Below, piece after piece: positions 1 through 64,000 of a stretch of 64,000 nucleotides of DNA. Origin of the DNA: Syntrophomonas sp. GTDB lineage: Bacteria > Bacillota > Syntrophomonadia > Syntrophomonadales > Syntrophomonadaceae. The notes under the pieces were generated by a model that saw nothing but the letters and a program-made list of their open reading frames with translations, was not told where the DNA came from and searched no databases. Each line of letters begins with the position of its first letter. The first letter of the stretch is position 1. The stretch covers positions 62,001-126,000 of the forward strand of contig JAENZN010000006.1 of assembly GCA_016841245.1 (NCBI GenBank), written 5' to 3'. The position numbers and the translations under genes were made by a program.

Positions 1-1
1 A

Positions 2-328
2 CGCCGGATATTTAAAATATTGGAACTGGTAGATTTTGTGTCTGATCAAAACCACCGACGGATAACAACTTCTGAGTTGAACCGGGTTATTGGTGAAGCC
101 ATCATGTTAAATCCACTTCCGGGAGCCGGGAGCAAGAAACCAAAAATATTTTATTCAACCCAGGTTCGCACAGCACCTCCAACTTTTGTCCTCTTTTCCA
201 ACCATCCGGAGCTGATTCATTTTTCATATGTCAGGTATTTAGACAATGTGCTGCGAAAAACCTTTGGTTTTGAAGGCACGCCTATTCGGCTTTTGGTGAG
301 GCAGAATACTTCTAAAGAATTTGCTTAG
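2..328 (+). CDS. der: GTPase Der (EngA), C-terminal part only
   Basis: Der is a tandem-GTPase factor for 50S ribosome assembly. Only the last 108 codons lie in the window; the frame is open to the left edge, so the start and both GTPase domains are outside. What remains is the KH-like C-terminal domain: NHRRITTSELNRV, then KIFYSTQV, a PPTFVLF stretch and the closing FEGTPIRLLVR motif typical of Der. The plsY and gpsA genes follow on the same strand, and der-plsY-gpsA is a common order in Clostridia. The family call is firm; the upstream part cannot be judged. Confidence 0.93.
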   Translation, partial: RRIFKILELVDFVSDQNHRRITTSELNRVIGEAIMLNPLPGAGSKKPKIFYSTQVRTAPPTFVLFSNHPELIHFSYVRYLDNVLRKTFGFEGTPIRLLVRQNTSKEFA

Positions 329-452
329 ATAATTAAATATTGAAGCTCCATTATTTATAGATATAATAATAATATTGGAATAAAAGTTGCTTCTTGAAGA
401 ATATCATTTCAATTGTTAAAGAATTGCAAACAAGAGGAGGGAGAGGAGTTCT

Positions 453-1046
453 GTGATTAAAGCGTTGCTTCTTATCATTATGTGTTATCTTATCGGTTCA
501 ATACCGTTTTCGCTTATATTTGGGATGGCCCTGGGTAAAGTAGACATCCGGACCCGAGGCAGTGGAAATATAGGTGCCACTAATGTACTGCGTACTTCCG
601 GTATAGCAGTAGCTATGCTGGCTTTAGGGGCAGATCTATGTAAAGGCCTGGCAGCGGCCTGGATAGGTACAGCTGCTGGCGGACCGGCACTGGCTGCCTT
701 ATGTGCGGCAGCGGTTATCACCGGGCACTGTTATTCTGTTTTTCTAAATTTTAAAGGTGGCAAAGGAGTAGCAGCTGCAGCCGGGATAATGGTTTTTCTC
801 ATGCCTAATGTGTTGGTGGTGGTACTTATTATATTTATCTTGACGATTACTATAACCCGGTATGTATCACTGGGCTCAATAATTGGAGCGGTTGCCTTTC
901 TTGTGCTTACTGCATTTATATTTCCCCAGCCACTTCCTTATATTATCATGAGCATATATATGGTAGTTCTGGTTTTATACCGCCATAAAGACAATTTTAA
1001 AAGGCTTATTGAAGGAAATGAATCTAAAATAACTGACAGGCTGTAA
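453..1046 (+). CDS. plsY: Glycerol-3-phosphate acyltransferase PlsY
   Basis: PlsY transfers an acyl group from acyl phosphate to glycerol 3-phosphate, the first step of phospholipid synthesis at the membrane. The 197-residue product is a multi-pass membrane protein of normal family length. Conserved PlsY loops are visible: GSIPFSLIFG near residue 15, RTRGSGNIGATNVLR near 35-49, and FKGGKGVA near 100-107. The start is a GTG at 453 preceded by a purine-rich GAGGAGGGAGAGGAG ribosome site. It lies about 70 bases upstream of gpsA, which makes its substrate, so the two steps are coupled in one gene cluster. Confidence 0.97.
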   Translation: MIKALLLIIMCYLIGSIPFSLIFGMALGKVDIRTRGSGNIGATNVLRTSGIAVAMLALGADLCKGLAAAWIGTAAGGPALAALCAAAVITGHCYSVFLNFKGGKGVAAAAGIMVFLMPNVLVVVLIIFILTITITRYVSLGSIIGAVAFLVLTAFIFPQPLPYIIMSIYMVVLVLYRHKDNFKRLIEGNESKITDRL

Positions 1047-1113
1047 TAATTGATGCTGTACTGGATAGCAGTCAATGATTTGGATATGGCTGTTCAGGAT
1101 CCGGAGGTTTAAT

Positions 1114-2145
1114 ATGAATAAACTGTGTATACTGGGAGCTGGAAGCTGGGGCACGGCCCAATCTATACTGCTTACAAAAAATGGATATAAGGTCGTTGTG
1201 TGGGCAGGGCCCGAAGACGATATAGATGGCATGAAAGTAAACCGAGAGAACGAACGATACCTGCCTGGTGTGAAAATACCGGAAGGTGTAATAATAACCA
1301 GGGATATGGAGGAAGCAGTGGGTGGATCATCAGCTGTGGTCCTGGCGGTACCATCCCAGGTGGTTAGAAAAGTATGTATTCAACTCCAAGATTACATTAA
1401 ACCCGAAATGCTGTTGATTAATACCGCCAAGGGGCTGGAAATAACCAGCGGGATGCGTTTGAGCCAAGTGGCAGAAGATGTATTGGGACATAATATCAGC
1501 CAGCGTTTTGCGGTATTGTCAGGCCCCAGTCATGCCGAAGAAGTGGCCCGGGAGATGCCTACTGTAGTTACAGCTGCTGCGTATACTAAAGAAGCGGCTT
1601 TTATGGTTCAGGATATATTCATGTCCCCGGTATTCCGAGTTTATACCAATCCTGATGTACCCGGGGTGGAACTGGGTGGAGCGCTTAAGAATGTAGTAGC
1701 TCTGGCAACTGGTATCGTGCATGGATTAGAATATGGTGACAATATAACCGCCGCCCTAATGACCAGAGGGCTGGCAGAGATGACCAGAATGGGAAGTGCT
1801 ATGGGAGGAGATCGTCGCACCTTCAACGGTTTGAGCGGCATGGGAGATCTGGTTGTTACCTGCTGCAGCAGGCATTCCAGGAACCGAAGAGCAGGTGAAT
1901 TGATCGGGAAAGGGTACAGCCTGGAAGATTGCCTTACCACCATAGGTATGGTGGTAGAGGGAGCCCATACTGCCAGGGTCCTGTACCATTTAGCCAGGAA
2001 ATTGAATGTGGATATGCCAATAACGCGAGCCTGCTATAATATATTGTATAACGATATACCGCCCCGAAAAGCAGTGGAAGAACTGATGAAACGGCGCAAG
2101 AAGCATGAAATTGAAGAAATCGTCAACGATACAGGAAACTGGTAG
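1114..2145 (+). CDS. gpsA: Glycerol-3-phosphate dehydrogenase [NAD(P)+]
   Basis: GpsA reduces dihydroxyacetone phosphate to sn-glycerol 3-phosphate for lipid synthesis. The 343-residue protein opens with the dinucleotide-binding motif GAGSWGTA, has the mid-protein NTAKGLE segment, and carries the substrate-domain motifs GGALKNVVALATG and NGLSGMGDL. The ATG at 1114 is chosen because GGAGG lies 7 bases upstream and the Rossmann strand begins right after it; the frame is open about 13 codons further upstream but that stretch has no support. The gene ends at the long palindromic element that starts at 2146, whose last hairpin and T-run probably terminate transcription. Confidence 0.97.
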   Translation: MNKLCILGAGSWGTAQSILLTKNGYKVVVWAGPEDDIDGMKVNRENERYLPGVKIPEGVIITRDMEEAVGGSSAVVLAVPSQVVRKVCIQLQDYIKPEMLLINTAKGLEITSGMRLSQVAEDVLGHNISQRFAVLSGPSHAEEVAREMPTVVTAAAYTKEAAFMVQDIFMSPVFRVYTNPDVPGVELGGALKNVVALATGIVHGLEYGDNITAALMTRGLAEMTRMGSAMGGDRRTFNGLSGMGDLVVTCCSRHSRNRRAGELIGKGYSLEDCLTTIGMVVEGAHTARVLYHLARKLNVDMPITRACYNILYNDIPPRKAVEELMKRRKKHEIEEIVNDTGNW

Positions 2146-2345
2146 AAAAGTGTGATAAATACCACACTTTTCAGACCGACAAAAAACCCGAATAGCTTTG
2201 TTATTCAAAAAATCCCGTTCAATCAACGTACCTCATGTACGTTTCAATCACGGGATTTCTTGAACGCCTCGCTCTTCAAATTTTTTGCTCGATCTGACTT
2301 AATGACAAGCTGAAAAAAAGTGTGGTAAATACCACACTTTTTTTC
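2146..2345. repeat. Long composite palindromic element, copy A
   Basis: About 200 bases between gpsA and spoIVA form nested inverted repeats. Short hairpins with nearly the same sequence sit at both ends (AAAAGTGTG with CACACTTTT at 2146-2171, and the GTGTGGTA/TACCACAC hairpin at 2313-2344). Between them TCAGACCGACAAAAAA pairs imperfectly with TTTTTTGCTCGATCTGA, AAATCCCGT pairs with ACGGGATTT, and the tip is CGTACCTCATGTACG at 2227-2241. An element of the same design occurs at 53947-54130. The distal hairpin followed by TTTTTTTC should act as the gpsA terminator. No coding potential is seen; the origin (mobile element or RNA) is unknown. Confidence 0.75.
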
Positions 2346-2348
2346 TTT
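2313..2348 (+). terminator. Intrinsic terminator after gpsA
   Basis: A perfect hairpin, GTGTGGTA then AA then TACCACAC, is flanked by an A-run on the left and a run of eight T on the right, so it could terminate in both directions. It forms the right end of palindromic element A. Confidence 0.75.
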
Positions 2349-2473
2349 TCTGGTTATATTACCGAATATTGATAAATATATTTATAGTGTTATAGCGTAA
2401 TCGATATTAAGGGGTGTCTCAATTCGGAGGGAGGATGCCTTTTAAATCTGGAACAAGGGAGGGAAAATGCTAA

Positions 2474-3952
2474 GTGGATAAAAATAGTGTATTGAATGAT
2501 ATTGCCGAACGTACCGGAGGCGATATCTATCTGGGCGTAGTAGGTCCCGTAAGAACGGGTAAATCAACATTTGTTACAAAATTTATGGAACTTATGGTCA
2601 TCCCCGGCATTACCGATATATATGAAAGAGAAAGAGCTATAGATGAGCTGCCCGTTAGCGGCGCCGGGAAAACCATAACTACTACGGAACCGAAATTTGT
2701 ACCCAACGAAGCAGCCGAAATGACTACCCAGACTGGATTAACTTTAAAAGCCCGGTTGGTAGATTGTGTTGGCTATACAGTTGAAGGAGCGCTGGGTTAC
2801 GAAGAAGATCAAGAGCCTCGCATGGTAAAAACTCCCTGGTTTGATTATGAGGTTCCCTTCGAAGAAGCGGCCGAAATAGGAACCAGGAAGGTAATTACCG
2901 ACCATTCAACTATAGGGATTGTCGTGACCACCGATGGCAGCATCAGTGATCTTCCCCGCAGTAATTATATTGACGCCGAGGAAAGAGTAATTCAGGAATT
3001 AAAAGAACTGGATAAACCATTTATTGTAATATTGAACTCAACCAAACCCTATGATGCTGATACCATTGCTCTGACAGAAGAATTAAGTGAAAAGTATGAA
3101 GTGCGGGTTCTGCCTTTGGATGCAGCTAAAATGACATTAGAACAGAGTTATGCCCTGTTGGAAGAAGCCCTTTATGAATTCCCGGTGCAGGAAGTAAACA
3201 TAAAATTGCCGGGATGGGTGGAAGAACTGGATGAAGAGTTCTGGCTCAGAGAAGAACTAGAATCATCAATTCATGAGATATTAAACTCCATTAGTAAAGT
3301 GAGAGATATAGAAGGAGCACTACAGAAGCTTTCCGATATAGAGAATGTCAGCTATGTTTTCATGGAAGAAATGAATTTGGGAACTGGAACCGCATCCATT
3401 GATATCACCGTGCCCGAGGAACTGTTCTATCGATCACTAAGTGAAGTCAGTGGTTTTGAAGTAGCTGGTACTCAGGATATTATGCGCATTATGAGAGACC
3501 TGAGTTTCGCTAAGAAAGAGTTTGACAAAGTGTCTTCAGCCCTGACAGAAGTGAAAGAATCAGGTTATGGGGTAGTAACCCCACGGCTGGAGGAAATGAT
3601 CCTGGAAGAACCGGAACTGATCAGGCAGGGAAGTCGTTTTGGAGTTAAACTTAAAGCCAAGGCCCCATCCCTCCATATCATCAAAGCTGATATAACCACC
3701 GAAATTACGCCTATAATCGGAACTGAAAAACAATGTGAGGAACTGGTACGCTATATGCTTGATGAATTCGAAGAAGATCCCACCAAGATTTGGGAATCTA
3801 ACATATTCGGAAAATCGCTGCATGACCTGGTAAGGGAAGGTATACAGAACAAACTGCATCGTATGCCGGAAAATGCCCAGGTAAAATTGCAGGATACCCT
3901 GCAGCGTATTGTGAATGACGGAAGTGGTGGACTTATCTGTATTATTATTTAA
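2474..3952 (+). CDS. spoIVA: Stage IV sporulation protein A (spore coat ATPase)
   Basis: SpoIVA is the ATPase that polymerises on the forespore surface as the base layer of the coat. The 492-residue product has the usual length. It starts with the family-typical DIAERTGGDIYLGVVG followed by the Walker A motif GPVRTGKST (about residues 24-32), has the Walker B-like region around VDCVGYTVEGA, and ends in a short hydrophobic GGLICIII tail like that used to reach the SpoVM-marked membrane. The GTG start has AAGGGAGGG 10 bases upstream. The gene stands alone between element A and a decayed region; in relatives it is a SigE-dependent gene, but I do not see a clear SigE promoter. Confidence 0.98.
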   Translation: MDKNSVLNDIAERTGGDIYLGVVGPVRTGKSTFVTKFMELMVIPGITDIYERERAIDELPVSGAGKTITTTEPKFVPNEAAEMTTQTGLTLKARLVDCVGYTVEGALGYEEDQEPRMVKTPWFDYEVPFEEAAEIGTRKVITDHSTIGIVVTTDGSISDLPRSNYIDAEERVIQELKELDKPFIVILNSTKPYDADTIALTEELSEKYEVRVLPLDAAKMTLEQSYALLEEALYEFPVQEVNIKLPGWVEELDEEFWLREELESSIHEILNSISKVRDIEGALQKLSDIENVSYVFMEEMNLGTGTASIDITVPEELFYRSLSEVSGFEVAGTQDIMRIMRDLSFAKKEFDKVSSALTEVKESGYGVVTPRLEEMILEEPELIRQGSRFGVKLKAKAPSLHIIKADITTEITPIIGTEKQCEELVRYMLDEFEEDPTKIWESNIFGKSLHDLVREGIQNKLHRMPENAQVKLQDTLQRIVNDGSGGLICIII

Positions 3953-4073
3953 ATTTGATCTCAACAAAATTGAAATATCAAGCCGGCCTTATTTTCAGCA
4001 GGTCGGCTTATATTTGCTTGTGAGGGGGACACATATTTATAAATATTTAATACCTCTAATTTAGTAACCTTTT

Positions 4074-4398
4074 TTATTTTAGTTTATTTAAAGTAGTATT
4101 AATATTACATATACTTGTTTTTCGGTTTTTAGTTCCTGCAATTTCAATATTCATTTCGTCAATAACTATTGAATTATTTTGGTTAACTAGTATGCATTCA
4201 ATTCCGTCGTATTTTATTTCAGTTATAAAGTAATTATCATATATCAATTCATCTTTAATAGTTTCCCAATATTCAAGAATATCCTGATTATTAATTCCAT
4301 TTTGAAGTTCTATTTCATTTTTACGGTTAATCAATAGTACTATAATTGATGATACTATTAAAACTATTAATGATCAAAATAGTATATTTTTTATTCAT
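4074..4398 (-). pseudogene. Small membrane-anchored protein gene with N-terminal frameshift
   Basis: The minus strand encodes about 86 residues from a TTG at 4334. The natural start looks like ATG at 4396-4398, which has AAGGGG upstream and reads MNKKYTIL in a different frame. Removing one base near 4370 would join the frames into MNKKYTIL plus a strongly hydrophobic segment (VLIVSSIIVLL), giving an N-terminal anchor in front of a hydrophilic domain. It therefore appears to be a frameshifted small exported or membrane protein. The family is not recognised. It lies in the AT-rich decayed patch downstream of spoIVA. Confidence 0.5.
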
Positions 4399-4414
4399 AC
4401 TGTACCCCTTGACA

Positions 4415-4902
4415 TCACAGCGACTTAGCCACCGCCATCATTTCTTCCTCATCCAGATCAGCACTGATAATATAATATTTGTCCTGAGTCTGCCATAATA
4501 ACTTCCGAATGCCGGTGTTCTTGAAACATACCAGCGTAGCCTCGCATCCATCAACTTGAACGGTTCAGCATCATTGCTCCTAAAATTATAGGAAAATGAA
4601 GCGGCCTGGCTTATCAGACTTTGCTCGATTATCAATTCGTTCCCTTCAGAATCTTTATAATGAAGTTCCATCGGTGACAGGCTGCTCTTATCCTCCCGTA
4701 TTAAGACCCCGTCAAAAGTATAAGAGGATGGAATATAGCCAGGAACTGCTATATCATAATCCAGTAAATTTTGGGCTTCTTCTAGAGATCCCAGGACTCT
4801 TTGACCGCTCTCTTCATTTATATTTCGATTGCTCACAGCAGGTATTTCATTGGTTTGGGTAACTCCGGTAATATTAACGACATTACTGAAATGAGGTAGA
4901 TA
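4415..4902 (-). pseudogene. DUF4367-like protein, truncated and frameshifted
   Basis: The remnant contains the DUF4367-type pattern PGYIPSSYTFDGV, then a run ending in DARLRWYVS. After that the frame changes: the homologous ending WQTQDKYYIISADLDEEEM with AVAKSL and a stop at 4415 lies in a second frame, so at least one frameshift near 4500 separates the two parts. At the 5' side the frame runs open to a stop at 4903-4905 with no suitable start, so the N-terminal half is missing as well. DUF4367 domains usually form the outer part of membrane-anchored regulators or lipoproteins. It abuts another gene fragment on the opposite strand. Confidence 0.6.
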
Positions 4903-5069
4903 TTACGTATGGATGGTCAACAGGAAGAAGCTGGAACTTTTATACATGGCAGAGAATGTACGTTGAAGGAGAGGATTTTGGGGATGCAATATGGCCAGCT
5001 GCTAACACAGCAGGGCAAGGGGATTTGTATGGTTTTGACAGTGGTAATGTTGTAATGCATTCTAACTAA
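4893..5069 (+). pseudogene. C-terminal fragment of an unknown exported-type protein
   Basis: A 58-codon plus-strand frame (GWSTGRSWNFYTWQR, then GEDFGDAIWPAAN) ends in a normal stop at 5067-5069 but has an in-frame stop just upstream and no start, so it reads as the 3' end of a lost gene. The aromatic, Gly- and Asn-rich composition suggests an extracellular protein. The family is not recognised. Its 5' edge overlaps the broken edge of the DUF4367-like remnant, so the break point of two damaged genes lies near 4890-4905. Confidence 0.4.
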
Positions 5070-5126
5070 GTTATTAGATACTACAACTTATGCAAAATAA
5101 TAACGGCAAGAAATGGAGGGAAAATA

Positions 5127-5606
5127 ATGGTTAATAATATAATAAAATATATTGCTTTAGGTATAATTTGTTCTATGGTTTGTATTTTCAAGTTCTATAG
5201 TGGCGGAGCGGAGGTTCAAGCTAAAGAACAGACATTGCAAACTGATATATTAGCAGAAGAAATGGGAATTCTAAAAAATAATTTCCCGAATGAGAACGGA
5301 ATAATAATTCGGGATCAAAGTAACGATCACAGATTAATTTCACCGACAGCTAAATATTATATTGATCTCGAAAATAAAATGGTAACTGGAGTAATCTTTA
5401 CAGATGTTGAGCCTGTTGGCGATTCCGTAAAAATTTCTGCAAATCAGGCTCAACAAATTGCTGAACAATTTGCAAACACCCACTTTTCACAATTTGATAC
5501 GACTAATTGCATGAATAAAATGGGGGATGATAGTTGCTATGTGGTTGAAGATGGATCAATTCATGACTATACTAACGCTGTTACCCAGGGTATTTATCTT
5601 GATTAG
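5127..5606 (+). CDS. Hypothetical exported protein
   Basis: The 159-residue product has a Lys-containing N-terminus followed by a hydrophobic stretch (YIALGIICSMVCIF, about residues 8-21), consistent with a signal peptide or anchor, and a hydrophilic remainder. AAATGGAGGG precedes the ATG. The region around ISANQAQQIAEQFAN resembles the helix of PepSY/YpeB-like domains, which is a weak hint only. It ends abruptly after TQGIYLD and may be truncated, because its neighbours are clearly damaged. Function unknown. Confidence 0.5.
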   Translation: MVNNIIKYIALGIICSMVCIFKFYSGGAEVQAKEQTLQTDILAEEMGILKNNFPNENGIIIRDQSNDHRLISPTAKYYIDLENKMVTGVIFTDVEPVGDSVKISANQAQQIAEQFANTHFSQFDTTNCMNKMGDDSCYVVEDGSIHDYTNAVTQGIYLD

Positions 5607-5753
5607 TCTAAGTAAACGAATTATTTTATAAATATACTTGCCTTGTTTTGCTAAATGATAGATGCGGGGATATACTTCGTATTTGTTAATTAGTAAGATG
5701 AATATAACATTTCCTATATTGATCTGGGATGTGTTAATAATTCTAACTCAATG

Positions 5754-5792
5754 GGTCCCTCCCTCCCCGTCTAAGCCAGCGAAGGAGGGACC
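5754..5792 (+). terminator. Inverted repeat, possible terminator
   Basis: GGTCCCTCC and GGAGGGACC form a perfect 9-base stem with a 21-base loop, followed by CAAAAAG rather than a T-run. It lies between two hypothetical genes; the missing T-run makes terminator function uncertain. Confidence 0.4.
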
Positions 5793-5865
5793 AAAAAGCT
5801 TAGGGCTATGAATGAAGTAACAAAAAAACCTCCTTTGGGTTAGTCTAGAAAGAGAGGGCTGAATA

Positions 5866-6192
5866 ATGCATTGCTTAAAAAAATATGGACTTGTGTTTTT
5901 GGTCTTTCTATTATTGAGTTTTTATTATTATTCGCACTCTGCCAGTATCACAAAATTCTATATAATTGAAACAATAACCATCTTTTTCTTCATATTCGCT
6001 TATATTTTGTATTTGTTATTTGGTAAACGTCAATTGTTCTTTTGCATGGCCTATTTTTTGATGGCATTATTATACGTGGTGATAATCAATTACTTATCTC
6101 TCTTAGATGAGCACATAAAGATTTATGTATTTGTAATTGTTGCCCTGCCCGGCTTATTATCAGCTTATATTCATAAGTTGTTTATGAAGTAA
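5866..6192 (+). CDS. Small integral membrane protein, unknown
   Basis: The 108-residue product is almost entirely hydrophobic, with about four membrane-spanning segments (around residues 8-22, 30-50, 55-75 and 85-103) and a short charged N-terminus. The ATG is preceded by an AGAGAGGG purine run. No family is recognised. A frameshifted SurA-like gene follows 23 bases downstream on the same strand, so the two may have formed one unit. Confidence 0.5.
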   Translation: MHCLKKYGLVFLVFLLLSFYYYSHSASITKFYIIETITIFFFIFAYILYLLFGKRQLFFCMAYFLMALLYVVIINYLSLLDEHIKIYVFVIVALPGLLSAYIHKLFMK

Positions 6193-6215
6193 CTAAAACC
6201 AAGGAGGTTTTCGTA

Positions 6216-6886
6216 ATGAAAAAATTTCAATCTAAGATATTAATACGATTTTAGTTACTGTAATAGTTGTAGGTGGGAGTTTTTTGGGACTTAAGCAAAT
6301 AGGTGCTTCATCCGATTACCATAATTTAGGCAAACAAATTGCTCATAATACTGAAGTTGAAAATGCTGACACAATAATCATGAAAATAAATGGTACCCCT
6401 ATAACTAGAGAAGCATTCTTGAATCAGAAGGCAAGACTGGAAATGTCAGCGAGGGATTCTATTAGCTATTCTGAGGTGAAAGATAAAATTATAGAATATA
6501 ACGTATTGTGGCAGGAAGCTAAAAAGCGCGGACTTGAGGCTAGCCTGGAAGAGACCCAAGAATATGTGAATAATACAAAACAATTATTACAGCAATCAGT
6601 GAATGATTCAGAAAATACCCCGGATAACAGTGATATGATTGTAGAATACATTACTGCTACTGGAAAAAGCCTGGATGAATTCCTTGCGGATACTATTCCA
6701 GAATACCAGAAAATGCTAAGCATTGGTAATTTGCGTCATAGTATTTATAATGAAGCAGCCAACCAATCGACCGAAAAAACAAATTCCCCAGAATTCATCG
6801 AAGCTCAACAGAAGGCCTTTGAAAATCTAAAACAGGAATTGTGTAAAGAAGCTGATATTGAAGAACTAGAAACCCTAGCCAACTGA
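6216..6886 (+). pseudogene. SurA N-like chaperone/foldase, frameshifted in the signal peptide
   Basis: AAGGAGG at 6201-6207 precedes an ATG at 6216 that reads MKKFQSKILIRF and stops at 6252-6254. The following frame continues LVTVIVVGGSFLGL and then a complete soluble domain, so one base has been gained or lost near 6250. The domain has the SurA_N pattern: a KINGTPITREAF strand-helix, then helices rich in Lys and Glu (VLWQEAKKRG), with no parvulin isomerase domain after it. The TTG at 6284 could rescue translation only without the signal peptide. In related families such proteins are secreted or lipid-anchored folding helpers. Confidence 0.6.
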
Positions 6887-7292
6887 TAAAAAAACAGGCA
6901 GAATAGAGTGGGTTTTATCATTTACCGGTATTGGTGGATGATAAAATCTTTACTGATTTTACAACAAATAGGTGCTGGTAAGGCCGGCCCTAATTATAAA
7001 ACAAATAAACTGTTATTAGAACCGATTTAACCGCAGGGATGATCCCTGCGGTTTCATATTTCTTTGGGGGAGAAGCTGTTACTTGAATACGAGAAGAGTC
7101 AGGATCTTTGCTTGCTTTAAACGCCTCAGATAACTATAATGGAAAAAATCCCTGATGGAAATTATAGGTTATTATGTGCTGTATTGGGGAAATGTATGAT
7201 AGTTTGCCGATAATCATTGGGGATAATCAGGAGACATGAAGTTTTCTAATTGCTGTTTTTATTATTTATTGTTATATGAGGAGGTTTAGCCT
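6887..7292. other. Intergenic region with two hairpins
   Basis: No coding sequence is seen. Two inverted repeats are present: TTTTATCAT with ATGATAAAA around 6912-6946, and AACCGCAGGGA with TCCCTGCGGTT at 7029-7053, the latter a strong stem with a 3-base loop but only a short T-run (GTTTC). They probably separate the decayed patch from the flavodiiron gene. The right part should hold the promoter of that gene; I cannot fix its position. Confidence 0.5.
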
Positions 7293-9929
7293 ATGGAGTC
7301 CGTTTTAATTGCCAATGATGTTTACTGGGTGGGAGTGCGCGATCCGCAACTACGAATATTTGATATGGTTATGACTACTGATGTTGGTACCAGCTACAAT
7401 GCTTATCTGATCAAAGGCAGTGATAAAACTGCTTTAATCGAAGTTTGTGAATCCAAGTTTTTCGATCAATACCTGGACAACGTTAAAAGTATTGTTGACC
7501 CGGCTGAAATTGATTATCTTATTATGAATCATACCGAACCTGATCATTCTGAAGCTGTAGGACAGTTGATCGATTTGGCCCCAAATCTTACAGTACTGGC
7601 CAGTTCTACTGCCCTTTCTTTTCTACGGGAAATCGTCAACAAAAAGTTTAAATCACAGGAAGTTAACGATGGAGATCGAGTACAATTAGGGAATAAGACT
7701 CTGCACTTTATCAATGTGCCCTTTCTCCACTGGCCGGATACCATATATACATATCTGGAAGAGGATAAAATTTTGTTTTCATGTGATTCTTTCGGGTCAC
7801 ATTACCCTGACGAACGCTTGTTCAATGATCTTATGGAAAGTGATTTTATGGTTCCTTATAAGGAATACTTTGATGCTATCATCAGCCCTTTCAAACCTTA
7901 TGTGCTGGAAGCATTGGACAAGATTAAGGAACTTCCCCTGGATATGGTGGCCCCGGGACATGGACCGATATTGCGGAAGGATATTGACCGTTATATAGAT
8001 CTTTACCGGCAATGGTCCGCACCTCCACCAGGCTCAGCCAATGACAAGCCTAAAATAGTTATGGCATATCTGAGCATTTATGGCTTTACCAAAATGCTGG
8101 CTGACAGCATTGAAGAGGGTATCAATACCATCGGTGATTTCGAAATCAAGCGTTATTCATTGATAGAGGATAAGCTGGATGATCCCGAATTGATAAGCCG
8201 GGTAGCGGAGGACCTTTTGGATGCCAGCGGTTTCCTGGTTGGCTCCAATACTGTCAACGGAGATGCACTGCCACCCATATGGAAGTTATTAAATTCGTTG
8301 TCACCTATCAGCCATGGGGATAAAACAGCCATGGCTTTTGGTGCCTATGGATGGAGCGGAGAAGCCGTCCCCAATATTGAAAACCGTCTGCGCTCTCTGC
8401 GTATGCAGGTCATCCCGGGTGTGAAAGTAAACTTCAAACCGAGTGAAGGTAAGTTGGAGGACGCCTTTAATCTGGGCATGGACTTTGCCCGGGCTATCCT
8501 GGAGAAAAAGCAGGATAAATCTACTACCCGCTGGCGCTGCCTGGTCTGCGGTCATATCCATGTGGGTTCCCAACCACCCGATGTGTGCCCGGCCTGCGGA
8601 GTAGGGCCGGAAAACTTCGTTCAAATATCTATGGAAGATGAGTATATCAATGATACTCAGGAAAAATTCGTTATCATAGGCGGCGGCATCGCTGCTATTT
8701 CAGCTGCCCAGTCTATACGCAAACGCAACCGAACAGCGGAAATAATGGTACTCAGTGAGGAGGAACACTTACCCTATTACCGTCCGGCTCTGTCTGACCT
8801 TTTAAGTGAGGATATTCCCGATAAACGACTGTATCTCTATGAACAGTCCTGGTATGAGGAAAACAGCTTTGATATCAGGACCGGGACCCGAGCAGAAAAG
8901 ATCGATACGGAAGGGCATACTGTAATCACTGAACAGGGGGAAGCTATTCCCTACCACAAACTGATTGTAGCAACTGGCGCCCGCAGTAATATAATTCCTT
9001 TCACGGGAGTGGAAAAAGAAGGGGTATTTGCCCTGCGCAGCCTGCAGGACGCCCTGCGCCTAAAAGAAGCTATTAAAAGAGCCGGCAAAGCGGTTGTTAT
9101 CGGCGGAGGCGTGTTGGGCCTGGAAGCAGTGTGGGAAATGGTATCCAGCGGATTGGAAGTATCGGTTATTGAGACTAATTCGCGTATCATGCCCCGTCAG
9201 CTGGATGAACCTGCTTCCCTGCGCCTGCAGCAGATGATGACTGATAAAGGTGTGAAATTATACCTGGGAGCAGGTATTGAAGAATTAGCAGGCGAGGATA
9301 AAGTGCAGGGAGTACGGCTCAAGGATGGGCAGGTACTGGAAGCTGATTTGGTATTGTTATCCACCGGGGTCAAGCCCAATATTGAATTGGCCCAGGAAGC
9401 CGGCCTGGAAATAGACCGTGGTGTAGTAGTAGACAGCAGTATGCGCACCAGCATATCTAATATATATGCGGCCGGGGATGGTGCCCAGCATGGAGAGAGG
9501 CTGGTGGGATTGTGGCCGGTATCCCTGGAAATGGGCCGGGTGGCTGGAGCAGCTGCAGCCGGGGACTGGGTAGAATATAAGGCGCCGCTCTTATCTACCA
9601 TGTTAATGGCTTTTGACATGGAAATATTCTCGATCGGCGAAGTGAATCTTGACCCGGAGAGCTGCCGGATAGTGGAAGTAAACGATCCCGCGGAGAATTT
9701 CTTCAAGCGCAGCTATTTTCAGGACGGAGTCCTGGTAGGAGAAATAGTTATCGCTCCCCGGGTGGATACCAGCCAGTCTATGCAAAACCTGGGCCGAGAC
9801 AGCCAGGGTAAGAAACATTACCAGCGCTGGAAATGCAGGGTTTGCGGCTATATACATGAAGGACCTGAACCTCCTGAGGAGTGTCCTGTATGCGGCGCTC
9901 CCAGGGACATGTTCGATCCCCTTGATTAA
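7293..9929 (+). CDS. Multidomain flavodiiron protein with two rubredoxins and an NAD(P)H:rubredoxin oxidoreductase
   Basis: This 878-residue fusion probably reduces O2 (or NO) to water with NAD(P)H as donor, so no separate electron carriers are needed. The order is a metallo-beta-lactamase-like diiron domain (about 1-250) with candidate ligands H80, E82, D84, H146, D165 and H223; a flavodoxin domain (about 252-400); rubredoxin 1 (C416, C419, C432, C435); an FAD/NAD(P) oxidoreductase (about 457-830, starting with GGGIAAIS); and rubredoxin 2 at the C-terminus (C848, C851, C864, C867). GAGGAGG precedes the ATG. Flavodiiron fusions with rubredoxin and reductase modules are known from Clostridia, and as I recall the two-rubredoxin type has been described from Syntrophomonas wolfei. 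Confidence 0.96.
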   Translation: MESVLIANDVYWVGVRDPQLRIFDMVMTTDVGTSYNAYLIKGSDKTALIEVCESKFFDQYLDNVKSIVDPAEIDYLIMNHTEPDHSEAVGQLIDLAPNLTVLASSTALSFLREIVNKKFKSQEVNDGDRVQLGNKTLHFINVPFLHWPDTIYTYLEEDKILFSCDSFGSHYPDERLFNDLMESDFMVPYKEYFDAIISPFKPYVLEALDKIKELPLDMVAPGHGPILRKDIDRYIDLYRQWSAPPPGSANDKPKIVMAYLSIYGFTKMLADSIEEGINTIGDFEIKRYSLIEDKLDDPELISRVAEDLLDASGFLVGSNTVNGDALPPIWKLLNSLSPISHGDKTAMAFGAYGWSGEAVPNIENRLRSLRMQVIPGVKVNFKPSEGKLEDAFNLGMDFARAILEKKQDKSTTRWRCLVCGHIHVGSQPPDVCPACGVGPENFVQISMEDEYINDTQEKFVIIGGGIAAISAAQSIRKRNRTAEIMVLSEEEHLPYYRPALSDLLSEDIPDKRLYLYEQSWYEENSFDIRTGTRAEKIDTEGHTVITEQGEAIPYHKLIVATGARSNIIPFTGVEKEGVFALRSLQDALRLKEAIKRAGKAVVIGGGVLGLEAVWEMVSSGLEVSVIETNSRIMPRQLDEPASLRLQQMMTDKGVKLYLGAGIEELAGEDKVQGVRLKDGQVLEADLVLLSTGVKPNIELAQEAGLEIDRGVVVDSSMRTSISNIYAAGDGAQHGERLVGLWPVSLEMGRVAGAAAAGDWVEYKAPLLSTMLMAFDMEIFSIGEVNLDPESCRIVEVNDPAENFFKRSYFQDGVLVGEIVIAPRVDTSQSMQNLGRDSQGKKHYQRWKCRVCGYIHEGPEPPEECPVCGAPRDMFDPLD

Positions 9930-9967
9930 TCTTAACCAAATATTTATGACTGTCATATTCAGCATAA

Positions 9968-10001
9968 AGCAGCCGGGGCCTGAGCCCTGGCTGCTCTTTC
10001 T
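9968..10001 (+). terminator. Intrinsic terminator after the flavodiiron fusion
   Basis: AGCAGCCGGGG and CCCTGGCTGCT form a GC-rich stem with a short loop, followed by CTTTCT. It lies 39 bases after the stop codon. Confidence 0.75.
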
Positions 10002-10260
10002 ATGTTTGGCGTTCAAGAGCCTATGGTATACGTTCTTATATCATAAATTGAAATTACTCTGATGAACGCTGGTTATTCATGGTCTGTAAATGGCGATGGT
10101 AATAATATCAGAATTTTTTATCCTTTTTGAATCATCAGCAGACATTCTTTATATTTTAGCCTGCTTATTACTGCTGACCGGTCATATTATAGAAGCGCAC
10201 AGCACAGGATCTGCTCCTGTACTTGATTACTTTCTGTTGGATTTGAAAAAGAAAATACAA

Positions 10261-10420
10261 GATCTTGAGCTGAAATCTGCCGGGCGGATTTCTGATAAAA
10301 TTTTTCAAATGGGGTGCCCTTGAAACACATATAGAGGATATTCGCCTCCCGGGAACACATTTGCACCAAGTGGTGGGAAAAATTCGGCAGTGAAAAAGCG
10401 ATGTCAAAAAATAAAGATAC
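10261..10420 (+). ncRNA. Candidate structured RNA, copy 1 of a two-copy element
   Basis: This stretch aligns with 12432-12590 over its whole length although pairwise identity is modest. Shared parts in order are GATC..AGCT; a stem AAATCTGC/GCGGATTT (AAGTCCGC/GCAGATTT in copy 2, with base changes that keep pairing through G-U); a second stem GGTGC/GCACC enclosing the near-identical core AACACATATAGAGGATAT; a small CACC/GGTG hairpin; and an A-rich tail. Sequence conserved in the loop and drift in the stems indicates a folded RNA rather than a gene. It lies about 190 bases upstream of the ECF sigma gene. I do not recognise the family. Confidence 0.5.
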
Positions 10421-10606
10421 TTATTCAGATTGTGCCTGCCGGTTTATATGTATGGAGACAGGTGAAATATGGGGGGCCTTTCTTTAAACCATGCAGTCTC
10501 CCCAAAAATGCAACAGGATTTTGTATACTTTTCCAGTATTAAAACGTTATATAAGCAGGTGTGAAGAATGCATTCGGTTCCATCAATCATATTGTGAGGG
10601 GTGAAG

Positions 10607-11116
10607 ATGGGTAATGAATTAGAAAAGCTGTTTGCAGATAAAATGGCTGTCATTTACAAGTATCTTATCAAGATAGGCTGCAGCCGCGCTGATGCTGAAG
10701 ATATTGTCCAGGATACTTTTTTAAAAGCTGTTATTTACCTGGATGCTATTGATTCAAGTAAAATAGATTCCTGGCTTTTTAAAGTAGCGCTGAATCATTA
10801 CTACGACTTATGCCGGAAAAACAAGAGGCATCCGCTGGTTTCAGTGGAAATTGAAAGTGTTTTCAATGATATACTGGCTGAGGACTATCTGCCGGAAAAA
10901 TATTGTTTGGATAATGAGAAACGGAAACAGGTATCCAGGGTGCTGGAGGAGTTAAAACCGACATACAGGAACCTGCTGGTTTTAAAGTATGCAGTAGGAC
11001 TTTCTTATCGTGAAATTACAAATATTGTGGACGTTAATGAACAGACCGTTAGAACCTACCTTTACCGGGCCAGACAAAAATTCAGGGATATTTGGAGGGG
11101 GTTTAATTATGAATGA
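10607..11116 (+). CDS. ECF-type RNA polymerase sigma factor
   Basis: The 169-residue protein has the two ECF modules: region 2 with DAEDIVQDTFLKA (about residues 30-42) and the promoter-melting DSWLFKVALNHYYD segment, and region 4 with LKYAVGLSYREI and VNEQTVRTYLYRARQK, the helix-turn-helix for the -35 element. The ATG at 10607 is chosen because GAGGGG lies just upstream. The next gene overlaps it by 8 bases and encodes a membrane protein of the sigma-regulator type, so the pair should be a transmembrane signalling unit. The signal is unknown. One copy of an unrecognised non-coding element lies upstream. Confidence 0.93.
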   Translation: MGNELEKLFADKMAVIYKYLIKIGCSRADAEDIVQDTFLKAVIYLDAIDSSKIDSWLFKVALNHYYDLCRKNKRHPLVSVEIESVFNDILAEDYLPEKYCLDNEKRKQVSRVLEELKPTYRNLLVLKYAVGLSYREITNIVDVNEQTVRTYLYRARQKFRDIWRGFNYE

Positions 11117-12182
11117 TGAAGAAAAATTGGAAGAGACTTTTGATTTCAACAGTGGTGAAACCAAAAAGATATTGCGAAAAGCCAGGTTATTTACTCTAAT
11201 TAGAAGCGCTGCTGTCAGTTTGCTGGTTTTTATACTGTTAAGCGCAATAATCTTGATTGCTAACATGTTGTGGTTAGACTATATTGCCGAAAATAAATTA
11301 ATAGATGAACGGCTCCTTGACCTGGTAGCCAGGCCGAACACATATACTACTCACGCCCAAAACAATAACGGTTTTCTGGCAGGAGAGGCAGAGTTTGTTA
11401 CTTATCGGATTGTAGGCGACAGACCGATCTATAACGGCACTTATAGAATCGGTTACAGTATTCTTCCATTTATTCAGGGCTTTCACGGTACCAGCAGAGT
11501 TCAATTAATCGAAATTATGAAAAATGAATTCTATGCTAATGAGGGTGAATTTAGTTTTTATGACTATAATTACTATAATAAAGTCGGTAATAGAGAGATG
11601 ATATTCTACCACCCCGGCATCGAATATGAGAACTACCCGAATGACATGGCCCTGCTGGAGGAAATCGCTGACGACAAGTGCCTGGAAATGGCATTTTCAT
11701 TCGATCAGGATTACAGCCTGGAAGAAGTACAGGCCATGCTTCCCGATGAAGTGAAGACCGTCTGGTACTGGGTAGATACCTACAGTGAGAAAAACCTGGA
11801 TAGTATGAGAGGTCATTATGCAGACTTCATCGGCGCAGACGGGGAACCCACTGGTGAAAAAAAATACGTGGAACCCAGGCTTTTGCCTGCCAATCAGGTT
11901 TATGGGATGAAGGCAGTTGATTCCAGCGGAGACAAAAAGGATGATCCCCGGAGCCAATTTATTGGTGGTATAAAATTAGGCTTTAATAAAGAAACAGGTC
12001 GTTACCATAAACTTTTTCAAGACCTGTTTGAGGTTTTGAGTAATGAGAATAATGAAATTACTGAGGATAACATTAAAATTATAGGTGCGGTGGTTACAGG
12101 TGATGCAACTTCCATGAAACTGCTTAGAGACCATGATTTTATCCGGACCTCAGCTTTGGGAATAGTAACAGATAAGTATTAA
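11109..12182 (+). CDS. Membrane-bound sigma factor regulator (Sigma_reg_N/Sigma_reg_C type)
   Basis: The 357-residue protein has a cytoplasmic N-terminus of about 35 residues, one strong membrane helix (SAAVSLLVFILLSAIILIAN, about 37-56) and a large outer domain. The outer part resembles the Sigma_reg_C family (the patterns RLLPANQVYGMKAVD and FIGGIKLGF, and the C-terminal TGDATSMKLL). Such proteins hold their partner ECF factor at the membrane. The ATG at 11109 follows GGAGGGGG and overlaps the sigma gene, implying coupled translation. No protease site can be identified. It ends 13 bases before a terminator. Confidence 0.85.
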   Translation: MNDEEKLEETFDFNSGETKKILRKARLFTLIRSAAVSLLVFILLSAIILIANMLWLDYIAENKLIDERLLDLVARPNTYTTHAQNNNGFLAGEAEFVTYRIVGDRPIYNGTYRIGYSILPFIQGFHGTSRVQLIEIMKNEFYANEGEFSFYDYNYYNKVGNREMIFYHPGIEYENYPNDMALLEEIADDKCLEMAFSFDQDYSLEEVQAMLPDEVKTVWYWVDTYSEKNLDSMRGHYADFIGADGEPTGEKKYVEPRLLPANQVYGMKAVDSSGDKKDDPRSQFIGGIKLGFNKETGRYHKLFQDLFEVLSNENNEITEDNIKIIGAVVTGDATSMKLLRDHDFIRTSALGIVTDKY

Positions 12183-12195
12183 TTGAGCACAATTA

Positions 12196-12228
12196 AAGGA
12201 TGCCCTGTTTTATTGGGCATCCTTTTTT
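12196..12228 (+). terminator. Intrinsic terminator after the sigma/regulator pair
   Basis: AAGGATGCCC and GGGCATCCTT form a 10-base stem with a 9-base loop, followed by TTTTTT. Confidence 0.9.
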
Positions 12229-12431
12229 AATTATATAGATATCTCGCTTGTTTACTCAAGCAGGTTCGAGAATTATGTCAGAGGCATCTTCCCCCCTGAT
12301 TAATACCCCATCATAAACCAAGTAATCTTTTTATTCCCGACTTGACTACAGGGACTATCCCGGCGGTTTGATGTTTGCTTAGTACATGAAATCACAAGTC
12401 AGAAGATATTATACCTCTATAACAATATCCT

Positions 12432-12590
12432 GATCCCCAGCTCTTCATTTGAAGTCCGCGCCGCAGATTTTGAAATATCTCCAAAGGTGTGTCCCGAGAA
12501 CACATATAGGGGATATGTTTCTTCCAGACACACGTTTTGACCTGCTGGTGAAAAAAACTTATCACCAAAAAATGAAGTAAAAAATAAATG
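12432..12590 (+). ncRNA. Candidate structured RNA, copy 2 of a two-copy element
   Basis: This is the second copy of the element at 10261-10420. Stem 1 is AAGTCCGC/GCAGATTT; stem 2 is GTGTGTC/GACACAC around the core AACACATATAGGGGATAT; a GGTGA/TCACC hairpin follows, then A-rich sequence. The order, orientation and core match copy 1 while stem sequences differ. It lies about 150 bases upstream of bofC and well after the preceding terminator, so it could be a leader or a separate small RNA. I cannot name a family. The 200 bases between the terminator and this copy hold nothing I can identify. Confidence 0.5.
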
Positions 12591-12743
12591 GTATCTATTG
12601 ACATGCAAATGCGCCTTCGGAATTTTTACCAATGAGAGTATAGATAGTGTGAGGGAACATACGGGAGGTCAAGAGGAGTAATATCCCCCACTGCGGGTAT
12701 ATATTGAAAAAATATGGCAATAATTCCGGCAAGAGGTGATATT

Positions 12744-13319
12744 ATGAAAAAGTACGGTCTGGCAGGAATTGCATTGGGCAGTTTATTAATAAGTTTTGGT
12801 CTGGGCTATATGCTGGCCAGTTTTGAACCAGTAAATAAGCCGGCTGTACCGGGACAAAACAAACCTGTGCTAGGAGTTGAGCAGGAAAAGAACATTGTTG
12901 AGGAAGACACCGAGATAATTTTTGAACAGGAATACCTGCGCTGCCATCACCTGGTAATATCCAGCTTTCCCAATCAGGATAAATTGCGGGGGAAAAGCTT
13001 AAATGAATTGAAGCAGGAATATAGCGCTGAAAAGGGTTATACTCTGACCATGGCTAATAATACCTTGACTATCCGCCAGGAGATAGAGGACTGGTGCCCG
13101 GCTGAAAAAGAAAAATGCCGGCTTAAGGAATACCAGGGGAGACTGGCAGTATATAAAGGACCTGATCTGAGCAGTGATACTTTGCTGCGGGTTACGGAGA
13201 TCAAAATTGAAATGCTGCCGTCCGGGATAGCCGATGATATTAAACAGGGCAACTATGAATTTGACAATGAAGCGGCACTCAATGATGCTCTGGAAAATCT
13301 GGATGAATACATTCAGTAG
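12744..13319 (+). CDS. bofC: BofC-like forespore regulatory protein
   Basis: BofC is an exported forespore protein that restrains SpoIVB, the protease that activates the SigK checkpoint. The 191-residue product begins with a signal-like segment (KKYGLAGIALGSLLISFGLGYM) and has the BofC arrangement: a CHH-containing strand near residue 70, a two-cysteine turn (DWCPAEKEKC) followed by GRLAVYKGP, and a C-terminal domain with LPSGIADDIKQGNYEFDNEAALNDAL-like spacing. AGAGGTGAT lies before the ATG at 12744. The gene precedes ruvC. The domain similarity is moderate, so the family call is good but not certain. Confidence 0.8.
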   Translation: MKKYGLAGIALGSLLISFGLGYMLASFEPVNKPAVPGQNKPVLGVEQEKNIVEEDTEIIFEQEYLRCHHLVISSFPNQDKLRGKSLNELKQEYSAEKGYTLTMANNTLTIRQEIEDWCPAEKEKCRLKEYQGRLAVYKGPDLSSDTLLRVTEIKIEMLPSGIADDIKQGNYEFDNEAALNDALENLDEYIQ

Positions 13320-13382
13320 CCGCTTGTAGATTAGAGTCAGGCTTTTATAATCTTATAACTTTGCCTATCGTCTATTTTCATT

Positions 13383-13433
13383 AGCGCCAGGTTTGAGTTA
13401 AAGAACTATAAGAGCCTGGTTTCGCTTTTTCTG
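13383..13433 (+). terminator. Probable terminator between bofC and ruvC
   Basis: AGCGCCAGGTTT pairs with AGCCTGGTTTCGCT around an 18-base loop with some bulges, followed by TTTTTCTG. Confidence 0.5.
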
Positions 13434-13562
13434 TAATTCTTTGAACGTATGTTTGGTATAATGTTAACTAAGGTTTTTCGGTCTGGATAATAATAATAGT
13501 TTTTTTACTAATTACGATATTAGATATAGGGTCGGGCTAAATATAGAAAAGGCGGATTTTGG

Positions 13563-14054
13563 ATGATAGTTCTGGGAATAGATCCAGGTACGGCTACTAC
13601 CGGCTATGGGGTAGTTGAATACCTGGCGGGTAAAGAAAAGCTGATTAAATATGGTACTATAACTACTCCGGCGGCTATGGACATGGCGGATAGACTGGTT
13701 GCTATTAACCAGCAGCTGTCTGATTTGATCCGGGAAGTGAAACCGGATGCAGCAGCTGTAGAACAGCTTTTCTTCCATAAAAATACCAAAACAGTTATCA
13801 CCGTTGCCCAGGGACGTGGGGTAGCACTGATGACTGCGGCTGGGGCAGGGATAGCGGTGAGCGAATATACCCCCTTGCAGATAAAACAGTCGGTGGTGGG
13901 ATACGGGAAAGCGGATAAGAAACAGGTACAGGTTATGGTGCGGAAGATACTAGCTATGCAGGAGCTGCCTCGTCCTGACGATGCAGCAGATGCACTGGCG
14001 GTTGCCATCTGTCATATTCACTCCTGCCGTCTGGGAGCAATATATAAATCATGA
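13563..14054 (+). CDS. ruvC: Holliday junction resolvase RuvC
   Basis: RuvC nicks Holliday junctions symmetrically at the end of homologous recombination. The 163-residue protein has normal length. The acidic catalytic residues are visible: the first Asp in GIDPGTATTG near the N-terminus, the Glu in AAVEQLFFHKN (about residue 67), and the two Asp of RPDDAADALAVA near the C-terminus. AAAGGCGG lies upstream of the ATG. ruvA and ruvB follow on the same strand, giving the complete resolvasome in one cluster. Confidence 0.98.
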   Translation: MIVLGIDPGTATTGYGVVEYLAGKEKLIKYGTITTPAAMDMADRLVAINQQLSDLIREVKPDAAAVEQLFFHKNTKTVITVAQGRGVALMTAAGAGIAVSEYTPLQIKQSVVGYGKADKKQVQVMVRKILAMQELPRPDDAADALAVAICHIHSCRLGAIYKS

Positions 14055-14127
14055 ACCCGGCGATTTTCAGTCTTGGTAAAATCCATCTGCGGAGCTCACA
14101 TTTCGCAGAGAAAGGTGGAGGACTTTT

Positions 14128-14724
14128 ATGATATCCTGTTTGAGAGGAGTCCTGTTTGAAATTGGAACGGAATCCATAATTATTGATGTTAATGGAGTGG
14201 GTTTTGAAGTCCTGCTTCACCAGCGTGCCCTGACCGGGCTGCCTCGTTCCGGTGACGGCTTATTCCTTTATACCCACCTGCAGGTGCTGGACAATGATTT
14301 TAAGCTGTACGGATTTTTGGATAAAGAAGAACTGAAGCTTTTCAAAAAATTGCTGGGGGTATCGGGCATGGGTGCCAAAGGGGCTATGAATGTATTAGCT
14401 TTTATGGAGCCCTTTAGTTTTTATCAGGCCATAGCCAGTTCGGATGAAAAGCTCCTGACTAAAATACCTGGCATCGGTAAAAAGAGTGCTGGCCGGCTTA
14501 TATTTGAACTGCGGGAAAAGATTGGCGAGCTTAATATTCCCGCATCTGTTGATGCTCAGGGCATATCGGTGGAAGAAGTGCTCCAGGCTCTGGAAACCCT
14601 GGGGTACGGCCGCAGTGAAGTTTATTCGCTAATTATGGAATTAAAACAAGCTGGAGATTTGGCTGACAGTGTGGAGGAAAATATAAAGAGGGTGTTGAAG
14701 ATTAAAGCCCGGCAGATGAAATAA
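14128..14724 (+). CDS. ruvA: Holliday junction branch migration protein RuvA
   Basis: RuvA is the four-way-junction binding subunit that loads the RuvB motor. The 198-residue protein shows the OB-fold N-terminal domain (GVGFEVLLHQ, LYTHLQVLDNDFKLYGF), the helix-hairpin-helix domain (GVSGMGAKGAMNVL and KIPGIGKKSAGRLIFEL) and the small C-terminal domain (VLQALETLGYGRSEV) that contacts RuvB. AGAAAGGTGGAGG lies before the ATG. It is 73 bases after ruvC and 18 bases before ruvB. Confidence 0.98.
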   Translation: MISCLRGVLFEIGTESIIIDVNGVGFEVLLHQRALTGLPRSGDGLFLYTHLQVLDNDFKLYGFLDKEELKLFKKLLGVSGMGAKGAMNVLAFMEPFSFYQAIASSDEKLLTKIPGIGKKSAGRLIFELREKIGELNIPASVDAQGISVEEVLQALETLGYGRSEVYSLIMELKQAGDLADSVEENIKRVLKIKARQMK

Positions 14725-14742
14725 GGAGATGGAGGAATAGCT

Positions 14743-15780
14743 GTGCAGGATGACCGACTGATATCAGCTCAGGTACTGGCAGAGGATGATACAGCAGAAA
14801 CCTCAGTCAGACCTAAGCGACTCGAAGACTATATAGGTCAGAATAAGGTGAAAGAAAACATTTCCATATTTATATCGGCTGCCCGGGAAAGGGGCAGCAG
14901 TTTGGATCATGTACTGCTCAGCGGGCCGCCTGGACTGGGTAAGACCACCCTGGCCACAATAATCGCCAATGAGATAGGTAAAACTATTAGAAAGACATCC
15001 GGGCCTGCCATTGAAAGGCCTGGAGACCTGGCGGCGATTTTGACTAACATGGAACCGGGTGAGGTATTGTTCATCGATGAGATACACCGGCTGAACAGAG
15101 CAGTAGAAGAAATTATGTATCCCGCTATGGAAGACTTCAATATAGACATAGTTATCGGCAAAGGACCGGCTGCCAGGACCTTGTGCCTGGACATTCCTCC
15201 CTTCACCTTGATTGGCGCTACCACCCGTCCGGGCTTGTTGAGCTCGCCTCTACGGGACCGCTTTGGTATAAATCATCGGCTGGATTTTTATGAAGAAAAT
15301 GATTTGACCGAGATATTAATGAGAGCGGCTGGAATACTGGGGTTGAAGGTTGATCCGGCCGGGGCCCGGGAAATTGCACGCCGGTCCCGGGGAACTCCCC
15401 GGGTGGCTAATCGGCTTTTAAGAAGGGTTAGCGATTATGCACTGGTCAAAGGGGATGGAAGTATAAGCTGCAGTATGGCCCGGCTGGCTCTGGAGAAACT
15501 GGAAATCGATGAATTTGGTCTGGATAACGTAGACCGGATGATACTGGACGCTGTTATCGCTAAATTTGGAGGAGGTCCGGTAGGTCTGGAAACGCTGGCG
15601 GCCGCTGTATCAGAGGAAAATGATACTATCACCGATGTTTACGAACCATACCTATTGAAACTGGGCTTTATACAAAAAACCCCCCGAGGCAGAATAGCAA
15701 CCGAACACGCCTACCGGCATCTGGGCTATACGGCTGCTGGAGGCGGGGTTAAGATATCCGGCCTCTTCGATGAACACTAA
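14743..15780 (+). CDS. ruvB: Holliday junction branch migration helicase RuvB
   Basis: RuvB is the hexameric AAA+ motor that drives branch migration with RuvA. The 345-residue protein has [11 protein letters not shown] near the start, Walker [10 protein letters not shown] (about residues 64-72), Walker B FIDEIHRL (about 109-116), the sensor GATTRPG and arginine-finger region SPLRDRFG, and the C-terminal winged helix (RTPRGRIAT-like [16 protein letters not shown]). It starts with GTG at 14743 after GGAGATGGAGG. About 200 bases of unremarkable sequence separate it from queH. Confidence 0.98.
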
Positions 15781-15986
15781 AGGTAAACCGTCCTGAGCAG
15801 TTGGAGATTGATCCATATATCCTCCATATAACTGCTGGAGGTATAAGATGTACCTGGAGGAGCCTGCTAAATAAGGATTACAGGGAGTATAATTGGGACC
15901 CGTGGGTCATGATTGGATAATGAGTAAAGCTGGCCGCCATTAGCAGGATGTTATCAAGGACTAAAGTTAAATAAGGAGCTGAACCT

Positions 15987-16556
15987 ATGTCCAGGGTTTT
16001 ACTGCATATATGCTGCGGACCATGTGCCACTTATCCAGTTCCCCAGCTTAGAGAAGAAGGTTTTGAAGTAATGGGATATTACTTTAATCCTAATATACAC
16101 CCTTATACTGAATACATGAAAAGAAAGACCGCCCTGGAGCAATATGCCGAAATATCGGATTTAAAGGTTATATATGATGAAAAATACAACCCGCTGGAAT
16201 ATTTTCAAAGTATCGCTTACCGGGAGAGTAGGCGCTGCTTTTTATGTTATCAGATTCGATTGGAACAGGCGGCACACATTGCTCGAAGAGGAAAGTTTGA
16301 TTATTTTACGACTACCTTGCTGGTAAGTAAATATCAGAAGCACCATTGGATTCAGGAAGTAGGTGAAGCGGTGGGTCAAAAATACGGGGTTCCCTTTCTC
16401 TACCGAGATTTTCGGGTGGGTTTCAAGGAAACCGGTGAACTATCCAGGGAAATGGGGCTTTATCGTCAGCAATACTGTGGCTGCCTTTACAGCGAAATGG
16501 AGCGCTATGCCCCCAGGGAGTTGGTAAAAGAAGTATTTAACAAACAAAATACCTAA
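15987..16556 (+). CDS. queH: Epoxyqueuosine reductase QueH
   Basis: QueH reduces epoxyqueuosine to queuosine in tRNA and replaces the cobalamin enzyme QueG in many anaerobes. The 189-residue protein has the family hallmarks: HICCGPC near the N-terminus, the RCFLCYQIRLEQAA segment (about residues 82-95), and a C-terminal QYCGCLYSE. These cysteines bind an iron-sulfur cluster and an additional iron in characterised members. AAGGAGCTG lies before the ATG. queA and tgt lie just downstream, so the window holds three of the queuosine genes together. Confidence 0.95.
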   Translation: MSRVLLHICCGPCATYPVPQLREEGFEVMGYYFNPNIHPYTEYMKRKTALEQYAEISDLKVIYDEKYNPLEYFQSIAYRESRRCFLCYQIRLEQAAHIARRGKFDYFTTTLLVSKYQKHHWIQEVGEAVGQKYGVPFLYRDFRVGFKETGELSREMGLYRQQYCGCLYSEMERYAPRELVKEVFNKQNT

Positions 16557-16597
16557 CCTGATTTTGTGATAAACTGGGTTGTTAAGGTGCCTGCTTG

Positions 16598-16747
16598 GGC
16601 GAGCATGATGCGTTGTCCCGCCGTCGGCCGGTCTTATCCTGGTAAATGGAGGAATGTTGTCTGTACACGTAATGCATGTGCCTTGAGCCTTTTTAGACGC
16701 TGTGAAGCGCCTTACCCTCCTTGTTAAGACAAAGCATCATACTTGCC
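16598..16747. ncRNA. Candidate structured RNA: long hairpin between queH and the DUF2905 gene
   Basis: The arms 16598-16617 (GGCGAGCATGATGCGTTGTC) and 16728-16747 (GACAAAGCATCATACTTGCC) pair at 18 of 20 positions, including one G-U pair. The 110 bases enclosed contain smaller inverted repeats (for example CGCT/AGCG near 16700) and no reading frame. The overall shape, a long closing stem with internal loops in about 150 bases, recalls 6S RNA, but I see no diagnostic sequence. A short TTATTT/AAATAA repeat follows at once. The strand is not determined. The rest of this 310-base gap has a second copy of CCGCCGTCGG (16618 and 16799) and nothing else. Confidence 0.4.
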
Positions 16748-16865
16748 TTATTTGGAAATAATAGCGTTTACAGATGGACGGTCATTATATCTGTTTCCGC
16801 CGTCGGTCTATGGGTACTATCCCAGCCGTATATCTTTATGATTAAATATTAATGGAGTGGTTGAT

Positions 16866-17093
16866 ATGAATAATATGGAGGCCATAGCCCGGATAATGAT
16901 ATGGGCAGGCCTGATTATTATTTTGGGAGGTATACTGCTGTATGTTTTCTCTAAAATTGGTGGAACCGGATTCAGACTTCCGGGTGATATATACATCAAA
17001 AAAGAGAATTACACCTTCTATTTCCCCATAGTAAGCTGTATTCTTTTAAGCATAATAATAACTATAATCTTGAATATTTTTAGCAGGAGATAA
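16866..17093 (+). CDS. DUF2905 family small membrane protein
   Basis: The 75-residue protein has two membrane segments (about residues 8-25 and 50-70) separated by the family motif FRLPGDIYIKKENYTFYFPI. DUF2905 genes commonly sit between ruvB and queA in Firmicutes, as here; the function is unknown. The ATG at 16866 is chosen because GGAG lies 8 bases upstream. It ends 4 bases before the queA start, so the two are probably co-transcribed. Confidence 0.9.
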   Translation: MNNMEAIARIMIWAGLIIILGGILLYVFSKIGGTGFRLPGDIYIKKENYTFYFPIVSCILLSIIITIILNIFSRR

Positions 17094-17097
17094 AAGT

Positions 17098-18153
17098 ATG
17101 AACAAAGGTAATACCATAGATGCTCATAAATTGGCGAGCTATCAGTTTGAATTGCCAGAGGAGTTAATTGCCCAGTATCCGATTGAACCCCGGGATTATT
17201 CCCGCCTGCTGGTAGTAGACAGAAGCGATGGACATAGAGAAGACCGAACTTTCCGCGATATAATAGACTATTTAGAACCGGGAGATACTCTGGTCTTGAA
17301 CGATACCAGGGTTATCCCGGCCCGCTTGTTGGCCCATAAAAATACCGGGGCCAGGGTGGAACTGCTGCTCTTAAAAAAGGATGGTGATAAATGGGAAGCT
17401 CTGGCTAAACCAGCCCGGCGCTTGAAGCCCGGTGATACCGTGCTCTTTGATAACAGCGAGGTTGAAGCAGAAATCCTTGATGAGCTGCCTCTGGCCGGTG
17501 GCAGGCTTATAAAATTCAAAAACTGTGTTGATGAAGCTGCCTTTCTGGAAAAAACCGGACATGTACCCTTACCACCCTATATAAACCGGAGTGATGAAGA
17601 ACTGGATATAAGCAGATATCAGACGGTATATGCCAGGTACAGCGGTTCTTCGGCTGCACCAACGGCCGGACTGCATTTCACCCCAGAACTGCTTGGCAGG
17701 ATCGGAGAACGGGGGATAAATATTACCACCATTCTATTGCATGTGGGACTGGGTACTTTTCGCCCGGTGAGCTGTTCCGATATCCGTCAACACAGTATGC
17801 ACAGCGAATATTACCAGATGGATAAGAATACTGCGGGTTTGCTCAATACTACCAGGAAAGAGGGGAAAAGTATCATTGCAGTAGGTACTACAGTGGTAAG
17901 GACTCTGGAAACAGTATATAATGAAGGCTGTGGTTTTGAGGCTTCCCAGGGATATACGGATAAGTTCATCTATCCGGGCTATGAATTTAAAACCGTCGAT
18001 AAAATACTTACCAATTTCCATTTGCCAGGATCTTCATTAATTATGCTGGCCGCAGCCTTTGGCGGCATGAACCATATCCTTTCAGCTTACCGATATGCGG
18101 TTCAGGAAAGGTATCGCTTTTTCAGCTATGGCGATGCGATGCTGATAAAATAG
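17098..18153 (+). CDS. queA: tRNA preQ1(34) S-adenosylmethionine ribosyltransferase-isomerase QueA
   Basis: QueA transfers the ribosyl part of S-adenosylmethionine to preQ1 in tRNA, giving epoxyqueuosine. The 351-residue protein has the conserved segments YPIEPRDYSRLLVVDR, VLNDTRVIPARL, GHVPLPPYI and SSAAPTAGLHFT, the last being part of the active site. AGGAGAT lies before the ATG. The substrate-producing Tgt is encoded next and the downstream enzyme QueH upstream, so this cluster covers the tRNA-bound half of queuosine synthesis. Confidence 0.98.
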   Translation: MNKGNTIDAHKLASYQFELPEELIAQYPIEPRDYSRLLVVDRSDGHREDRTFRDIIDYLEPGDTLVLNDTRVIPARLLAHKNTGARVELLLLKKDGDKWEALAKPARRLKPGDTVLFDNSEVEAEILDELPLAGGRLIKFKNCVDEAAFLEKTGHVPLPPYINRSDEELDISRYQTVYARYSGSSAAPTAGLHFTPELLGRIGERGINITTILLHVGLGTFRPVSCSDIRQHSMHSEYYQMDKNTAGLLNTTRKEGKSIIAVGTTVVRTLETVYNEGCGFEASQGYTDKFIYPGYEFKTVDKILTNFHLPGSSLIMLAAAFGGMNHILSAYRYAVQERYRFFSYGDAMLIK

Positions 18154-18169
18154 TGAGGTGTAAGGGGTG

Positions 18170-19365
<1,196 letters not shown>

Positions 19366-19435
19366 TTAAAGGGTTTCACATAAATTAAGCGAATACATTA
19401 AAAGTTAAACATTTTTAAGGAGTTGATTTTATAAA

Positions 19436-19714
19436 ATGCTGAGTAATGAATGGATTTCGTTGCTGGCCTACATCGCCGTATTTGTTGGGGTTTTTTACTT
19501 TTTTATTATCGCACCCCGCAAGCAGCAGGACAAGAAACACAAAAGCCTGCTCGAAACTCTCCAAAAGGGTGATAAGGTAGTAACCATTGGTGGGATAAAG
19601 GGTGAAATAGCTAAAATAAGAGAAGAAACGGTTTTACTAAAAATAAATGATACTGTTCAAATGGAAATGCTAAAGAAAGCTATAGCTTACAAAGCAGGCG
19701 AGGAACCCAAATAA
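19436..19714 (+). CDS. yajC: Preprotein translocase subunit YajC
   Basis: YajC is the small accessory subunit of the SecDF complex. The 92-residue protein has one N-terminal membrane helix (LAYIAVFVGVFYFFII), the basic APRKQQDKKHK segment and the short beta domain with GDKVVTIGGIKGEI. AAGGAGTTG lies upstream. secD and secF follow after one inserted gene. Confidence 0.96.
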   Translation: MLSNEWISLLAYIAVFVGVFYFFIIAPRKQQDKKHKSLLETLQKGDKVVTIGGIKGEIAKIREETVLLKINDTVQMEMLKKAIAYKAGEEPK

Positions 19715-19716
19715 AT

Positions 19717-20376
19717 ATGGTTACCCTGAGCGAAATTAAGCAGAACCCGGTTATTAATGCCTTTATTGTAAAGGGCAACGAACATCTGGGGGCTATGGGA
19801 TACACTGATCATGGTCATCTTCATGTCTCATTAGTAAGTATGCTGAGCCGGGAAATATTATTGAAACTGGGTTATAGGCAGCGCACGGCTGAACTGGCAG
19901 GTATAGCGGGTTACATTCACGATATAGGGAATGTCATAAATCGGCAGGGTCACAGTCAAAGCGGCGCTATCATAGCCATGGGGATTCTTAAAAAACTGAA
20001 TATGGATATGGATGAAAATGCTATAATCTGTGCTGCCATAGGCAATCATGATGAAGGCAGCGGCCATCCGGTTAGTGAAGTGGCAGCAGCTCTTATACTG
20101 GCTGATAAATCACATGTACATAGAAACCGGGTCAGGAATACCGGTTTGGCAGCTTTTGATATCCACGACCGGGTTAATTATGCAGTGGAATATTCTATTA
20201 TGGATATAGACTCGGAAAATAGAGTGATTACTATGGAATTGGAGATAGATATTGAGATATGTCCGGTTATGGAATATTTTGAAATATTCTTGCATCGTAT
20301 GATCTTATGTCGCAGAGCTGCTAACTTTCTAGGTTGTGAATTCGAATTAATTATTAATGGGGCTAAATTACTATAA
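19717..20376 (+). CDS. HD-domain phosphohydrolase
   Basis: The 219-residue protein has the HD metal-site pattern: an early His in DHGHLHV (about residue 32), GYIHDIGN (about 66-73, the HD pair), HxxxG in GHSQSGA, and a later ADKSHVHR. HD proteins of this type hydrolyse phosphate esters of nucleotides; the substrate is unknown. It starts 2 bases after yajC and is followed by secD, so it is embedded in the Sec operon. No clear ribosome site precedes the ATG, which suggests coupled translation. Confidence 0.85.
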   Translation: MVTLSEIKQNPVINAFIVKGNEHLGAMGYTDHGHLHVSLVSMLSREILLKLGYRQRTAELAGIAGYIHDIGNVINRQGHSQSGAIIAMGILKKLNMDMDENAIICAAIGNHDEGSGHPVSEVAAALILADKSHVHRNRVRNTGLAAFDIHDRVNYAVEYSIMDIDSENRVITMELEIDIEICPVMEYFEIFLHRMILCRRAANFLGCEFELIINGAKLL

Positions 20377-20422
20377 AGCAATTAACATAAAAACAGTAGA
20401 TAGTTGGAAGGGGGAAATACTG

Positions 20423-21625
20423 GTGCGGACAAAATCCAGTATTATTCTAGCGGTTGTATTAGCAACCTTGGGCCTGCTGGCGTACTTTACTTATCAACCC
20501 ATATTGAACACTATTAACCTGGGACTGGATTTAAGAGGGGGATTAAGGGTAGTACTGCAGGCACAGGAAAATGATGGGGAAAAGATCACTGAGGATACCA
20601 TTCAAAAAGCAGTAGGTATAATCAGGGAACGTGTTGACACTCTGGGAGTCAAAGAAACTACCTTATATCCACAGGGAGAAGATCGCGTAGTTATTGAAAT
20701 AGCGGGAGAAGACGATCCTGAAGCAGCGGTCGATATCCTGAAAAACACTGCCCAGTTGGAGTTTTGGGATGAACAGGGTAATGTTCTGTTAACTGGTAAG
20801 AACCTTACGGATGCTCAGGCGCGTGCCCGTTCAGATTCACAATATTTTGATGTTGCTCTGGAATTTGACAAAGAAGGCGGCGATCTGTTTTACGAGGCAA
20901 CAAAGGCTACTATGGGGCAGCGACTTTTGATCGTTCTGGATGATAATGTCATAAGCGCGCCCAATGTTGACAAAGCTATAAGTGGCGGCAGCGCGGTTAT
21001 AGAAGGTAGTTTTACGGCCAAAGAGGCCAATGATCTGGCTATTTTGTTAAGATCTGGTGCTCTGCCAGTTACCTTGGAGATAATGGAAAAGAGATCTATC
21101 GGGCCGACTCTGGGATCGGAATCCCTTGATAAGAGTATCCAGGCGGGTATAATAGGCATAATAGGTGTATTATTGTTCATGATTGGTTTTTATCGTCTGC
21201 CAGGTCTGGTTGCTGATTTATCACTGCTGTTGTATGCGGTAATAGTATTGGGAACCATGAGCATGATGGGGGCCGTGCTTACCTTGCCGGGTATTGCCGG
21301 GTTTGCCTTGTCTATAGGAATGGCGGTGGATGCCAATGTCATCATATATGAACGACTTAAAGAAGAACTGCGTATGGGCAAGACCCTGCGGGCAGCTATA
21401 GACTCTGGATTCAAACGAGCCTGGTGGACCATATTCGATGCCAATGTGACTACCCTGATAACGGCTATGGTTCTCATGTACTTTGGTACCGGTCCTATAA
21501 AAGGTTTTGCAGTGACCCTGTCTATAGGTATAGTCGCCAGCCTGGCCGTTGCATTAACATTCACCCGTTATGTGCTCGTATTACTCGCCAATTTGAGTAA
21601 TAACGAGAGATTATACGGCGTATAA
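20423..21625 (+). CDS. secD: Protein translocase subunit SecD
   Basis: SecD with SecF uses the proton or sodium gradient to pull exported proteins out of the Sec channel. The 400-residue protein has an N-terminal membrane helix, the GLDLRGGLRVVLQ motif, a relatively short outer domain, and five further helices in the RND-type half with GFALSIGMAVDANVIIYERLKEE. The GTG at 20423 is preferred because GGAAGGGGG lies about 10 bases upstream and the first helix starts just after it. Confidence 0.97.
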   Translation: MRTKSSIILAVVLATLGLLAYFTYQPILNTINLGLDLRGGLRVVLQAQENDGEKITEDTIQKAVGIIRERVDTLGVKETTLYPQGEDRVVIEIAGEDDPEAAVDILKNTAQLEFWDEQGNVLLTGKNLTDAQARARSDSQYFDVALEFDKEGGDLFYEATKATMGQRLLIVLDDNVISAPNVDKAISGGSAVIEGSFTAKEANDLAILLRSGALPVTLEIMEKRSIGPTLGSESLDKSIQAGIIGIIGVLLFMIGFYRLPGLVADLSLLLYAVIVLGTMSMMGAVLTLPGIAGFALSIGMAVDANVIIYERLKEELRMGKTLRAAIDSGFKRAWWTIFDANVTTLITAMVLMYFGTGPIKGFAVTLSIGIVASLAVALTFTRYVLVLLANLSNNERLYGV

Positions 21626-21639
21626 AGGGGGGCAGCAGG

Positions 21640-22479
21640 ATGCAGATTATACAGAAGAGGAAAATATTCTACATTATTTCTTTATTAATAATTATACCGG
21701 GTCTTGTTTCTCTAGTTTTTCAGGGTCTGAACCAGGGTATAGATTTTAAAGGTGGTTCTATACTGCATGTTAAGATAAGCAGTTCAGTGACTTCCGCCGA
21801 AGTAAGAAGTGTGCTGTCCGATTTTAATCTAGATAGGAGCGAAGTGCAGAAGAGCGGCGATGAATTCTATATGCGCACCGAGGTATTGACCCAGGAAAAA
21901 ACTAATGAAATAATGAAGGCCCTGGAAACAAAATTTGAGCAGGTAACCTTCTTGAGTTCAGATACGGTAGGAGCTACTATTGGAAAGGAACTCACCCGTA
22001 ATGCTTTCTGGGCTCTGGGAATTGCGGCAGTATTAATGCTGATCTATATAACCGTACGCTTCGAATGGACCTTCGGGGTAGCCGCAGTATTGGCTATACT
22101 GCACAATGTGCTGGTGGTTCTGGGAGTATTCTCCATACTGCAGTGGGAAATAAACAGCGCATTCATAGCAGCTATACTAACAGTTATTGGATACAGCATA
22201 AACGATACTATAGTAATATTTGACCGGGTCCGAGAAAACATGAGAAAAACCAAACGGCAGGATTACCAGGAATTACTTAATAAGAGTATTACCCAGACCA
22301 TGAACCGCTCTATTAATACCGTTTTAACCTCCGCTTTTACGCTGGTAGCATTGCTGCTGCTGGGAGGGGCTACCATAAAATACTTCGTAGCCGCGATGCT
22401 GATCGGTTTTGTGATAGGGGCATACACTTCTATATTTATTGCCAGCCCACTGTGGTATGAGATAAAAAAGGCTGCATAA
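21640..22479 (+). CDS. secF: Protein translocase subunit SecF
   Basis: The 279-residue partner of SecD has one N-terminal helix, the GIDFKGGSILHV motif, and a C-terminal helical half with TVIGYSINDTIVIFDRVREN and the NRSINTVLTSAFT segment. It starts 15 bases after secD with AAAGGGGGG upstream. A terminator follows about 105 bases after its stop. Confidence 0.97.
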   Translation: MQIIQKRKIFYIISLLIIIPGLVSLVFQGLNQGIDFKGGSILHVKISSSVTSAEVRSVLSDFNLDRSEVQKSGDEFYMRTEVLTQEKTNEIMKALETKFEQVTFLSSDTVGATIGKELTRNAFWALGIAAVLMLIYITVRFEWTFGVAAVLAILHNVLVVLGVFSILQWEINSAFIAAILTVIGYSINDTIVIFDRVRENMRKTKRQDYQELLNKSITQTMNRSINTVLTSAFTLVALLLLGGATIKYFVAAMLIGFVIGAYTSIFIASPLWYEIKKAA

Positions 22480-22585
22480 ATTATAATGAGTGACATAATA
22501 TTGGATATATGATAAAATCGTTGAATGATTACTAGTTACAGTCAGGCATATTGCCGGGCTCTTTTCGAGCAGCAGGGTCATCTGT

Positions 22586-22617
22586 GGGACTTCATTGTTA
22601 AATGAAGTCCCTTTTTA
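22586..22617 (+). terminator. Intrinsic terminator after secDF
   Basis: GGGACTTCAT and ATGAAGTCCC form a perfect stem with a 6-base loop, followed by TTTTTATT. Confidence 0.9.
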
Positions 22618-22635
22618 TTAAGGGGGAGGGATTCA

Positions 22636-23505
22636 ATGGATGTCAGGTCAAAGGCGGCATGGTTATCGGTAGCCAGCAATATAACCCTTACGACCGGGAA
22701 ATTAATTATCGGTCTGATGATAGGATCGGTGAGTGTTATATCAGAAGCTATACATTCTGCCAATGATTTGCTAGCGTCTTTTATTGCCCTTTATGCGGTA
22801 AGAACATCAGTAAAACCACCAGATAGAGAACACCCCTATGGGCATGGGAAGATTGAGAACATTGCCGGGACTATCGAAGCGGTATTAATATTTATGGCGG
22901 CTGGATTTATTATTTCCGAGGCTATAGAAAAACTAAGACATGGCGGAGAAATGCTTGAACCAGGTTGGGGTATTTTTATTATGGGGATATCCGCTTTGTT
23001 AAACTTCCTGGTATCAACGTATCTGCTGAAGGTGGGTAAAAAGCACCATTCAGTGGCTCTGGAAGCGGACGGAATACATCTCCGCACCGATGTCTACACA
23101 TCCCTGGGGGTGTTTATAGGGCTGCTGCTGATTAGAATAACCGGATACCAGATAATCGATCCTATTGCTGCTATTTTAGTAGCCTTATTGATAATAAAGG
23201 CGGCCTATGATTTAACCCAAAAGGCCTTTTTGCCGCTGATGGATACCGCAGCCGATGAAGAAACATTAGAGATGGTCACTGCCATTCTGGACGAATATGA
23301 TGAGAGTATCATTGAGTATCATAATTTAAGAAGCAGGAGAGCCGGCCGGGATATTCATATTGATCTGCATATGGTTGTAAAACCGGAGATGAGCATACAG
23401 GAAGCCCACGACCTCTGTGATGAAATAGAAAACCGAATAAAAAAAGAGATCCTATACTCCACCGTACTGATCCATGTTGAACCAGAGGACAGCATTCAAG
23501 CATGA
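22636..23505 (+). CDS. Cation diffusion facilitator family transporter
   Basis: CDF proteins export divalent metals (Zn, Fe, Mn, Co) against protons. The 289-residue protein has six membrane segments in the first 200 residues, the HxxxD-type metal residues in EAIHSANDLLAS and EADGIHLRTDVYTS, the DREHPYGHGKIEN loop, and a cytoplasmic C-terminal domain (HNLRSRRAGRDIHIDLHM). The metal cannot be told from the sequence. AAGGGGGAGGG lies upstream. No metal-responsive regulator is adjacent. Confidence 0.93.
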   Translation: MDVRSKAAWLSVASNITLTTGKLIIGLMIGSVSVISEAIHSANDLLASFIALYAVRTSVKPPDREHPYGHGKIENIAGTIEAVLIFMAAGFIISEAIEKLRHGGEMLEPGWGIFIMGISALLNFLVSTYLLKVGKKHHSVALEADGIHLRTDVYTSLGVFIGLLLIRITGYQIIDPIAAILVALLIIKAAYDLTQKAFLPLMDTAADEETLEMVTAILDEYDESIIEYHNLRSRRAGRDIHIDLHMVVKPEMSIQEAHDLCDEIENRIKKEILYSTVLIHVEPEDSIQA

Positions 23506-23582
23506 GAAAACATTTGTATAATAGAAAGCCAGGAAATATAATAAAGAGAGCTGGTAAGTATTAACGAAAGAGGTGGCGTAAG

Positions 23583-23921
23583 ATGCAGGTATATCTATTT
23601 ATTGCGCTGGTCTGTCTGATAGTTATTGCCGTTTTTGTTTTCCAGAATCCGGCTCTGGTGGTTGTGCAATTTCTGGGTTGGAATTCTCCTGAGATACAAT
23701 TAGGAATAATAGTGCTGCTGGCAGTTATAACCGGTGCTTTTCTAACCTTTATGTTTGATACCTTTCGCTACTTTAAGATAGCTAAAACCATACGAGAATT
23801 GAGGGTCAGCAATAAAAGGCTGGAAAAGATGAACAAAAGTCTGGAGCAAGTCCGATCAGAAACCATGACCAGTACCGCTAGAGAGGAGGCAGCAGCGGCA
23901 GAAGAAAATTCAGAGGTATAA
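23583..23921 (+). CDS. LapA (DUF1049) domain membrane protein
   Basis: The 112-residue protein has two membrane segments (about residues 4-21 and 40-60) around the FQNPALVVVQFLGW motif and ends in a charged coiled-coil tail (RVSNKRLEKMNKSLEQV). This is the lipopolysaccharide-assembly-protein-A family, which is also widespread in Gram-positive bacteria where its role is unknown. GAAAGAGGTGG lies before the ATG, and a terminator follows closely. Confidence 0.88.
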   Translation: MQVYLFIALVCLIVIAVFVFQNPALVVVQFLGWNSPEIQLGIIVLLAVITGAFLTFMFDTFRYFKIAKTIRELRVSNKRLEKMNKSLEQVRSETMTSTAREEAAAAEENSEV

Positions 23922-23931
23922 AAAGTATTAG

Positions 23932-23964
23932 AAAAATCCGGGATTTTTAAGTTCGGATTTTTTT
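23932..23964 (+). terminator. Intrinsic terminator after the LapA-domain gene
   Basis: AAAATCCG and CGGATTTT form a stem with a 13-base loop, followed by a T-run. Confidence 0.8.
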
Positions 23965-24020
23965 GTATAGGATAAGGATTTTAATCGGCAGGGTTATGTG
24001 ACATAATAATGGGTTGAATA

Positions 24021-24506
24021 TCAATCCTGACTTTTAGGTTTTATAGCATTTACAATATCTTTTTTGGATACATTGGGTTGAGAAAAGTAAATGCACTGGT
24101 TTGAATAATAGTTCAGCCATTCTTCCCATCGGGATTCGTAATATTCTTGATCAACCCAGTCTGGTGTCTGGCGGGAAGTGGCCTGAAGGAAAGCTTTAAC
24201 TGATCCCAGCATCAGTTCCCCTAGATGGGTGCAGCCCTCAGCCCCCATGATTTTGCTCCGGACGGTCCTGCTGAAACCAGGTCCAATATCTGCCCCAATA
24301 ATATCTTGAATTTTATCTATCCCTTGATGACATATCTCGAAAGGAACCCCCTCCCCGCTGGCTGCGGCTTCCACGATCTTAAAAGTATATATATTAATAA
24401 CAATACGAGTCTTCAGGTCATGGATATCGTCTTTCCATTCTCCCCAAACTTCATAACCCTGAGGCGGAACCTCATTAACGGTATACCTTTCTACTTTTTC
24501 ATACAT
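24021..24506 (-). CDS. DUF2889 domain protein
   Basis: The 161-residue protein fits the DUF2889 family: GYEVWGEWKDDIHDLKTRI near the start, an FEICHQGIDKIQDIIG segment, and the conserved GAEGCTHLGELM before a helical end. The function of the family is unknown. The start at 24506 is chosen because GGGAGGG lies upstream and the homology begins there, although the frame is open further. It is convergent with the LapA-domain gene and divergent from the nucleotidyltransferase fusion. Confidence 0.85.
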   Translation of the reverse strand: MYEKVERYTVNEVPPQGYEVWGEWKDDIHDLKTRIVINIYTFKIVEAAASGEGVPFEICHQGIDKIQDIIGADIGPGFSRTVRSKIMGAEGCTHLGELMLGSVKAFLQATSRQTPDWVDQEYYESRWEEWLNYYSNQCIYFSQPNVSKKDIVNAIKPKSQD

Positions 24507-24897
24507 TGATCTGGCCCTCCCCGTGTGAATATGTATTTTAACATTATAAAGAATATGGAGGGATACATGCAAGACACAGGGGGACGTTTTTCTTGTATCA
24601 TTAAGATAATATAGTGAAAAACGGGCAGAAAGTGCTAAAGGTATTATGCTTTCTATAATTCTAAAACAGAAAACCCTATTGTTATACGATAATAGAATAT
24701 TGGGTTTGGCGAAGGATGGCATAATAACTAATCCTCGTAATTTCGATATTAGTATGAATTGCCAATAGTACAACCAAGTGCTGCTTCACCATCCTGATCA
24801 AATTAACGATAATATAGATAAGCAGCTACTGCCTCACAAGTGCCAATGTGAGGGCAGGTATGTTATAATGCTTGTATCTTTAAGGAGGAGTATTTAC
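24507..24897. other. Divergent intergenic region
   Basis: No gene is seen in these 390 bases. It contains a stretch at about 24575-24600 (ACAGGGGGACGTTTTTCTTG) that resembles one arm of the REP-like palindrome at 32269-32343 and may be a degenerate half copy, and an imperfect dyad around CTATTGTTATACGATAATAG near 24680. The right end carries the AAGGAGGAG ribosome site of the next gene. Confidence 0.4.
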
Positions 24898-27522
24898 TTG
24901 AATATAATAACTTCGCATAATGCTCTGGATTTTGATGGCTTGGCTTCCATGGTGGCCGCAGGCATTCTTTATCCTTCGGCGGTAAAGGTGTTTTCTGGTA
25001 CCTTATCCAGGCATGTTAAGAAATTTATGGCTTTATACAAGGACTTAATTAACATAAAAACACCTAAGGAGATAGATTTGGATCAAATACAGCGTATGAT
25101 AGTGGTGGATACTGCCAGTATCAACCGGCTGGGACATCTGAAGAATATTGCGGCCCGTGAAAACATGGAGTTTTATATTTATGATCATCATCCGGAATCT
25201 GAAGATAATCTGATTGGAGATATTGTGGAAATACACCAGGTAGGAGCGGCAACTACTATTCTGGTAGAAGAAATAAAAAAACAGCATATTCCCATTAGCC
25301 CTTTTGATGCTACAATTTTGGCCCTGGGTATATATGAGGATACCGGCAGCCTGCTGTTTACTTCCACTACTCCCCAGGACATTGAAGCAGCCGCTTACCT
25401 CCTGGGAATGGGTGCTAATCTTTCAGTAGTAGCCAACTTTATGGAGCAGTCCTTCTCGGGTGAACAGAGGCAGCTTTTACAGGATTTGTTAAAGAATACC
25501 AGGCATTATAATATCAAAAATACGGAAATAATTATTTCTCACACTACTACCGATGAGTTCATACATGGGCTGGACGCATTGACCCACCGCTTGCTGGAAG
25601 TAGAGAACGCAGAGGTAGCCTTTGTGGCAGCAGCTATGAAGGGAAAGACTTATGTAGTGGGAAGAAGCCGCAGTAATAATATCAATGTCAACGAAGTGCT
25701 GCACCAACTCGGCGGTCGGGGCCATGCTAAAGCTGCCTCAGCAACAGTAAAAGATATGGAATTAGAGAAGATTATTGATACCATACTAAGTGAAGCCGAA
25801 AATAAGGCCAAACCTGGACTCCTGGCCCGTGACATCATGTCCAGCCCGGTAAAAACCTTGTCCGGAGATATCAGCATGGAAGAAGCGGGTAAGACCATGC
25901 TCCGGTATGGCCATACCGGCATGCCGGTGGTAGATGGAGATAGGATGATAGGGGTCATTTCCAGGCGAGACGTGGGGAAAGCCAGAGTTCATGAACTTGC
26001 CCATGCACCAGTAAAAGGATTCATGACCAGTGGGGTATGGACCGCAACTCCAGATACTCCGGTAAATGAAATTCAAAAATTAATGGTCGAATACGATATA
26101 GGTAGATTACCGATAGTTGAAAACGGCAGATTGTTTGGTATTGTATCCCGTACCGATATATTAAGGACTCTGCATGGGGATGAATATCCTGAAGATCACG
26201 AAGTACTATATTCTTCTGGAGGAGCAGAGCAGGAAAATTGTTTAAATCTTATGCAGGATCGCCTGCCAGCCAGGATACTATCTACTTTAAGAATTGCCGG
26301 ACAGATAGCCGAGGAAATGGAGTCCAGGGTATACTGTGTAGGAGGATTTGTCCGGGATCTATTTCTAAGGCTGCCTGATTTTGATGTGGATCTGGTAGTA
26401 GAAGGAGACGGAATTGTCCTGGCTAATAAATTGGCGGAAAGATTAGGGGGGAAAGCCAGAATTCATGATAGATTTAAAACCGCGGTTATTACCTTGCCAG
26501 ATGGATTGAGGGTTGATGTAGCAACTGCTAGAACCGAATACTATGAATTCCCGGCTGCCCTTCCCAATGTAGAGCGAGCTTCGATTAAAGAGGATCTATA
26601 TAGAAGAGACTTTACTATAAATACCCTGGCAGTAGCGTTAAACCCTGATGAATTCGGTGAGCTGATAGATTATTTTGGAGGTCGAAAAGACCTGGAAAAA
26701 GGATATATAAAAATATTGTATAATCTCAGTTTTGTAGAAGATCCTACCAGGATTTTGAGGGCCATACGTTTTGAACAGAGATATAAATTTAACATAGAAC
26801 CGGATACTTTGAAGTTCGCCCGGGATGCTATTGAACGCCGGCTGCTGGATAAATTATCGTATGCACGTATTATGCATGAACTTATATTGATCCTGGACGA
26901 AAAAGACCCGGTACCATCACTGGAACGGATGAAGGAAATAGGGGTATGGGACTATGTATTTCCAGAAATTGACCTGGATCGACTGGATTGGAATGAACTG
27001 CGCCGTATTCCGGTTATAAATGCCTGGTGGAATGAAAGATATCAGATGACCAATATTAAACCGTGGCTCATATATTTAATGCTTATGGTATCTGATATTC
27101 CTAAAGAAAAAGCACTGCCAGCAATACAGAGATTTTTTACTTCTCGCGAAGTAGCTAAATCTGTGGAAGAATCATTCCTGGCTCCGGAACTGGCTGAATA
27201 TTTCTTGAGTCAGGATAATCTGGCGGCCAGTATCATAGATGAACACATTGCTAACTGGAGCTGGGAAGGTATCATCTTTCTCTTGCGCTGCATCAAAGAT
27301 GAAAGTACCTGGAAGAAAGTAGTCAGCTACCTGGATTTAAAAAGGGAAGTTAAGCTGGCAACCAGCGGACAGGATTTGAAGGAGCTGGGGTTAAAACCCG
27401 GACCGATGTATAGTGTTTTGCTGGCGGAGTTGTATAAGATGAAACTTGACGGTAAAATCAGTACCAGAGAAGAAGAATTGAAAATGTTAAAAAATATGCT
27501 GGAGGAGGAAAAATTTATATAA
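24898..27522 (+). CDS. DHH phosphoesterase-CBS-tRNA nucleotidyltransferase fusion
   Basis: This 874-residue protein joins three modules: a DHH/DHHA1 phosphoesterase (HNALDFDG near residue 7, VVDTASINR, YDHHPES, and GGRGHAKAAS near 270); a CBS pair (about 310-430, ARDIMSSPVKTL and VKGFMTSGVW); and a poly(A) polymerase-type head with VGGFVRDLFL and DFDVDLVV plus the RNA-binding domain (IKEDLYRRDFTINTLA, EDPTRILRAIRFEQR). Such fusions act as A-adding or CCA-adding enzymes in some bacteria. The TTG at 24898 is chosen because AAGGAGGAG lies 8 bases upstream; the preceding open frame has no similarity. The next gene starts at its stop codon. Confidence 0.92.
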   Translation: MNIITSHNALDFDGLASMVAAGILYPSAVKVFSGTLSRHVKKFMALYKDLINIKTPKEIDLDQIQRMIVVDTASINRLGHLKNIAARENMEFYIYDHHPESEDNLIGDIVEIHQVGAATTILVEEIKKQHIPISPFDATILALGIYEDTGSLLFTSTTPQDIEAAAYLLGMGANLSVVANFMEQSFSGEQRQLLQDLLKNTRHYNIKNTEIIISHTTTDEFIHGLDALTHRLLEVENAEVAFVAAAMKGKTYVVGRSRSNNINVNEVLHQLGGRGHAKAASATVKDMELEKIIDTILSEAENKAKPGLLARDIMSSPVKTLSGDISMEEAGKTMLRYGHTGMPVVDGDRMIGVISRRDVGKARVHELAHAPVKGFMTSGVWTATPDTPVNEIQKLMVEYDIGRLPIVENGRLFGIVSRTDILRTLHGDEYPEDHEVLYSSGGAEQENCLNLMQDRLPARILSTLRIAGQIAEEMESRVYCVGGFVRDLFLRLPDFDVDLVVEGDGIVLANKLAERLGGKARIHDRFKTAVITLPDGLRVDVATARTEYYEFPAALPNVERASIKEDLYRRDFTINTLAVALNPDEFGELIDYFGGRKDLEKGYIKILYNLSFVEDPTRILRAIRFEQRYKFNIEPDTLKFARDAIERRLLDKLSYARIMHELILILDEKDPVPSLERMKEIGVWDYVFPEIDLDRLDWNELRRIPVINAWWNERYQMTNIKPWLIYLMLMVSDIPKEKALPAIQRFFTSREVAKSVEESFLAPELAEYFLSQDNLAASIIDEHIANWSWEGIIFLLRCIKDESTWKKVVSYLDLKREVKLATSGQDLKELGLKPGPMYSVLLAELYKMKLDGKISTREEELKMLKNMLEEEKFI

Positions 27523-28175
27523 TGCCACTAAATTATTTGTTTTCCAATCCGGTTGGATTTGTGCAGGAACTGCTCATAATACTACCTGCCCTGTTGATCG
27601 CACTTACATTTCATGAATATGCTCATGGCAAAGTAGCCGATTTACTAGGGGATGATACTCCTTATAATCAGGGCCGTCTGACATTAAACCCTCTGCCGCA
27701 TCTCGATGGGGTTGGTTTTATAATGTTTGCTCTGGCAGGATTCGGTTGGGCAAAACCGGTTCGGGTCAACCCGGTAAATTTTAATAGGAATATCTCAATG
27801 AAAAGGGGAATGATGCTAGTAGCACTGGCAGGACCAGCAATGAATTTGTTGCTAGCATTTATAGGTATGATTTTACTGCGTATAGTTTCCCCATACGCCT
27901 TAACCGATTGGGGAGTCATTGCGGTAGATTTAATTAATCCCTTGATCTTATATAATGTAATTTTGGCAGTATTTAACCTTCTTCCGGTACCACCGTTGGA
28001 CGGATCCAAGATACTCGCTGGTTTGATACCTGATTCGGGGGGGCGTTTGATTTATACACTGGAGAGGTATGGTTTTGTAATTCTTCTAGTGCTTGTATTT
28101 ACTGGCATAGCAGGAGATATATTTCGTCCTATAGCAAATGGGATACTGGGGATTATGTATACTATCATCTTTTAA
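27522..28175 (+). CDS. Site-2 protease family protein (peptidase M50)
   Basis: The 217-residue membrane protein has the zinc-protease signature HEYAHG (about residues 31-36) and the second site NLLPVPPLDGSKI (about 150-162) within four to five membrane segments. This short soluble-domain-free M50 type cleaves within membranes; its substrate is unknown. It overlaps the stop of the preceding gene by one base and lies next to scpA, the usual place in Clostridia. Confidence 0.92.
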   Translation: MPLNYLFSNPVGFVQELLIILPALLIALTFHEYAHGKVADLLGDDTPYNQGRLTLNPLPHLDGVGFIMFALAGFGWAKPVRVNPVNFNRNISMKRGMMLVALAGPAMNLLLAFIGMILLRIVSPYALTDWGVIAVDLINPLILYNVILAVFNLLPVPPLDGSKILAGLIPDSGGRLIYTLERYGFVILLVLVFTGIAGDIFRPIANGILGIMYTIIF

Positions 28176-28193
28176 ATGAAAGCTGGGGATAAA

Positions 28194-28913
28194 ATGGATT
28201 ATGTGGTCGATCTGGATGCATTCCATGGTCCTCTGGACCTTTTATTATATCTGATCGATAGAAATGAGATAGATATTTACGATATCCCGATTGCCAATAT
28301 TACCGGACAGTATCTAGCATACCTGCAGGCCACCGGGGACTTCGATTTGGATAAATTAGGCGATTTCCTGAGTATGGCTTCCTATTTGTTGAATCTCAAG
28401 TCCAAAATGCTTTTGCCCGTTAATGAAGAAGAGGAATTAGAAGAAGATAATGTTGATCCCAGGGAAGAGCTGGTGAAAAAACTTATAGAATATAGACGCT
28501 ATAAAAAAGCTGCAGAATATCTAATGTCCAGGCAGACTGCGGATTTTGACCGGGTATTTTACCGTGCTGCTGATGAACAGGTGCCGGAGCATGAAGAGAT
28601 TGCAGCCGATTTAAAGGTTTTAATCCGGGCTTATCGCAAGGTTATTAAGAGTCTCCCGGAAGAAAGCATAGAACCCTTTCAAATTCCAGAAGGGGATGTT
28701 AATGTAGAAAGTAAGATGGAAGAAATCTTAGAGTGTTTAAAGCTGTCAAAAACCGGGCTTCTCTTTCATGAGTTATTTGCCGGACAGAAAAGAAGACGAG
28801 AAGTAATGGCTTTGTTTATGGCTTTGCTGGAGCTAATTCGTCTTCAGCAGGTAGTGGCGGTACAGGAAAGCTCTTTTTCTGAGATAAAAGTGTGTTTGCG
28901 GGTGGCGATATGA
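28194..28913 (+). CDS. scpA: Segregation and condensation protein A
   Basis: ScpA is the kleisin subunit that bridges the heads of the SMC dimer in chromosome condensation. The 239-residue protein has FHGPLDLLLYLIDRNEIDIYDIPI at the start and a C-terminal winged helix (TGLLFHELFAGQ, MALFMALLELIRLQQV). The ATG at 28194 has GGGGAT upstream and begins just before the family's first strand. scpB starts right after its stop. Confidence 0.96.
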   Translation: MDYVVDLDAFHGPLDLLLYLIDRNEIDIYDIPIANITGQYLAYLQATGDFDLDKLGDFLSMASYLLNLKSKMLLPVNEEEELEEDNVDPREELVKKLIEYRRYKKAAEYLMSRQTADFDRVFYRAADEQVPEHEEIAADLKVLIRAYRKVIKSLPEESIEPFQIPEGDVNVESKMEEILECLKLSKTGLLFHELFAGQKRRREVMALFMALLELIRLQQVVAVQESSFSEIKVCLRVAI

Positions 28914-28914
28914 T

Positions 28915-29427
28915 ATGTTGATGCGTAATGAAATAAAAGCTGCGATTGAAGCCGTCTTGTTTGTCCGAGGGGAACGGGTAGACCTGGATGAATTGGTGGA
29001 GATACTGGAAGTGCCCCTGCTGGACTTAAAGGAGATTATCGAAGAATTAATTGAGGAGTATAATAAGATTAAACGGGGAATACAGATAGTAGCGGTAGAC
29101 CATGGATATTTGATGTGTACCAGACCAGATTACGGGGATATACTGGCTAGAATGGAGAAAACGTCTCAAAAAAGGCTATCTCCGGCGGCGGTAGAGGCTC
29201 TGGCTATAGTTGCTTACCGTCAGCCTATTACCAGATCAGAGGTCGAAAGCATACGGGGAGTGAAGTCAGACCGGGTAATATCCAGCCTGCTGGAAAAGGG
29301 ATTAATCGAAGAAGCGGGTTTTAAACCGGTACCAGGAAAACCGATATTGTACATAACCGGCAGCGAATTTTTGCGGGTATTTGGGCTAAGTAGTTTGAAA
29401 GACCTGCCAGCTGTGGGGGAGGATTAA
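28915..29427 (+). CDS. scpB: Segregation and condensation protein B
   Basis: ScpB binds ScpA as a dimer in the SMC complex. The 170-residue protein has two winged-helix domains: AIEAVLFVRGERVDLDEL at the start and SPAAVEALAIVAYRQPITRSEVE in the second, with the ending GKPILYITGSEFLRVFGL. It starts one base after scpA, so translation is likely coupled. Confidence 0.96.
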   Translation: MLMRNEIKAAIEAVLFVRGERVDLDELVEILEVPLLDLKEIIEELIEEYNKIKRGIQIVAVDHGYLMCTRPDYGDILARMEKTSQKRLSPAAVEALAIVAYRQPITRSEVESIRGVKSDRVISSLLEKGLIEEAGFKPVPGKPILYITGSEFLRVFGLSSLKDLPAVGED

Positions 29428-29430
29428 AGA

Positions 29431-29991
29431 ATGACGGAAAAATCGCTGGAAGAAGAAATAAAGATACAAGCGCAGAAATCCAAGAAACTAGCACGCTATA
29501 TGAGCAGTACCCAGGATCTAGTAGAAAACCAGATACGTAAGGCCATGGAAAAAGGGGAATTTGATAATCTGGAAGGGGCCGGTCAACCACTTCGTTTTGA
29601 TGAAAATCCCTATGAACCACCGGAAGTCAGAATGATTAATAAAATTTTGAAAGATAATGATTTCGCTCCTTATTGGATAGAACTGGGCAAAGAAATCGAC
29701 CGGGACTGGGAGAAACTCCAGAGTGATGTGGAATATTTCAAACGTTACACCTCTATCATGCTAAGCAGTAAACGGGAGAAAATGGCCCTTAATAGATATG
29801 AGAGCAAAAAGGCTTACTTTTTTTCAGAAAAACGCAGAGAACTTGAGAAAATCAGTAAAAAAATTATTAATTATAACTTGCATTGCCCTACTTACAGGCT
29901 GGGAAGGGCGAATCTACTGGTAGATGATGAGATGTATAAGATAATCATATCACTTGAAACCCTTATCGAAGAAATGCTGAATAAGGATTAG
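29431..29991 (+). CDS. DUF1992 (DnaJ homologue subfamily C28-like) protein
   Basis: The 186-residue soluble, charged protein has the DUF1992 core: QDLVENQIRKAMEKGEFDNLEGAG followed by QPL and a PYEPPEVRMINKILKDN segment. The family is found alone in bacteria and attached to J-domains in eukaryotes; its role is not known. It starts 4 bases after scpB, with GGGGGAGG upstream. Confidence 0.88.
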   Translation: MTEKSLEEEIKIQAQKSKKLARYMSSTQDLVENQIRKAMEKGEFDNLEGAGQPLRFDENPYEPPEVRMINKILKDNDFAPYWIELGKEIDRDWEKLQSDVEYFKRYTSIMLSSKREKMALNRYESKKAYFFSEKRRELEKISKKIINYNLHCPTYRLGRANLLVDDEMYKIIISLETLIEEMLNKD

Positions 29992-30044
29992 CTGTATAAG
30001 CCATGATCCAGTGGGCACAATAGGTAAAAACAGGAGAAAATACC

Positions 30045-30638
30045 ATGCCCTATTTATATTATGGATTAATTGTGCTTATTTTTTTTATTTTTTTGAATAG
30101 CAATATTCAAGTTACTTTTAATGCGGTTTATAACAGCAGCGATGGACAGATTAAAGTACAGTTAATGGTTTTTAATCGAATTCACCGGGAACAGAGTTAT
30201 CCCTTAGGCGGGATGCAGTTTATAATTTCCCAACTCTCTGCTCCCCGGACATCAAAAAACAAGTCCCAGTCAAGAGTGCCCATAAGCCAGTCTATTAAAA
30301 TGATATCTATATTATGCAAACATCTTTATATTCAAGAATTTAAATGGCATACTATCATCGGTACCGGAGATGCCATGTATACCGCACTCAGTTTTGGAAG
30401 TATGTGGGCCTTGAAAGGAACGCTGATTAGCCTTTTTACCTGTTTGAGCACTGCCAAAACAGTAATAGTAGATATACAGCCGGACTTTGATAACAATAGG
30501 ATATACAGCGATTTTCATTGTATATTTAAGCTCAGGATAGTACATATTATGCTTATAGCCATCCATATTACTTGGTTTAAAATCAGGAGGTATTTAAATG
30601 GATACACAGCGGCAGGAAAACCCCAGCCATCCCATTGA
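30045..30638 (+). CDS. DUF2953 domain membrane protein
   Basis: The 197-residue protein has an N-terminal membrane helix (YYGLIVLIFFIFL) and the DUF2953 pattern: a beta-rich stretch, then FKWHTIIGTGDAMYTALSFGSMWALKG and VDIQPDFDNNRIYSDFHCIFKLRI, ending in a second hydrophobic helix. In spore-formers this family commonly precedes the ytfJ-type gene, as here, which suggests a sporulation link. ACAGGAG lies before the ATG. Its 3' end overlaps the next gene by 41 bases. Confidence 0.85.
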   Translation: MPYLYYGLIVLIFFIFLNSNIQVTFNAVYNSSDGQIKVQLMVFNRIHREQSYPLGGMQFIISQLSAPRTSKNKSQSRVPISQSIKMISILCKHLYIQEFKWHTIIGTGDAMYTALSFGSMWALKGTLISLFTCLSTAKTVIVDIQPDFDNNRIYSDFHCIFKLRIVHIMLIAIHITWFKIRRYLNGYTAAGKPQPSH

Positions 30639-31023
30639 AGGCTTAATGAATACCGCCATGCAAAGTATAAAAGAAATGGTTGACGTCAATACGGTGGTAG
30701 GTGATGCGGTAGAGACCAATGATGGTACCGTGATCATACCTGTTTCACAGGTAGCCTGTGGATTTGCTGCCGGCGGAGGAGAATATGATGCCAGCGGCAG
30801 TGCCGGAGGCAAAAATCAGGAACTGCCATTTGCAGGCGGCAGCGGTGCCGGGGTATCAGTTAAACCAGTGGGATTTCTAGTAGTAAGAATGAATGACGTA
30901 AGACTAATATCAACTTCGGGCAATATGCTGGCCGAGAGATTAATTGACATCGTACCCCAGATGGTTGATAAGCTGGAAAACCTTTTCCCTCAACACTCTC
31001 ACAAGCAATCTGATCACCAATAA
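30598..31023 (+). CDS. ytfJ: YtfJ/GerW-type sporulation protein
   Basis: The 141-residue protein has the family features: HPIEGLMNTAMQSIKEMVDVNTVVG at the start, DGTVIIPVSQVACGFAAGGGEY, and a Gly-rich stretch ending in GAGVSVKPVGFLVV. GerW/YtfJ is a forespore protein needed for normal germination in Bacillus. AGGAGG lies upstream inside the overlapping DUF2953 gene. A strong terminator follows, so it closes the cluster that began near 24.9 kb. Confidence 0.93.
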   Translation: MDTQRQENPSHPIEGLMNTAMQSIKEMVDVNTVVGDAVETNDGTVIIPVSQVACGFAAGGGEYDASGSAGGKNQELPFAGGSGAGVSVKPVGFLVVRMNDVRLISTSGNMLAERLIDIVPQMVDKLENLFPQHSHKQSDHQ

Positions 31024-31039
31024 AACCCCGGATTTTGAA

Positions 31040-31082
31040 GGATAGAACCGTTCGCAGTATATCGGACGGTTCTATTTTTTTG
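31040..31082 (+). terminator. Intrinsic terminator after the ytfJ-type gene
   Basis: ATAGAACCGT and ACGGTTCTAT form a 10-base stem with a 14-base loop, followed by TTTTTTTG. Confidence 0.9.
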
Positions 31083-31125
31083 TGTGCAGACATACCCTTC
31101 AAATGAGAAAGCCTTTGTGGGAGGG

Positions 31126-31722
31126 ATGAATTTGTTGAATGTAATCTGGCTGCTGCTTCTGGCCACAGGAATCGTGGTTGCTGCTTTGAATGGTAATATC
31201 GAAGTGGTTACCGAAGCAGCGTTGGGCGCGGCCAAAGGTGCAGTGGAAGTGTGCTTTGATCTGGTGGGAGTTATGGCTTTGTGGCTGGGTATCATGAAGA
31301 TCGCTGAAAAGGGCGGTCTGGTGCAGAGTCTGGCCAGGTTGTTAAGACCGATAACGGTCAGGTTGTTTCCCAGCGTACCATCCCACCACCCGGCTATGGG
31401 AACAATCATATTAAACTTGAGTGCTAATATGTTGGGGCTGGGTAATGCAGCGACTCCGTTTGGCATGAAAGCCATGCAGGAATTGCAGGAGTTAAACCAG
31501 GAGTCGGATGAGGCCTCTGAAGCTATGTGCACCTTTCTCGCCCTGAACACCTCCTGTATAACCTTGATCCCCGCTACCATAATTGCGGTTCGTTTTTCAT
31601 TTAGTTCTGCTAATGCTACTGAAATAGTAGGCGCCTGTATTTTTTCTACGGCCATTAGTATGGTGATCGCAGTATACCTTGACTACTGGTTCAGAACCAA
31701 GAGCCGTTGGAGGAAGAAATAG
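31126..31722 (+). CDS. spmA: Spore maturation protein A
   Basis: SpmA with SpmB is needed for proper dehydration of the spore core and contributes to heat resistance; both belong to the nucleoside-recognition (gate) membrane family. The protein of about 198 residues has several membrane helices and the motifs GLGNAATPFGMKAMQEL and NTSCITLIPATIIAVR. GGGAGGG lies directly against the ATG at 31126; TTG codons at 31132 or 31135 have better spacing, so the exact start is open by up to three codons. spmB follows with a one-base gap. Confidence 0.94.
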   Translation: MNLLNVIWLLLLATGIVVAALNGNIEVVTEAALGAAKGAVEVCFDLVGVMALWLGIMKIAEKGGLVQSLARLLRPITVRLFPSVPSHHPAMGTIILNLSANMLGLGNAATPFGMKAMQELQELNQESDEASEAMCTFLALNTSCITLIPATIIAVRFSFSSANATEIVGACIFSTAISMVIAVYLDYWFRTKSRWRKK

Positions 31723-31723
31723 G

Positions 31724-32260
31724 ATGCTCCATACCTTATTAAGCCTGGTATCCAAATGGGCGATACCGGTTTTATTACTTACGGTGCCCATCTATGGGCA
31801 TATGAAAAAGGTGCCCGTCTATGAAGCCTTTGTTGAAGGAGCCGAAGAAGGATTTACAACTGCGGTAAAGATCATACCTTTTCTGGTAGGGATGATGGTT
31901 GCTATATCTGTGTTCCGGGCTTCGGGAGCTATGGATTATCTGAGTATGATCCTGGATCCAATAACTTCCAGGATCGGTGCACCATCAGAAGTTTTACCTC
32001 TGGCTATCATGCGTCCTATGTCAGGAAGTGCAGTCTTGGGAATGGCTACCGAACTAATGAGGGTTTACGGGCCGGACTCATTTATCGGCAGGCTGGCATC
32101 TGTCATGCAGGGAACAACTGATACAACCTTTTTTATACTTACAGTATATTTTGGTTCGGTTGGAATTAAGAAATACCGGTATGCAATCGTTACCGGACTT
32201 ACTGCAGATATAACCGGTTTTCTAGCTTCGGTTTATATATGCAACTTGTTATTCAGGTAA
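31724..32260 (+). CDS. spmB: Spore maturation protein B
   Basis: The 178-residue partner of SpmA is a multi-pass membrane protein with YEAFVEGAEEGFTTAVKIIPFLVGM near the start and LPLAIMRPMSGSAVLGMATEL and MQGTTDTTFFILTVYFGSVG further on. The ATG at 31724 follows the spmA stop and has GGAGGAAG upstream. The REP-like palindrome directly after it can serve as a terminator. Confidence 0.95.
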   Translation: MLHTLLSLVSKWAIPVLLLTVPIYGHMKKVPVYEAFVEGAEEGFTTAVKIIPFLVGMMVAISVFRASGAMDYLSMILDPITSRIGAPSEVLPLAIMRPMSGSAVLGMATELMRVYGPDSFIGRLASVMQGTTDTTFFILTVYFGSVGIKKYRYAIVTGLTADITGFLASVYICNLLFR

Positions 32261-32268
32261 TCATGTGG

Positions 32269-32343
32269 TGTGTCACGGGGACGGTTCTTTTGACACACCA
32301 ACTGGCATTTAGAGTGTGTCAAAAGAACCGTCCCCGTGACACA
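32269..32343. repeat. REP-like perfect 30-base inverted repeat
   Basis: The arms 32269-32298 and 32314-32343 are perfect inverse complements (core CACGGGGACGGTTCTTTTG) with a 15-base loop. As I recall, intergenic palindromes with this core are common in Clostridia and resemble those mobilised by IS200-like (Y1) transposases; no transposase gene is in the window. It lies between spmB and fhs. Confidence 0.7.
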
Positions 32344-32580
32344 TTTTGTGGAGTGTATGATTGACAAGTTTATGTTTAACAATAGCCTTAGAGAATAAGC
32401 GAATCCGAGTATATTCCAAATATTTGACACAAATTGCTGAATTGTGCCATTTTTAGCTTCCAGAATTGTATTCATGTATGATAAATTTATAAAAGTAGAT
32501 TAAAATAAATAATGGAATTTAGATTTGGTACAGGAATATTATAATCAGCTGGGATTAAGCTGTTAGGAGGTTATAAATTA

Positions 32581-34248
32581 ATGAAGACGGATATCGAGAT
32601 AGCACAGGAAGCAGACATGAAACCTATTCTGGAGATCGCAGAATCAATCGGATTGAATGAAGATGATTTAGAAATGTATGGGAAGTATAAGGCCAAGGTT
32701 TCGCTGGATGTGTGGAACAGGTTAAAAGATAAGCCTTCTGGGAAAGTGGTACTGGTTACGGCGATTAACCCTACTCCAGCCGGCGAAGGGAAAACTACCA
32801 ACACGGTTGGCTTGGGGATGGCCTTGAACCGGCTGGGCAAGAGGGCCATCCTGGCTTTGCGCGAGCCTTCTCTTGGCCCCAGTTTTGGAATTAAAGGTGG
32901 AGCTGCGGGCGGTGGATATTCACAACTGCTTCCCATGGAAGATATAAACTTGCATTTTACCGGGGACATCCATGCTGTATCGACTGCGCACAATCTGCTG
33001 GCTGCGCTGCTGGACAACCATCTTCATCAGGGCAACGATTTAAATATAGATCCCAGGCAGGTTGTATTTCGTCGGGTTATGGATTTAAATGAAAGAGCAT
33101 TGAGAAATATCGTTCTGGGTCTGGGAGGAAGAATTAATGGAGTTCCTCGGGAATCCGGATTTGACATAAGTGTGGCGTCTGAAGTTATGGCCGCATTATG
33201 CCTGGCATCGGATTTGATGGACCTGAAAGCAAGATTTAAAAAGATGGTAGTGGCGTATACCTATGATGGCAGACCGGTTACAGCGGATGATTTGAAAGCG
33301 GCCGGTTCAATGGCGCTGCTGATGAAAGATGCTATAAAGCCCAACCTGGTTCAAACCCTGGAAAATACACCGGCTTTTGTACATGGCGGACCATTTGCAA
33401 ATATCGCTCATGGTTCAAACAGCATTGTGGCCACTCAAATAGGGATGAAACTGGCCGATTATATGATAACTGAAGCCGGATTTGGTGCTGATCTGGGGGC
33501 CGAAAAGTTTTTTGATATCGTCTGCCGCTATGGTGGGTTTACACCTGATGCCGTAGTATTGGTAGCTACAGTGAGGGCCTTAAAAAATCATGGAGGGGTT
33601 TCTAAAGAAAAGCTGGGGGAAGAGAACATGGAGGCGCTGCAGAAGGGTATCCAGAATCTCGAAAAACAGCTGGAGAATATCAATAAATATGGTGTCCCGG
33701 TAGTAGTGGCATTGAATGAATTTCCTACTGATACTGCAGCTGAGATTGAATATGTTACCAAGCGATGTGTGGAATTAGGTGCAGAGGTGGCCCTCTCACA
33801 GGTTTGGGCTAAAGGAGGAGAAGGCGGAGAAGAACTGGCCAGGAAGGTTATTAAAGCTGCTGAAACTCCGAGTATTTTTAAATTCTTATATGATGATGAC
33901 ATGTCTCTCCAGGAAAAAATTGCAGTGATATGCAAGGAGATATATGGGGCGGATGGGGTGACATACAGTACTGAAGCCCAAAGGATGCTGAATACATACG
34001 AAGAACAAGGGTTTGGGCGGCTGCCGGTATGTATAGCCAAAACCCAATATTCACTCTCAGATAACCCGGATCTGAAGGGGAGGCCGCGAGATTTTACCGT
34101 TTCAATAAAAGAAGTCCGGCTTGCTGCCGGAGCAGGGTTTATAGTAGCTCTGGCAGGTACAGTGATGACCATGCCGGGTCTGGGTAAAACACCTGCTGCT
34201 GAGAATATTGATATCTTAGCTGATGGGCAGATTATAGGCTTGTTTTAA
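32581..34248 (+). CDS. fhs: Formate--tetrahydrofolate ligase
   Basis: Fhs makes 10-formyltetrahydrofolate from formate, tetrahydrofolate and ATP; in this kind of organism it may also run towards formate and ATP. The 555-residue protein has the usual length, the nucleotide-binding loop [15 protein letters not shown] (about residues 65-79), [21 protein letters not shown] and the C-terminal [22 protein letters not shown] lies before the ATG. It stands as a single gene between the REP-like palindrome and folE. Confidence 0.98.
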
Positions 34249-34388
34249 CAAGCTGTATGGAATAATCGGTCTGGCTTTTTGACGATTTGATCAACAAGCT
34301 GGAAGAAAGTCCATCTAGCAGGCTGGATTTGATATGCTTGGATGGTTTTTGCTGCTCAGCCAGGACTATGATTAACGGAGGATAACGG

Positions 34389-34964
34389 ATGAAAAAGAAG
34401 AATATTGATAAAAGCAAAATTGAAGCGGCGATGGCTATGATATTAGAAGCCATTGGTGAGGATCCTAAACGTGAGGGGCTAAAGGAAACACCTCGGCGGG
34501 TCGCCAGTATGTATGAAGAGATTTTCTATGGAGTGGATATAGACCCCCAGGAACTGCTGCAGGTATCATTTACAGAGTACCACGATGAATTGGTCCTGGT
34601 TAAAGATATCCCCCTGTATTCCATGTGTGAACATCACTTTTTGCCGTTTTACGGGAAAGCTCATGTAGCATATATCCCCAAAGGCGGGAAAGTAGTAGGG
34701 ATCAGTAAAATCGTCCGGGTAACCGAAGTATATGCCCGCCGACCCCAGCTGCAGGAAAGATTAACTTCACAGATAGCAGATTGTATTCATGACACCTTGA
34801 AACCATATGGAGTAGCAGTCATTATTGAAGCCGAACATATGTGTATGACAATGAGAGGAATTAATAAACCTGGCTCGATTACCGTTACCTCTGCTGTTAG
34901 AGGAACTTTTGAAACTAGAGCTCAGACCAGGAATGAATTATTATCGTTAATTATGAAGAAATAG
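34389..34964 (+). CDS. folE: GTP cyclohydrolase I (type IA)
   Basis: FolE converts GTP to 7,8-dihydroneopterin triphosphate, the entry to folate and, in many bacteria, queuosine synthesis. The 191-residue protein has the zinc and active-site motifs [20 protein letters not shown] (about residues 78-97), [12 protein letters not shown]-like [12 protein letters not shown] and [25 protein letters not shown] lies before the ATG. It follows fhs, so two folate genes are adjacent, although 140 bases separate them. Confidence 0.97.
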
Positions 34965-35064
34965 TCAATGATTATAAAGCATAATATCGATAATAAAAGC
35001 CAGGAATAATAATCCTTCTGATTGAATAAAAGAAAAATTTTGTAAAATTATATTAATATTAGTT

Positions 35065-35101
35065 GGGACTCTCAAGCAATAACCTTGAAGAGTCCCTGTT
35101 T
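35065..35101 (+). terminator. Terminator between folE and the hydrogenase genes
   Basis: GGGACTCT-CAAG pairs with CTTG-AAGAGTCCC with one bulge, followed by TGTTTTG. It closes the folE unit. The rest of the 377-base gap up to hydC is AT-rich and should hold the hydrogenase promoter; a TTGTTAA half-site resembling a Rex operator occurs at 35266-35272 but lacks a matching second half. Confidence 0.7.
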
Positions 35102-35340
35102 TGTGGGCGATTAAAAGCTCTTCCATTTACTTTGTTCAATTTGTAACTTATAAAATGGCGAGAATCTACTAGAATACACATATATATTAGAAATACTTAT
35201 AAATTCGCATATAAACTTTGAATAACAGGCTATTTTAACATTTATTATTTGGGAGTGGTGTATTATTGTTAAATTAATTGTAGCCTGGTTAATGTAAAAG
35301 GGATTAGTATGTCAATTAACTACGGAAAGGAGGAATGTGA

Positions 35341-35784
35341 ATGAGTTATAAGGAGATAATTGCCAGGTATGCTGAGGTTCCGGGGGGGATTATAGAGGCA
35401 TTCCATGCAGTTGAAAAGGAGCTTAGTTTCCTGCCAGAAGAAGCTATAGCTGAAGCTGCCCGGGTTTTCAAGATGCCGGCTGCTGAGGCGTTTGGTGTAG
35501 CGTCTTTTTATTCCATGTTTTCAACCAAAGCAAGGGGTAAAAATATAATCAGGTTATGTGAAAGTGCTCCGTGTCATGTGGCTGGTGCAGCGGAAGTTGT
35601 CGCTGCAATAGAGAAAGAATTAGGTATCAGGATGGGCGAGTCGACAAAAGATGGTCTCTTTGCTCTTGAATTTACCGAATGTGTAGGTCAATGTCAGGCT
35701 ACTCCAGTAATAACTATTAATAGTAAGCCGTATTTAGATGTAACACCCGCTATCGTACCAAATATTCTTGCAGAATACAAATAG
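35341..35784 (+). CDS. hydC: [FeFe]-hydrogenase subunit HydC (NuoE-like)
   Basis: This 147-residue protein is the thioredoxin-fold [2Fe-2S] subunit that accompanies the NADH-binding HydB. The cluster ligands are visible as CESAPCHVAG (about residues 77-86) and FTECVGQCQATP (about 117-128). AAAGGAGGAATG lies before the ATG. With hydB and hydA it forms the trimer typical of NAD-linked, partly bifurcating hydrogenases; in Syntrophomonas such an enzyme is thought to oxidise NADH. Confidence 0.96.
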   Translation: MSYKEIIARYAEVPGGIIEAFHAVEKELSFLPEEAIAEAARVFKMPAAEAFGVASFYSMFSTKARGKNIIRLCESAPCHVAGAAEVVAAIEKELGIRMGESTKDGLFALEFTECVGQCQATPVITINSKPYLDVTPAIVPNILAEYK

Positions 35785-35851
35785 TTACAGACCTTACGGT
35801 CGGTAATAGGAGAACTTTTTCTATATATGTAAGGAGAAAGGAGGTCATACA

Positions 35852-37075
35852 ATGGCCGAAGAAATGCGCATTGTGTTGCGTAATTACGGCAAAATCGACC
35901 CGCTGAATATAGATGAATATATCGCAGCAGGCGGATATAAAGCCCTGGAAAAAGCCAAAGGGATGAATCAAATAGATTTAATAGAAGAAGTAAAAAAATC
36001 CAATCTGAGGGGCCGTGGAGGAGCAGGTTTCAATTGCGGTCAAAAATGGTTTTTTGCTTATCAGACCAATGCGGATCAGAAATATGTCGTATGCAACGCT
36101 GATGAAGGTGAACCTGGAACATATAAGGATCGCTTAATAATGCAGGGTGATCCTCAGAGTGTTCTGGAGGGTATGGCTGTTTGTGGTTATGCCATTGGAG
36201 CTAATAAAGGTTTTATATATTGTCGTGGTGAGTATCCGTATGTGGTTGACATACTTAACCAGGCTATCGACCAGGCCAAGGCTAAAGGAGTCCTAGGAGA
36301 CTTTGATATCGAGGTGCGTATGGGCGCAGGTGCTTATGTTTGTGGAGAGGAAACCGCACTGATCGAATCCATCGAAGGTCACCGGGGCGAACCTCGTTTC
36401 AAACCCCCTTTCCCAGGGGTAGAAGGATTATGGGGTAAACCGACCATAATTAATAATGTGGAAACGTTTGCTAATATACCAGTGATAGTAGATAAGGGTG
36501 GAGATTGGTATGCTGCTATTGGAGCTCCATCTTATCCTGGAACTAAAGTTCTGACCCTCACCGGGGATGTCAACAACAAAACTTTCTTCGAGGTTCCGAC
36601 TAGCACAACTATCAGAGAAGTGGTATATGGACTCGGAGGAGGAGTTGCTGGAGGCAAGAAGTTCAAAGCTGTTCAGATCGGTGGTACTTCAGGCGGATTT
36701 ATTCCTGAGTCTCTGCTGGATACGGCTATAAGCTTTGATGCTATGTCTGCGATTGGTGCCACACTCGGTTCAGGTGCTGTTTTTGTAATGGATGAAAGCC
36801 GGGACATGGTAGATGTGGTAGCAGAAATTACCAGGTTCTTTGAACATGAATCATGTGGCAAATGTGCACCGTGTCGTGAAGGAACTGCTCGTATGAATGA
36901 ACTGGTAGGTAAAATAAAAGACGGTAAGGGTTCCGCTGCAGATATTGCCCTGTTAAAGAAACTTGGAGGCGTAATGTCAATAGCCTGCCTGTGTGGTCTT
37001 GGTCAAGCAGCTCCAGCTCCCGTTCTTACAACCCTAGGACATTTTGCTGCTGACTATGAAGACAAGTTGGTTTAG
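35852..37075 (+). CDS. hydB: [FeFe]-hydrogenase subunit HydB (NuoF-like, NADH-binding)
   Basis: The 407-residue protein has the NuoF core: RGRGGAGFNCGQKW (NADH/FMN site, about residues 53-66), NADEGEPGTYKDR, GAGAYVCGEETALIESIEG, and the [4Fe-4S] ligands ESCGKCAPCREGT near residue 332. It lacks the N-terminal thioredoxin-like domain and the C-terminal ferredoxin domain found in longer HydB proteins such as that of Thermotoga, so fewer clusters are available. GGAGAAAGGAGG lies before the ATG. It is 67 bases after hydC and 14 before hydA. Confidence 0.97.
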   Translation: MAEEMRIVLRNYGKIDPLNIDEYIAAGGYKALEKAKGMNQIDLIEEVKKSNLRGRGGAGFNCGQKWFFAYQTNADQKYVVCNADEGEPGTYKDRLIMQGDPQSVLEGMAVCGYAIGANKGFIYCRGEYPYVVDILNQAIDQAKAKGVLGDFDIEVRMGAGAYVCGEETALIESIEGHRGEPRFKPPFPGVEGLWGKPTIINNVETFANIPVIVDKGGDWYAAIGAPSYPGTKVLTLTGDVNNKTFFEVPTSTTIREVVYGLGGGVAGGKKFKAVQIGGTSGGFIPESLLDTAISFDAMSAIGATLGSGAVFVMDESRDMVDVVAEITRFFEHESCGKCAPCREGTARMNELVGKIKDGKGSAADIALLKKLGGVMSIACLCGLGQAAPAPVLTTLGHFAADYEDKLV

Positions 37076-37089
37076 GAAGGAGGATTAAT

Positions 37090-38814
37090 GTGAATAACGT
37101 AACGATTGATGGTATTAAAACTTCCGTTCCTGAAGGCTCAACTATTCTAAAGGCAGCTGAGAGCATAGGTGTTAAGATACCTACACTATGTAATCATCCT
37201 GACCAGGCAGTAAAAGGTAACTGCCGGGTATGTGTTTGTGAAGTTGAGGGAAGCAGGCTGCTGTCGGCAGCATGCGTTATGCCGGTCTGGGAAGGAATGG
37301 TAGTAAAAACCAGAACTCCGAAGGTAATTGAGGCTAGAAAAACTATCCTGGAACTTATTCTATCCAATCATCCTCAGGATTGTCTGAATTGTATAAGAAA
37401 TCAAAATTGTGAACTGCAAACTCTGGCAGAAGAATATTTCATCAGGGATAATCCTTTCAGTCAGAAGACCAGGGGACTGGCCAAAGATTATTCGACCCCG
37501 GCTATATTCAGAGACCCGGATAAATGTATAAACTGCGGTCGTTGTATTGAAGCATGTTCTGTAATACAGAATGTACATGCTCTGGGCAAAGTAGGACGCG
37601 GTAATAAAGTGATAGTGGCTCCCATGCTGAACGGTAGTCTGGCAGATAGTCCCTGCGTAATGTGCGGACAATGTATCCATGCCTGCCCGGTTGGGGCTAT
37701 AGGAGAAGTAGAAGAAATAGACAAACTTCTGGCTGCTATTGCTGACCCGGATAAAATAGTGGTTACTCAGATTGCTCCTGCAGTTCGGGTTGCCATAGGT
37801 GAAGAAGTTGGTATGGAAACAGGAACTATGCCCATGGACGTTTTTGTATCCGGTCTGCGTCAATTGGGGTTTGATCATGTACTGCACACCAACTTTACCG
37901 CTGACCTGACTATACTGGAAGAAGGTAATGAGCTCTTAAAACGCCTGAAAGAAGGCGGAACATTACCTATGACTACTTCCTGCAGCCCGGGTTGGATCAA
38001 CTTCATTGAAACATACTACCCGGATCTATTGGACAATGTATCAACTTGTAAATCACCTCAGCAGATGTTTGGAGCATTGGCCAAAACTTACTGGGCAGAT
38101 AAGATGAATATAGATCCTGCTAAAATTTATTCTGTATCCATCATGCCCTGTACAGCCAAGAAATTTGAAGCATCCAGACCTGAGATGGTAGACAGCGGTT
38201 TCCGCGATGTTGACCTGGTGCTGACTACCAGGGAAATCGGGAGATTGTTCCGGATGAGCGGAATTGACTTTGACAAACTCGCTGGAGCCGATTTCGATTC
38301 CTGGATGGGTGCATATACTGGTGCGGCGGTTATATTCGGTGCCAGTGGTGGTGTTATGGAAGCTGCCCTGAGAACCGTTTATGAAGTAGTGACCGGACAG
38401 ACTCTGGAAAATGTCAATTTTGAAGTTACCCGTGGTATTGAGGGTATCAAAGAAGCTGAAGTAGATTTGAATGGCACGGTGGTTAAAGTTGCTATCGCCA
38501 ACGGACTGGCAAATGCCACCAAATTAATGGATGAAGTTCGGGCGGGAACATCTCCCTACCACTTTATTGAGATAATGGCATGCCCCGGTGGATGTATAGG
38601 CGGTGGTGGACAGCCCATTACCAAAACTAATGCCAAACGTGTTGAACGTATCAACCAGATCTATGTAGAAGATGAAGCTTGTGAGATCAGGAAATCTCAT
38701 GAAAATCCTGAAGTTAAGACGCTGTATGAGGAATTCCTGCATGAGCCGCTGGGACATCAATCTCATCATCTCCTGCATACCCACTATACTGCCAAGAACA
38801 AAAAGGTTCTTTAG
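37090..38814 (+). CDS. hydA: [FeFe]-hydrogenase catalytic subunit HydA
   Basis: The 574-residue protein evolves or takes up hydrogen at the H-cluster. Domains in order are a [2Fe-2S] ferredoxin domain (CNHPDQAVKGNCRVCVCEV), a His-ligated cluster (HPQDCLNCIRNQNC), two [4Fe-4S] clusters (CINCGRCIEAC and CVMCGQCIHACP), and the H-cluster domain with L1 TTSCSPGWINF, L2 MPCTAKKFE and L3 MACPGGCIGGGGQP. The usual L1 motif is TSCCPGW; the second Cys, the proton-relay position in Clostridium pasteurianum CpI, is Ser here. The GTG start follows AAGGAGG. The downstream region holds a repeated leader-like motif. Confidence 0.98.
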   Translation: MNNVTIDGIKTSVPEGSTILKAAESIGVKIPTLCNHPDQAVKGNCRVCVCEVEGSRLLSAACVMPVWEGMVVKTRTPKVIEARKTILELILSNHPQDCLNCIRNQNCELQTLAEEYFIRDNPFSQKTRGLAKDYSTPAIFRDPDKCINCGRCIEACSVIQNVHALGKVGRGNKVIVAPMLNGSLADSPCVMCGQCIHACPVGAIGEVEEIDKLLAAIADPDKIVVTQIAPAVRVAIGEEVGMETGTMPMDVFVSGLRQLGFDHVLHTNFTADLTILEEGNELLKRLKEGGTLPMTTSCSPGWINFIETYYPDLLDNVSTCKSPQQMFGALAKTYWADKMNIDPAKIYSVSIMPCTAKKFEASRPEMVDSGFRDVDLVLTTREIGRLFRMSGIDFDKLAGADFDSWMGAYTGAAVIFGASGGVMEAALRTVYEVVTGQTLENVNFEVTRGIEGIKEAEVDLNGTVVKVAIANGLANATKLMDEVRAGTSPYHFIEIMACPGGCIGGGGQPITKTNAKRVERINQIYVEDEACEIRKSHENPEVKTLYEEFLHEPLGHQSHHLLHTHYTAKNKKVL

Positions 38815-38855
38815 CAGTTAAGGGCAATAATTAAATAATCAAACCATCACTTGTT

Positions 38856-38951
38856 CCTGATAATAAGGTTAAGTACTGAATTAGAGGGGCACAAAAGGAT
38901 AATTATGTATCTTGTGCCGCTTATTCCAGGGAGAGTAAGCGGCATTCTTTT
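38856..38951 (+). promoter_or_regulatory. Hydrogenase-locus leader motif, copy 1, with terminator
   Basis: CCTGATAATAAGGTTAAG at 38856-38873 and ACTGAATTAGAGGGG at 38875-38889 match copy 3 at 39394-39426 closely. It is followed by a GCACAA/TTGTGC hairpin and a terminator (GCCGCTTA/TAAGCGGC, 38916-38943, then ATTCTTTT). It lies 42 bases after hydA, so it may just be part of the hydA 3' end, but the shared upstream block before an intrinsic terminator suggests an RNA or operator element. Confidence 0.5.
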
Positions 38952-39012
38952 GGCTTAACGATGTTTAAAACTAGCAGATCGATACTAATAATAGATATAA
39001 GATGAATGTGCT

Positions 39013-39096
39013 CCAATAATGAGGTTGGATTCTAAAAAAAGGATGATTAGAGCCGCATAAGGCCAGTACAGTTAATAAAGGGTGGACGGCTTTTTT
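39013..39096 (+). promoter_or_regulatory. Hydrogenase-locus leader motif, copy 2, with terminator
   Basis: CCAATAATGAGGTTGGATTCT shares the ATAATGAGGTT core with copies 1 and 3, here inside a TCCAA/TTGGA stem. A terminator-like hairpin (AGCCG with CGGCT, 39051-39091) and TTTTTT follow. The TM1266-type gene starts 25 bases further on, placing the element in its leader. Confidence 0.45.
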
Positions 39097-39120
39097 GCCT
39101 GATGTTGAAGGGGGCTTGAA

Positions 39121-39372
39121 ATGGAAGAAAGAAGGCTTGGGGTTATTGGGATTGTAATAGAGAGTCGGGAAGTCGTTTCTATGGTTAATCAAATATTAAG
39201 TGAATATGCCAGTATTATGATTGGCAGGATGGGAGTTCCTTATAAAGAAAAGGATGTGGCGGTAATTTCACTTATTGTTGATGGATCAACTGACCAGATT
39301 GGAGCCCTTACCGGTAAACTGGGGAATATAAACAATGTTACTGTGAAAAGTGCACTGACCAAAGGCAGATAA
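39121..39372 (+). CDS. TM1266-type iron-only hydrogenase system putative regulator
   Basis: The 83-residue protein belongs to the small ACT/NikR-like family found beside [FeFe]-hydrogenase genes (IGIVIESREVV at the start, YASIMIGRMGVPY, AVISLIVDGSTDQIGALTGKLG). It has no DNA-binding domain of its own, and a regulatory or metabolite-sensing role is proposed from gene context only. AAGGGGGCTTG lies before the ATG. It lies between hydA and hydG and is flanked on both sides by copies of the repeated leader motif. Confidence 0.92.
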   Translation: MEERRLGVIGIVIESREVVSMVNQILSEYASIMIGRMGVPYKEKDVAVISLIVDGSTDQIGALTGKLGNINNVTVKSALTKGR

Positions 39373-39393
39373 AAAACCGCATATAACAGTAAA

Positions 39394-39482
39394 CCTGATA
39401 ATGAGGTTAATTCTGAGTTAGAGGGGTAGGAAAAACTAATTAATGTCAAATCGGCCTGCCCTGAAAAGGGGTAGGCTTTTTT
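39394..39482 (+). promoter_or_regulatory. Hydrogenase-locus leader motif, copy 3, with terminator
   Basis: CCTGATAATGAGGTTAAT and TCTGAGTTAGAGGGG repeat copy 1 with few changes; AACCT/AGGTT can pair around GATAATG. A terminator (GCCTGCCC with GGGTAGGC, 39454-39476, then TTTTTT) follows. hydG starts about 150 bases downstream, so the element is placed like an attenuating leader. Confidence 0.5.
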
Positions 39483-39634
39483 ATTAGCTTGTTTATAAAT
39501 ATGTACGCATTACCAAAACAGTGGAAGACCGGTTGAGTGCGGTGGTAAGCATGAACTATAACAGTGGGAATGGCCATTGTCTCATAAGCGGTATTCACTG
39601 TGGTATAACTAAACATAATGGGAGGGTAAACAAA

Positions 39635-41098
39635 ATGCAAACAACTGCAGTAAAGGAATGGATGGATAGTGTTGTAAAGCCAGAACAGGTACAAAAATAT
39701 ATGAAGGGTGGAAAGGATTTTATCGATGAGGACTATATCGAAGACACCCTGCTGAAGAAAATACGACCGGAAAAGCAGGAGATCCGGGAAATAATAGCTA
39801 AATCCCTGGAACTTAGGCGATTGGAACCCGAAGAAACTGCTGCTTTGTTAAATTGTAAGGATGAAGATTTGTGGCGGGAGATGTATGAGGCCGGGCTAAA
39901 GATCAAGCAGCAGGTCTACGGGCGCCGGATAGTAACTTTTGCCCCTCTCTACATAAGCAACCTGTGTGTAAACAGCTGTGTGTATTGTGGCTTCAGGAAG
40001 GATAATCAGGAAAGCGTCCGCAAGCAACTCACTATGGATGAACTGCGGGAAGAAGTGAAAGCTTTGATACAGCAGGGACACAAACGCTTGATAATGGTCT
40101 ATGGAGAACATCCCAGTTCGGATGCAGGATATATAGCTGAAACACTCAAAACAGTGTATGATACCAAAGTCGGTAATGGAGAGATACGGAGGAGCAATGT
40201 AAATGCGGCTCCTATGTCCATAGAAGACCTGCGCCGGTTAAATGAGGTTGGGATAGGAACCTTTCAGGTGTTCCAGGAAACCTACCATCACCAGACCTAT
40301 AAGAGACTTCATCCCAAAGGAATAAAAGCTGATTACCGGTGGCGTCTCTATGCCATGCACCGGGCTATGGAAGCTGAAGTAGATGATGTAGGTATAGGTG
40401 CCTTGTTTGGGTTGTACGATTGGAAATTCGATGTGATGGGACTCTTGATGCATACTATAGATCTGGAAAAACATTTTGGAGGGGTCGGTCCTCATACCAT
40501 ATCTTTTCCCCGTATGGAACCCGCAGTAAACACCCCGTATATTGAAAAGAACTCCTATAAGATCGATGATGATACTTTCAAAAAGCTGGTTACCGTAATC
40601 AGGTTATCGGTACCTTATACCGGGATGATATTGACTGCCCGGGAAAATGCGGCTGTACGGCAGGAAGTCATACAGGTTGGCTGTACTCAGATTGATGCCG
40701 GATCTAATATTGCCATTGGCGGTTACAGCGAAAATAATCCTGATCACCACAAACAGCAGTTTATCCTGGGGGATGATCGCAGTCTGGATGAAGCTATCCG
40801 GGATATGGCTTCATTGGGCTATATTACTTCATTTTGTACCGCCGGCTACCGGGCTGGAAGAACCGGGCACATCTTTATGGATATTGCTAAACAGGGCAAA
40901 GTAAATAATCTTTGTATGCCCAATGCCATATTGACATTTAAGGAATACCTGCTGGATTATGCCAGTACCGAGACCAGGATAGTGGGAGAGGATTTGATCG
41001 GGAAAGAACTGCAGGCTCTGCCTTCGGATAAGATTCGAAATAAGGTCAGCGATATGCTGGAAAAGATAGAAGCGGGAGAAAGAGATCTGTACGTTTAA
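39635..41098 (+). CDS. hydG: [FeFe]-hydrogenase maturase HydG
   Basis: HydG is a radical-SAM enzyme that splits tyrosine to make the CO and cyanide ligands of the H-cluster. The 487-residue protein has the first cluster motif CVNSCVYCGF (CX3CX2C, with the context TFAPLYISNLCVNS), and the C-terminal cluster ligands in SFCTAGYRAGRTGHIFMD, the CX2CX22C-type region of the family being partly visible. The ATG at 39635 is chosen because GGGAGGG lies 9 bases upstream and the homology starts there. A small gene and hydE follow in the same direction. Confidence 0.96.
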   Translation: MQTTAVKEWMDSVVKPEQVQKYMKGGKDFIDEDYIEDTLLKKIRPEKQEIREIIAKSLELRRLEPEETAALLNCKDEDLWREMYEAGLKIKQQVYGRRIVTFAPLYISNLCVNSCVYCGFRKDNQESVRKQLTMDELREEVKALIQQGHKRLIMVYGEHPSSDAGYIAETLKTVYDTKVGNGEIRRSNVNAAPMSIEDLRRLNEVGIGTFQVFQETYHHQTYKRLHPKGIKADYRWRLYAMHRAMEAEVDDVGIGALFGLYDWKFDVMGLLMHTIDLEKHFGGVGPHTISFPRMEPAVNTPYIEKNSYKIDDDTFKKLVTVIRLSVPYTGMILTARENAAVRQEVIQVGCTQIDAGSNIAIGGYSENNPDHHKQQFILGDDRSLDEAIRDMASLGYITSFCTAGYRAGRTGHIFMDIAKQGKVNNLCMPNAILTFKEYLLDYASTETRIVGEDLIGKELQALPSDKIRNKVSDMLEKIEAGERDLYV

Positions 41099-41112
41099 AA
41101 AAGGTGATGATT

Positions 41113-41412
41113 ATGATGGTGCAAAAAATAGGATTGGAAGAAAGCAGCAGAGATGAGCAGCTGCTGAAGTCGATGCAGGAATCACTGCTGCGGGATCATC
41201 CGCAGCTAAAAGTGCGCTGGTCACGAATTTTAGGACGGCGCTGGTCTCATATAGGCGGAAACAGCAGTGAAGCCTGGTTGGGCAGCAGGCAATACCGGCT
41301 AAATAATGAGTATGGAATTTGTATTGATAATGCTGATGATATCTGCAAGGAAGAATTGGAGAGTATAATCAATCAATTGCGGGAGAATATAGCAGATGAA
41401 AGACAGGGGTAA
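41113..41412 (+). CDS. Unknown small protein within the hydrogenase maturation cluster
   Basis: The protein of about 99 residues is soluble and charged, with a basic, Trp-containing middle (KVRWSRILGRRWSHIGG) and an acidic helical end (EELESIINQLRENIADE). AAGGTGAT precedes the ATG codons at 41113 and 41116. It starts 14 bases after hydG and overlaps the start of hydE by 17 bases, so it is translated with the maturases. I do not recognise a family; the tight packing argues for a real gene with a role in hydrogenase assembly or its control. Confidence 0.7.
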   Translation: MMVQKIGLEESSRDEQLLKSMQESLLRDHPQLKVRWSRILGRRWSHIGGNSSEAWLGSRQYRLNNEYGICIDNADDICKEELESIINQLRENIADERQG

Positions 41413-42448
41413 CATTACTGATTTATTAAACTCAAAGGATTCTGATGAATTGAAGGCCCTTATTGATGATACTGAATCCATCCGCCGCCAAAAGATAGGC
41501 AATAAAATTTATCTCCGCGGCTTGGTAGAGTTTTCAAACTACTGTGACCGGGATTGTCTGTACTGTGGGGTAAGAAACAGCAATAGTCGGGTAGTACGAT
41601 ATAAGATGGACCAAAATGAGATTATTGCGATTATCAAATCTGCTTATCAGCAGGGTTACCGGTCTGTATGTTTGCAATCCGGGGAAACCGATAGTGCGGC
41701 CGGGGTTATTTGGTTGACAGACATCGTAAAGAGCATCAAAGACATCAATTCCGGCACGGATGAGCAGGGGATAGGGATCACTTTATGTGTAGGAGAATTA
41801 AGCTACCGTCAGTACCTGGAATTGTGGGAAGCAGGTGCCCATCGGTACCTCTTGCGGATAGAAAGCTCTGATCGGGTCCTGTTTCAAAAACTGCATCCCC
41901 CTGCTCAGCGTTATGAAAAGCGGGTAGAATGCCTGGAAGCGCTTAAAGATATTGGCTTCCAGGTCGGAACCGGGGTCATGATTGGTTTGCCGGGACAGAA
42001 TGCGGAACATTTAGTAAAAGATATAGAATTTTTCCAGGCCCTGGACGTAGATATGCTGGGGATGGGGCCCTATATTCTCCATTCTGATGCTCCTTTATCC
42101 AGAACCAAAGCCAGGAGCATTCTTGATCCTTATACTACCACCCTGAAAATGATTGCCCTGGCCAGGAGTCTGATGCCGGAAATAAACATCGTAGCATCTA
42201 CCGCCCTGCAGACTATTAATCCTGAGGGGTTAAAGATGGGCATAAGAGCAGGTGCCAATATTGTTATGCCTGTTTTAACCCCTCCCCGATATCGTGACCA
42301 ATACCTGTTGTATGAAGACAAAAAGCATACTGCTTTACAGACTATAGCGTCAGAATTAGCGGAAATCGAATACCAAATTGAAACACACAAGTGGGGAGAT
42401 CCAGTCCACTACTTTAGAAGGTTGGGAAAGGAGGATCCTCACTGCTGA
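41396..42448 (+). CDS. hydE: [FeFe]-hydrogenase maturase HydE
   Basis: HydE is the second radical-SAM maturase; it processes the iron precursor made by HydG. The 350-residue protein has the CX3CX2C motif in FSNYCDRDCLYCGVRNSN (about residues 44-61), the LQSGE segment, SSDRVLFQKLHP, GTGVMIGLPGQ and the C-terminal GANIVMPVLTPPRYRDQYLLY. It overlaps the preceding small gene. The third maturase, HydF, is not encoded in the window and must lie elsewhere. Confidence 0.96.
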   Translation: MKDRGNITDLLNSKDSDELKALIDDTESIRRQKIGNKIYLRGLVEFSNYCDRDCLYCGVRNSNSRVVRYKMDQNEIIAIIKSAYQQGYRSVCLQSGETDSAAGVIWLTDIVKSIKDINSGTDEQGIGITLCVGELSYRQYLELWEAGAHRYLLRIESSDRVLFQKLHPPAQRYEKRVECLEALKDIGFQVGTGVMIGLPGQNAEHLVKDIEFFQALDVDMLGMGPYILHSDAPLSRTKARSILDPYTTTLKMIALARSLMPEINIVASTALQTINPEGLKMGIRAGANIVMPVLTPPRYRDQYLLYEDKKHTALQTIASELAEIEYQIETHKWGDPVHYFRRLGKEDPHC

Positions 42449-42588
42449 TCATCAACCGGCAGGCCTATTGGTCTGCCTCTGGCAATAGTTATAACCGACT
42501 CTCAGGTTAAAGGAGGTGGCGGCGGTAGTTGACGAAGGCATTGCTTTAAGTCCCTTGGCCAGCGAACTGGACTAGAAGGGCGGCAGTA

Positions 42589-43299
42589 TCAAAACTGGAC
42601 GGCTGGGATTTTAATGGCAGCGGTTACCGGCAGATGGTCGGAAGCTTCGGACTTAAAGATGCGAAAGCTGGAACACCTTGATTTATCATCAATGAATATA
42701 TAGTCGATACGTACCCGGGGAGAGTCAGAAGGATAGGTGTTTCCATGTATCCCGGAATTGTGCTGGAAAGTATCATGAAGATATTCGGAAAGCATACGCA
42801 TCTCGCGCATTAAGGGAGTGGCATTCATGTCTCCTGCAAGAATGGTTGGGCTAGAAGAGTCCTGAATTATGGGCAGGATGATATACTTCAAATGACGATA
42901 ACGGGAAACCTGATTAAGTCCCAGGTGCATGTTGAAGATGCTGAAATGAGCACCTTGTGCATCTATATCAGCCTGCAGACAACCTCTTTCGTCACGGGAA
43001 TCGGGGAGAATATGTTTGGTTTCTTTAACTATCGGATATTTGGACAGGATAGCATTGCCCACCGAACCAAATTTCAAGCGGTGAACAGGCCCGTAGGCAT
43101 AATTCATGCCTAACAAGCCTGCCAGGGCATGGGCCTGGCGGGATACACCGGCTATCCCGGGTACCATTTCTACTTCCTGCAGAGCTATAATATCTGCAGC
43201 TATTTCACTTAGAACCTGCTGAATTTGATTCAGGTCCTTCCGGCCGTCAATTCCCACAGCTCGACGAATATTGTAACTGGCCACTTTTATAACCGGCAA
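42589..43299 (-). CDS. Endonuclease/exonuclease/phosphatase family protein
   Basis: The 236-residue protein has the metal-dependent phosphodiesterase fold markers: VASYNIRRAVG at the start, ADIIALQEVE (catalytic Glu), FNMHLGLN, ILAGDMNATPL, IDYIFID and the ending SDHLPVTAAI. Members cleave DNA, phospholipids or other phosphoesters; the substrate is open. The TTG at 43299 is preferred because AAGGAGG lies 7 bases upstream, whereas the upstream open frame has no similarity. It is convergent with hydE. Confidence 0.9.
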   Translation of the reverse strand: MPVIKVASYNIRRAVGIDGRKDLNQIQQVLSEIAADIIALQEVEMVPGIAGVSRQAHALAGLLGMNYAYGPVHRLKFGSVGNAILSKYPIVKETKHILPDSRDERGCLQADIDAQGAHFSIFNMHLGLNQVSRYRHLKYIILPIIQDSSSPTILAGDMNATPLMREMRMLSEYLHDTFQHNSGIHGNTYPSDSPRVRIDYIFIDDKSRCSSFRIFKSEASDHLPVTAAIKIPAVQF

Positions 43300-43445
43300 A
43301 CCGGAAACCTCCTTATGTATTGGAGTATATAAATCTATATGCATCCACTATAGATTATTTAACAAAAAAATCCTAATAAAAGGCAGGCATTTAATGGAAA
43401 AACAGATAGTTCATGAAGCCAGGAAAAATTATATCCTCGATCAAG

Positions 43446-43482
43446 AAAGAACTACTGTCTCGAACAGTAGTTCTTTCTAATT
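43446..43482 (-). terminator. Terminator hairpin after the DUF2726 gene
   Basis: AAAGAACTACTGT and ACAGTAGTTCTTT form a perfect 13-base stem with a 5-base loop. The A-run on the plus side gives T residues on the minus strand, so it serves the minus-strand gene upstream. Confidence 0.8.
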
Positions 43483-43493
43483 ATGATCAATCA

Positions 43494-44084
43494 TTATATT
43501 TTCAAGGCTGAATTTTGGAGTAATATTAGCAGTTCTTCATTATCAGGAAGGTTATTAAGGTTAATGGGCAAATATTTTATCCCGGCTGCATCAGCGGCAC
43601 TTCTGACAAACCTGTCCTCCAGCACCTGCTGTTTTTTACGGGGTTCCCCTTGCCCTTCAGCAATTATGATAAGGACTGGCCGCAATTCATCCCTTTCACA
43701 AACTAAAATATCTACATACCTGTTTTTTATGCGGTTGAAATATTCAGTACGGTTGTCTGCTTCAATGGATACGGTAACTACATCTTCCAGGTTTACCCGG
43801 GGAAAAGCTGCATAGGGGCTGTTCTGCAGCACACTGGCGAAAAGCTTATATAGTGCCAGTTCTCGCCCGGACAGCAGATAATCCCGCCTGCGGTAAGGCA
43901 AGTCATCCATGTTTATCCAAACATTGCTGAGATCAATAACTTCTCCATTTCCGGTTCGTCTTCTCTTCTGGCCTGGAATCGGACCGGTAGTTTGCATCTT
44001 TTGCCGGTAATCGTTTAAAATATCCCATACCAGCTTGCCTAGAACGATTGCGACTATGAGCATTATAAAATTTAACAATCCCAT
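43494..44084 (-). CDS. DUF2726 domain protein, membrane-anchored
   Basis: The 196-residue protein has an N-terminal membrane helix (LNFIMLIVAIVLGKLVW), a linker, and a C-terminal domain of the DUF2726 type, related to restriction-endonuclease-like folds: LSGRELALYKLF, FPRVNLEDVV, a YVDILVCERDELRPVLII core and the ending FVRSAADAAGIKYLPI. The Asp of the VDILV strand and the lysine/glutamate further on would form the PD-(D/E)XK-like site. Its role is unknown. GGAGG lies before the ATG. Confidence 0.8.
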   Translation of the reverse strand: MGLLNFIMLIVAIVLGKLVWDILNDYRQKMQTTGPIPGQKRRRTGNGEVIDLSNVWINMDDLPYRRRDYLLSGRELALYKLFASVLQNSPYAAFPRVNLEDVVTVSIEADNRTEYFNRIKNRYVDILVCERDELRPVLIIIAEGQGEPRKKQQVLEDRFVRSAADAAGIKYLPINLNNLPDNEELLILLQNSALKI

Positions 44085-44332
44085 ACCTCCTATTTGAAGA
44101 TGGTATTATATAATATATATTAATCAGGAAGGAAAAAATATATATACATATAATATTTTATACAAAACTGGCTTACAGCACTAGCGGCAAATTTATTTCC
44201 CTTGGACTGCTAGCTAGTATCTGCTTAACCAGCTTTTTATATAAACTGCCGGTCAGGGGTTTAAAGCAGGTGTATTACAGTATAGAATGTTATATTAGGA
44301 TTGAAAAGAGGTATTTTTAAGGAGGACTGTTC

Positions 44333-45835
44333 GTGAACTACAAAAGCAGCCGAGGACAGGTTTCGTATGTTAGTGCAGCAGAAGCTATAAAAAAAGGAAT
44401 AGCTCCGGATGGAGGTTTGTTCGTTCCTGAATATATCCCGGAATTAAGTGAAGATATCTTTAAGACTCTGGAAGAAATGAACTACCAGGGGAGAGCCAGC
44501 AGAATACTTGCTTATTACCTGACCGACTTCAATGAACAGGAAATAAATAACTGTGTGCAAGGGGCCTATAATGCTGCTAATTTCGATAATGCCAGGATAG
44601 CTCCCCTGTTCATGCTGAAAGAAAATGTATATGTACAGGAGTTGTGGCATGGTCCAACCTGTGCCTTTAAAGATATGGCCCTGCAGATACTACCTTATTT
44701 GATGACTGCCAGTATGCGCAAAACTGGAGAGACCAGTGAAATAGTGATCCTGGTGGCTACTTCCGGGGATACCGGCAAGGCAGCCCTGGAGGGTTTCAGT
44801 AATGTGGAGGGGACCAGGATAATTGTATTTTTCCCTGATCAAGGCGTGAGTGAAGTGCAGAAGCGGCAGATGGTAACCCAGGAAGGGAAAAATGTTCATG
44901 TAGCAGGGGTGCTGGGAAATTTCGATGATGCTCAGAGCGGGGTAAAAAATATATTTGGCAGTCAAGATTATATTACCAGGCTGGCAGAAAAGAATATGAA
45001 GATGTCATCTGCCAACTCCATCAACTGGGGACGCCTCTTGCCCCAGATCGTATATTATATCTCAGCTTATGTTGAGCTGCGAGCAGAAGGCAAAGTAAAA
45101 GATGGAGAAAAAATCAACATTGTTGTACCGACCGGTAACTTCGGTAATATCCTGGCGGCCTTTTATGCGGGTAAAATGGGAGTGCCGATAGGAAAGCTCA
45201 TATGTGCTGCCAATTCTAATAATGTTTTAAGCGATTTTATTAAAAGTGGCATATATGACCGCAATCGGCCTTTCGAAAAAACTATATCACCATCTATGGA
45301 TATATTGATTTCTTCTAACCTGGAGCGGCTGCTCTTCGAAATAACCGGACAAAATGCCAAGAAGGTATCAAATTGGATGGAAGAACTTAAAATCAACGGA
45401 AGCTATAATGTGGGCGAAGATGTTTATCAAGAAGTGGCCCGTTTGTTCTGGTCTGACTGTTGTTCAGATCAGGATACTATAGAGACTATCCGTCATACCT
45501 GGCAGGAAAAGAGCTACCTTTTGGATACTCACACTGCGGTAGCAGTCAATGTTTATGAAAAATATCTTCAGGCCACCGGGGATAATACTCTAAGCGTAAT
45601 CGCATCCACAGCCAGCCCGTTCAAGTTCGGGAGCAGTGTGGCAGCAGCAGTTCTGCCCCCGGAAATGATTGCCGGCCGATCTGAGTTTGAGTTATTATGC
45701 CTGTTGGAGGAGCATACCGGGGTACCTATGCCTGATGCGATAAAAGGACTGCAGGACCGGGAGATACTGCATAAAACAGTATGTCAGGTAGAAGACATGG
45801 GGAAAACGCTTGCTGATTTTTTGGGTGTCAGGTAA
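44333..45835 (+). CDS. thrC: Threonine synthase
   Basis: ThrC converts O-phosphohomoserine to threonine with pyridoxal phosphate. The 500-residue protein is the long type, with SSRGQVSYVSAAEAI at the N-terminus, the PLP-lysine region GPTCAFKDMALQ (about residues 106-117), VATSGDTGKAALEGF and the glycine-rich PTGNFGNILAAFYAG. The GTG follows AAGGAGGACTG. The ApgM-like gene on the opposite strand nearby may supply its phosphohomoserine substrate. Confidence 0.96.
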   Translation: MNYKSSRGQVSYVSAAEAIKKGIAPDGGLFVPEYIPELSEDIFKTLEEMNYQGRASRILAYYLTDFNEQEINNCVQGAYNAANFDNARIAPLFMLKENVYVQELWHGPTCAFKDMALQILPYLMTASMRKTGETSEIVILVATSGDTGKAALEGFSNVEGTRIIVFFPDQGVSEVQKRQMVTQEGKNVHVAGVLGNFDDAQSGVKNIFGSQDYITRLAEKNMKMSSANSINWGRLLPQIVYYISAYVELRAEGKVKDGEKINIVVPTGNFGNILAAFYAGKMGVPIGKLICAANSNNVLSDFIKSGIYDRNRPFEKTISPSMDILISSNLERLLFEITGQNAKKVSNWMEELKINGSYNVGEDVYQEVARLFWSDCCSDQDTIETIRHTWQEKSYLLDTHTAVAVNVYEKYLQATGDNTLSVIASTASPFKFGSSVAAAVLPPEMIAGRSEFELLCLLEEHTGVPMPDAIKGLQDREILHKTVCQVEDMGKTLADFLGVR

Positions 45836-45898
45836 AAAATATATTAAATACGTAAGTTTTGCTGCTGCTAATAGTACTTATTAGTAGGAGGAAGGAAA

Positions 45899-46035
45899 AT
45901 GAATATAATACAATTAAATCGACTGCAGCTGGCTTGCTCCCTGATTCTCTTCGCTGCCGGTCTATTGATATTAATAAATAGTCTGGATATGGCTAATGGT
46001 GTTATGTCAGAGATGATGACAAAAAATGGAGGCAG
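45899..46035 (+). pseudogene. 5' end of a small membrane protein, truncated
   Basis: AGGAGGAAGG precedes an ATG that encodes an N-terminal membrane segment (LACSLILFAAGLLILIN) and MANGVMSEMMTKNGGS. From about 46030 the sequence continues as the antisense of a different coding fragment, so the open frame to 46255 is a chimera whose second half is not the original protein. The family is not recognised. Confidence 0.4.
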
Positions 46036-46310
46036 TACCATGTGCGGGTTCATTATCCAACAGGAGACGTTCAACGCCATCATAATCGATTATCACGATC
46101 TGGTCTCCCTTGCTGCCATTTGCCGTGCGGACACGTATGCCAGGCTCATGGGTCAGGATGATATAGCGGTCATCCATGCGAAAGCCAGTAACATCAAGCG
46201 TCGGGCGGGTGGTAATCTGTTCCAATCTTCCGCTTTTGCTGTTGAGTACGTATAGGCCTGCCTCACCGTAATAGCGGCCATATCCTTGTGATTTTACTGT
46301 GCGACGGTCA
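46007..46310 (-). pseudogene. Internal fragment of an unknown protein
   Basis: The minus strand reads YDRRTVKSQGYGRYYGEAG and continues through VLNSKSGRLEQITT, MDDRYIILTHEPGIRV and DQIVIIDYDGVERLLLDN, which looks like real repeat-type beta-strand protein (beta-propeller-like). It has no start, its upstream edge runs into the 3' end of the ApgM-like gene, and it ends where the truncated membrane protein begins. It is therefore an orphaned internal gene piece. Confidence 0.45.
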
Positions 46311-47526
46311 TAGGCTTCCTTCCTTTAATAAAAAATTCCATCAGTTTATATCCTTCCAGGAAGAATATACCGTGATCTGCTGATTTTTCGTTATATACCC
46401 CGATACTATCAGGGATGGGGTTATTTTTATCAAAAATCATAAATGGAACCGGATCTCTGCTGTGAGTTCTAATGGACAGCGGGGTAGGATGATCTGGTAG
46501 TATCATAACCCGTAAATCTTCGAACTGCTCCAGTTGGTCTATTACCATTCCTACTACTTCCCGGTCGATCTGTTCAATACTCCATATCTTATGTTTTAAA
46601 CTGCCCTGATGTCCGGACTCATCAGGAGATTCAATATGGACATAAACGAAATCCTGGCCCCTTTTTAACTCATCCAAAGCAGCCTGGGCCTTACCGGCAA
46701 AATTTGTTTCAATAGCTCCGGTAGCACCTTCGACTTCGATGGATTTCAGTCCTGCACTTATCCCTAATCCTTTTACTAAATCAACAGCTGCCACGACTGA
46801 CCCCTTCAGCCCATAAAGGCTTTCGAAGCTGTCCATAGCTGGCTTTTTTCCTTCTCCCCAGAACCAGGCTGAGGTAGCCGGATTCTGCCGGTTGGTTCTC
46901 CTTTTTTGATTAATCGGATGATCATTTAATATATCATAACTTTTCAGCATCAAATCGAACAAGATACCGCTGTCTTTCCCAGCTGGCAGGTATTCTCCTA
47001 TAATTCGGCCACTAATATCATGGGGTGGGGTAAGCATAATCCTCTTTCCCAGGGCGTTTTTCCATACTACCAGGTGGCGGTAGCTTATCCCCGGGTGAAA
47101 ATTTATTTCCTCGCTATCCAGTTTTTCCTGCAGGCTTTTAATCAGTACAGCTGATTCGGCAGAAGTTATTTCGCCCGAACTATAATCCAGCATAGTTTTA
47201 TCCCGGTAAGCTTCGTCATCTGATAGGGTTACCAGGTTGCAGCGCAGGGACAGGTCAGTATCAGATAACTCAATACCCATGCTGACCGCTTCCAGGGGAG
47301 AACGGCCGGTATAATACATTCTCGGGTCATAGCCCATGACTGCCAGATTAGCTACGTCACTTCCCGGGGGGAACCCTTCCGGGATAGTAGCAGCTTTACC
47401 TATTATCGAAGTTCTGGCCAGAATGTCCATGTTTGGCGTTTGGGCGTATTCTAACGGGGTCTGATTCCCCAGCTCAGCTATTTCGTAGTCAGCCATTCCA
47501 TCGGCAAGTATCAGTAAATATTTCAC
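46294..47526 (-). CDS. ApgM-family phosphoglycerate mutase-like protein, candidate homoserine kinase
   Basis: The 410-residue alkaline-phosphatase-superfamily protein has the metal motifs LILADGMADY (first Asp), PPGSDVANLAVMGYDP (catalytic Ser-Asp region), HIESPDESGHQG and MILPDHPTPLSIRTHS. Proteins of this subgroup are annotated as cofactor-independent phosphoglycerate mutase, but some next to threonine genes are proposed homoserine kinases. The position tail to tail with thrC, and the lack of a classical thrB here, supports the second role. The sequence alone cannot decide. Confidence 0.85.
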   Translation of the reverse strand: MKYLLILADGMADYEIAELGNQTPLEYAQTPNMDILARTSIIGKAATIPEGFPPGSDVANLAVMGYDPRMYYTGRSPLEAVSMGIELSDTDLSLRCNLVTLSDDEAYRDKTMLDYSSGEITSAESAVLIKSLQEKLDSEEINFHPGISYRHLVVWKNALGKRIMLTPPHDISGRIIGEYLPAGKDSGILFDLMLKSYDILNDHPINQKRRTNRQNPATSAWFWGEGKKPAMDSFESLYGLKGSVVAAVDLVKGLGISAGLKSIEVEGATGAIETNFAGKAQAALDELKRGQDFVYVHIESPDESGHQGSLKHKIWSIEQIDREVVGMVIDQLEQFEDLRVMILPDHPTPLSIRTHSRDPVPFMIFDKNNPIPDSIGVYNEKSADHGIFFLEGYKLMEFFIKGRKPMTVAQ

Positions 47527-47711
47527 GTAACTTCAACTCCTATCATGATATTGGCATTATTCTACAGTATATCATTAAGCTGAATGGTAATGAAACGAAA
47601 GAAATCCTGATAAATCGGCTAGCATTAAAATCATATGATAGTAAAGGTAAGTATTCTATGAAATAGAGCATATATCTTGTCAAATAGAGGTAATTGGGAC
47701 AACTATACACA

Positions 47712-47740
47712 TTGATGAAAATAGACGGTAAAAGTATAAT
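47712..47740 (+). promoter_or_regulatory. SigA-type promoter of the desulfoferrodoxin gene
   Basis: TTGATG at 47712-47717 and TATAAT at 47735-47740 are separated by exactly 17 bases, 31 bases upstream of the start codon. Confidence 0.65.
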
Positions 47741-47771
47741 GAAAGAACAATATTAAGATGGAGGTGTGTTT

Positions 47772-48152
47772 ATGGCCAAGAAACTCGGAATATACAAATG
47801 TGAAGTATGCGGGAACATCGTTGAAGTGGTTCATGAAGGGAAAGGTACCCTGGTCTGCTGCGGGCAGGATATGGTTCTGTATCAGGAAAATACAGTAGAT
47901 GCAGCCATTGAAAAACATATCCCGGTGATCGAAAAAACCTCCGATGGAATAAAGGTGACAGTTGGAAGTACAGCGCATCCGATGATAAAAGAACATTATA
48001 TAGAGTGGATAGAGGTAATCGCAGGTGATAAGACTTACCGGGAATTTCTAAAACCCGATAATCCACCCGAGGCCGTATTTAAAATATCCGATGACAAAGT
48101 TACTGCTCGCGCATATTGCAATATCCATGGACTCTGGAAAGGAGAACTATAA
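47772..48152 (+). CDS. dfx: Desulfoferrodoxin (superoxide reductase, two-iron type)
   Basis: This 126-residue protein reduces superoxide to hydrogen peroxide without making oxygen. Both iron centres are present: the N-terminal desulforedoxin-like site (CEVCGN and the adjacent pair LVCCGQ) and the catalytic His4Cys site (EKHIPVIE, AHPMIKEHYIEWIE, and the closing CNIHGLWK). GGAGG lies before the ATG at 47772. It stands alone with its own promoter and terminator. Together with the flavodiiron fusion it forms the oxygen defence of this window. Confidence 0.97.
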   Translation: MAKKLGIYKCEVCGNIVEVVHEGKGTLVCCGQDMVLYQENTVDAAIEKHIPVIEKTSDGIKVTVGSTAHPMIKEHYIEWIEVIAGDKTYREFLKPDNPPEAVFKISDDKVTARAYCNIHGLWKGEL

Positions 48153-48294
48153 TAACAGGGTGAACATTCTTCGATATTTCATATTAGAAAGAATAAACCT
48201 CGATGGTATGGTATCGATTAATGATCCTTAATAAGAAAAGGATTTTTCCAATTGAAAGTACAGCTCAGTATTCTGTGGCTGAGCAATAAATAAT

Positions 48295-48330
48295 ACCCCA
48301 TGGCCGGTAATAAGGACATGGGGTTTTTAT
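48295..48330 (+). terminator. Intrinsic terminator after desulfoferrodoxin
   Basis: ACCCCATG and CATGGGGT form a perfect 8-base stem with a 14-base loop, followed by TTTTTAT. Confidence 0.85.
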
Positions 48331-48434
48331 ATGATATTAGTTAATCAACTTTTTACTATCACTTAAAGATACCCGGTAAGGATTTTAACTTCACCGTTGT
48401 ATTCTTGAATCAGGAATTATGGTGGTGATATTAT

Positions 48435-48524
48435 TTGGACTTGCATTTGCACTCCACATTTTCTAATGGACAGCTGACTCCGCACGAGTTGATCAATGAA
48501 GCTTATAAATGCTATCTCAAATAA
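48435..48524 (+). pseudogene. N-terminal fragment of a PHP-domain phosphoesterase
   Basis: After GGTGGTGAT, a TTG at 48435 opens a 29-residue frame reading LDLHLHSTFSNGQLTPHELI, the start motif of PHP-domain phosphoesterases (HxH plus S/D-G). It ends in a stop at 48522-48524, just inside the 3' end of splB on the other strand, and the remaining metal motifs are missing. It is a remnant of a gene cut when the region was rearranged. Confidence 0.6.
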
Positions 48525-49548
48525 TATAATCTATTTTAGCTCCAGGGAAATGTCGTCCTATGAACTCCGTAAAGAAGATTCTCATTTCCTGGAGCAGTTC
48601 TTTCTGATACACAAACTTGCCATAGCCAAACTGTCCGTATTTGTATGTACGGGATTCATCCTCGGCCATGGGCAGAGAGGTATCGGGGAAAACCTCCAGG
48701 ATATTATTCCTGGCCCTGCGGGTGAAACGATGTGATATCACTTCAAAATGGATATCTCTAGTATCGCCCTTCAACTCATCACTTAAGTTATTTAGCATAT
48801 CGTGGTATTCCTGTTTCCAGCTGCCGTCTAATATGACCGGGGCTATAATCACACCTCCCGGGTAACCATGTTCCATCAACCGGGATAGAGCTCTTATGCG
48901 TTCCTGCAGGGCTGGAGTACGATGCTCATGGGTTTTAATGATCCGTTCAGTGTTAATGCTGAATCTTATCCGGGTATGTCCCCGGTGATCCAGATCAAGC
49001 AGGCTATCGATGCCCGGGAATTTGCTTACGAATTTCAAGTAACCGTATTCCTGGGTGGCAAAAAAATTAATCGCTTTAGCCAGAGCGCCAGAATAAGGTT
49101 CTACCGGTATAGGGTCGGATGTTGCAGCGGCTTCAAAGACAGTTTTCTCCGGCTGTCGCTGTTGAATATATTTTTCCGCCTGGTCCAGGATTTCATCGAT
49201 ATTGATATATACCCGGGTATACGGTTTTTTCCCCAGTTGGGTATTTAGATAGCAGTATTCACATATACCCTGACAGCCAGTAACCAGCGGTAATTGAAAA
49301 TGGGCTGAGGGTTTGCAGGCAGCGAAATCCAGGGTTTTTCTAACCCCTACAACCAGAGTGTTTTTGCCCTGGAAAAATGATTCCCGCGGTGTTTTACCAG
49401 GGATATTGGTGACCCGGTTGTGGGACTTGAGAAAATTTATTTCATGTCCTTCTGCTTTTAGGCGCTCGTACATTTCTTTTCCCAATGGGTAATCCAGAGC
49501 ATCTGCTTCAAAATAAATTCTTTTTACTTGTAAAGCTGTCACGGTCAT
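48517..49548 (-). CDS. splB: Spore photoproduct lyase
   Basis: SplB is the radical-SAM enzyme that reverses the UV-made thymine dimer of spores. The 343-residue protein has the typical HNRVTNIPGK and TLVVGVRKTL segments and the cluster motif GCQGICEYCYLNT (C92, C96, C99). In Bacillus subtilis the essential hydrogen-donor Cys141 lies in FEASCTSD; the matching stretch here is FEAAATSD, with Ala at that place. A different cysteine, C78 in AACKPSAH, is present. The gene is monocistronic, and sporulation genes elsewhere in the window fit its role. Confidence 0.95.
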   Translation of the reverse strand: MTVTALQVKRIYFEADALDYPLGKEMYERLKAEGHEINFLKSHNRVTNIPGKTPRESFFQGKNTLVVGVRKTLDFAACKPSAHFQLPLVTGCQGICEYCYLNTQLGKKPYTRVYINIDEILDQAEKYIQQRQPEKTVFEAAATSDPIPVEPYSGALAKAINFFATQEYGYLKFVSKFPGIDSLLDLDHRGHTRIRFSINTERIIKTHEHRTPALQERIRALSRLMEHGYPGGVIIAPVILDGSWKQEYHDMLNNLSDELKGDTRDIHFEVISHRFTRRARNNILEVFPDTSLPMAEDESRTYKYGQFGYGKFVYQKELLQEMRIFFTEFIGRHFPGAKIDYII

Positions 49549-49647
49549 TTGTCTGCCTCCACCAGGGTAAAATAGATAAACATCTTATTATACTATCGTT
49601 TCCCAATCAAAGCAGCCAATACCGGGTAAAGAATGCCAATTCATATT

Positions 49648-49710
49648 GGGGTCAGGCACTAACTTACTAACTTAAATTAAACATAAGTTAGCAAGTTAGT
49701 GCCTGACCCC
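49648..49710. repeat. REP-like 27-base inverted repeat
   Basis: The arms 49648-49674 and 49684-49710 (outer part GGGGTCAGGCACTAAC) match at 26 of 27 positions around a 9-base loop. The outer GGGGTCAGGCAC motif is of a kind seen with REP-type palindromes in Clostridia. It is unrelated in sequence to the palindrome at 32269. It lies between splB and ablB. Confidence 0.65.
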
Positions 49711-49717
49711 ATAGTGA

Positions 49718-50623
49718 TCAATTGTGGAGGTACTTAGAAAAAACATTCATATCCTCGAAACCGCCGCTAATATTACAGTTATTAACCAAGGTTCCTGAAT
49801 ATTGATAGGCTGCCAGCGAAAATGTTAAGTTCATTCCCAGTGAAGTACTGCGAGCAATGGTATATAAACAATTAATTCCCATAGCAGAAAGCTTATGTTC
49901 TAATTCTTTAAGAATTATTGAAGCCAGCCCCTGTCCTCGTTCAGATGGTAGGGATGCAAAATCAGTCATTTCCGAATTAGCGTACTTATAGTTTATTTCC
50001 GCAGCTGCAGCCGCCACCAGCTTATCATGTTTGTACACCAGTCCATAGATAGTATTAGCCAGGTTTGATTCCAGATATTTTGGATCAAAAATTGGATAGG
50101 GGTAAGTTGCAAACACCTGGCGGTATAGGGCGGCAAGAGCTGTCAGATCTCGTTTCTCAGCGTATTTAAAAGAGCATCCTTCCGGCAGATGTCTGCTCCG
50201 GGGAGCTGTGGAATCGTAGTCTTTAAGCTGCTGAAGAACCCGACTATTGGTATCAGCTGTATCAGAAGACTGGCGTTGATCAAAGAATCTGGAACATATC
50301 ACGGCATCCTGCTGCTGAGAAAAATAACCTCTGATATCGGCTTCAGCTATGAAACCCTCCTCAAGAAACAAGGCTTTATCTTTTTTGAGTATTTTGCCCC
50401 ATACCTTGGTAAAGCTCTGCCGGGTACAGATGGTTTCCAGCAATATGTTCAGAGCTTTCGGGCCTGCACTGCTATTAAAATGATAATCTAAAATGCTTAT
50501 CCTCTTATTATACGGAGAAAAATCAAGCTGGGCGGAAAATCCATCCCCACGAAGCTCTTTATATATCGCCCGGGGTGAAGTAATGTCGTGCCCGATTTCT
50601 TCCAATAGTGCCATAACTGTCAT
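49718..50623 (-). CDS. ablB: Putative beta-lysine N-acetyltransferase
   Basis: AblB acetylates beta-lysine to N-epsilon-acetyl-beta-lysine, a compatible solute. The 301-residue protein has an N-terminal domain and a C-terminal GNAT domain with KRDLTALAALYRQVFATYP, ADFASLPSERGQGLA-type acetyl-CoA loop (LPSERGQGLASIILKELE) and NLTFSLAAYQYSGTLVNNC near the end. Its first base is shared with the last base of ablA, so the pair is translationally coupled. Confidence 0.93.
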   Translation of the reverse strand: MTVMALLEEIGHDITSPRAIYKELRGDGFSAQLDFSPYNKRISILDYHFNSSAGPKALNILLETICTRQSFTKVWGKILKKDKALFLEEGFIAEADIRGYFSQQQDAVICSRFFDQRQSSDTADTNSRVLQQLKDYDSTAPRSRHLPEGCSFKYAEKRDLTALAALYRQVFATYPYPIFDPKYLESNLANTIYGLVYKHDKLVAAAAAEINYKYANSEMTDFASLPSERGQGLASIILKELEHKLSAMGINCLYTIARSTSLGMNLTFSLAAYQYSGTLVNNCNISGGFEDMNVFSKYLHN

Positions 50624-51888
50624 TATTCCTCTGCCGGCTCCCTTCTAAGTGACCGCACATTCCCTTCTGGAATCAGGCTGACTATATCATTATCGTCACT
50701 GTATAGTATTTCCAGCCCGATTGGTTCCTGCTCTTCACTGCATTTTTGTTCACAAAGATTGCAGCCTGGGGGACAGGAACTAGTTTGATCCTCAGGTTCG
50801 GTGTAAACACAGATAACCCCTTCATAGTTCCTTAAAATGGTTTTGCGGTTTGAATACGAAAGTAAATAATTGGGCTGCAGAGGTATTTTCCCGCCGCCTC
50901 CTGGTGCATCTACTACAAAAGTAGGTATTGCATAACCTGAAGTATGACCGATAAGCATCTCCAATATTTCTATCCCCTTGGATACAGGAGTTCGGAAATG
51001 TTCTATACCATGAGAAAGATCGCACTGGTAAAGATAATAGGGGCGAACCCGATTCTTAACCAGCTTCTGGACCAGCTGTTTCATAATTACCGGACAATCA
51101 TTAACTCCACGCAGTAAAACCGTTTGATTCCCGAGAGGAATTCCAGCATTAGCAAGATCTGTCAGTGCACGGCTGGCTTCGGGAGTAATCTCCCGGGGGT
51201 GGTTAAAGTGAGTATTAATCCATATAGGATGATATTTTTTTAACATAGATATAAGTTCATTATCAATACGCATAGGCATTACTACCGGTGTGCGTGTTCC
51301 GATTCGGATGATCTCTACATGGGGAATCTTTCTGATGGCCGAGATGATCTTTTCCAGTTTTCTAGTACTCAGTAAAAATGGGTCTCCTCCGGAAATCAAA
51401 ACATCTCTTACATTTTCATTACTTTTTATATACTTTATTCCTTCGTGAATATCAGACCAGGAGATCCCAGACTCTTCTTCTCCGACCTTTCTTTTACGAG
51501 TACAGTGACGGCAGTACATAGAGCATTCATTAGTAGCCAGCAGCAGGACTCTATCCGGATAACGATGAGTCAATCCGGGTACCGGTGAATCACTATCCTC
51601 ATGCAGGGGATCTTCCAGATCATACTCCGTTGTCAGCAGTTCTTCTACGCTGGGAATAGCCTGCATACGAACCGGGCACCGGGGATTGTTTTTATCCATC
51701 AACGAAGCGTAATAAGGAGTAATTGCCATAGGAAAAATATCGGCCGCTTTTCTAATCCGGGCTTCATTTTCTCCTGTAAGCTTAACAACATTTTTTAAAT
51801 CCTCAACTGTAGTAATTTGATTTTGCAGCTGCCAGTGCCAATCGTTCCATTTATCTTCTGCACCGCATACTGCGCCTGTGATTCCGAT
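50623..51888 (-). CDS. ablA: L-lysine 2,3-aminomutase
   Basis: AblA is the radical-SAM, PLP-dependent enzyme that makes L-beta-lysine; with AblB it forms an osmolyte pathway. The cluster motif CSMYCRHCTRKR and DVLISGGDPFLL are clear. Conserved coding sequence (KWNDWHWQLQNQITTVEDL) extends upstream of the first ATG (51729), and with the frame taken to 51888 the protein has 421 residues, the normal length. No ATG, GTG or TTG exists in frame there: GGAGG is followed 8 bases later by ATC at 51888, while a GTG at 51898 is out of frame. Either a rare start codon or a small frameshift is involved. Confidence 0.9.
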   Translation of the reverse strand: MGITGAVCGAEDKWNDWHWQLQNQITTVEDLKNVVKLTGENEARIRKAADIFPMAITPYYASLMDKNNPRCPVRMQAIPSVEELLTTEYDLEDPLHEDSDSPVPGLTHRYPDRVLLLATNECSMYCRHCTRKRKVGEEESGISWSDIHEGIKYIKSNENVRDVLISGGDPFLLSTRKLEKIISAIRKIPHVEIIRIGTRTPVVMPMRIDNELISMLKKYHPIWINTHFNHPREITPEASRALTDLANAGIPLGNQTVLLRGVNDCPVIMKQLVQKLVKNRVRPYYLYQCDLSHGIEHFRTPVSKGIEILEMLIGHTSGYAIPTFVVDAPGGGGKIPLQPNYLLSYSNRKTILRNYEGVICVYTEPEDQTSSCPPGCNLCEQKCSEEQEPIGLEILYSDDNDIVSLIPEGNVRSLRREPAEE

Positions 51889-51909
51889 TGTTACTCACCT
51901 CCGAAGATA

Positions 51910-51931
51910 AGGCGGCTTTTAAAAACCGCCT
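51910..51931 (-). promoter_or_regulatory. Hairpin just upstream of the ablA ribosome site
   Basis: AGGCGG and CCGCCT form a stem around a 10-base A/T loop, ending 7 bases before the GGAGG on the minus strand. It might influence translation or stability of the ablA leader. The remaining divergent gap up to 52260 is AT-rich and shows nothing else definite. Confidence 0.3.
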
Positions 51932-52260
51932 GCCGTATAACAAAGAAATGTGTATAAATATTTATAAATTGCTAAAAAAAAAGGTAGGAAAGTACTGATT
52001 GGTCAAACAATTATATGAACAATCTTATTATAATATGAACTGCTTGTCTGCGGCAAACGCTGTATATGAGGCTTATCTATAGAATAAAGACCTATACTGG
52101 TGACAAACGGGATGGCTGATAGCAGATATACAAATACTACCATATACTTTAATATGAGAGTGAATACTTCCTTTGTCATGGTGAAAAAAGGATACCATTA
52201 ATAGATAAAAACCATGCCAAAGGGTGATAATACAGGTATCAAAAACTAAGGAGGATTAAT

Positions 52261-53130
52261 ATGACTGATGACATGTACGATATAAGTATTTTAGGCTGCG
52301 GCCCGGCCGGATTATCCGCTGCAGTTAATGCATTCATACGCAACAAAAGAATAATAGTGCTGGGAATGGAGGTATGCAGTCCACCGCTGCACAAAGCTCA
52401 AAAGATAAACAATTATCTCGGCTTTTACGGGATTAATGGGCAAGAATTGCTGGATAAATTTTTAGAACATGCCCGGGCCATGCAAATCGCAATACGTCAC
52501 TCCAAAGTGGAATTGATCACTATTAATGAAGATGGCACTTTCAATTTGCTGGTAGATGGGGAAGTGCTTAACAGCAGGTCTATAATTATAGCGACTGGAA
52601 TACCCTATAAACCAACTTTACCCCGGGAAGAAGCTTACCTGGGAAAAGGCCTGGGTTATTGTGCTACCTGTGATGGCCCCATATATCGGGATAAAGATGT
52701 AATCATCGTGGCGAATGATGCAGAAGGGGAAGCCGAAGCTCAATATATGGCAGAGATATGCAGGAAGGTATATTACCTGTCGTTGTATAAAAATATAGGG
52801 AAACTTGATTCAAGAATAGAAATGATCCGGGATAAACCTTCCGAGATAATGGGGAATGGATGCGTAAAAGGCTTATTATTGAAAAGCGGCAGGGTTATAG
52901 AAGCTGAGGGCCTATTTGTTCTAGGGGGAGAAACTGCTCCTGATCGGGTAATTCCTGGACTGGAAATTGTAGAGAATCATATATTAGTTGACCGAGATCA
53001 GAAAACCAACCTGCCAGGAGTGTTTGCAGCAGGAGACTGTACCGGAAAACCTTATCAGGTGGCCAAATCGGTAGGAGAGGGACAAGTAGCCGGATTAAAC
53101 GCCAGTCAATATGCTGGTTCCCGAAATTAA
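52261..53130 (+). CDS. Thioredoxin reductase-like flavoprotein, probably not NADPH-dependent
   Basis: The 289-residue protein has the FAD motif GCGPAGLSAA, the redox pair CATC (C134, C137) and the second FAD motif GVFAAGDCTGKPYQ of thioredoxin reductases. The NADPH site is degenerate: where GGGDSA is expected it has VANDAEGEAEAQ, and the HRR arginine motif is replaced by LSLYKN. This pattern matches the ferredoxin-dependent or deep-branching thioredoxin reductases known from Clostridia, which do not use NADPH. AAGGAGG lies before the ATG. No thioredoxin gene is adjacent. Confidence 0.9.
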   Translation: MTDDMYDISILGCGPAGLSAAVNAFIRNKRIIVLGMEVCSPPLHKAQKINNYLGFYGINGQELLDKFLEHARAMQIAIRHSKVELITINEDGTFNLLVDGEVLNSRSIIIATGIPYKPTLPREEAYLGKGLGYCATCDGPIYRDKDVIIVANDAEGEAEAQYMAEICRKVYYLSLYKNIGKLDSRIEMIRDKPSEIMGNGCVKGLLLKSGRVIEAEGLFVLGGETAPDRVIPGLEIVENHILVDRDQKTNLPGVFAAGDCTGKPYQVAKSVGEGQVAGLNASQYAGSRN

Positions 53131-53170
53131 AAAAATACCGGGCCAGGCCCGGTAACAAATGAATTTCGAA

Positions 53171-53536
53171 TTACACTTCTATATGGGTATCGGAGTAGAC
53201 TGGCTCATCCTGACCTGATTCCTGTCCAGCTTGTGTTCCCTGCCAGTACTGCTGACCTATCTTATTATACTGGCTCAACAGTACTTCGTCATCGGAGTAG
53301 TCGGGTGAATCATACTGCTCAGGCTCACTCTGTTTCTGTTGGGACTGCTTTTCATTCCCGTCTGCATCCTCGGTTCCCTTTTGCGAGGCTGGTTTACTTA
53401 TAAGACCAAATTCATAGAAGAAATTTTCAATCGAGGCGAACAAATCATTAGCCAAACTGGTTCCGTTTTTCCCTTTGGCTTGTTTTTGGGCTTCACTTTC
53501 TGGTTTTTCGCCTCCATAAGCAACGTCTTTAGGCAT
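53171..53536 (-). CDS. Hypothetical hydrophilic Gln/Glu/Ser-rich protein
   Basis: The 121-residue protein has no hydrophobic segment; an N-terminal helical part (SLANDLFASIENFFYEFGLI) is followed by a low-complexity tail rich in Gln, Glu, Ser, Asp and Tyr. TAAGGAGGTG lies before the ATG, a strong site. Such composition occurs in spore coat or other assembly proteins, but no family is recognised. It converges on the thioredoxin reductase gene with a 40-base gap. Confidence 0.65.
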   Translation of the reverse strand: MPKDVAYGGEKPESEAQKQAKGKNGTSLANDLFASIENFFYEFGLISKPASQKGTEDADGNEKQSQQKQSEPEQYDSPDYSDDEVLLSQYNKIGQQYWQGTQAGQESGQDEPVYSDTHIEV

Positions 53537-53702
53537 TAAAACACCTCCTTAAAAGTAGTATTTCACCCCGAGAATAAAATATTGATAAAATTAGGAATGC
53601 TAGTATTTACCCTGGAAAGAAATTTACAGGCAAATTTTATATATTAATGATATCTACGATGTTGACTAAAATTGCAGTCGATGCTATAATTATCTTCGTT
53701 GC

Positions 53703-53778
53703 GGAGCCGTGGTGTAGCGGTTAACATGCCGGCCTGTCAAGCCGGAGAGCGTGGGTTCAAATCCCATCGGCTTCGCCA
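53703..53778 (+). tRNA. tRNA-Asp (GTC)
   Basis: Full cloverleaf with acceptor GGAGCCG/CGGCTTC, anticodon loop CTGTCAA and encoded CCA end. Confidence 0.97.
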
Positions 53779-53781
53779 TAT

Positions 53782-53857
<76 letters not shown>

Positions 53858-53863
53858 TATAAT

Positions 53864-53938
53864 GCGGATGTAGCTCAGCGGTAGAGCATCGCCTTGCCAA
53901 GGCGAGGGTCGAGAGTTCGAATCTCTTCATCCGCTCCA
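53864..53938 (+). tRNA. tRNA-Gly (GCC)
   Basis: Full cloverleaf with acceptor GCGGATG/CATCCGC, anticodon loop TTGCCAA and encoded CCA end. Confidence 0.97.
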
Positions 53939-53946
53939 TATGATAG

Positions 53947-54130
53947 AAAAAGCGTTACCGAGGTAACGCTTCAAATTTTATATGACAGACCAATGACAAG
54001 AGTGAAGATCAAGGCATAAAAAAAGTCTGCGACTGAGGCGTACCTGAGTACGTTGATTTAGCAGACTTTTTGAAATAACGCTGAGATTCACTTTTGTCAT
54101 CGGTCTGAGCGTTACCGGGGTAACGCTTTT
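53947..54130. repeat. Long composite palindromic element, copy B
   Basis: This 184-base element splits the tRNA cluster. Near-identical short hairpins (GCGTTACC/GGTAACGC) mark both ends. Inside, CAGACCAATGACAAGAGTGAA pairs with the stretch TTCACTTTTGTCATCGGTCTG at 19 of 21 positions plus two G-U pairs, then AAAAAGTCTGC with GCAGACTTTTT, and the tip is CGTACCTGAGTACG at 54039-54052. The design and the tip match element A at 2146-2345, while the arm sequences differ. No coding potential is seen. Confidence 0.75.
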
Positions 54131-54220
54131 GCTTTGTAAGGAACAGGTCAGTTTTTCTTGCAATAAAATGTGAAAGTTGTTATAATAATTTGTGCGCGAA
54201 AGCGCCTTAAATTAACATTA

Positions 54221-54296
54221 GGGCGGATGGCGAAGAGGCTAACGCTGTGGTCTGCAAAATCACCATTCGCCGGTTCGAATCCGGCTCCGCCCTCCA
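54221..54296 (+). tRNA. tRNA-Cys (GCA)
   Basis: Full cloverleaf with acceptor GGGCGGA/TCCGCCC, anticodon loop CTGCAAA and encoded CCA end. Confidence 0.95.
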
Positions 54297-54313
54297 TATT
54301 TGCTTATACTCAT

Positions 54314-54402
54314 GCCCGGGTGGCGGAATAGGCAGACGCACGGGACTTAAAATCCCGCGACCTTTATCGGTCGTGCCGGTTCGACCCCGGCCTCGGGCAC
54401 CA
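54314..54402 (+). tRNA. tRNA-Leu (TAA)
   Basis: Class II tRNA with a long variable arm, acceptor GCCCGGG/CTCGGGC, anticodon loop CTTAAAA and encoded CCA end. Confidence 0.96.
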
Positions 54403-54425
54403 AAATTTAGTATCAAGCAAAGGAT

Positions 54426-54462
54426 TTACCGAAGGTTTAAGACTTTCGGTAATTTTCTTTTT
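54426..54462 (+). terminator. Intrinsic terminator after the tRNA cluster
   Basis: TTACCGAA and TTCGGTAA form an 8-base stem with an 11-base loop, followed by TTTTCTTTTTC. Confidence 0.8.
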
Positions 54463-54554
54463 CTGCGGGAATTTTACTGCAGTTTGAGAAATAAGCGAAA
54501 GGCTCATGAATATTTCCTTATCAGCTCCCCAACTTACTTTCTAGATAAAAATAT

Positions 54555-55490
54555 TTAGTAGGTGTTTTTCAGTGGTTTAGAATCGTCCTCCTGACTTCTT
54601 GGTTCAACGGTCAAATTCGAATTCGAAATATTAACCCCTATGGCTCCCAACAAGACCAGAAGGCCTCCTGCCAGTTGAATCAAGCCCAGGTGTTCATGGA
54701 AAAGAACAGTGGCAAAAGCAATAGTGGCAAGGGGCTCAACCATGCTCAATACCGATGCGCGGGTCGAACCCAGTAGCTCGATGCCCTTGTATAGGGCAAG
54801 AATTCCTATAACTGTTGCGAAAAAGCTGGTGCCAAGTATGGGCCACCAGGCAGAACTGCTAAAAGTGAATTGCAAGGTGCCGTTAAAGAGCCCCAATATC
54901 AATAACGATGATGCGGCAAAAAAGGATACAAATGCTGAAGTGAGCGCGGGAGACGCGTTCTGCAGCGCATGTTTGCTCATAATAATGTATATGGAATAAA
55001 CCAGTCCGGTCCCAAGAGCCAGAAGCACTCCCATAATATTGAGCGACTGAAGGGAAGTCCCCAGTACCAGAGTCAATCCCAGCAGAGATATTATAATTGC
55101 TGCGGCCATTTTTCTTCCGAATTTCTCTTTCTCAACAAGGATAGAAAGAAAAGCTACAAAAATCGGATAGGAATAAAAAAACAACGAGGCCAAGGAAGCC
55201 GGGATATATTTAAATGAAGAGAGATATAGATTGGATTGTATGGTGTAAATTAACCCACCTATTACTAAAACAGATAAGAGGTAGGAACGGGTAATAACTG
55301 CTTTGTCAATGGTTATGGCGCTATAAACGAAGAGAATTATGGCGGCTATACTGAAACGAAGGAAAAGCACAGTATGAACGCTGGCATTCCCCTGATACGC
55401 ATATAGCGAAAATATAGGCAATGTGCCCATGCTTATTGCTGAAATTAACACCATTAATATCCCAAAATAATGTTTATTCAAGTTCTTCAC
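54555..55490 (-). CDS. EamA/DMT-family transporter
   Basis: The 311-residue protein has ten membrane segments in two EamA repeats, with AISMGTLPIFSLYAY at the start and the second-repeat motif EPLATIAFATVLFHEHLGLIQLAGG. Such proteins export small metabolites or amino acids; the substrate cannot be read from the sequence. It ends in a charged cytoplasmic tail. It converges on the tRNA cluster terminator. Confidence 0.9.
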   Translation of the reverse strand: MKNLNKHYFGILMVLISAISMGTLPIFSLYAYQGNASVHTVLFLRFSIAAIILFVYSAITIDKAVITRSYLLSVLVIGGLIYTIQSNLYLSSFKYIPASLASLFFYSYPIFVAFLSILVEKEKFGRKMAAAIIISLLGLTLVLGTSLQSLNIMGVLLALGTGLVYSIYIIMSKHALQNASPALTSAFVSFFAASSLLILGLFNGTLQFTFSSSAWWPILGTSFFATVIGILALYKGIELLGSTRASVLSMVEPLATIAFATVLFHEHLGLIQLAGGLLVLLGAIGVNISNSNLTVEPRSQEDDSKPLKNTY

Positions 55491-55648
55491 CTCATCCAGA
55501 TTAATTAATAAAATTTAGCAACGAGAAAGAATGACGTTTCGCTTTTTTGAATTAGGGAGTACTTTGTGCCAACGTCAGGCCAGTTTTTGAGTCCAGCCAG
55601 GATTTTTCCGTAATCCTTAAGGACAGCACTATTATCAGAAAATATAAT

Positions 55649-55923
55649 TCAGCAGAACAATTTTTTGTAGTCATCATCAAGATTCTCATCAGTAGCTGTG
55701 ACCTGGGAATCGACGCTTGAGTTATTTATCTTGGGAAAATCATTTTCCCCTTTAAAAAGAAGCTTCAATAAGACCCTATCTTCAATATTTGCAATAACAG
55801 TGCCAAGATCTTAGACTATTCGCAAATAATTTGCTTGTATCCAACTCCGATAATTTTCATGCCATCCTGCTGTATAATTTTAGTTTTTCCCTCAAAAACC
55901 AGCTCACAATCTGGTTTGCTTGT
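55649..55923 (-). pseudogene. Frameshifted remnant of an unknown protein
   Basis: Two adjoining minus-strand frames read like one protein: SKPDCELVFEGKTKIIQQ and MKIIGVGYKQIICE up to a stop at 55816, then in another frame DLGTVIANIEDRVLLKLLFK with FPKINNSSVDSQVTATDEN and a stop at 55649. The break lies near 55812. No start with a ribosome site is seen. The family is not recognised. The rest of the 770-base gap between 55490 and 56265 holds the control region described in the next entries. Confidence 0.45.
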
Positions 55924-55996
55924 CTATAATCTAAAAACCCCTCTACCCATTTCTGGTACAACAATTCGAAAAAAGCCATATTATTTTTGGAGCAGC

Positions 55997-56031
55997 TGTT
56001 TCATTATGGAACAATGGTTCATTGCGAAACA
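55997..56031. promoter_or_regulatory. Candidate upstream activator site
   Basis: TGTTTC at 55997-56002 and GAAACA at 56026-56031 form an outer inverted repeat; inside it GAACAATGGTTC is a second dyad. The site lies about 165-200 bases upstream of the sigma-54 promoter at 56197, the usual distance for an activator of this class. The regulator encoded at 60797 is the obvious candidate to bind it. Confidence 0.4.
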
Positions 56032-56155
56032 CTTCAAGCCTGCTGGTTTTAAGGCTTGATTGTAATGATATGAAACAGGAGGGATGAAAAAGCAGATGAC
56101 TGCTGGTTGTTTGCAATGTGAGGCCTGGGAAATATTGGAATGCAAAAAAAGACGA

Positions 56156-56186
56156 AAAGCCCGGGATTCCTGCGATACCGGGCTTT
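56156..56186 (+). terminator. Terminator-like hairpin upstream of the sigma-54 promoter
   Basis: AAAGCCCGG and CCGGGCTTT form a perfect 9-base stem with a 13-base loop. It ends 11 bases before the promoter and could insulate it from upstream transcription. Confidence 0.6.
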
Positions 56187-56196
56187 AATCTTAAAC

Positions 56197-56212
56197 TGGC
56201 ATATAATTTGCA
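56197..56212 (+). promoter_or_regulatory. Sigma-54 (-24/-12) promoter
   Basis: TGGCATATAATTTGCA matches the sigma-54 pattern TGGCAC-N5-TTGCW: the GG and GC dinucleotides have the required 12-base offset (56198 and 56210). It lies about 53 bases upstream of the CoA-transferase start. The promoter is also embedded in a perfect 26-base palindrome at 56198-56223 (GGCATATAATTT with AAATTATATGCC), which may be coincidental or may add an operator. Confidence 0.75.
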
Positions 56213-56264
56213 AATTATATGCCCGGTGCGCACCAGAATAAATAAGAGGGAAGGAGATCTACGA

Positions 56265-57449
56265 TTGAAACCACTTGCAGGAATACGAGTAATTGATTTG
56301 ACTCAGGCTTACAGCGGTCCGTTTTGTACCATGCACCTAGCTGATTTTGGCGCTGATGTAATAAAGATTGAACGGCCGGGGGTAGGAGATCAATCTCGAA
56401 CCTGGGGACCGATGAAGAATGATTACAGTGCATATTATGCGTTTCTTAACCGCAATAAAAAAAGTATAACGCTAGATTTAGGTTCCCAGGCAGGCAAAGA
56501 GATTCTCTTAAAACTGGTTCGTGATAGTGATGTTATTTGCGAAAACTTCCGTGTAGGTACCATGGAAAAACTGGGGGTTGGATATGAAGAAATCCAGAAG
56601 GTAAATCCCGAGATTATTTATGCTTCTATCTCTGGTTTTGGATTAGAGGGACCATTATCCAAATTGCCGGCCTATGATATTGTTGCTCAAGCTATGAGTG
56701 GGATAATGAGTATTACTGGATTTCCCGATAATCTGCCAACCAAAGTAGGCCCATCCATTGGCGACAACTATACCGGGACTTATTTGGCGCTCGGGATCTG
56801 TATGGCATTGTATCATCGGAAACAAACGGGAAAAGGACAGCGGCTGGATGTAGCCATGGTGGATACCCTTTTCTCTATATTGGAAAATGCTGTTGTTGAA
56901 TATACGGTGGCCGGAAATATCCCCATTCGAAGCGGAAATGCCGACCCCGGTATAGCACCATTTGATTCTTTTGAGGTCAAAGATGGCACTGCAGTTATGG
57001 GTGTCGGAACGAATGCCATGTGGAAAAAATTGTGCGAATTGATGGGAAGACCTGAACTGATCAATGATCCCAGGTACAATACCAATGATAATCGGTGCAA
57101 GAACTACATGCCCGACTTAAAAAGTATTGTGGAAGATTATACCCGGACCAAAACCAAAGTTGAACTGGAACAGATTATGAACGAAGCGGGAATTCCTTTT
57201 GGACAGATACTCAATGTGGCAGAGGCCGCAGATCATCCACAACTGAAGTCAAGAGAAATGCTGGTAGAGGTTGATGATCCGGCTCTGGGCAAAATAAAAA
57301 TACCTGGTATTCCCATAAAGATGCATGATACACCAGGAGAAGTAAGGAAAGCAGCTTCTCTGCTGGGTCAGGACACAGATGAAATACTAAGTAGTTTAGG
57401 GTTATCTAATGAAAAAATCAAATTACTTCATGAACAAGGATTTGTATAA
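56265..57449 (+). CDS. CaiB/BaiF family (class III) CoA-transferase
   Basis: Class III CoA-transferases move CoA between carboxylic acids through an aspartyl thioester. The 394-residue protein has PLAGIRVIDLTQAYSGPF at the start, GADVIKIERPGVGDQ, NRNKKSITLDL, the catalytic Asp region GQRLDVAMVD and the end segment KIKIPGIPIKMHDTPG. The TTG at 56265 is chosen because AAGGAGATC lies upstream and homology starts there. It is the first gene after the sigma-54 promoter and would activate the imported beta-amino acid. The donor and acceptor are not known. Confidence 0.92.
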   Translation: MKPLAGIRVIDLTQAYSGPFCTMHLADFGADVIKIERPGVGDQSRTWGPMKNDYSAYYAFLNRNKKSITLDLGSQAGKEILLKLVRDSDVICENFRVGTMEKLGVGYEEIQKVNPEIIYASISGFGLEGPLSKLPAYDIVAQAMSGIMSITGFPDNLPTKVGPSIGDNYTGTYLALGICMALYHRKQTGKGQRLDVAMVDTLFSILENAVVEYTVAGNIPIRSGNADPGIAPFDSFEVKDGTAVMGVGTNAMWKKLCELMGRPELINDPRYNTNDNRCKNYMPDLKSIVEDYTRTKTKVELEQIMNEAGIPFGQILNVAEAADHPQLKSREMLVEVDDPALGKIKIPGIPIKMHDTPGEVRKAASLLGQDTDEILSSLGLSNEKIKLLHEQGFV

Positions 57450-57479
57450 GAGTTAAGTTTAAATGAAAGGAGTACTAGT

Positions 57480-58847
57480 ATGGAGGAAAAAAACAATTCT
57501 AGCAACATGACCTTGCCGGTTCTAGTACTGGTAGCAATAGGTGCTTCCATATTCGCTATGCATTACGGTGCTTCCTGTATGCTCTGGCCTACTACCTGGG
57601 GAAGAAATGCAGGGACAGCAGTTATACCTACGTTTATAGGGTTTGCTATAACGGGATTGTTACTGCCGTTTTTGGGATACTTTGCTGTACAAAAAGGAGG
57701 CGGACCGCTTTTCGTCCTGGCCAGCAAGGTGGGACCGAATTTTGCCCAAATTTTTGGGGGCTTTACCGTTTTAATCATGGGACCATTCTTTGTTATTCCC
57801 AGAATGAGTGCTGCAGCATGGGATGCTCTGAGCAAGATTTTCGGATTGGAAGCCGCTCCTTGGGTAGTACTGTTGATATTTACCGTTATGTACTATACCA
57901 TAACCTACTGGTTTATTTACAACCAGGCACAAATAGTGGACAAAGTGAGTAAAATACTGGTTCCGCTGTTGTTGCTTATGGAAATCATTATTATTACCAA
58001 GGCGCTGCTGTTTCCCATTGGAGAGCGCGTAGCTCCCATTTTCAGTGAGAATCCATTTGCATATGGCTTTATTAATGGGTACCAGACTATGGATTTGCCT
58101 GCCGCCTTAATGTTTGCCGGGATCATATTAGCTGACCTATCTCGGAGGGTAGGGAGCAATAAAAAGGCGATTTTTGGCAACCTGGTTAAAGCTGGAATCA
58201 TTGGCTTTATTATACTGGGCGTAATTGAGTTGGGGGAATTTATGCTGGGTGCATCTACTGGCAGTGTGCTGGGCGATCTGGATTATGCCAAATTGTTTGC
58301 TACTGTTGTTTTAATGCAATGGGGAGTTGTTGGTGCATCAGTCTTCAACGTAGCTTTGGTATTTGCAGCTATGACTACGGCCATTGGTTTGACTGCTGGA
58401 ACTGCGGAATACTTTGTCGATGCATCCAAGGGAAAGTGGAATTATAACAAAATAGCCATTATTACCCTGGTTGTAAGCACCTTGATCAGCGTATGCGGGT
58501 TGGATCAGATAGTCAGATGGACAGCACCCATATTGAATATGATTTACCCACCATGTATTGCCCTGATACTCTTTATCGTATTTTTACCGCCCAGATTCCT
58601 CGGAGCAATGAAAGGAGCCTGCTATGCTTCTTTAGGTTGGGGTGTTGTTGAAGCCATTAAAGGTTACCTGGGGCTTATAGGAGTGGATAATGCGCTGCAG
58701 GGTCTCTATAATATTGTGCCAGGTGCCAATATAGGGTTTGGATTTGTAATTTTCTTTGTTGTCGGTGCAATAATTGGCCATTTCGTGTTTAAAAACAGTG
58801 ATGTTGACATTGGAGAACCGATGGGCCCAGATGCCAGCGCAGTTTAA
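57480..58847 (+). CDS. BrnQ-family (LIVCS) amino acid:cation symporter
   Basis: The 455-residue protein has about twelve membrane segments and BrnQ-like motifs: IFAMHYGASCMLWPTTWGRN near the start, GPFFVIPRMSAAAW in the third helix region and TAIGLTAGTAEYF further on. LIVCS proteins import branched-chain or other hydrophobic amino acids with Na+ or H+. Its place between a CoA-transferase and an aminoacyl-CoA ammonia-lyase suggests that here it carries a beta-amino acid. AAAGGAGTACTAGT lies before the ATG. Confidence 0.85.
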   Translation: MEEKNNSSNMTLPVLVLVAIGASIFAMHYGASCMLWPTTWGRNAGTAVIPTFIGFAITGLLLPFLGYFAVQKGGGPLFVLASKVGPNFAQIFGGFTVLIMGPFFVIPRMSAAAWDALSKIFGLEAAPWVVLLIFTVMYYTITYWFIYNQAQIVDKVSKILVPLLLLMEIIIITKALLFPIGERVAPIFSENPFAYGFINGYQTMDLPAALMFAGIILADLSRRVGSNKKAIFGNLVKAGIIGFIILGVIELGEFMLGASTGSVLGDLDYAKLFATVVLMQWGVVGASVFNVALVFAAMTTAIGLTAGTAEYFVDASKGKWNYNKIAIITLVVSTLISVCGLDQIVRWTAPILNMIYPPCIALILFIVFLPPRFLGAMKGACYASLGWGVVEAIKGYLGLIGVDNALQGLYNIVPGANIGFGFVIFFVVGAIIGHFVFKNSDVDIGEPMGPDASAV

Positions 58848-58876
58848 TGAAATTATAATAATTGGAGGTATTTATT

Positions 58877-59290
58877 ATGAAAAAAGCAATGATCAGACTA
58901 AGGATGAGTGAACATGATGCTCATTACGGCGGAGGATTGGTTAATGGAGCAAGAATGCTGGATCTTTTTGGAGATGTAGCTACCGAACTGCTAATATGGA
59001 GCGATGGAGATGAAGGGCTATTTAGAACTTACGAACACGTCGATTTTCTAGCTCCAGTTTACGCCGGAGATTATATTGAAGCGGTAGGCTGGTTCACCAA
59101 AATCGGTAATTCTTCTCGGGTAATGGAACTGGAAGCATGGAAAGTAGTACAACCGATTAAAAATGGGGAATCGCCTTCAGCTTGTGAATTGCTGGCCGAA
59201 CCCATTTTGGTTGCCAAGGCTACCGGTATTTGTGTGGTCCCAAAAGAAGTTCAGAGAGGAGCACAGATCCCGCACGACGAGTTGCTGTAA
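58877..59290 (+). CDS. kal: 3-aminobutyryl-CoA (or beta-alanyl-CoA) ammonia-lyase
   Basis: The 137-residue hot-dog-fold protein has the signature of the lyase pair Kal/Acl: [35 protein letters not shown] and [13 protein letters not shown]. These enzymes eliminate ammonia from 3-aminoacyl-CoA to give enoyl-CoA (crotonyl-CoA from 3-aminobutyryl-CoA in lysine fermentation, acryloyl-CoA from beta-alanyl-CoA). The sequence looks closer to Kal, but the substrate is not certain. TTGGAGG lies before the ATG. None of the other lysine-fermentation genes (kamDE, kdd, kce) are here, so it probably serves the operon's own substrate. Confidence 0.88.
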
Positions 59291-59310
59291 AAAGTACTGA
59301 GGCTTATTGC

Positions 59311-59344
59311 GAACAGCGGTTCAATGGTAATTGAACCGCTGTTC
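59311..59344 (+). terminator. Perfect 14-base hairpin after kal
   Basis: GAACAGCGGTTCAA and TTGAACCGCTGTTC pair perfectly around GTTCAA-free loop TGGTAA. There is no T-run, so it may be an mRNA-stabilising or processing hairpin rather than a full terminator. Confidence 0.5.
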
Positions 59345-59406
59345 CTGGCAGTTAAAGAACAACAGGATTCATGCGGAATTATTGCTTCAAGGGGATGCAA
59401 AAGATT

Positions 59407-59446
59407 GGCCGGGCAGCATTAAGCTGCCAATGGAGCACGGCCTTTT
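59407..59446 (+). promoter_or_regulatory. Structured leader of the DUF1646 gene
   Basis: An outer stem GGCCG/CGGCC encloses an inner hairpin GGCAGC/GCTGCC, followed by TTTTA; the start codon lies about 50 bases further on. DUF1646 genes are often controlled by the DUF1646-motif RNA, reported as a sodium riboswitch. I cannot confirm that this leader matches its consensus; it could simply be a terminator. Confidence 0.35.
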
Positions 59447-59492
59447 ACAGCTTAACTTTCGTTTATTAAGCAATACATGAGAGGTGATGATA

Positions 59493-60557
59493 ATGGTCGT
59501 AAGTGGACTTGTAGTGATTTTGTTGCTCGTCCTGACCCTCCCATTTTTTATAAATAAAATCGAAGAAAATTTGGAGCTATTTCTTTTTTCAATGGGTTTG
59601 GCTGCCGTATTGGTAGCGGGCAAACTAAACAGCGAACTGATACTGGAAGCCCTTAAAGAGCCGGTGATGATAGCCTTGGCTGTACTTGCCGCTGGGACAC
59701 TATTTTTTATTTTCAAGAAGCATTTTGCCAAGTTAATGGCTTATCTGTTAAAGGCTATACCGGTTGGAATGGTAGTTTTTGGGGTAGTGCTAATGTTAGG
59801 GCTGCTCTCAAGCGTAATAACAGCCATAATAGCATCGATAATTCTGGTGGAAGTTATTTTTGTACTTCCCATGCACAGAGAACAGAAAATTGTCGTCTGT
59901 GTACTGGCCTGCTTTTCCATAGGCTTAGGTGCTTCATTAACGCCTTTGGGGGAACCGCTGGCTACTATCGCTATCTCCAAATTAGATGAGGAATTTTTTT
60001 TCCTGTTAAAACTACTGGGAAAATATATTGTTCCAGCAGTGATAGTGTTTTCAATTGCGGCAGGTATTTACAGCAATCAAATCATTAAAAGCAATAATTG
60101 CCTCATGGAAGCAAATGTATCCAATGAAGGGGAGGCAGGACTCCAAGAGAATGATTTTTCCCAGGAAGAGGATACCTGGAAAGGAATAATAGTCAGGGCC
60201 TTAAAAGTATACCTCTTTGTTATGGCATTGGTCTTTCTGGGCGAAGGATTCGAACCATTGATTAATGCATATATTCTTGGTCTAAGCCCCAAATTACTAT
60301 ATTGGGTTAACATGGTATCTGCAGTTCTAGATAATGCAACCCTGTGTGCCGCTGAAATAAGTCCTGCCATGAGTAAACTTACCGTAGAGGCGATTCTTAT
60401 GGGGTTACTGGTAAGTGGTGGCATGTTAATACCCGGCAATATACCCAATATTATTTCGGCATCTAAACTCAAAATTACCAGTAAGGAATGGGCAGTAATT
60501 GGAATGCCTGTAGGGCTATTATCACTGGTAATATTCTATTTGGTATTACCTTTTTAA
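59493..60557 (+). CDS. DUF1646 family putative transporter
   Basis: The 354-residue protein has about ten membrane segments, a charged cytoplasmic loop near residues 205-235, and the family motifs ACFSIGLGASLTPLGEPLATI and LDNATLCAAEISPAMSK with GNIPNIISASKLKI near the end. DUF1646 is related to the arsenite/citrate ion-transporter superfamily; association with sodium-responsive RNAs suggests a sodium or sodium-coupled transporter. The ATG at 59493 follows GAGGTGAT. It lies between kal and the sigma-54 activator and may restore the ion gradient used by the BrnQ-type carrier. Confidence 0.88.
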   Translation: MVVSGLVVILLLVLTLPFFINKIEENLELFLFSMGLAAVLVAGKLNSELILEALKEPVMIALAVLAAGTLFFIFKKHFAKLMAYLLKAIPVGMVVFGVVLMLGLLSSVITAIIASIILVEVIFVLPMHREQKIVVCVLACFSIGLGASLTPLGEPLATIAISKLDEEFFFLLKLLGKYIVPAVIVFSIAAGIYSNQIIKSNNCLMEANVSNEGEAGLQENDFSQEEDTWKGIIVRALKVYLFVMALVFLGEGFEPLINAYILGLSPKLLYWVNMVSAVLDNATLCAAEISPAMSKLTVEAILMGLLVSGGMLIPGNIPNIISASKLKITSKEWAVIGMPVGLLSLVIFYLVLPF

Positions 60558-60796
60558 AAGAGGCAGCACTCAGCAGCTAAACATTCAACAAAATATGATA
60601 AAATAATCTAAATTACTGCTACAGGTTTAAGGGTTCTCCGAATGCTTAATATATCATCCTCACAGAGAAATGCTTTGATGTTTGAATGGCTCTCTGGGGG
60701 AAAGAGTCCTATTACCATGCCGGCTAATACGTTTGGATCATTACTGATTCTTGTTAGCAAAGCAAAAAGACCATCATACAGAAGGCTGGTTTTAGA

Positions 60797-62725
60797 ATGA
60801 AAAATGAGAATGGCATCAGGAAAGATCTTAATAAATTATCCGCAAAACAAATAATTGATAATTCCTTGTCTGAATCCCAAGATATTGATTCCGGGATAAA
60901 CTTGAACGTGCCATTGACTCACCCAGAAAAGCATGCCAACATTGAAAATAACTATTTACTATACATCATTGAGAGCATGAACGAAATTATTAATGAGAGT
61001 TCAGTTATAAACAGTGAAATTGTTATTACTGACCAGTGGGGAACGGTTCTTTTTACCAGGAAAGGCACCGATGAAACCAATCAGGGTTATATTGCTGAAG
61101 GAACCAATCTTTCTATCGAAAAAATTGGCTGCAATGCTCTGGGCCTGGCGTTAAGGCATGCTATGTTTTTCAAGGTAACAGGCGATCAACATCATCAAAT
61201 GGCTTTGAAGGATTACGTTTCAGTCGGTATTCCGATAATGGAAAAAAAGGTACTGCTTGGATGTGCCGGGTTTATAAGCAGTGTGTATAGTCCCAATGTA
61301 CATCTGAATGCGCTGGAAAACGTAATAAGGACTGCGGTTGCGGCGGCCTTAAAAATGTTAGAAGCCAGACGCCATTTGGATAGTCTCTTCCTTCTTAAGA
61401 AATTCCTCAATAACAGTGATAACAAGCTGCCGATGATGGTAGTAGATTTGGCTCTGAATATTGTTCAAATTAACAGAGAAGCTGAAGTTTTGCTGGGAAC
61501 AGCCAAGGATGAAATAGTTGGATATTCGTTGGCAGGGTTAATAGTTGACAAATTTAACCCTAATAGAAAGCAGACTTCTCAGCAATATGAGTTATCATTT
61601 AAATCTTCCTACGGAGGTATAAGGGTACGCGTTGATGCTATTTCCTGTTATACAGATGCAGGAAGGCTTATCGGGTGGCAGATGATTTTTTTAAATGCTG
61701 TACAAAAACTTGGTTATGAAGATTACCGGAAATCCTCTTTTTATGAATTTAAAGATATCATCGGCAAAAATCCTGATTTTATGCGGATGCTGCAATTAGC
61801 ACGTGCAGTAGCCCACAGTCCTTCCAGTATTCTGATAACCGGTGAAAGTGGAACAGGTAAAGAGCTTATTGCGCAGGCCATTCATAATGCTAGAAATGAT
61901 AAAGATATAAAGCGGCCGTTTATTGCAATCAACTGTGCAGCTATACCCGCCGAGTTGCTGGAGACGGAGTTGTTTGGCTATGTCTACGGAGCTTTTACCG
62001 GTGCCAGAAAAGGAGGCATGAAGGGAAAATTTTTGCTTGCTGATAAAGGTACTCTATTTTTAGATGAAATTGGTGATATGCCCCTGGAGTTTCAGGCTAA
62101 ATTGTTAAGAGCCATACAGGAGAGAGCAGTTACACCTGTTGGCGGAAATCAACCGATCCCGGTAAATATAAGAATAATTTCCGCAACTAATCAGAATCTT
62201 GACCAACTGGTGGAGGAAAAGCGTTTCCGTAAAGATCTGTACTACCGCTTGAATGTTATCAATTTGCGACTGCCTTCACTCTCTAAGCGAAAAGATGATA
62301 TTCCCCTTCTGGCTGAGCATTTTATTTATGAATATAATTACAAACTTAACAAGAACATATCGTCTATTTCCCCAGAAGCACTGCAGATTATTGAAGAATA
62401 CAACTGGCCAGGTAATGTCCGAGAATTAGAAAATATTATAGAAAGAGCAGTCAACCTGGCCGTGGATGTAATATATCCCGAACATCTTAATCCGGATACC
62501 ATGTTTACCAGCCAAAGCACCGCTAAGCCTAAAATCGCAGATGCTGAGGATGATGAAATTATTTCGCTGGAAGAGATGGAAAAAAGGCAAATTATAAAAA
62601 CCATTAAAGCATTTGAAGGCAATATATCATATACTGCAAATGCTTTGAACATCGGACGCACAACATTATATCGGAAAATAAAAAAGTATGGTTTATTGCC
62701 GTATGTCAAAGAGAATGATGATTAA
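60797..62725 (+). CDS. Sigma-54-dependent transcriptional activator
   Basis: The 642-residue protein is an AcoR/BkdR-like activator. The N-terminal half (about 50-190) looks like a GAF-type sensor and is followed by a PAS-like domain (about 205-300). The AAA+ domain has Walker A GESGTGKE (349-356), GAFTGA (398-403), which contacts sigma-54, and Walker B LFLDEIGD (about 420-427). The C-terminus has a Fis-type helix-turn-helix (ISYTANALNIGRTTLYRKIKKYG). It follows the operon it probably controls; the sigma-54 promoter at 56197 is the only clear one in the window. The effector is unknown, perhaps the beta-amino acid or its CoA ester. Confidence 0.95.
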   Translation: MKNENGIRKDLNKLSAKQIIDNSLSESQDIDSGINLNVPLTHPEKHANIENNYLLYIIESMNEIINESSVINSEIVITDQWGTVLFTRKGTDETNQGYIAEGTNLSIEKIGCNALGLALRHAMFFKVTGDQHHQMALKDYVSVGIPIMEKKVLLGCAGFISSVYSPNVHLNALENVIRTAVAAALKMLEARRHLDSLFLLKKFLNNSDNKLPMMVVDLALNIVQINREAEVLLGTAKDEIVGYSLAGLIVDKFNPNRKQTSQQYELSFKSSYGGIRVRVDAISCYTDAGRLIGWQMIFLNAVQKLGYEDYRKSSFYEFKDIIGKNPDFMRMLQLARAVAHSPSSILITGESGTGKELIAQAIHNARNDKDIKRPFIAINCAAIPAELLETELFGYVYGAFTGARKGGMKGKFLLADKGTLFLDEIGDMPLEFQAKLLRAIQERAVTPVGGNQPIPVNIRIISATNQNLDQLVEEKRFRKDLYYRLNVINLRLPSLSKRKDDIPLLAEHFIYEYNYKLNKNISSISPEALQIIEEYNWPGNVRELENIIERAVNLAVDVIYPEHLNPDTMFTSQSTAKPKIADAEDDEIISLEEMEKRQIIKTIKAFEGNISYTANALNIGRTTLYRKIKKYGLLPYVKENDD

Positions 62726-62740
62726 AGGGGAGTGAAAACT

Positions 62741-64000
62741 GTGCTGCAGGGTATTCAACAGAAACTTCTTGTCTGTATATTATCAATAACAACCCTGTTC
62801 CTGGTAGGAATCAGCATTATAAACTATATGTGGGCTCAGGATACAACTGTGGAGCTCAGTGAAAAAGCCGCTGCTGCCCGGGCGGAAAGTGCTGCTGCTA
62901 AGATTGAGGGGTATCTTCTGCAAAAGGGGCAAAATGCCTGGACCCTGGCTCTGAATGAGCAGGTCCATGCATTTATTGAAAAAGTCAACTCGAGTCAGGT
63001 GGATCTTGATAATGACAGGGACTACCATGAAATGATGACATCGTTTCAACGTATAGTAGATAAGAATTCAGATATTAAACATGTTTACATAGCGATCAGC
63101 GAAACGGATCGTTTGTATGCCAATGTAGAGTTTGACTATCCTGCCGGATATAAAGTGAGTTCCCGTCCCTGGTATCAGGCTGCAGTACAGGCGGGAACCC
63201 TGATATTTACTGAACCATATGATTGTCCCTTGACTCACAACCGGGTAGTGAGTGCTGCGGTTCCCATTTACAATAATAACGGCAAATTACTGGGAGTGGC
63301 CTTGGTGGATATATTGGCCGAAAATATCGAAGATATTGTGAATGAAATAAATATTTTTGATCGAGGCTACGCCTTTATGATTGATAACAAAGGGATGGCT
63401 ATCGTTCATCCACAAAAAGAATATTATATGCAATCCCTGGTTAATATGCAGCAGTCAGATCCTGACATGGCTAGAGTGGCAGAAGAAATGATAAAAGGGC
63501 AGCCTGGTATAGATGAAATGACTATCCATAATGAGAAAAACTATGTATTCTATTCTCCTATTTCCCAAATTGGCTGGTCCATAGGAGTTGTTGTTCCAGA
63601 AGATGAGATCCTGGCTCCCATCTATAATTTGGGACGGGTTTCCTTAATGACCGTTGCAGTAGGCGTGCTGGTAATCTTGTTGATAATCATCCTGTTGACT
63701 TCACGTATCACCAAACCACTAAAGGAATTTACCAATTTAATGAAAAAGGTTTCAGATGGAGACTACAGTGTCCGGGCGCAGGTAAAAACCCATGATGAAG
63801 TTGGCAATTTGGGCAATAGTTTGAACCATATGCTTGAAAAACAAGAGATTTTAATCCGTCAGGTGATTTCTACTGCTTATAATATGGGCATTGCGGGCAA
63901 TGAGTTGGCAATTATCGTAGGCGAACTAAAAACAACTTTACCGGTAGTCACTTCTGAGCTCAGTGATTTTATGGGGAAACCAGGAATTGGGGAAAATGTG
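62741..64000 (+). CDS. Cache-domain transmembrane receptor, 3' end outside the window
   Basis: The frame runs open from GTG at 62741 to the window edge (420 codons). It has an N-terminal membrane helix (LLVCILSITTLFLVGISIIN), a large outer double-Cache domain (SSRPWYQAAVQAG with FTEPYD, AAVPIYNNNGKLLGVALVDI, DRGYAFMIDNKGMAIVHP), a second membrane helix (TVAVGVLVILLIIILL, about 305-320) and a HAMP domain (SRITKPLKEFTNLMKKV). dCache domains bind amino acids or carboxylates. The output domain is missing, so chemoreceptor or other signalling is open. It starts 15 bases after the sigma-54 activator. Confidence 0.88.
   Translation, partial: MLQGIQQKLLVCILSITTLFLVGISIINYMWAQDTTVELSEKAAAARAESAAAKIEGYLLQKGQNAWTLALNEQVHAFIEKVNSSQVDLDNDRDYHEMMTSFQRIVDKNSDIKHVYIAISETDRLYANVEFDYPAGYKVSSRPWYQAAVQAGTLIFTEPYDCPLTHNRVVSAAVPIYNNNGKLLGVALVDILAENIEDIVNEINIFDRGYAFMIDNKGMAIVHPQKEYYMQSLVNMQQSDPDMARVAEEMIKGQPGIDEMTIHNEKNYVFYSPISQIGWSIGVVVPEDEILAPIYNLGRVSLMTVAVGVLVILLIIILLTSRITKPLKEFTNLMKKVSDGDYSVRAQVKTHDEVGNLGNSLNHMLEKQEILIRQVISTAYNMGIAGNELAIIVGELKTTLPVVTSELSDFMGKPGIGENV

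Follow-up and report, generated by a model that had tools for sequence, protein, structure and literature searches.

Spore photoproduct lyases (SPLs) contain a [4Fe-4S] cluster that cleaves SAM; the 5′-deoxyadenosyl radical takes H6proR of the lesion, and fragmentation of the lesion gives a thymine allylic radical. The standard reference residue for the donor that returns a hydrogen atom to this product is Cys141 of the Bacillus enzyme. When it is replaced, as in Bacillus C141A, TpT-SO2− is formed in place of TpT as the main product. For the corresponding residue of Geobacillus, C140, a distance of 4.5 Å between the sulphur and the methylene carbon is reported in the accessible part of PMC3742179. 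The SPL of Clostridium acetobutylicum (Yang et al. 2017, as cited in PMC5368176) has its conserved cysteine, C74, on the opposite side of the pocket, facing a tyrosine. According to the accessible sections of the same article, this enzyme repairs SP TpT in vitro, with ∼80 % TpT and ∼20 % TpT-SO2− (the dithionite-trapped product) being formed, and C74(Ca) is placed less well than C141(Bs).

The window (the whole stretch of Syntrophomonas sp. DNA that was analysed, 64 000 nucleotides) carries a splB-type gene on the minus strand (48517..49548), the ORF of which encodes 343 amino acids. Its product had been named a spore photoproduct lyase in a preliminary description of this DNA, and the assignment was borne out by the TIGR04070 profile (spore photoproduct lyase, equivalog), which scored 502.6 bits (cut-off 400) and was aligned over its full length (residues 8–343 of the ORF on profile positions 3–338 of 338). 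PF20903 was matched with 410.3 bits, and the PDB matches comprised five distinct sequences, each named spore photoproduct lyase. The closest named relatives are Syntrophomonas metagenome-assembled genomes (loci L007, 96 % identity, and L002, 88 %). A profile search of the window's own genome returned the window gene as the single TIGR04070 match, by which a second, compensating SPL gene in the same genome was ruled out. Three SASP matches (PF00269) lie above the Pfam cut-off in this genome, as does one Spo0A match (402.2 bits versus 200; 47 further matches fall below), so that a spore former carrying the lesion is to be expected.

A phage or plasmid origin of the gene was considered and dismissed: one phage record was matched, at just 24 % identity, and among 20 plasmid records the best was splB of Bacillus velezensis at 45 %. 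No relative was found in the viral contigs that were searched with the window protein. An IMG/VR contig classed as viral (L202) ends in an SPL gene of the Bacillus type with 68 % identity to that of Geobacillus, which is possibly host DNA beside a prophage.

Upstream of the SPL gene lies a palindromic repeat (49647–49711) with two 28-nt arms that are 96 % complementary and 9 nt apart. For the 16-mer GTTAGTGCCTGACCCC from this repeat, 38 copies were counted in the genome, often as inverted pairs, against 0 for a control; the repeat is REP- or MITE-like. It is followed by ablB (49718–50623) and the adjoining ablA, lysine 2,3-aminomutase (50623–51729, minus strand). The match of the ablA ORF to its profile does not begin until position 49 of 417; the start may therefore be elsewhere, or the gene may be cut short.

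The window protein contains four cysteines, at positions 78, 92, 96 and 99. The last three form the radical-SAM motif CxxxCxxC (CQGICEYC, residues 92–99; 49252..49275, minus strand), and the relay tyrosines Y97 and Y99 of Bacillus are present as Tyr98 and Tyr100. Against wild-type Geobacillus SPL (chain 4fhc, FEAACTSD), the protein aligns without gaps from residue 9 to well past the donor site, which identifies residue 142 as the donor column. In place of the Cys141 motif, the ORF translation reads FEAAATSD (residues 138–145; 49114..49137, minus strand), as the preliminary description had said, at 49137–49114 within the interval 49105–49145 that it gave. The column of Bacillus C141 and Geobacillus C140 is occupied by Ala142 (codon GCA, 49123..49125, minus strand), and the cysteine that marks the Bacillus (C141) type is accordingly absent, again as described. 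Among the PDB chains, 4fhc and 4k9r have Cys in this column, 4rh0 and 4fhe have Ala, and 4fhg has Ser. The sole cysteine outside the cluster motif, Cys78 (codon TGC, 49315..49317, minus strand), aligns without gaps with Geobacillus Ser76. A cysteine at the S76 column combined with none at the C140 column is the pattern of the clostridial (C74) type, and it is found here as Cys78 and Ala142. Chains 4rh0 and 4rh1, which we take to be entries of Benjdia et al. 2014, combine Cys at the Ser76 place with Ala at the donor site, that is, the pair of the window protein.

A sequence error at FEAAATSD, the possibility of which had been raised beforehand, is very unlikely on the evidence of codons and relatives: each of the three bases of GCA would have to change to give TGC or TGT, and the identical motif, with Ala142, is present in L007 and L002.

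Both donor sites were surveyed in 201 loci, consisting of the window gene (L001), 79 relatives and 121 loci from 120 of the 164 phylum-draw genomes above the TIGR04070 cut-off. The relatives had been found with the window protein, by which the sample leans to the window's kind; the phylum loci were the 30 best plus 91 hand-picked from the list and are not random, and several records were present in both sources. L080 is a fragment, and 200 loci were readable at both sites. Residues 78/142 were Cys/Ala in 184, Cys/Ser in six, Cys/Gly in one and Ser/Cys in nine. A cysteine at 78 without one at 142 was thus present in 191/200 and the reverse in 9/200; no readable locus had both cysteines or neither. 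These are not 200 independent tests, since the complementarity of the sites rests on few evolutionary switches. The phylum part alone (n=121) gave 106 Cys/Ala, six Cys/Ser and nine Ser/Cys. The arrangement with the reference residue, Cys141, is therefore the less common one in this sample (9/200 overall, 9/121 in the phylum part). Both relay tyrosines were found in all 200 readable loci.

Among 11 Clostridium-type loci that were checked, the cysteine in the column of residue 78 has the number 75 in nine and 76 in one, counted from candidate Met starts and one or two off from C74. L036 gave no matching number; the only Met found there lies 19 residues before the cysteine. Cys78 would accordingly be the counterpart of C74, by way of these relatives and not of the C. 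acetobutylicum sequence itself.

The preliminary description had proposed Cys78 as a candidate replacement and had suggested a search for conserved alternative cysteines among clostridial SplB proteins, position 78 in particular. The survey supports the candidate, with Cys78 in 191 of the 200 readable loci. The same text had held that loss of Cys141 leaves the repair chemistry unexplained, and this part did not stand: Cys78 matches in position the conserved cysteine described for C. acetobutylicum (PMC5368176, accessible part), and the 4rh0/4rh1 chains combine the same two residues. Another cysteine in a donor position, which had been named as the outcome of a structural alignment that would refute this view, appears at the sequence level in the form of Cys78.

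These observations (191 loci with Cys78 and no Cys142, nine with the opposite pair, none with both or neither, and a published C74 enzyme) identify a known enzyme type. We consider it very probable that the window protein is a normal clostridial SPL of the C74 type in which Cys78, and not residue 142, is the donor. The [4Fe-4S] cluster would be held by C92, C96 and C99, and Cys78 would hand a hydrogen atom back to the product radical. SAM would then be regenerated by relay of the thiyl radical via Tyr100 together with Tyr98, perhaps once the pocket has closed, as has been suggested for C. acetobutylicum SPL. It is most improbable that repair activity has been lost, or that a different reaction is catalysed, with the donor gone. 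The case for such a loss consists of the missing Bacillus cysteine; against it, the frame is open, the score lies above the equivalog cut-off, the cluster motif and the tyrosines are intact, the 191 loci with the same kind of pair include Clostridium species, and a C74-type enzyme repairs SP TpT (PMC5368176, in the part available).

For a wider view of the donor site, 281 loci were reduced by 37 (SASP and Spo0A loci, fragments, duplicates and repeated canonical hits) to 244, of which one was lost to a length and score filter. The window protein, Geobacillus SPL and a second gene of locus L280 were added, giving 246 rows. Residues 78/142 were C/A in 196, N/S in 21, S/C in 12 and C/S in seven; the rarer pairs were I/C and N/E (four each), C/G and V/C (one each). 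A quick IQ-TREE tree was calculated from 101 of the 246 rows with the donor columns blanked, and was rooted on the four N/E rows. Eleven of the 12 Ser78/Cys142 rows form one clade (SH-aLRT 97). The twelfth, L177 (genome G264), stands away from this Bacilli clade and beside Cys78/Ala142 rows (SH-aLRT 98, joint set); its donor site may have switched independently, or it may have kept an old state. It shares with the other Ser78/Cys142 rows several residues that are rare among the 204 Cys78 rows, for instance Ala85 (0/204), His97 (5/204) and Glu293 (3/204); His97 was dropped as a Bacillus-type marker, being present in those five Cys78 rows as well. In five TIGR03886-like rows (Cyanobacteria, Acidobacteriota and Pseudomonadota), Val or Ile at 78 goes with Cys at 142. 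This pairing hints at Cys142 as the older state, without establishing the direction; the program warns of long branches meeting. A TIGR03886 search of 101 phylum genomes gave zero matches, but the controls were equally silent.

The swapped pair of L177 also bears on whether the hydrogen comes directly from some other group, such as Tyr98, Tyr100 or a thiol in solution, with Cys78 in a helping role. The poorly placed C74 of the C. acetobutylicum SPL and its ∼20 % of dithionite-trapped product would agree with this (accessible part of PMC5368176). We nevertheless regard it as highly improbable: in 200/200 readable loci, one of the two cysteines occurs and the other is absent, and L177 has the pair exchanged. 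Placing a cysteine at another spot of the active site, close to the substrate, can restore activity (PMC5682303, accessible part). In Bacillus SPL, the missing lag phase of C141A argues against tyrosine as the direct donor, and the addition of small thiols changed nothing, as given in the accessible text of PMC3742179. Cys78 is thus retained as the probable hydrogen donor of the window protein.

The 21 N/S rows form a distant sister clade within PF20903 that is also present in the window's bacterial family. These proteins (L227–L234 and L250–L262; eight from the family draw and 13 from the phylum search) have Asn78 and Ser142 (window columns) in 21/21 cases, and additional cysteines at window columns 103 (21/21), 108 (95 %) and 313 (90 %), within the motif CxxxCxxCYLVCNxNKC ... 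GKYCY. In the family draw, the clade is represented in 8/54 genomes by full-length matches of 219.8–232 bits, below the TIGR04070 cut-off; two of its proteins were tested against NCBIfam and passed no model's cut-off. With no cysteine at either known donor site, the donor question raised by the preliminary description would be real in this clade. A third donor solution, binding of a second cluster or action on another lesion is conceivable, although we would lean against it. A literature search on SPL, which left most subscription papers outside its reach, returned nothing on this clade.

Replacement of the canonical enzyme by the N/S protein was suggested by the eight family-draw N/S genomes, none of which has a TIGR04070 match above the cut-off, and was rejected. 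Four of 15 phylum-draw N/S genomes (G181, G206, G255 and G311) also have a canonical match above the cut-off, in a fifth (G257) the best E value of the TIGR04070 search is 1.6e-125, and 234/398 genomes lack a match above the cut-off anyway. SASP genes are present in 8/8 N/S family genomes, but also in 51/54 genomes of the family draw. Comparison of mechanical ORFs of at least 80 aa around 10 N/S loci revealed no recurrent neighbour gene; a few were common to two to four loci. At L286, the N/S gene adjoins ORFs whose opening residues resemble those of ruvC, ruvA and ruvB.

Asn78/Glu142 is the pair in four SPL-family proteins encoded on plasmids (Streptomyces, Deinococcus, Roseomonas and Methylobacterium). 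On a plasmid of Roseomonas haemaphysalidis (L280), two adjoining, slightly overlapping genes are both annotated as spore photoproduct lyase family protein; one encodes Ile78/Cys142 and the other Asn78/Glu142, and the two are possibly a working pair. A UV-induced SPL-family gene is reported for the non-spore-former Curtobacterium in the accessible part of PMC12029717.

With the described enzymes of Bacillus subtilis and wild-type Geobacillus, the window protein has in common the family, the CxxxCxxC motif and the two relay tyrosines; it differs in having Cys78 and Ala142 where wild-type Geobacillus has Ser76 and Cys140. Both donor-site residues are shared with the Geobacillus thermodenitrificans SPL chains 4rh0/4rh1 (Cys76 and Ala140), in which the pair departs from wild-type 4fhc and is presumably engineered, whereas that of the window protein is natural. 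From most sampled relatives, which have FEGAATSD or FEGSATSD, it is set apart by FEAAATSD. The SPL of C. acetobutylicum belongs to another species and was likened to the window protein without direct sequence alignment; the two share the family, the lack of a cysteine at the Bacillus donor site and a conserved cysteine at the alternative site. The C74-type arrangement is already known from this studied Clostridium enzyme, and the window enzyme is an ordinary one. As in the Clostridium enzyme, the donor site would have moved and not been lost, which closes the question for the window protein.
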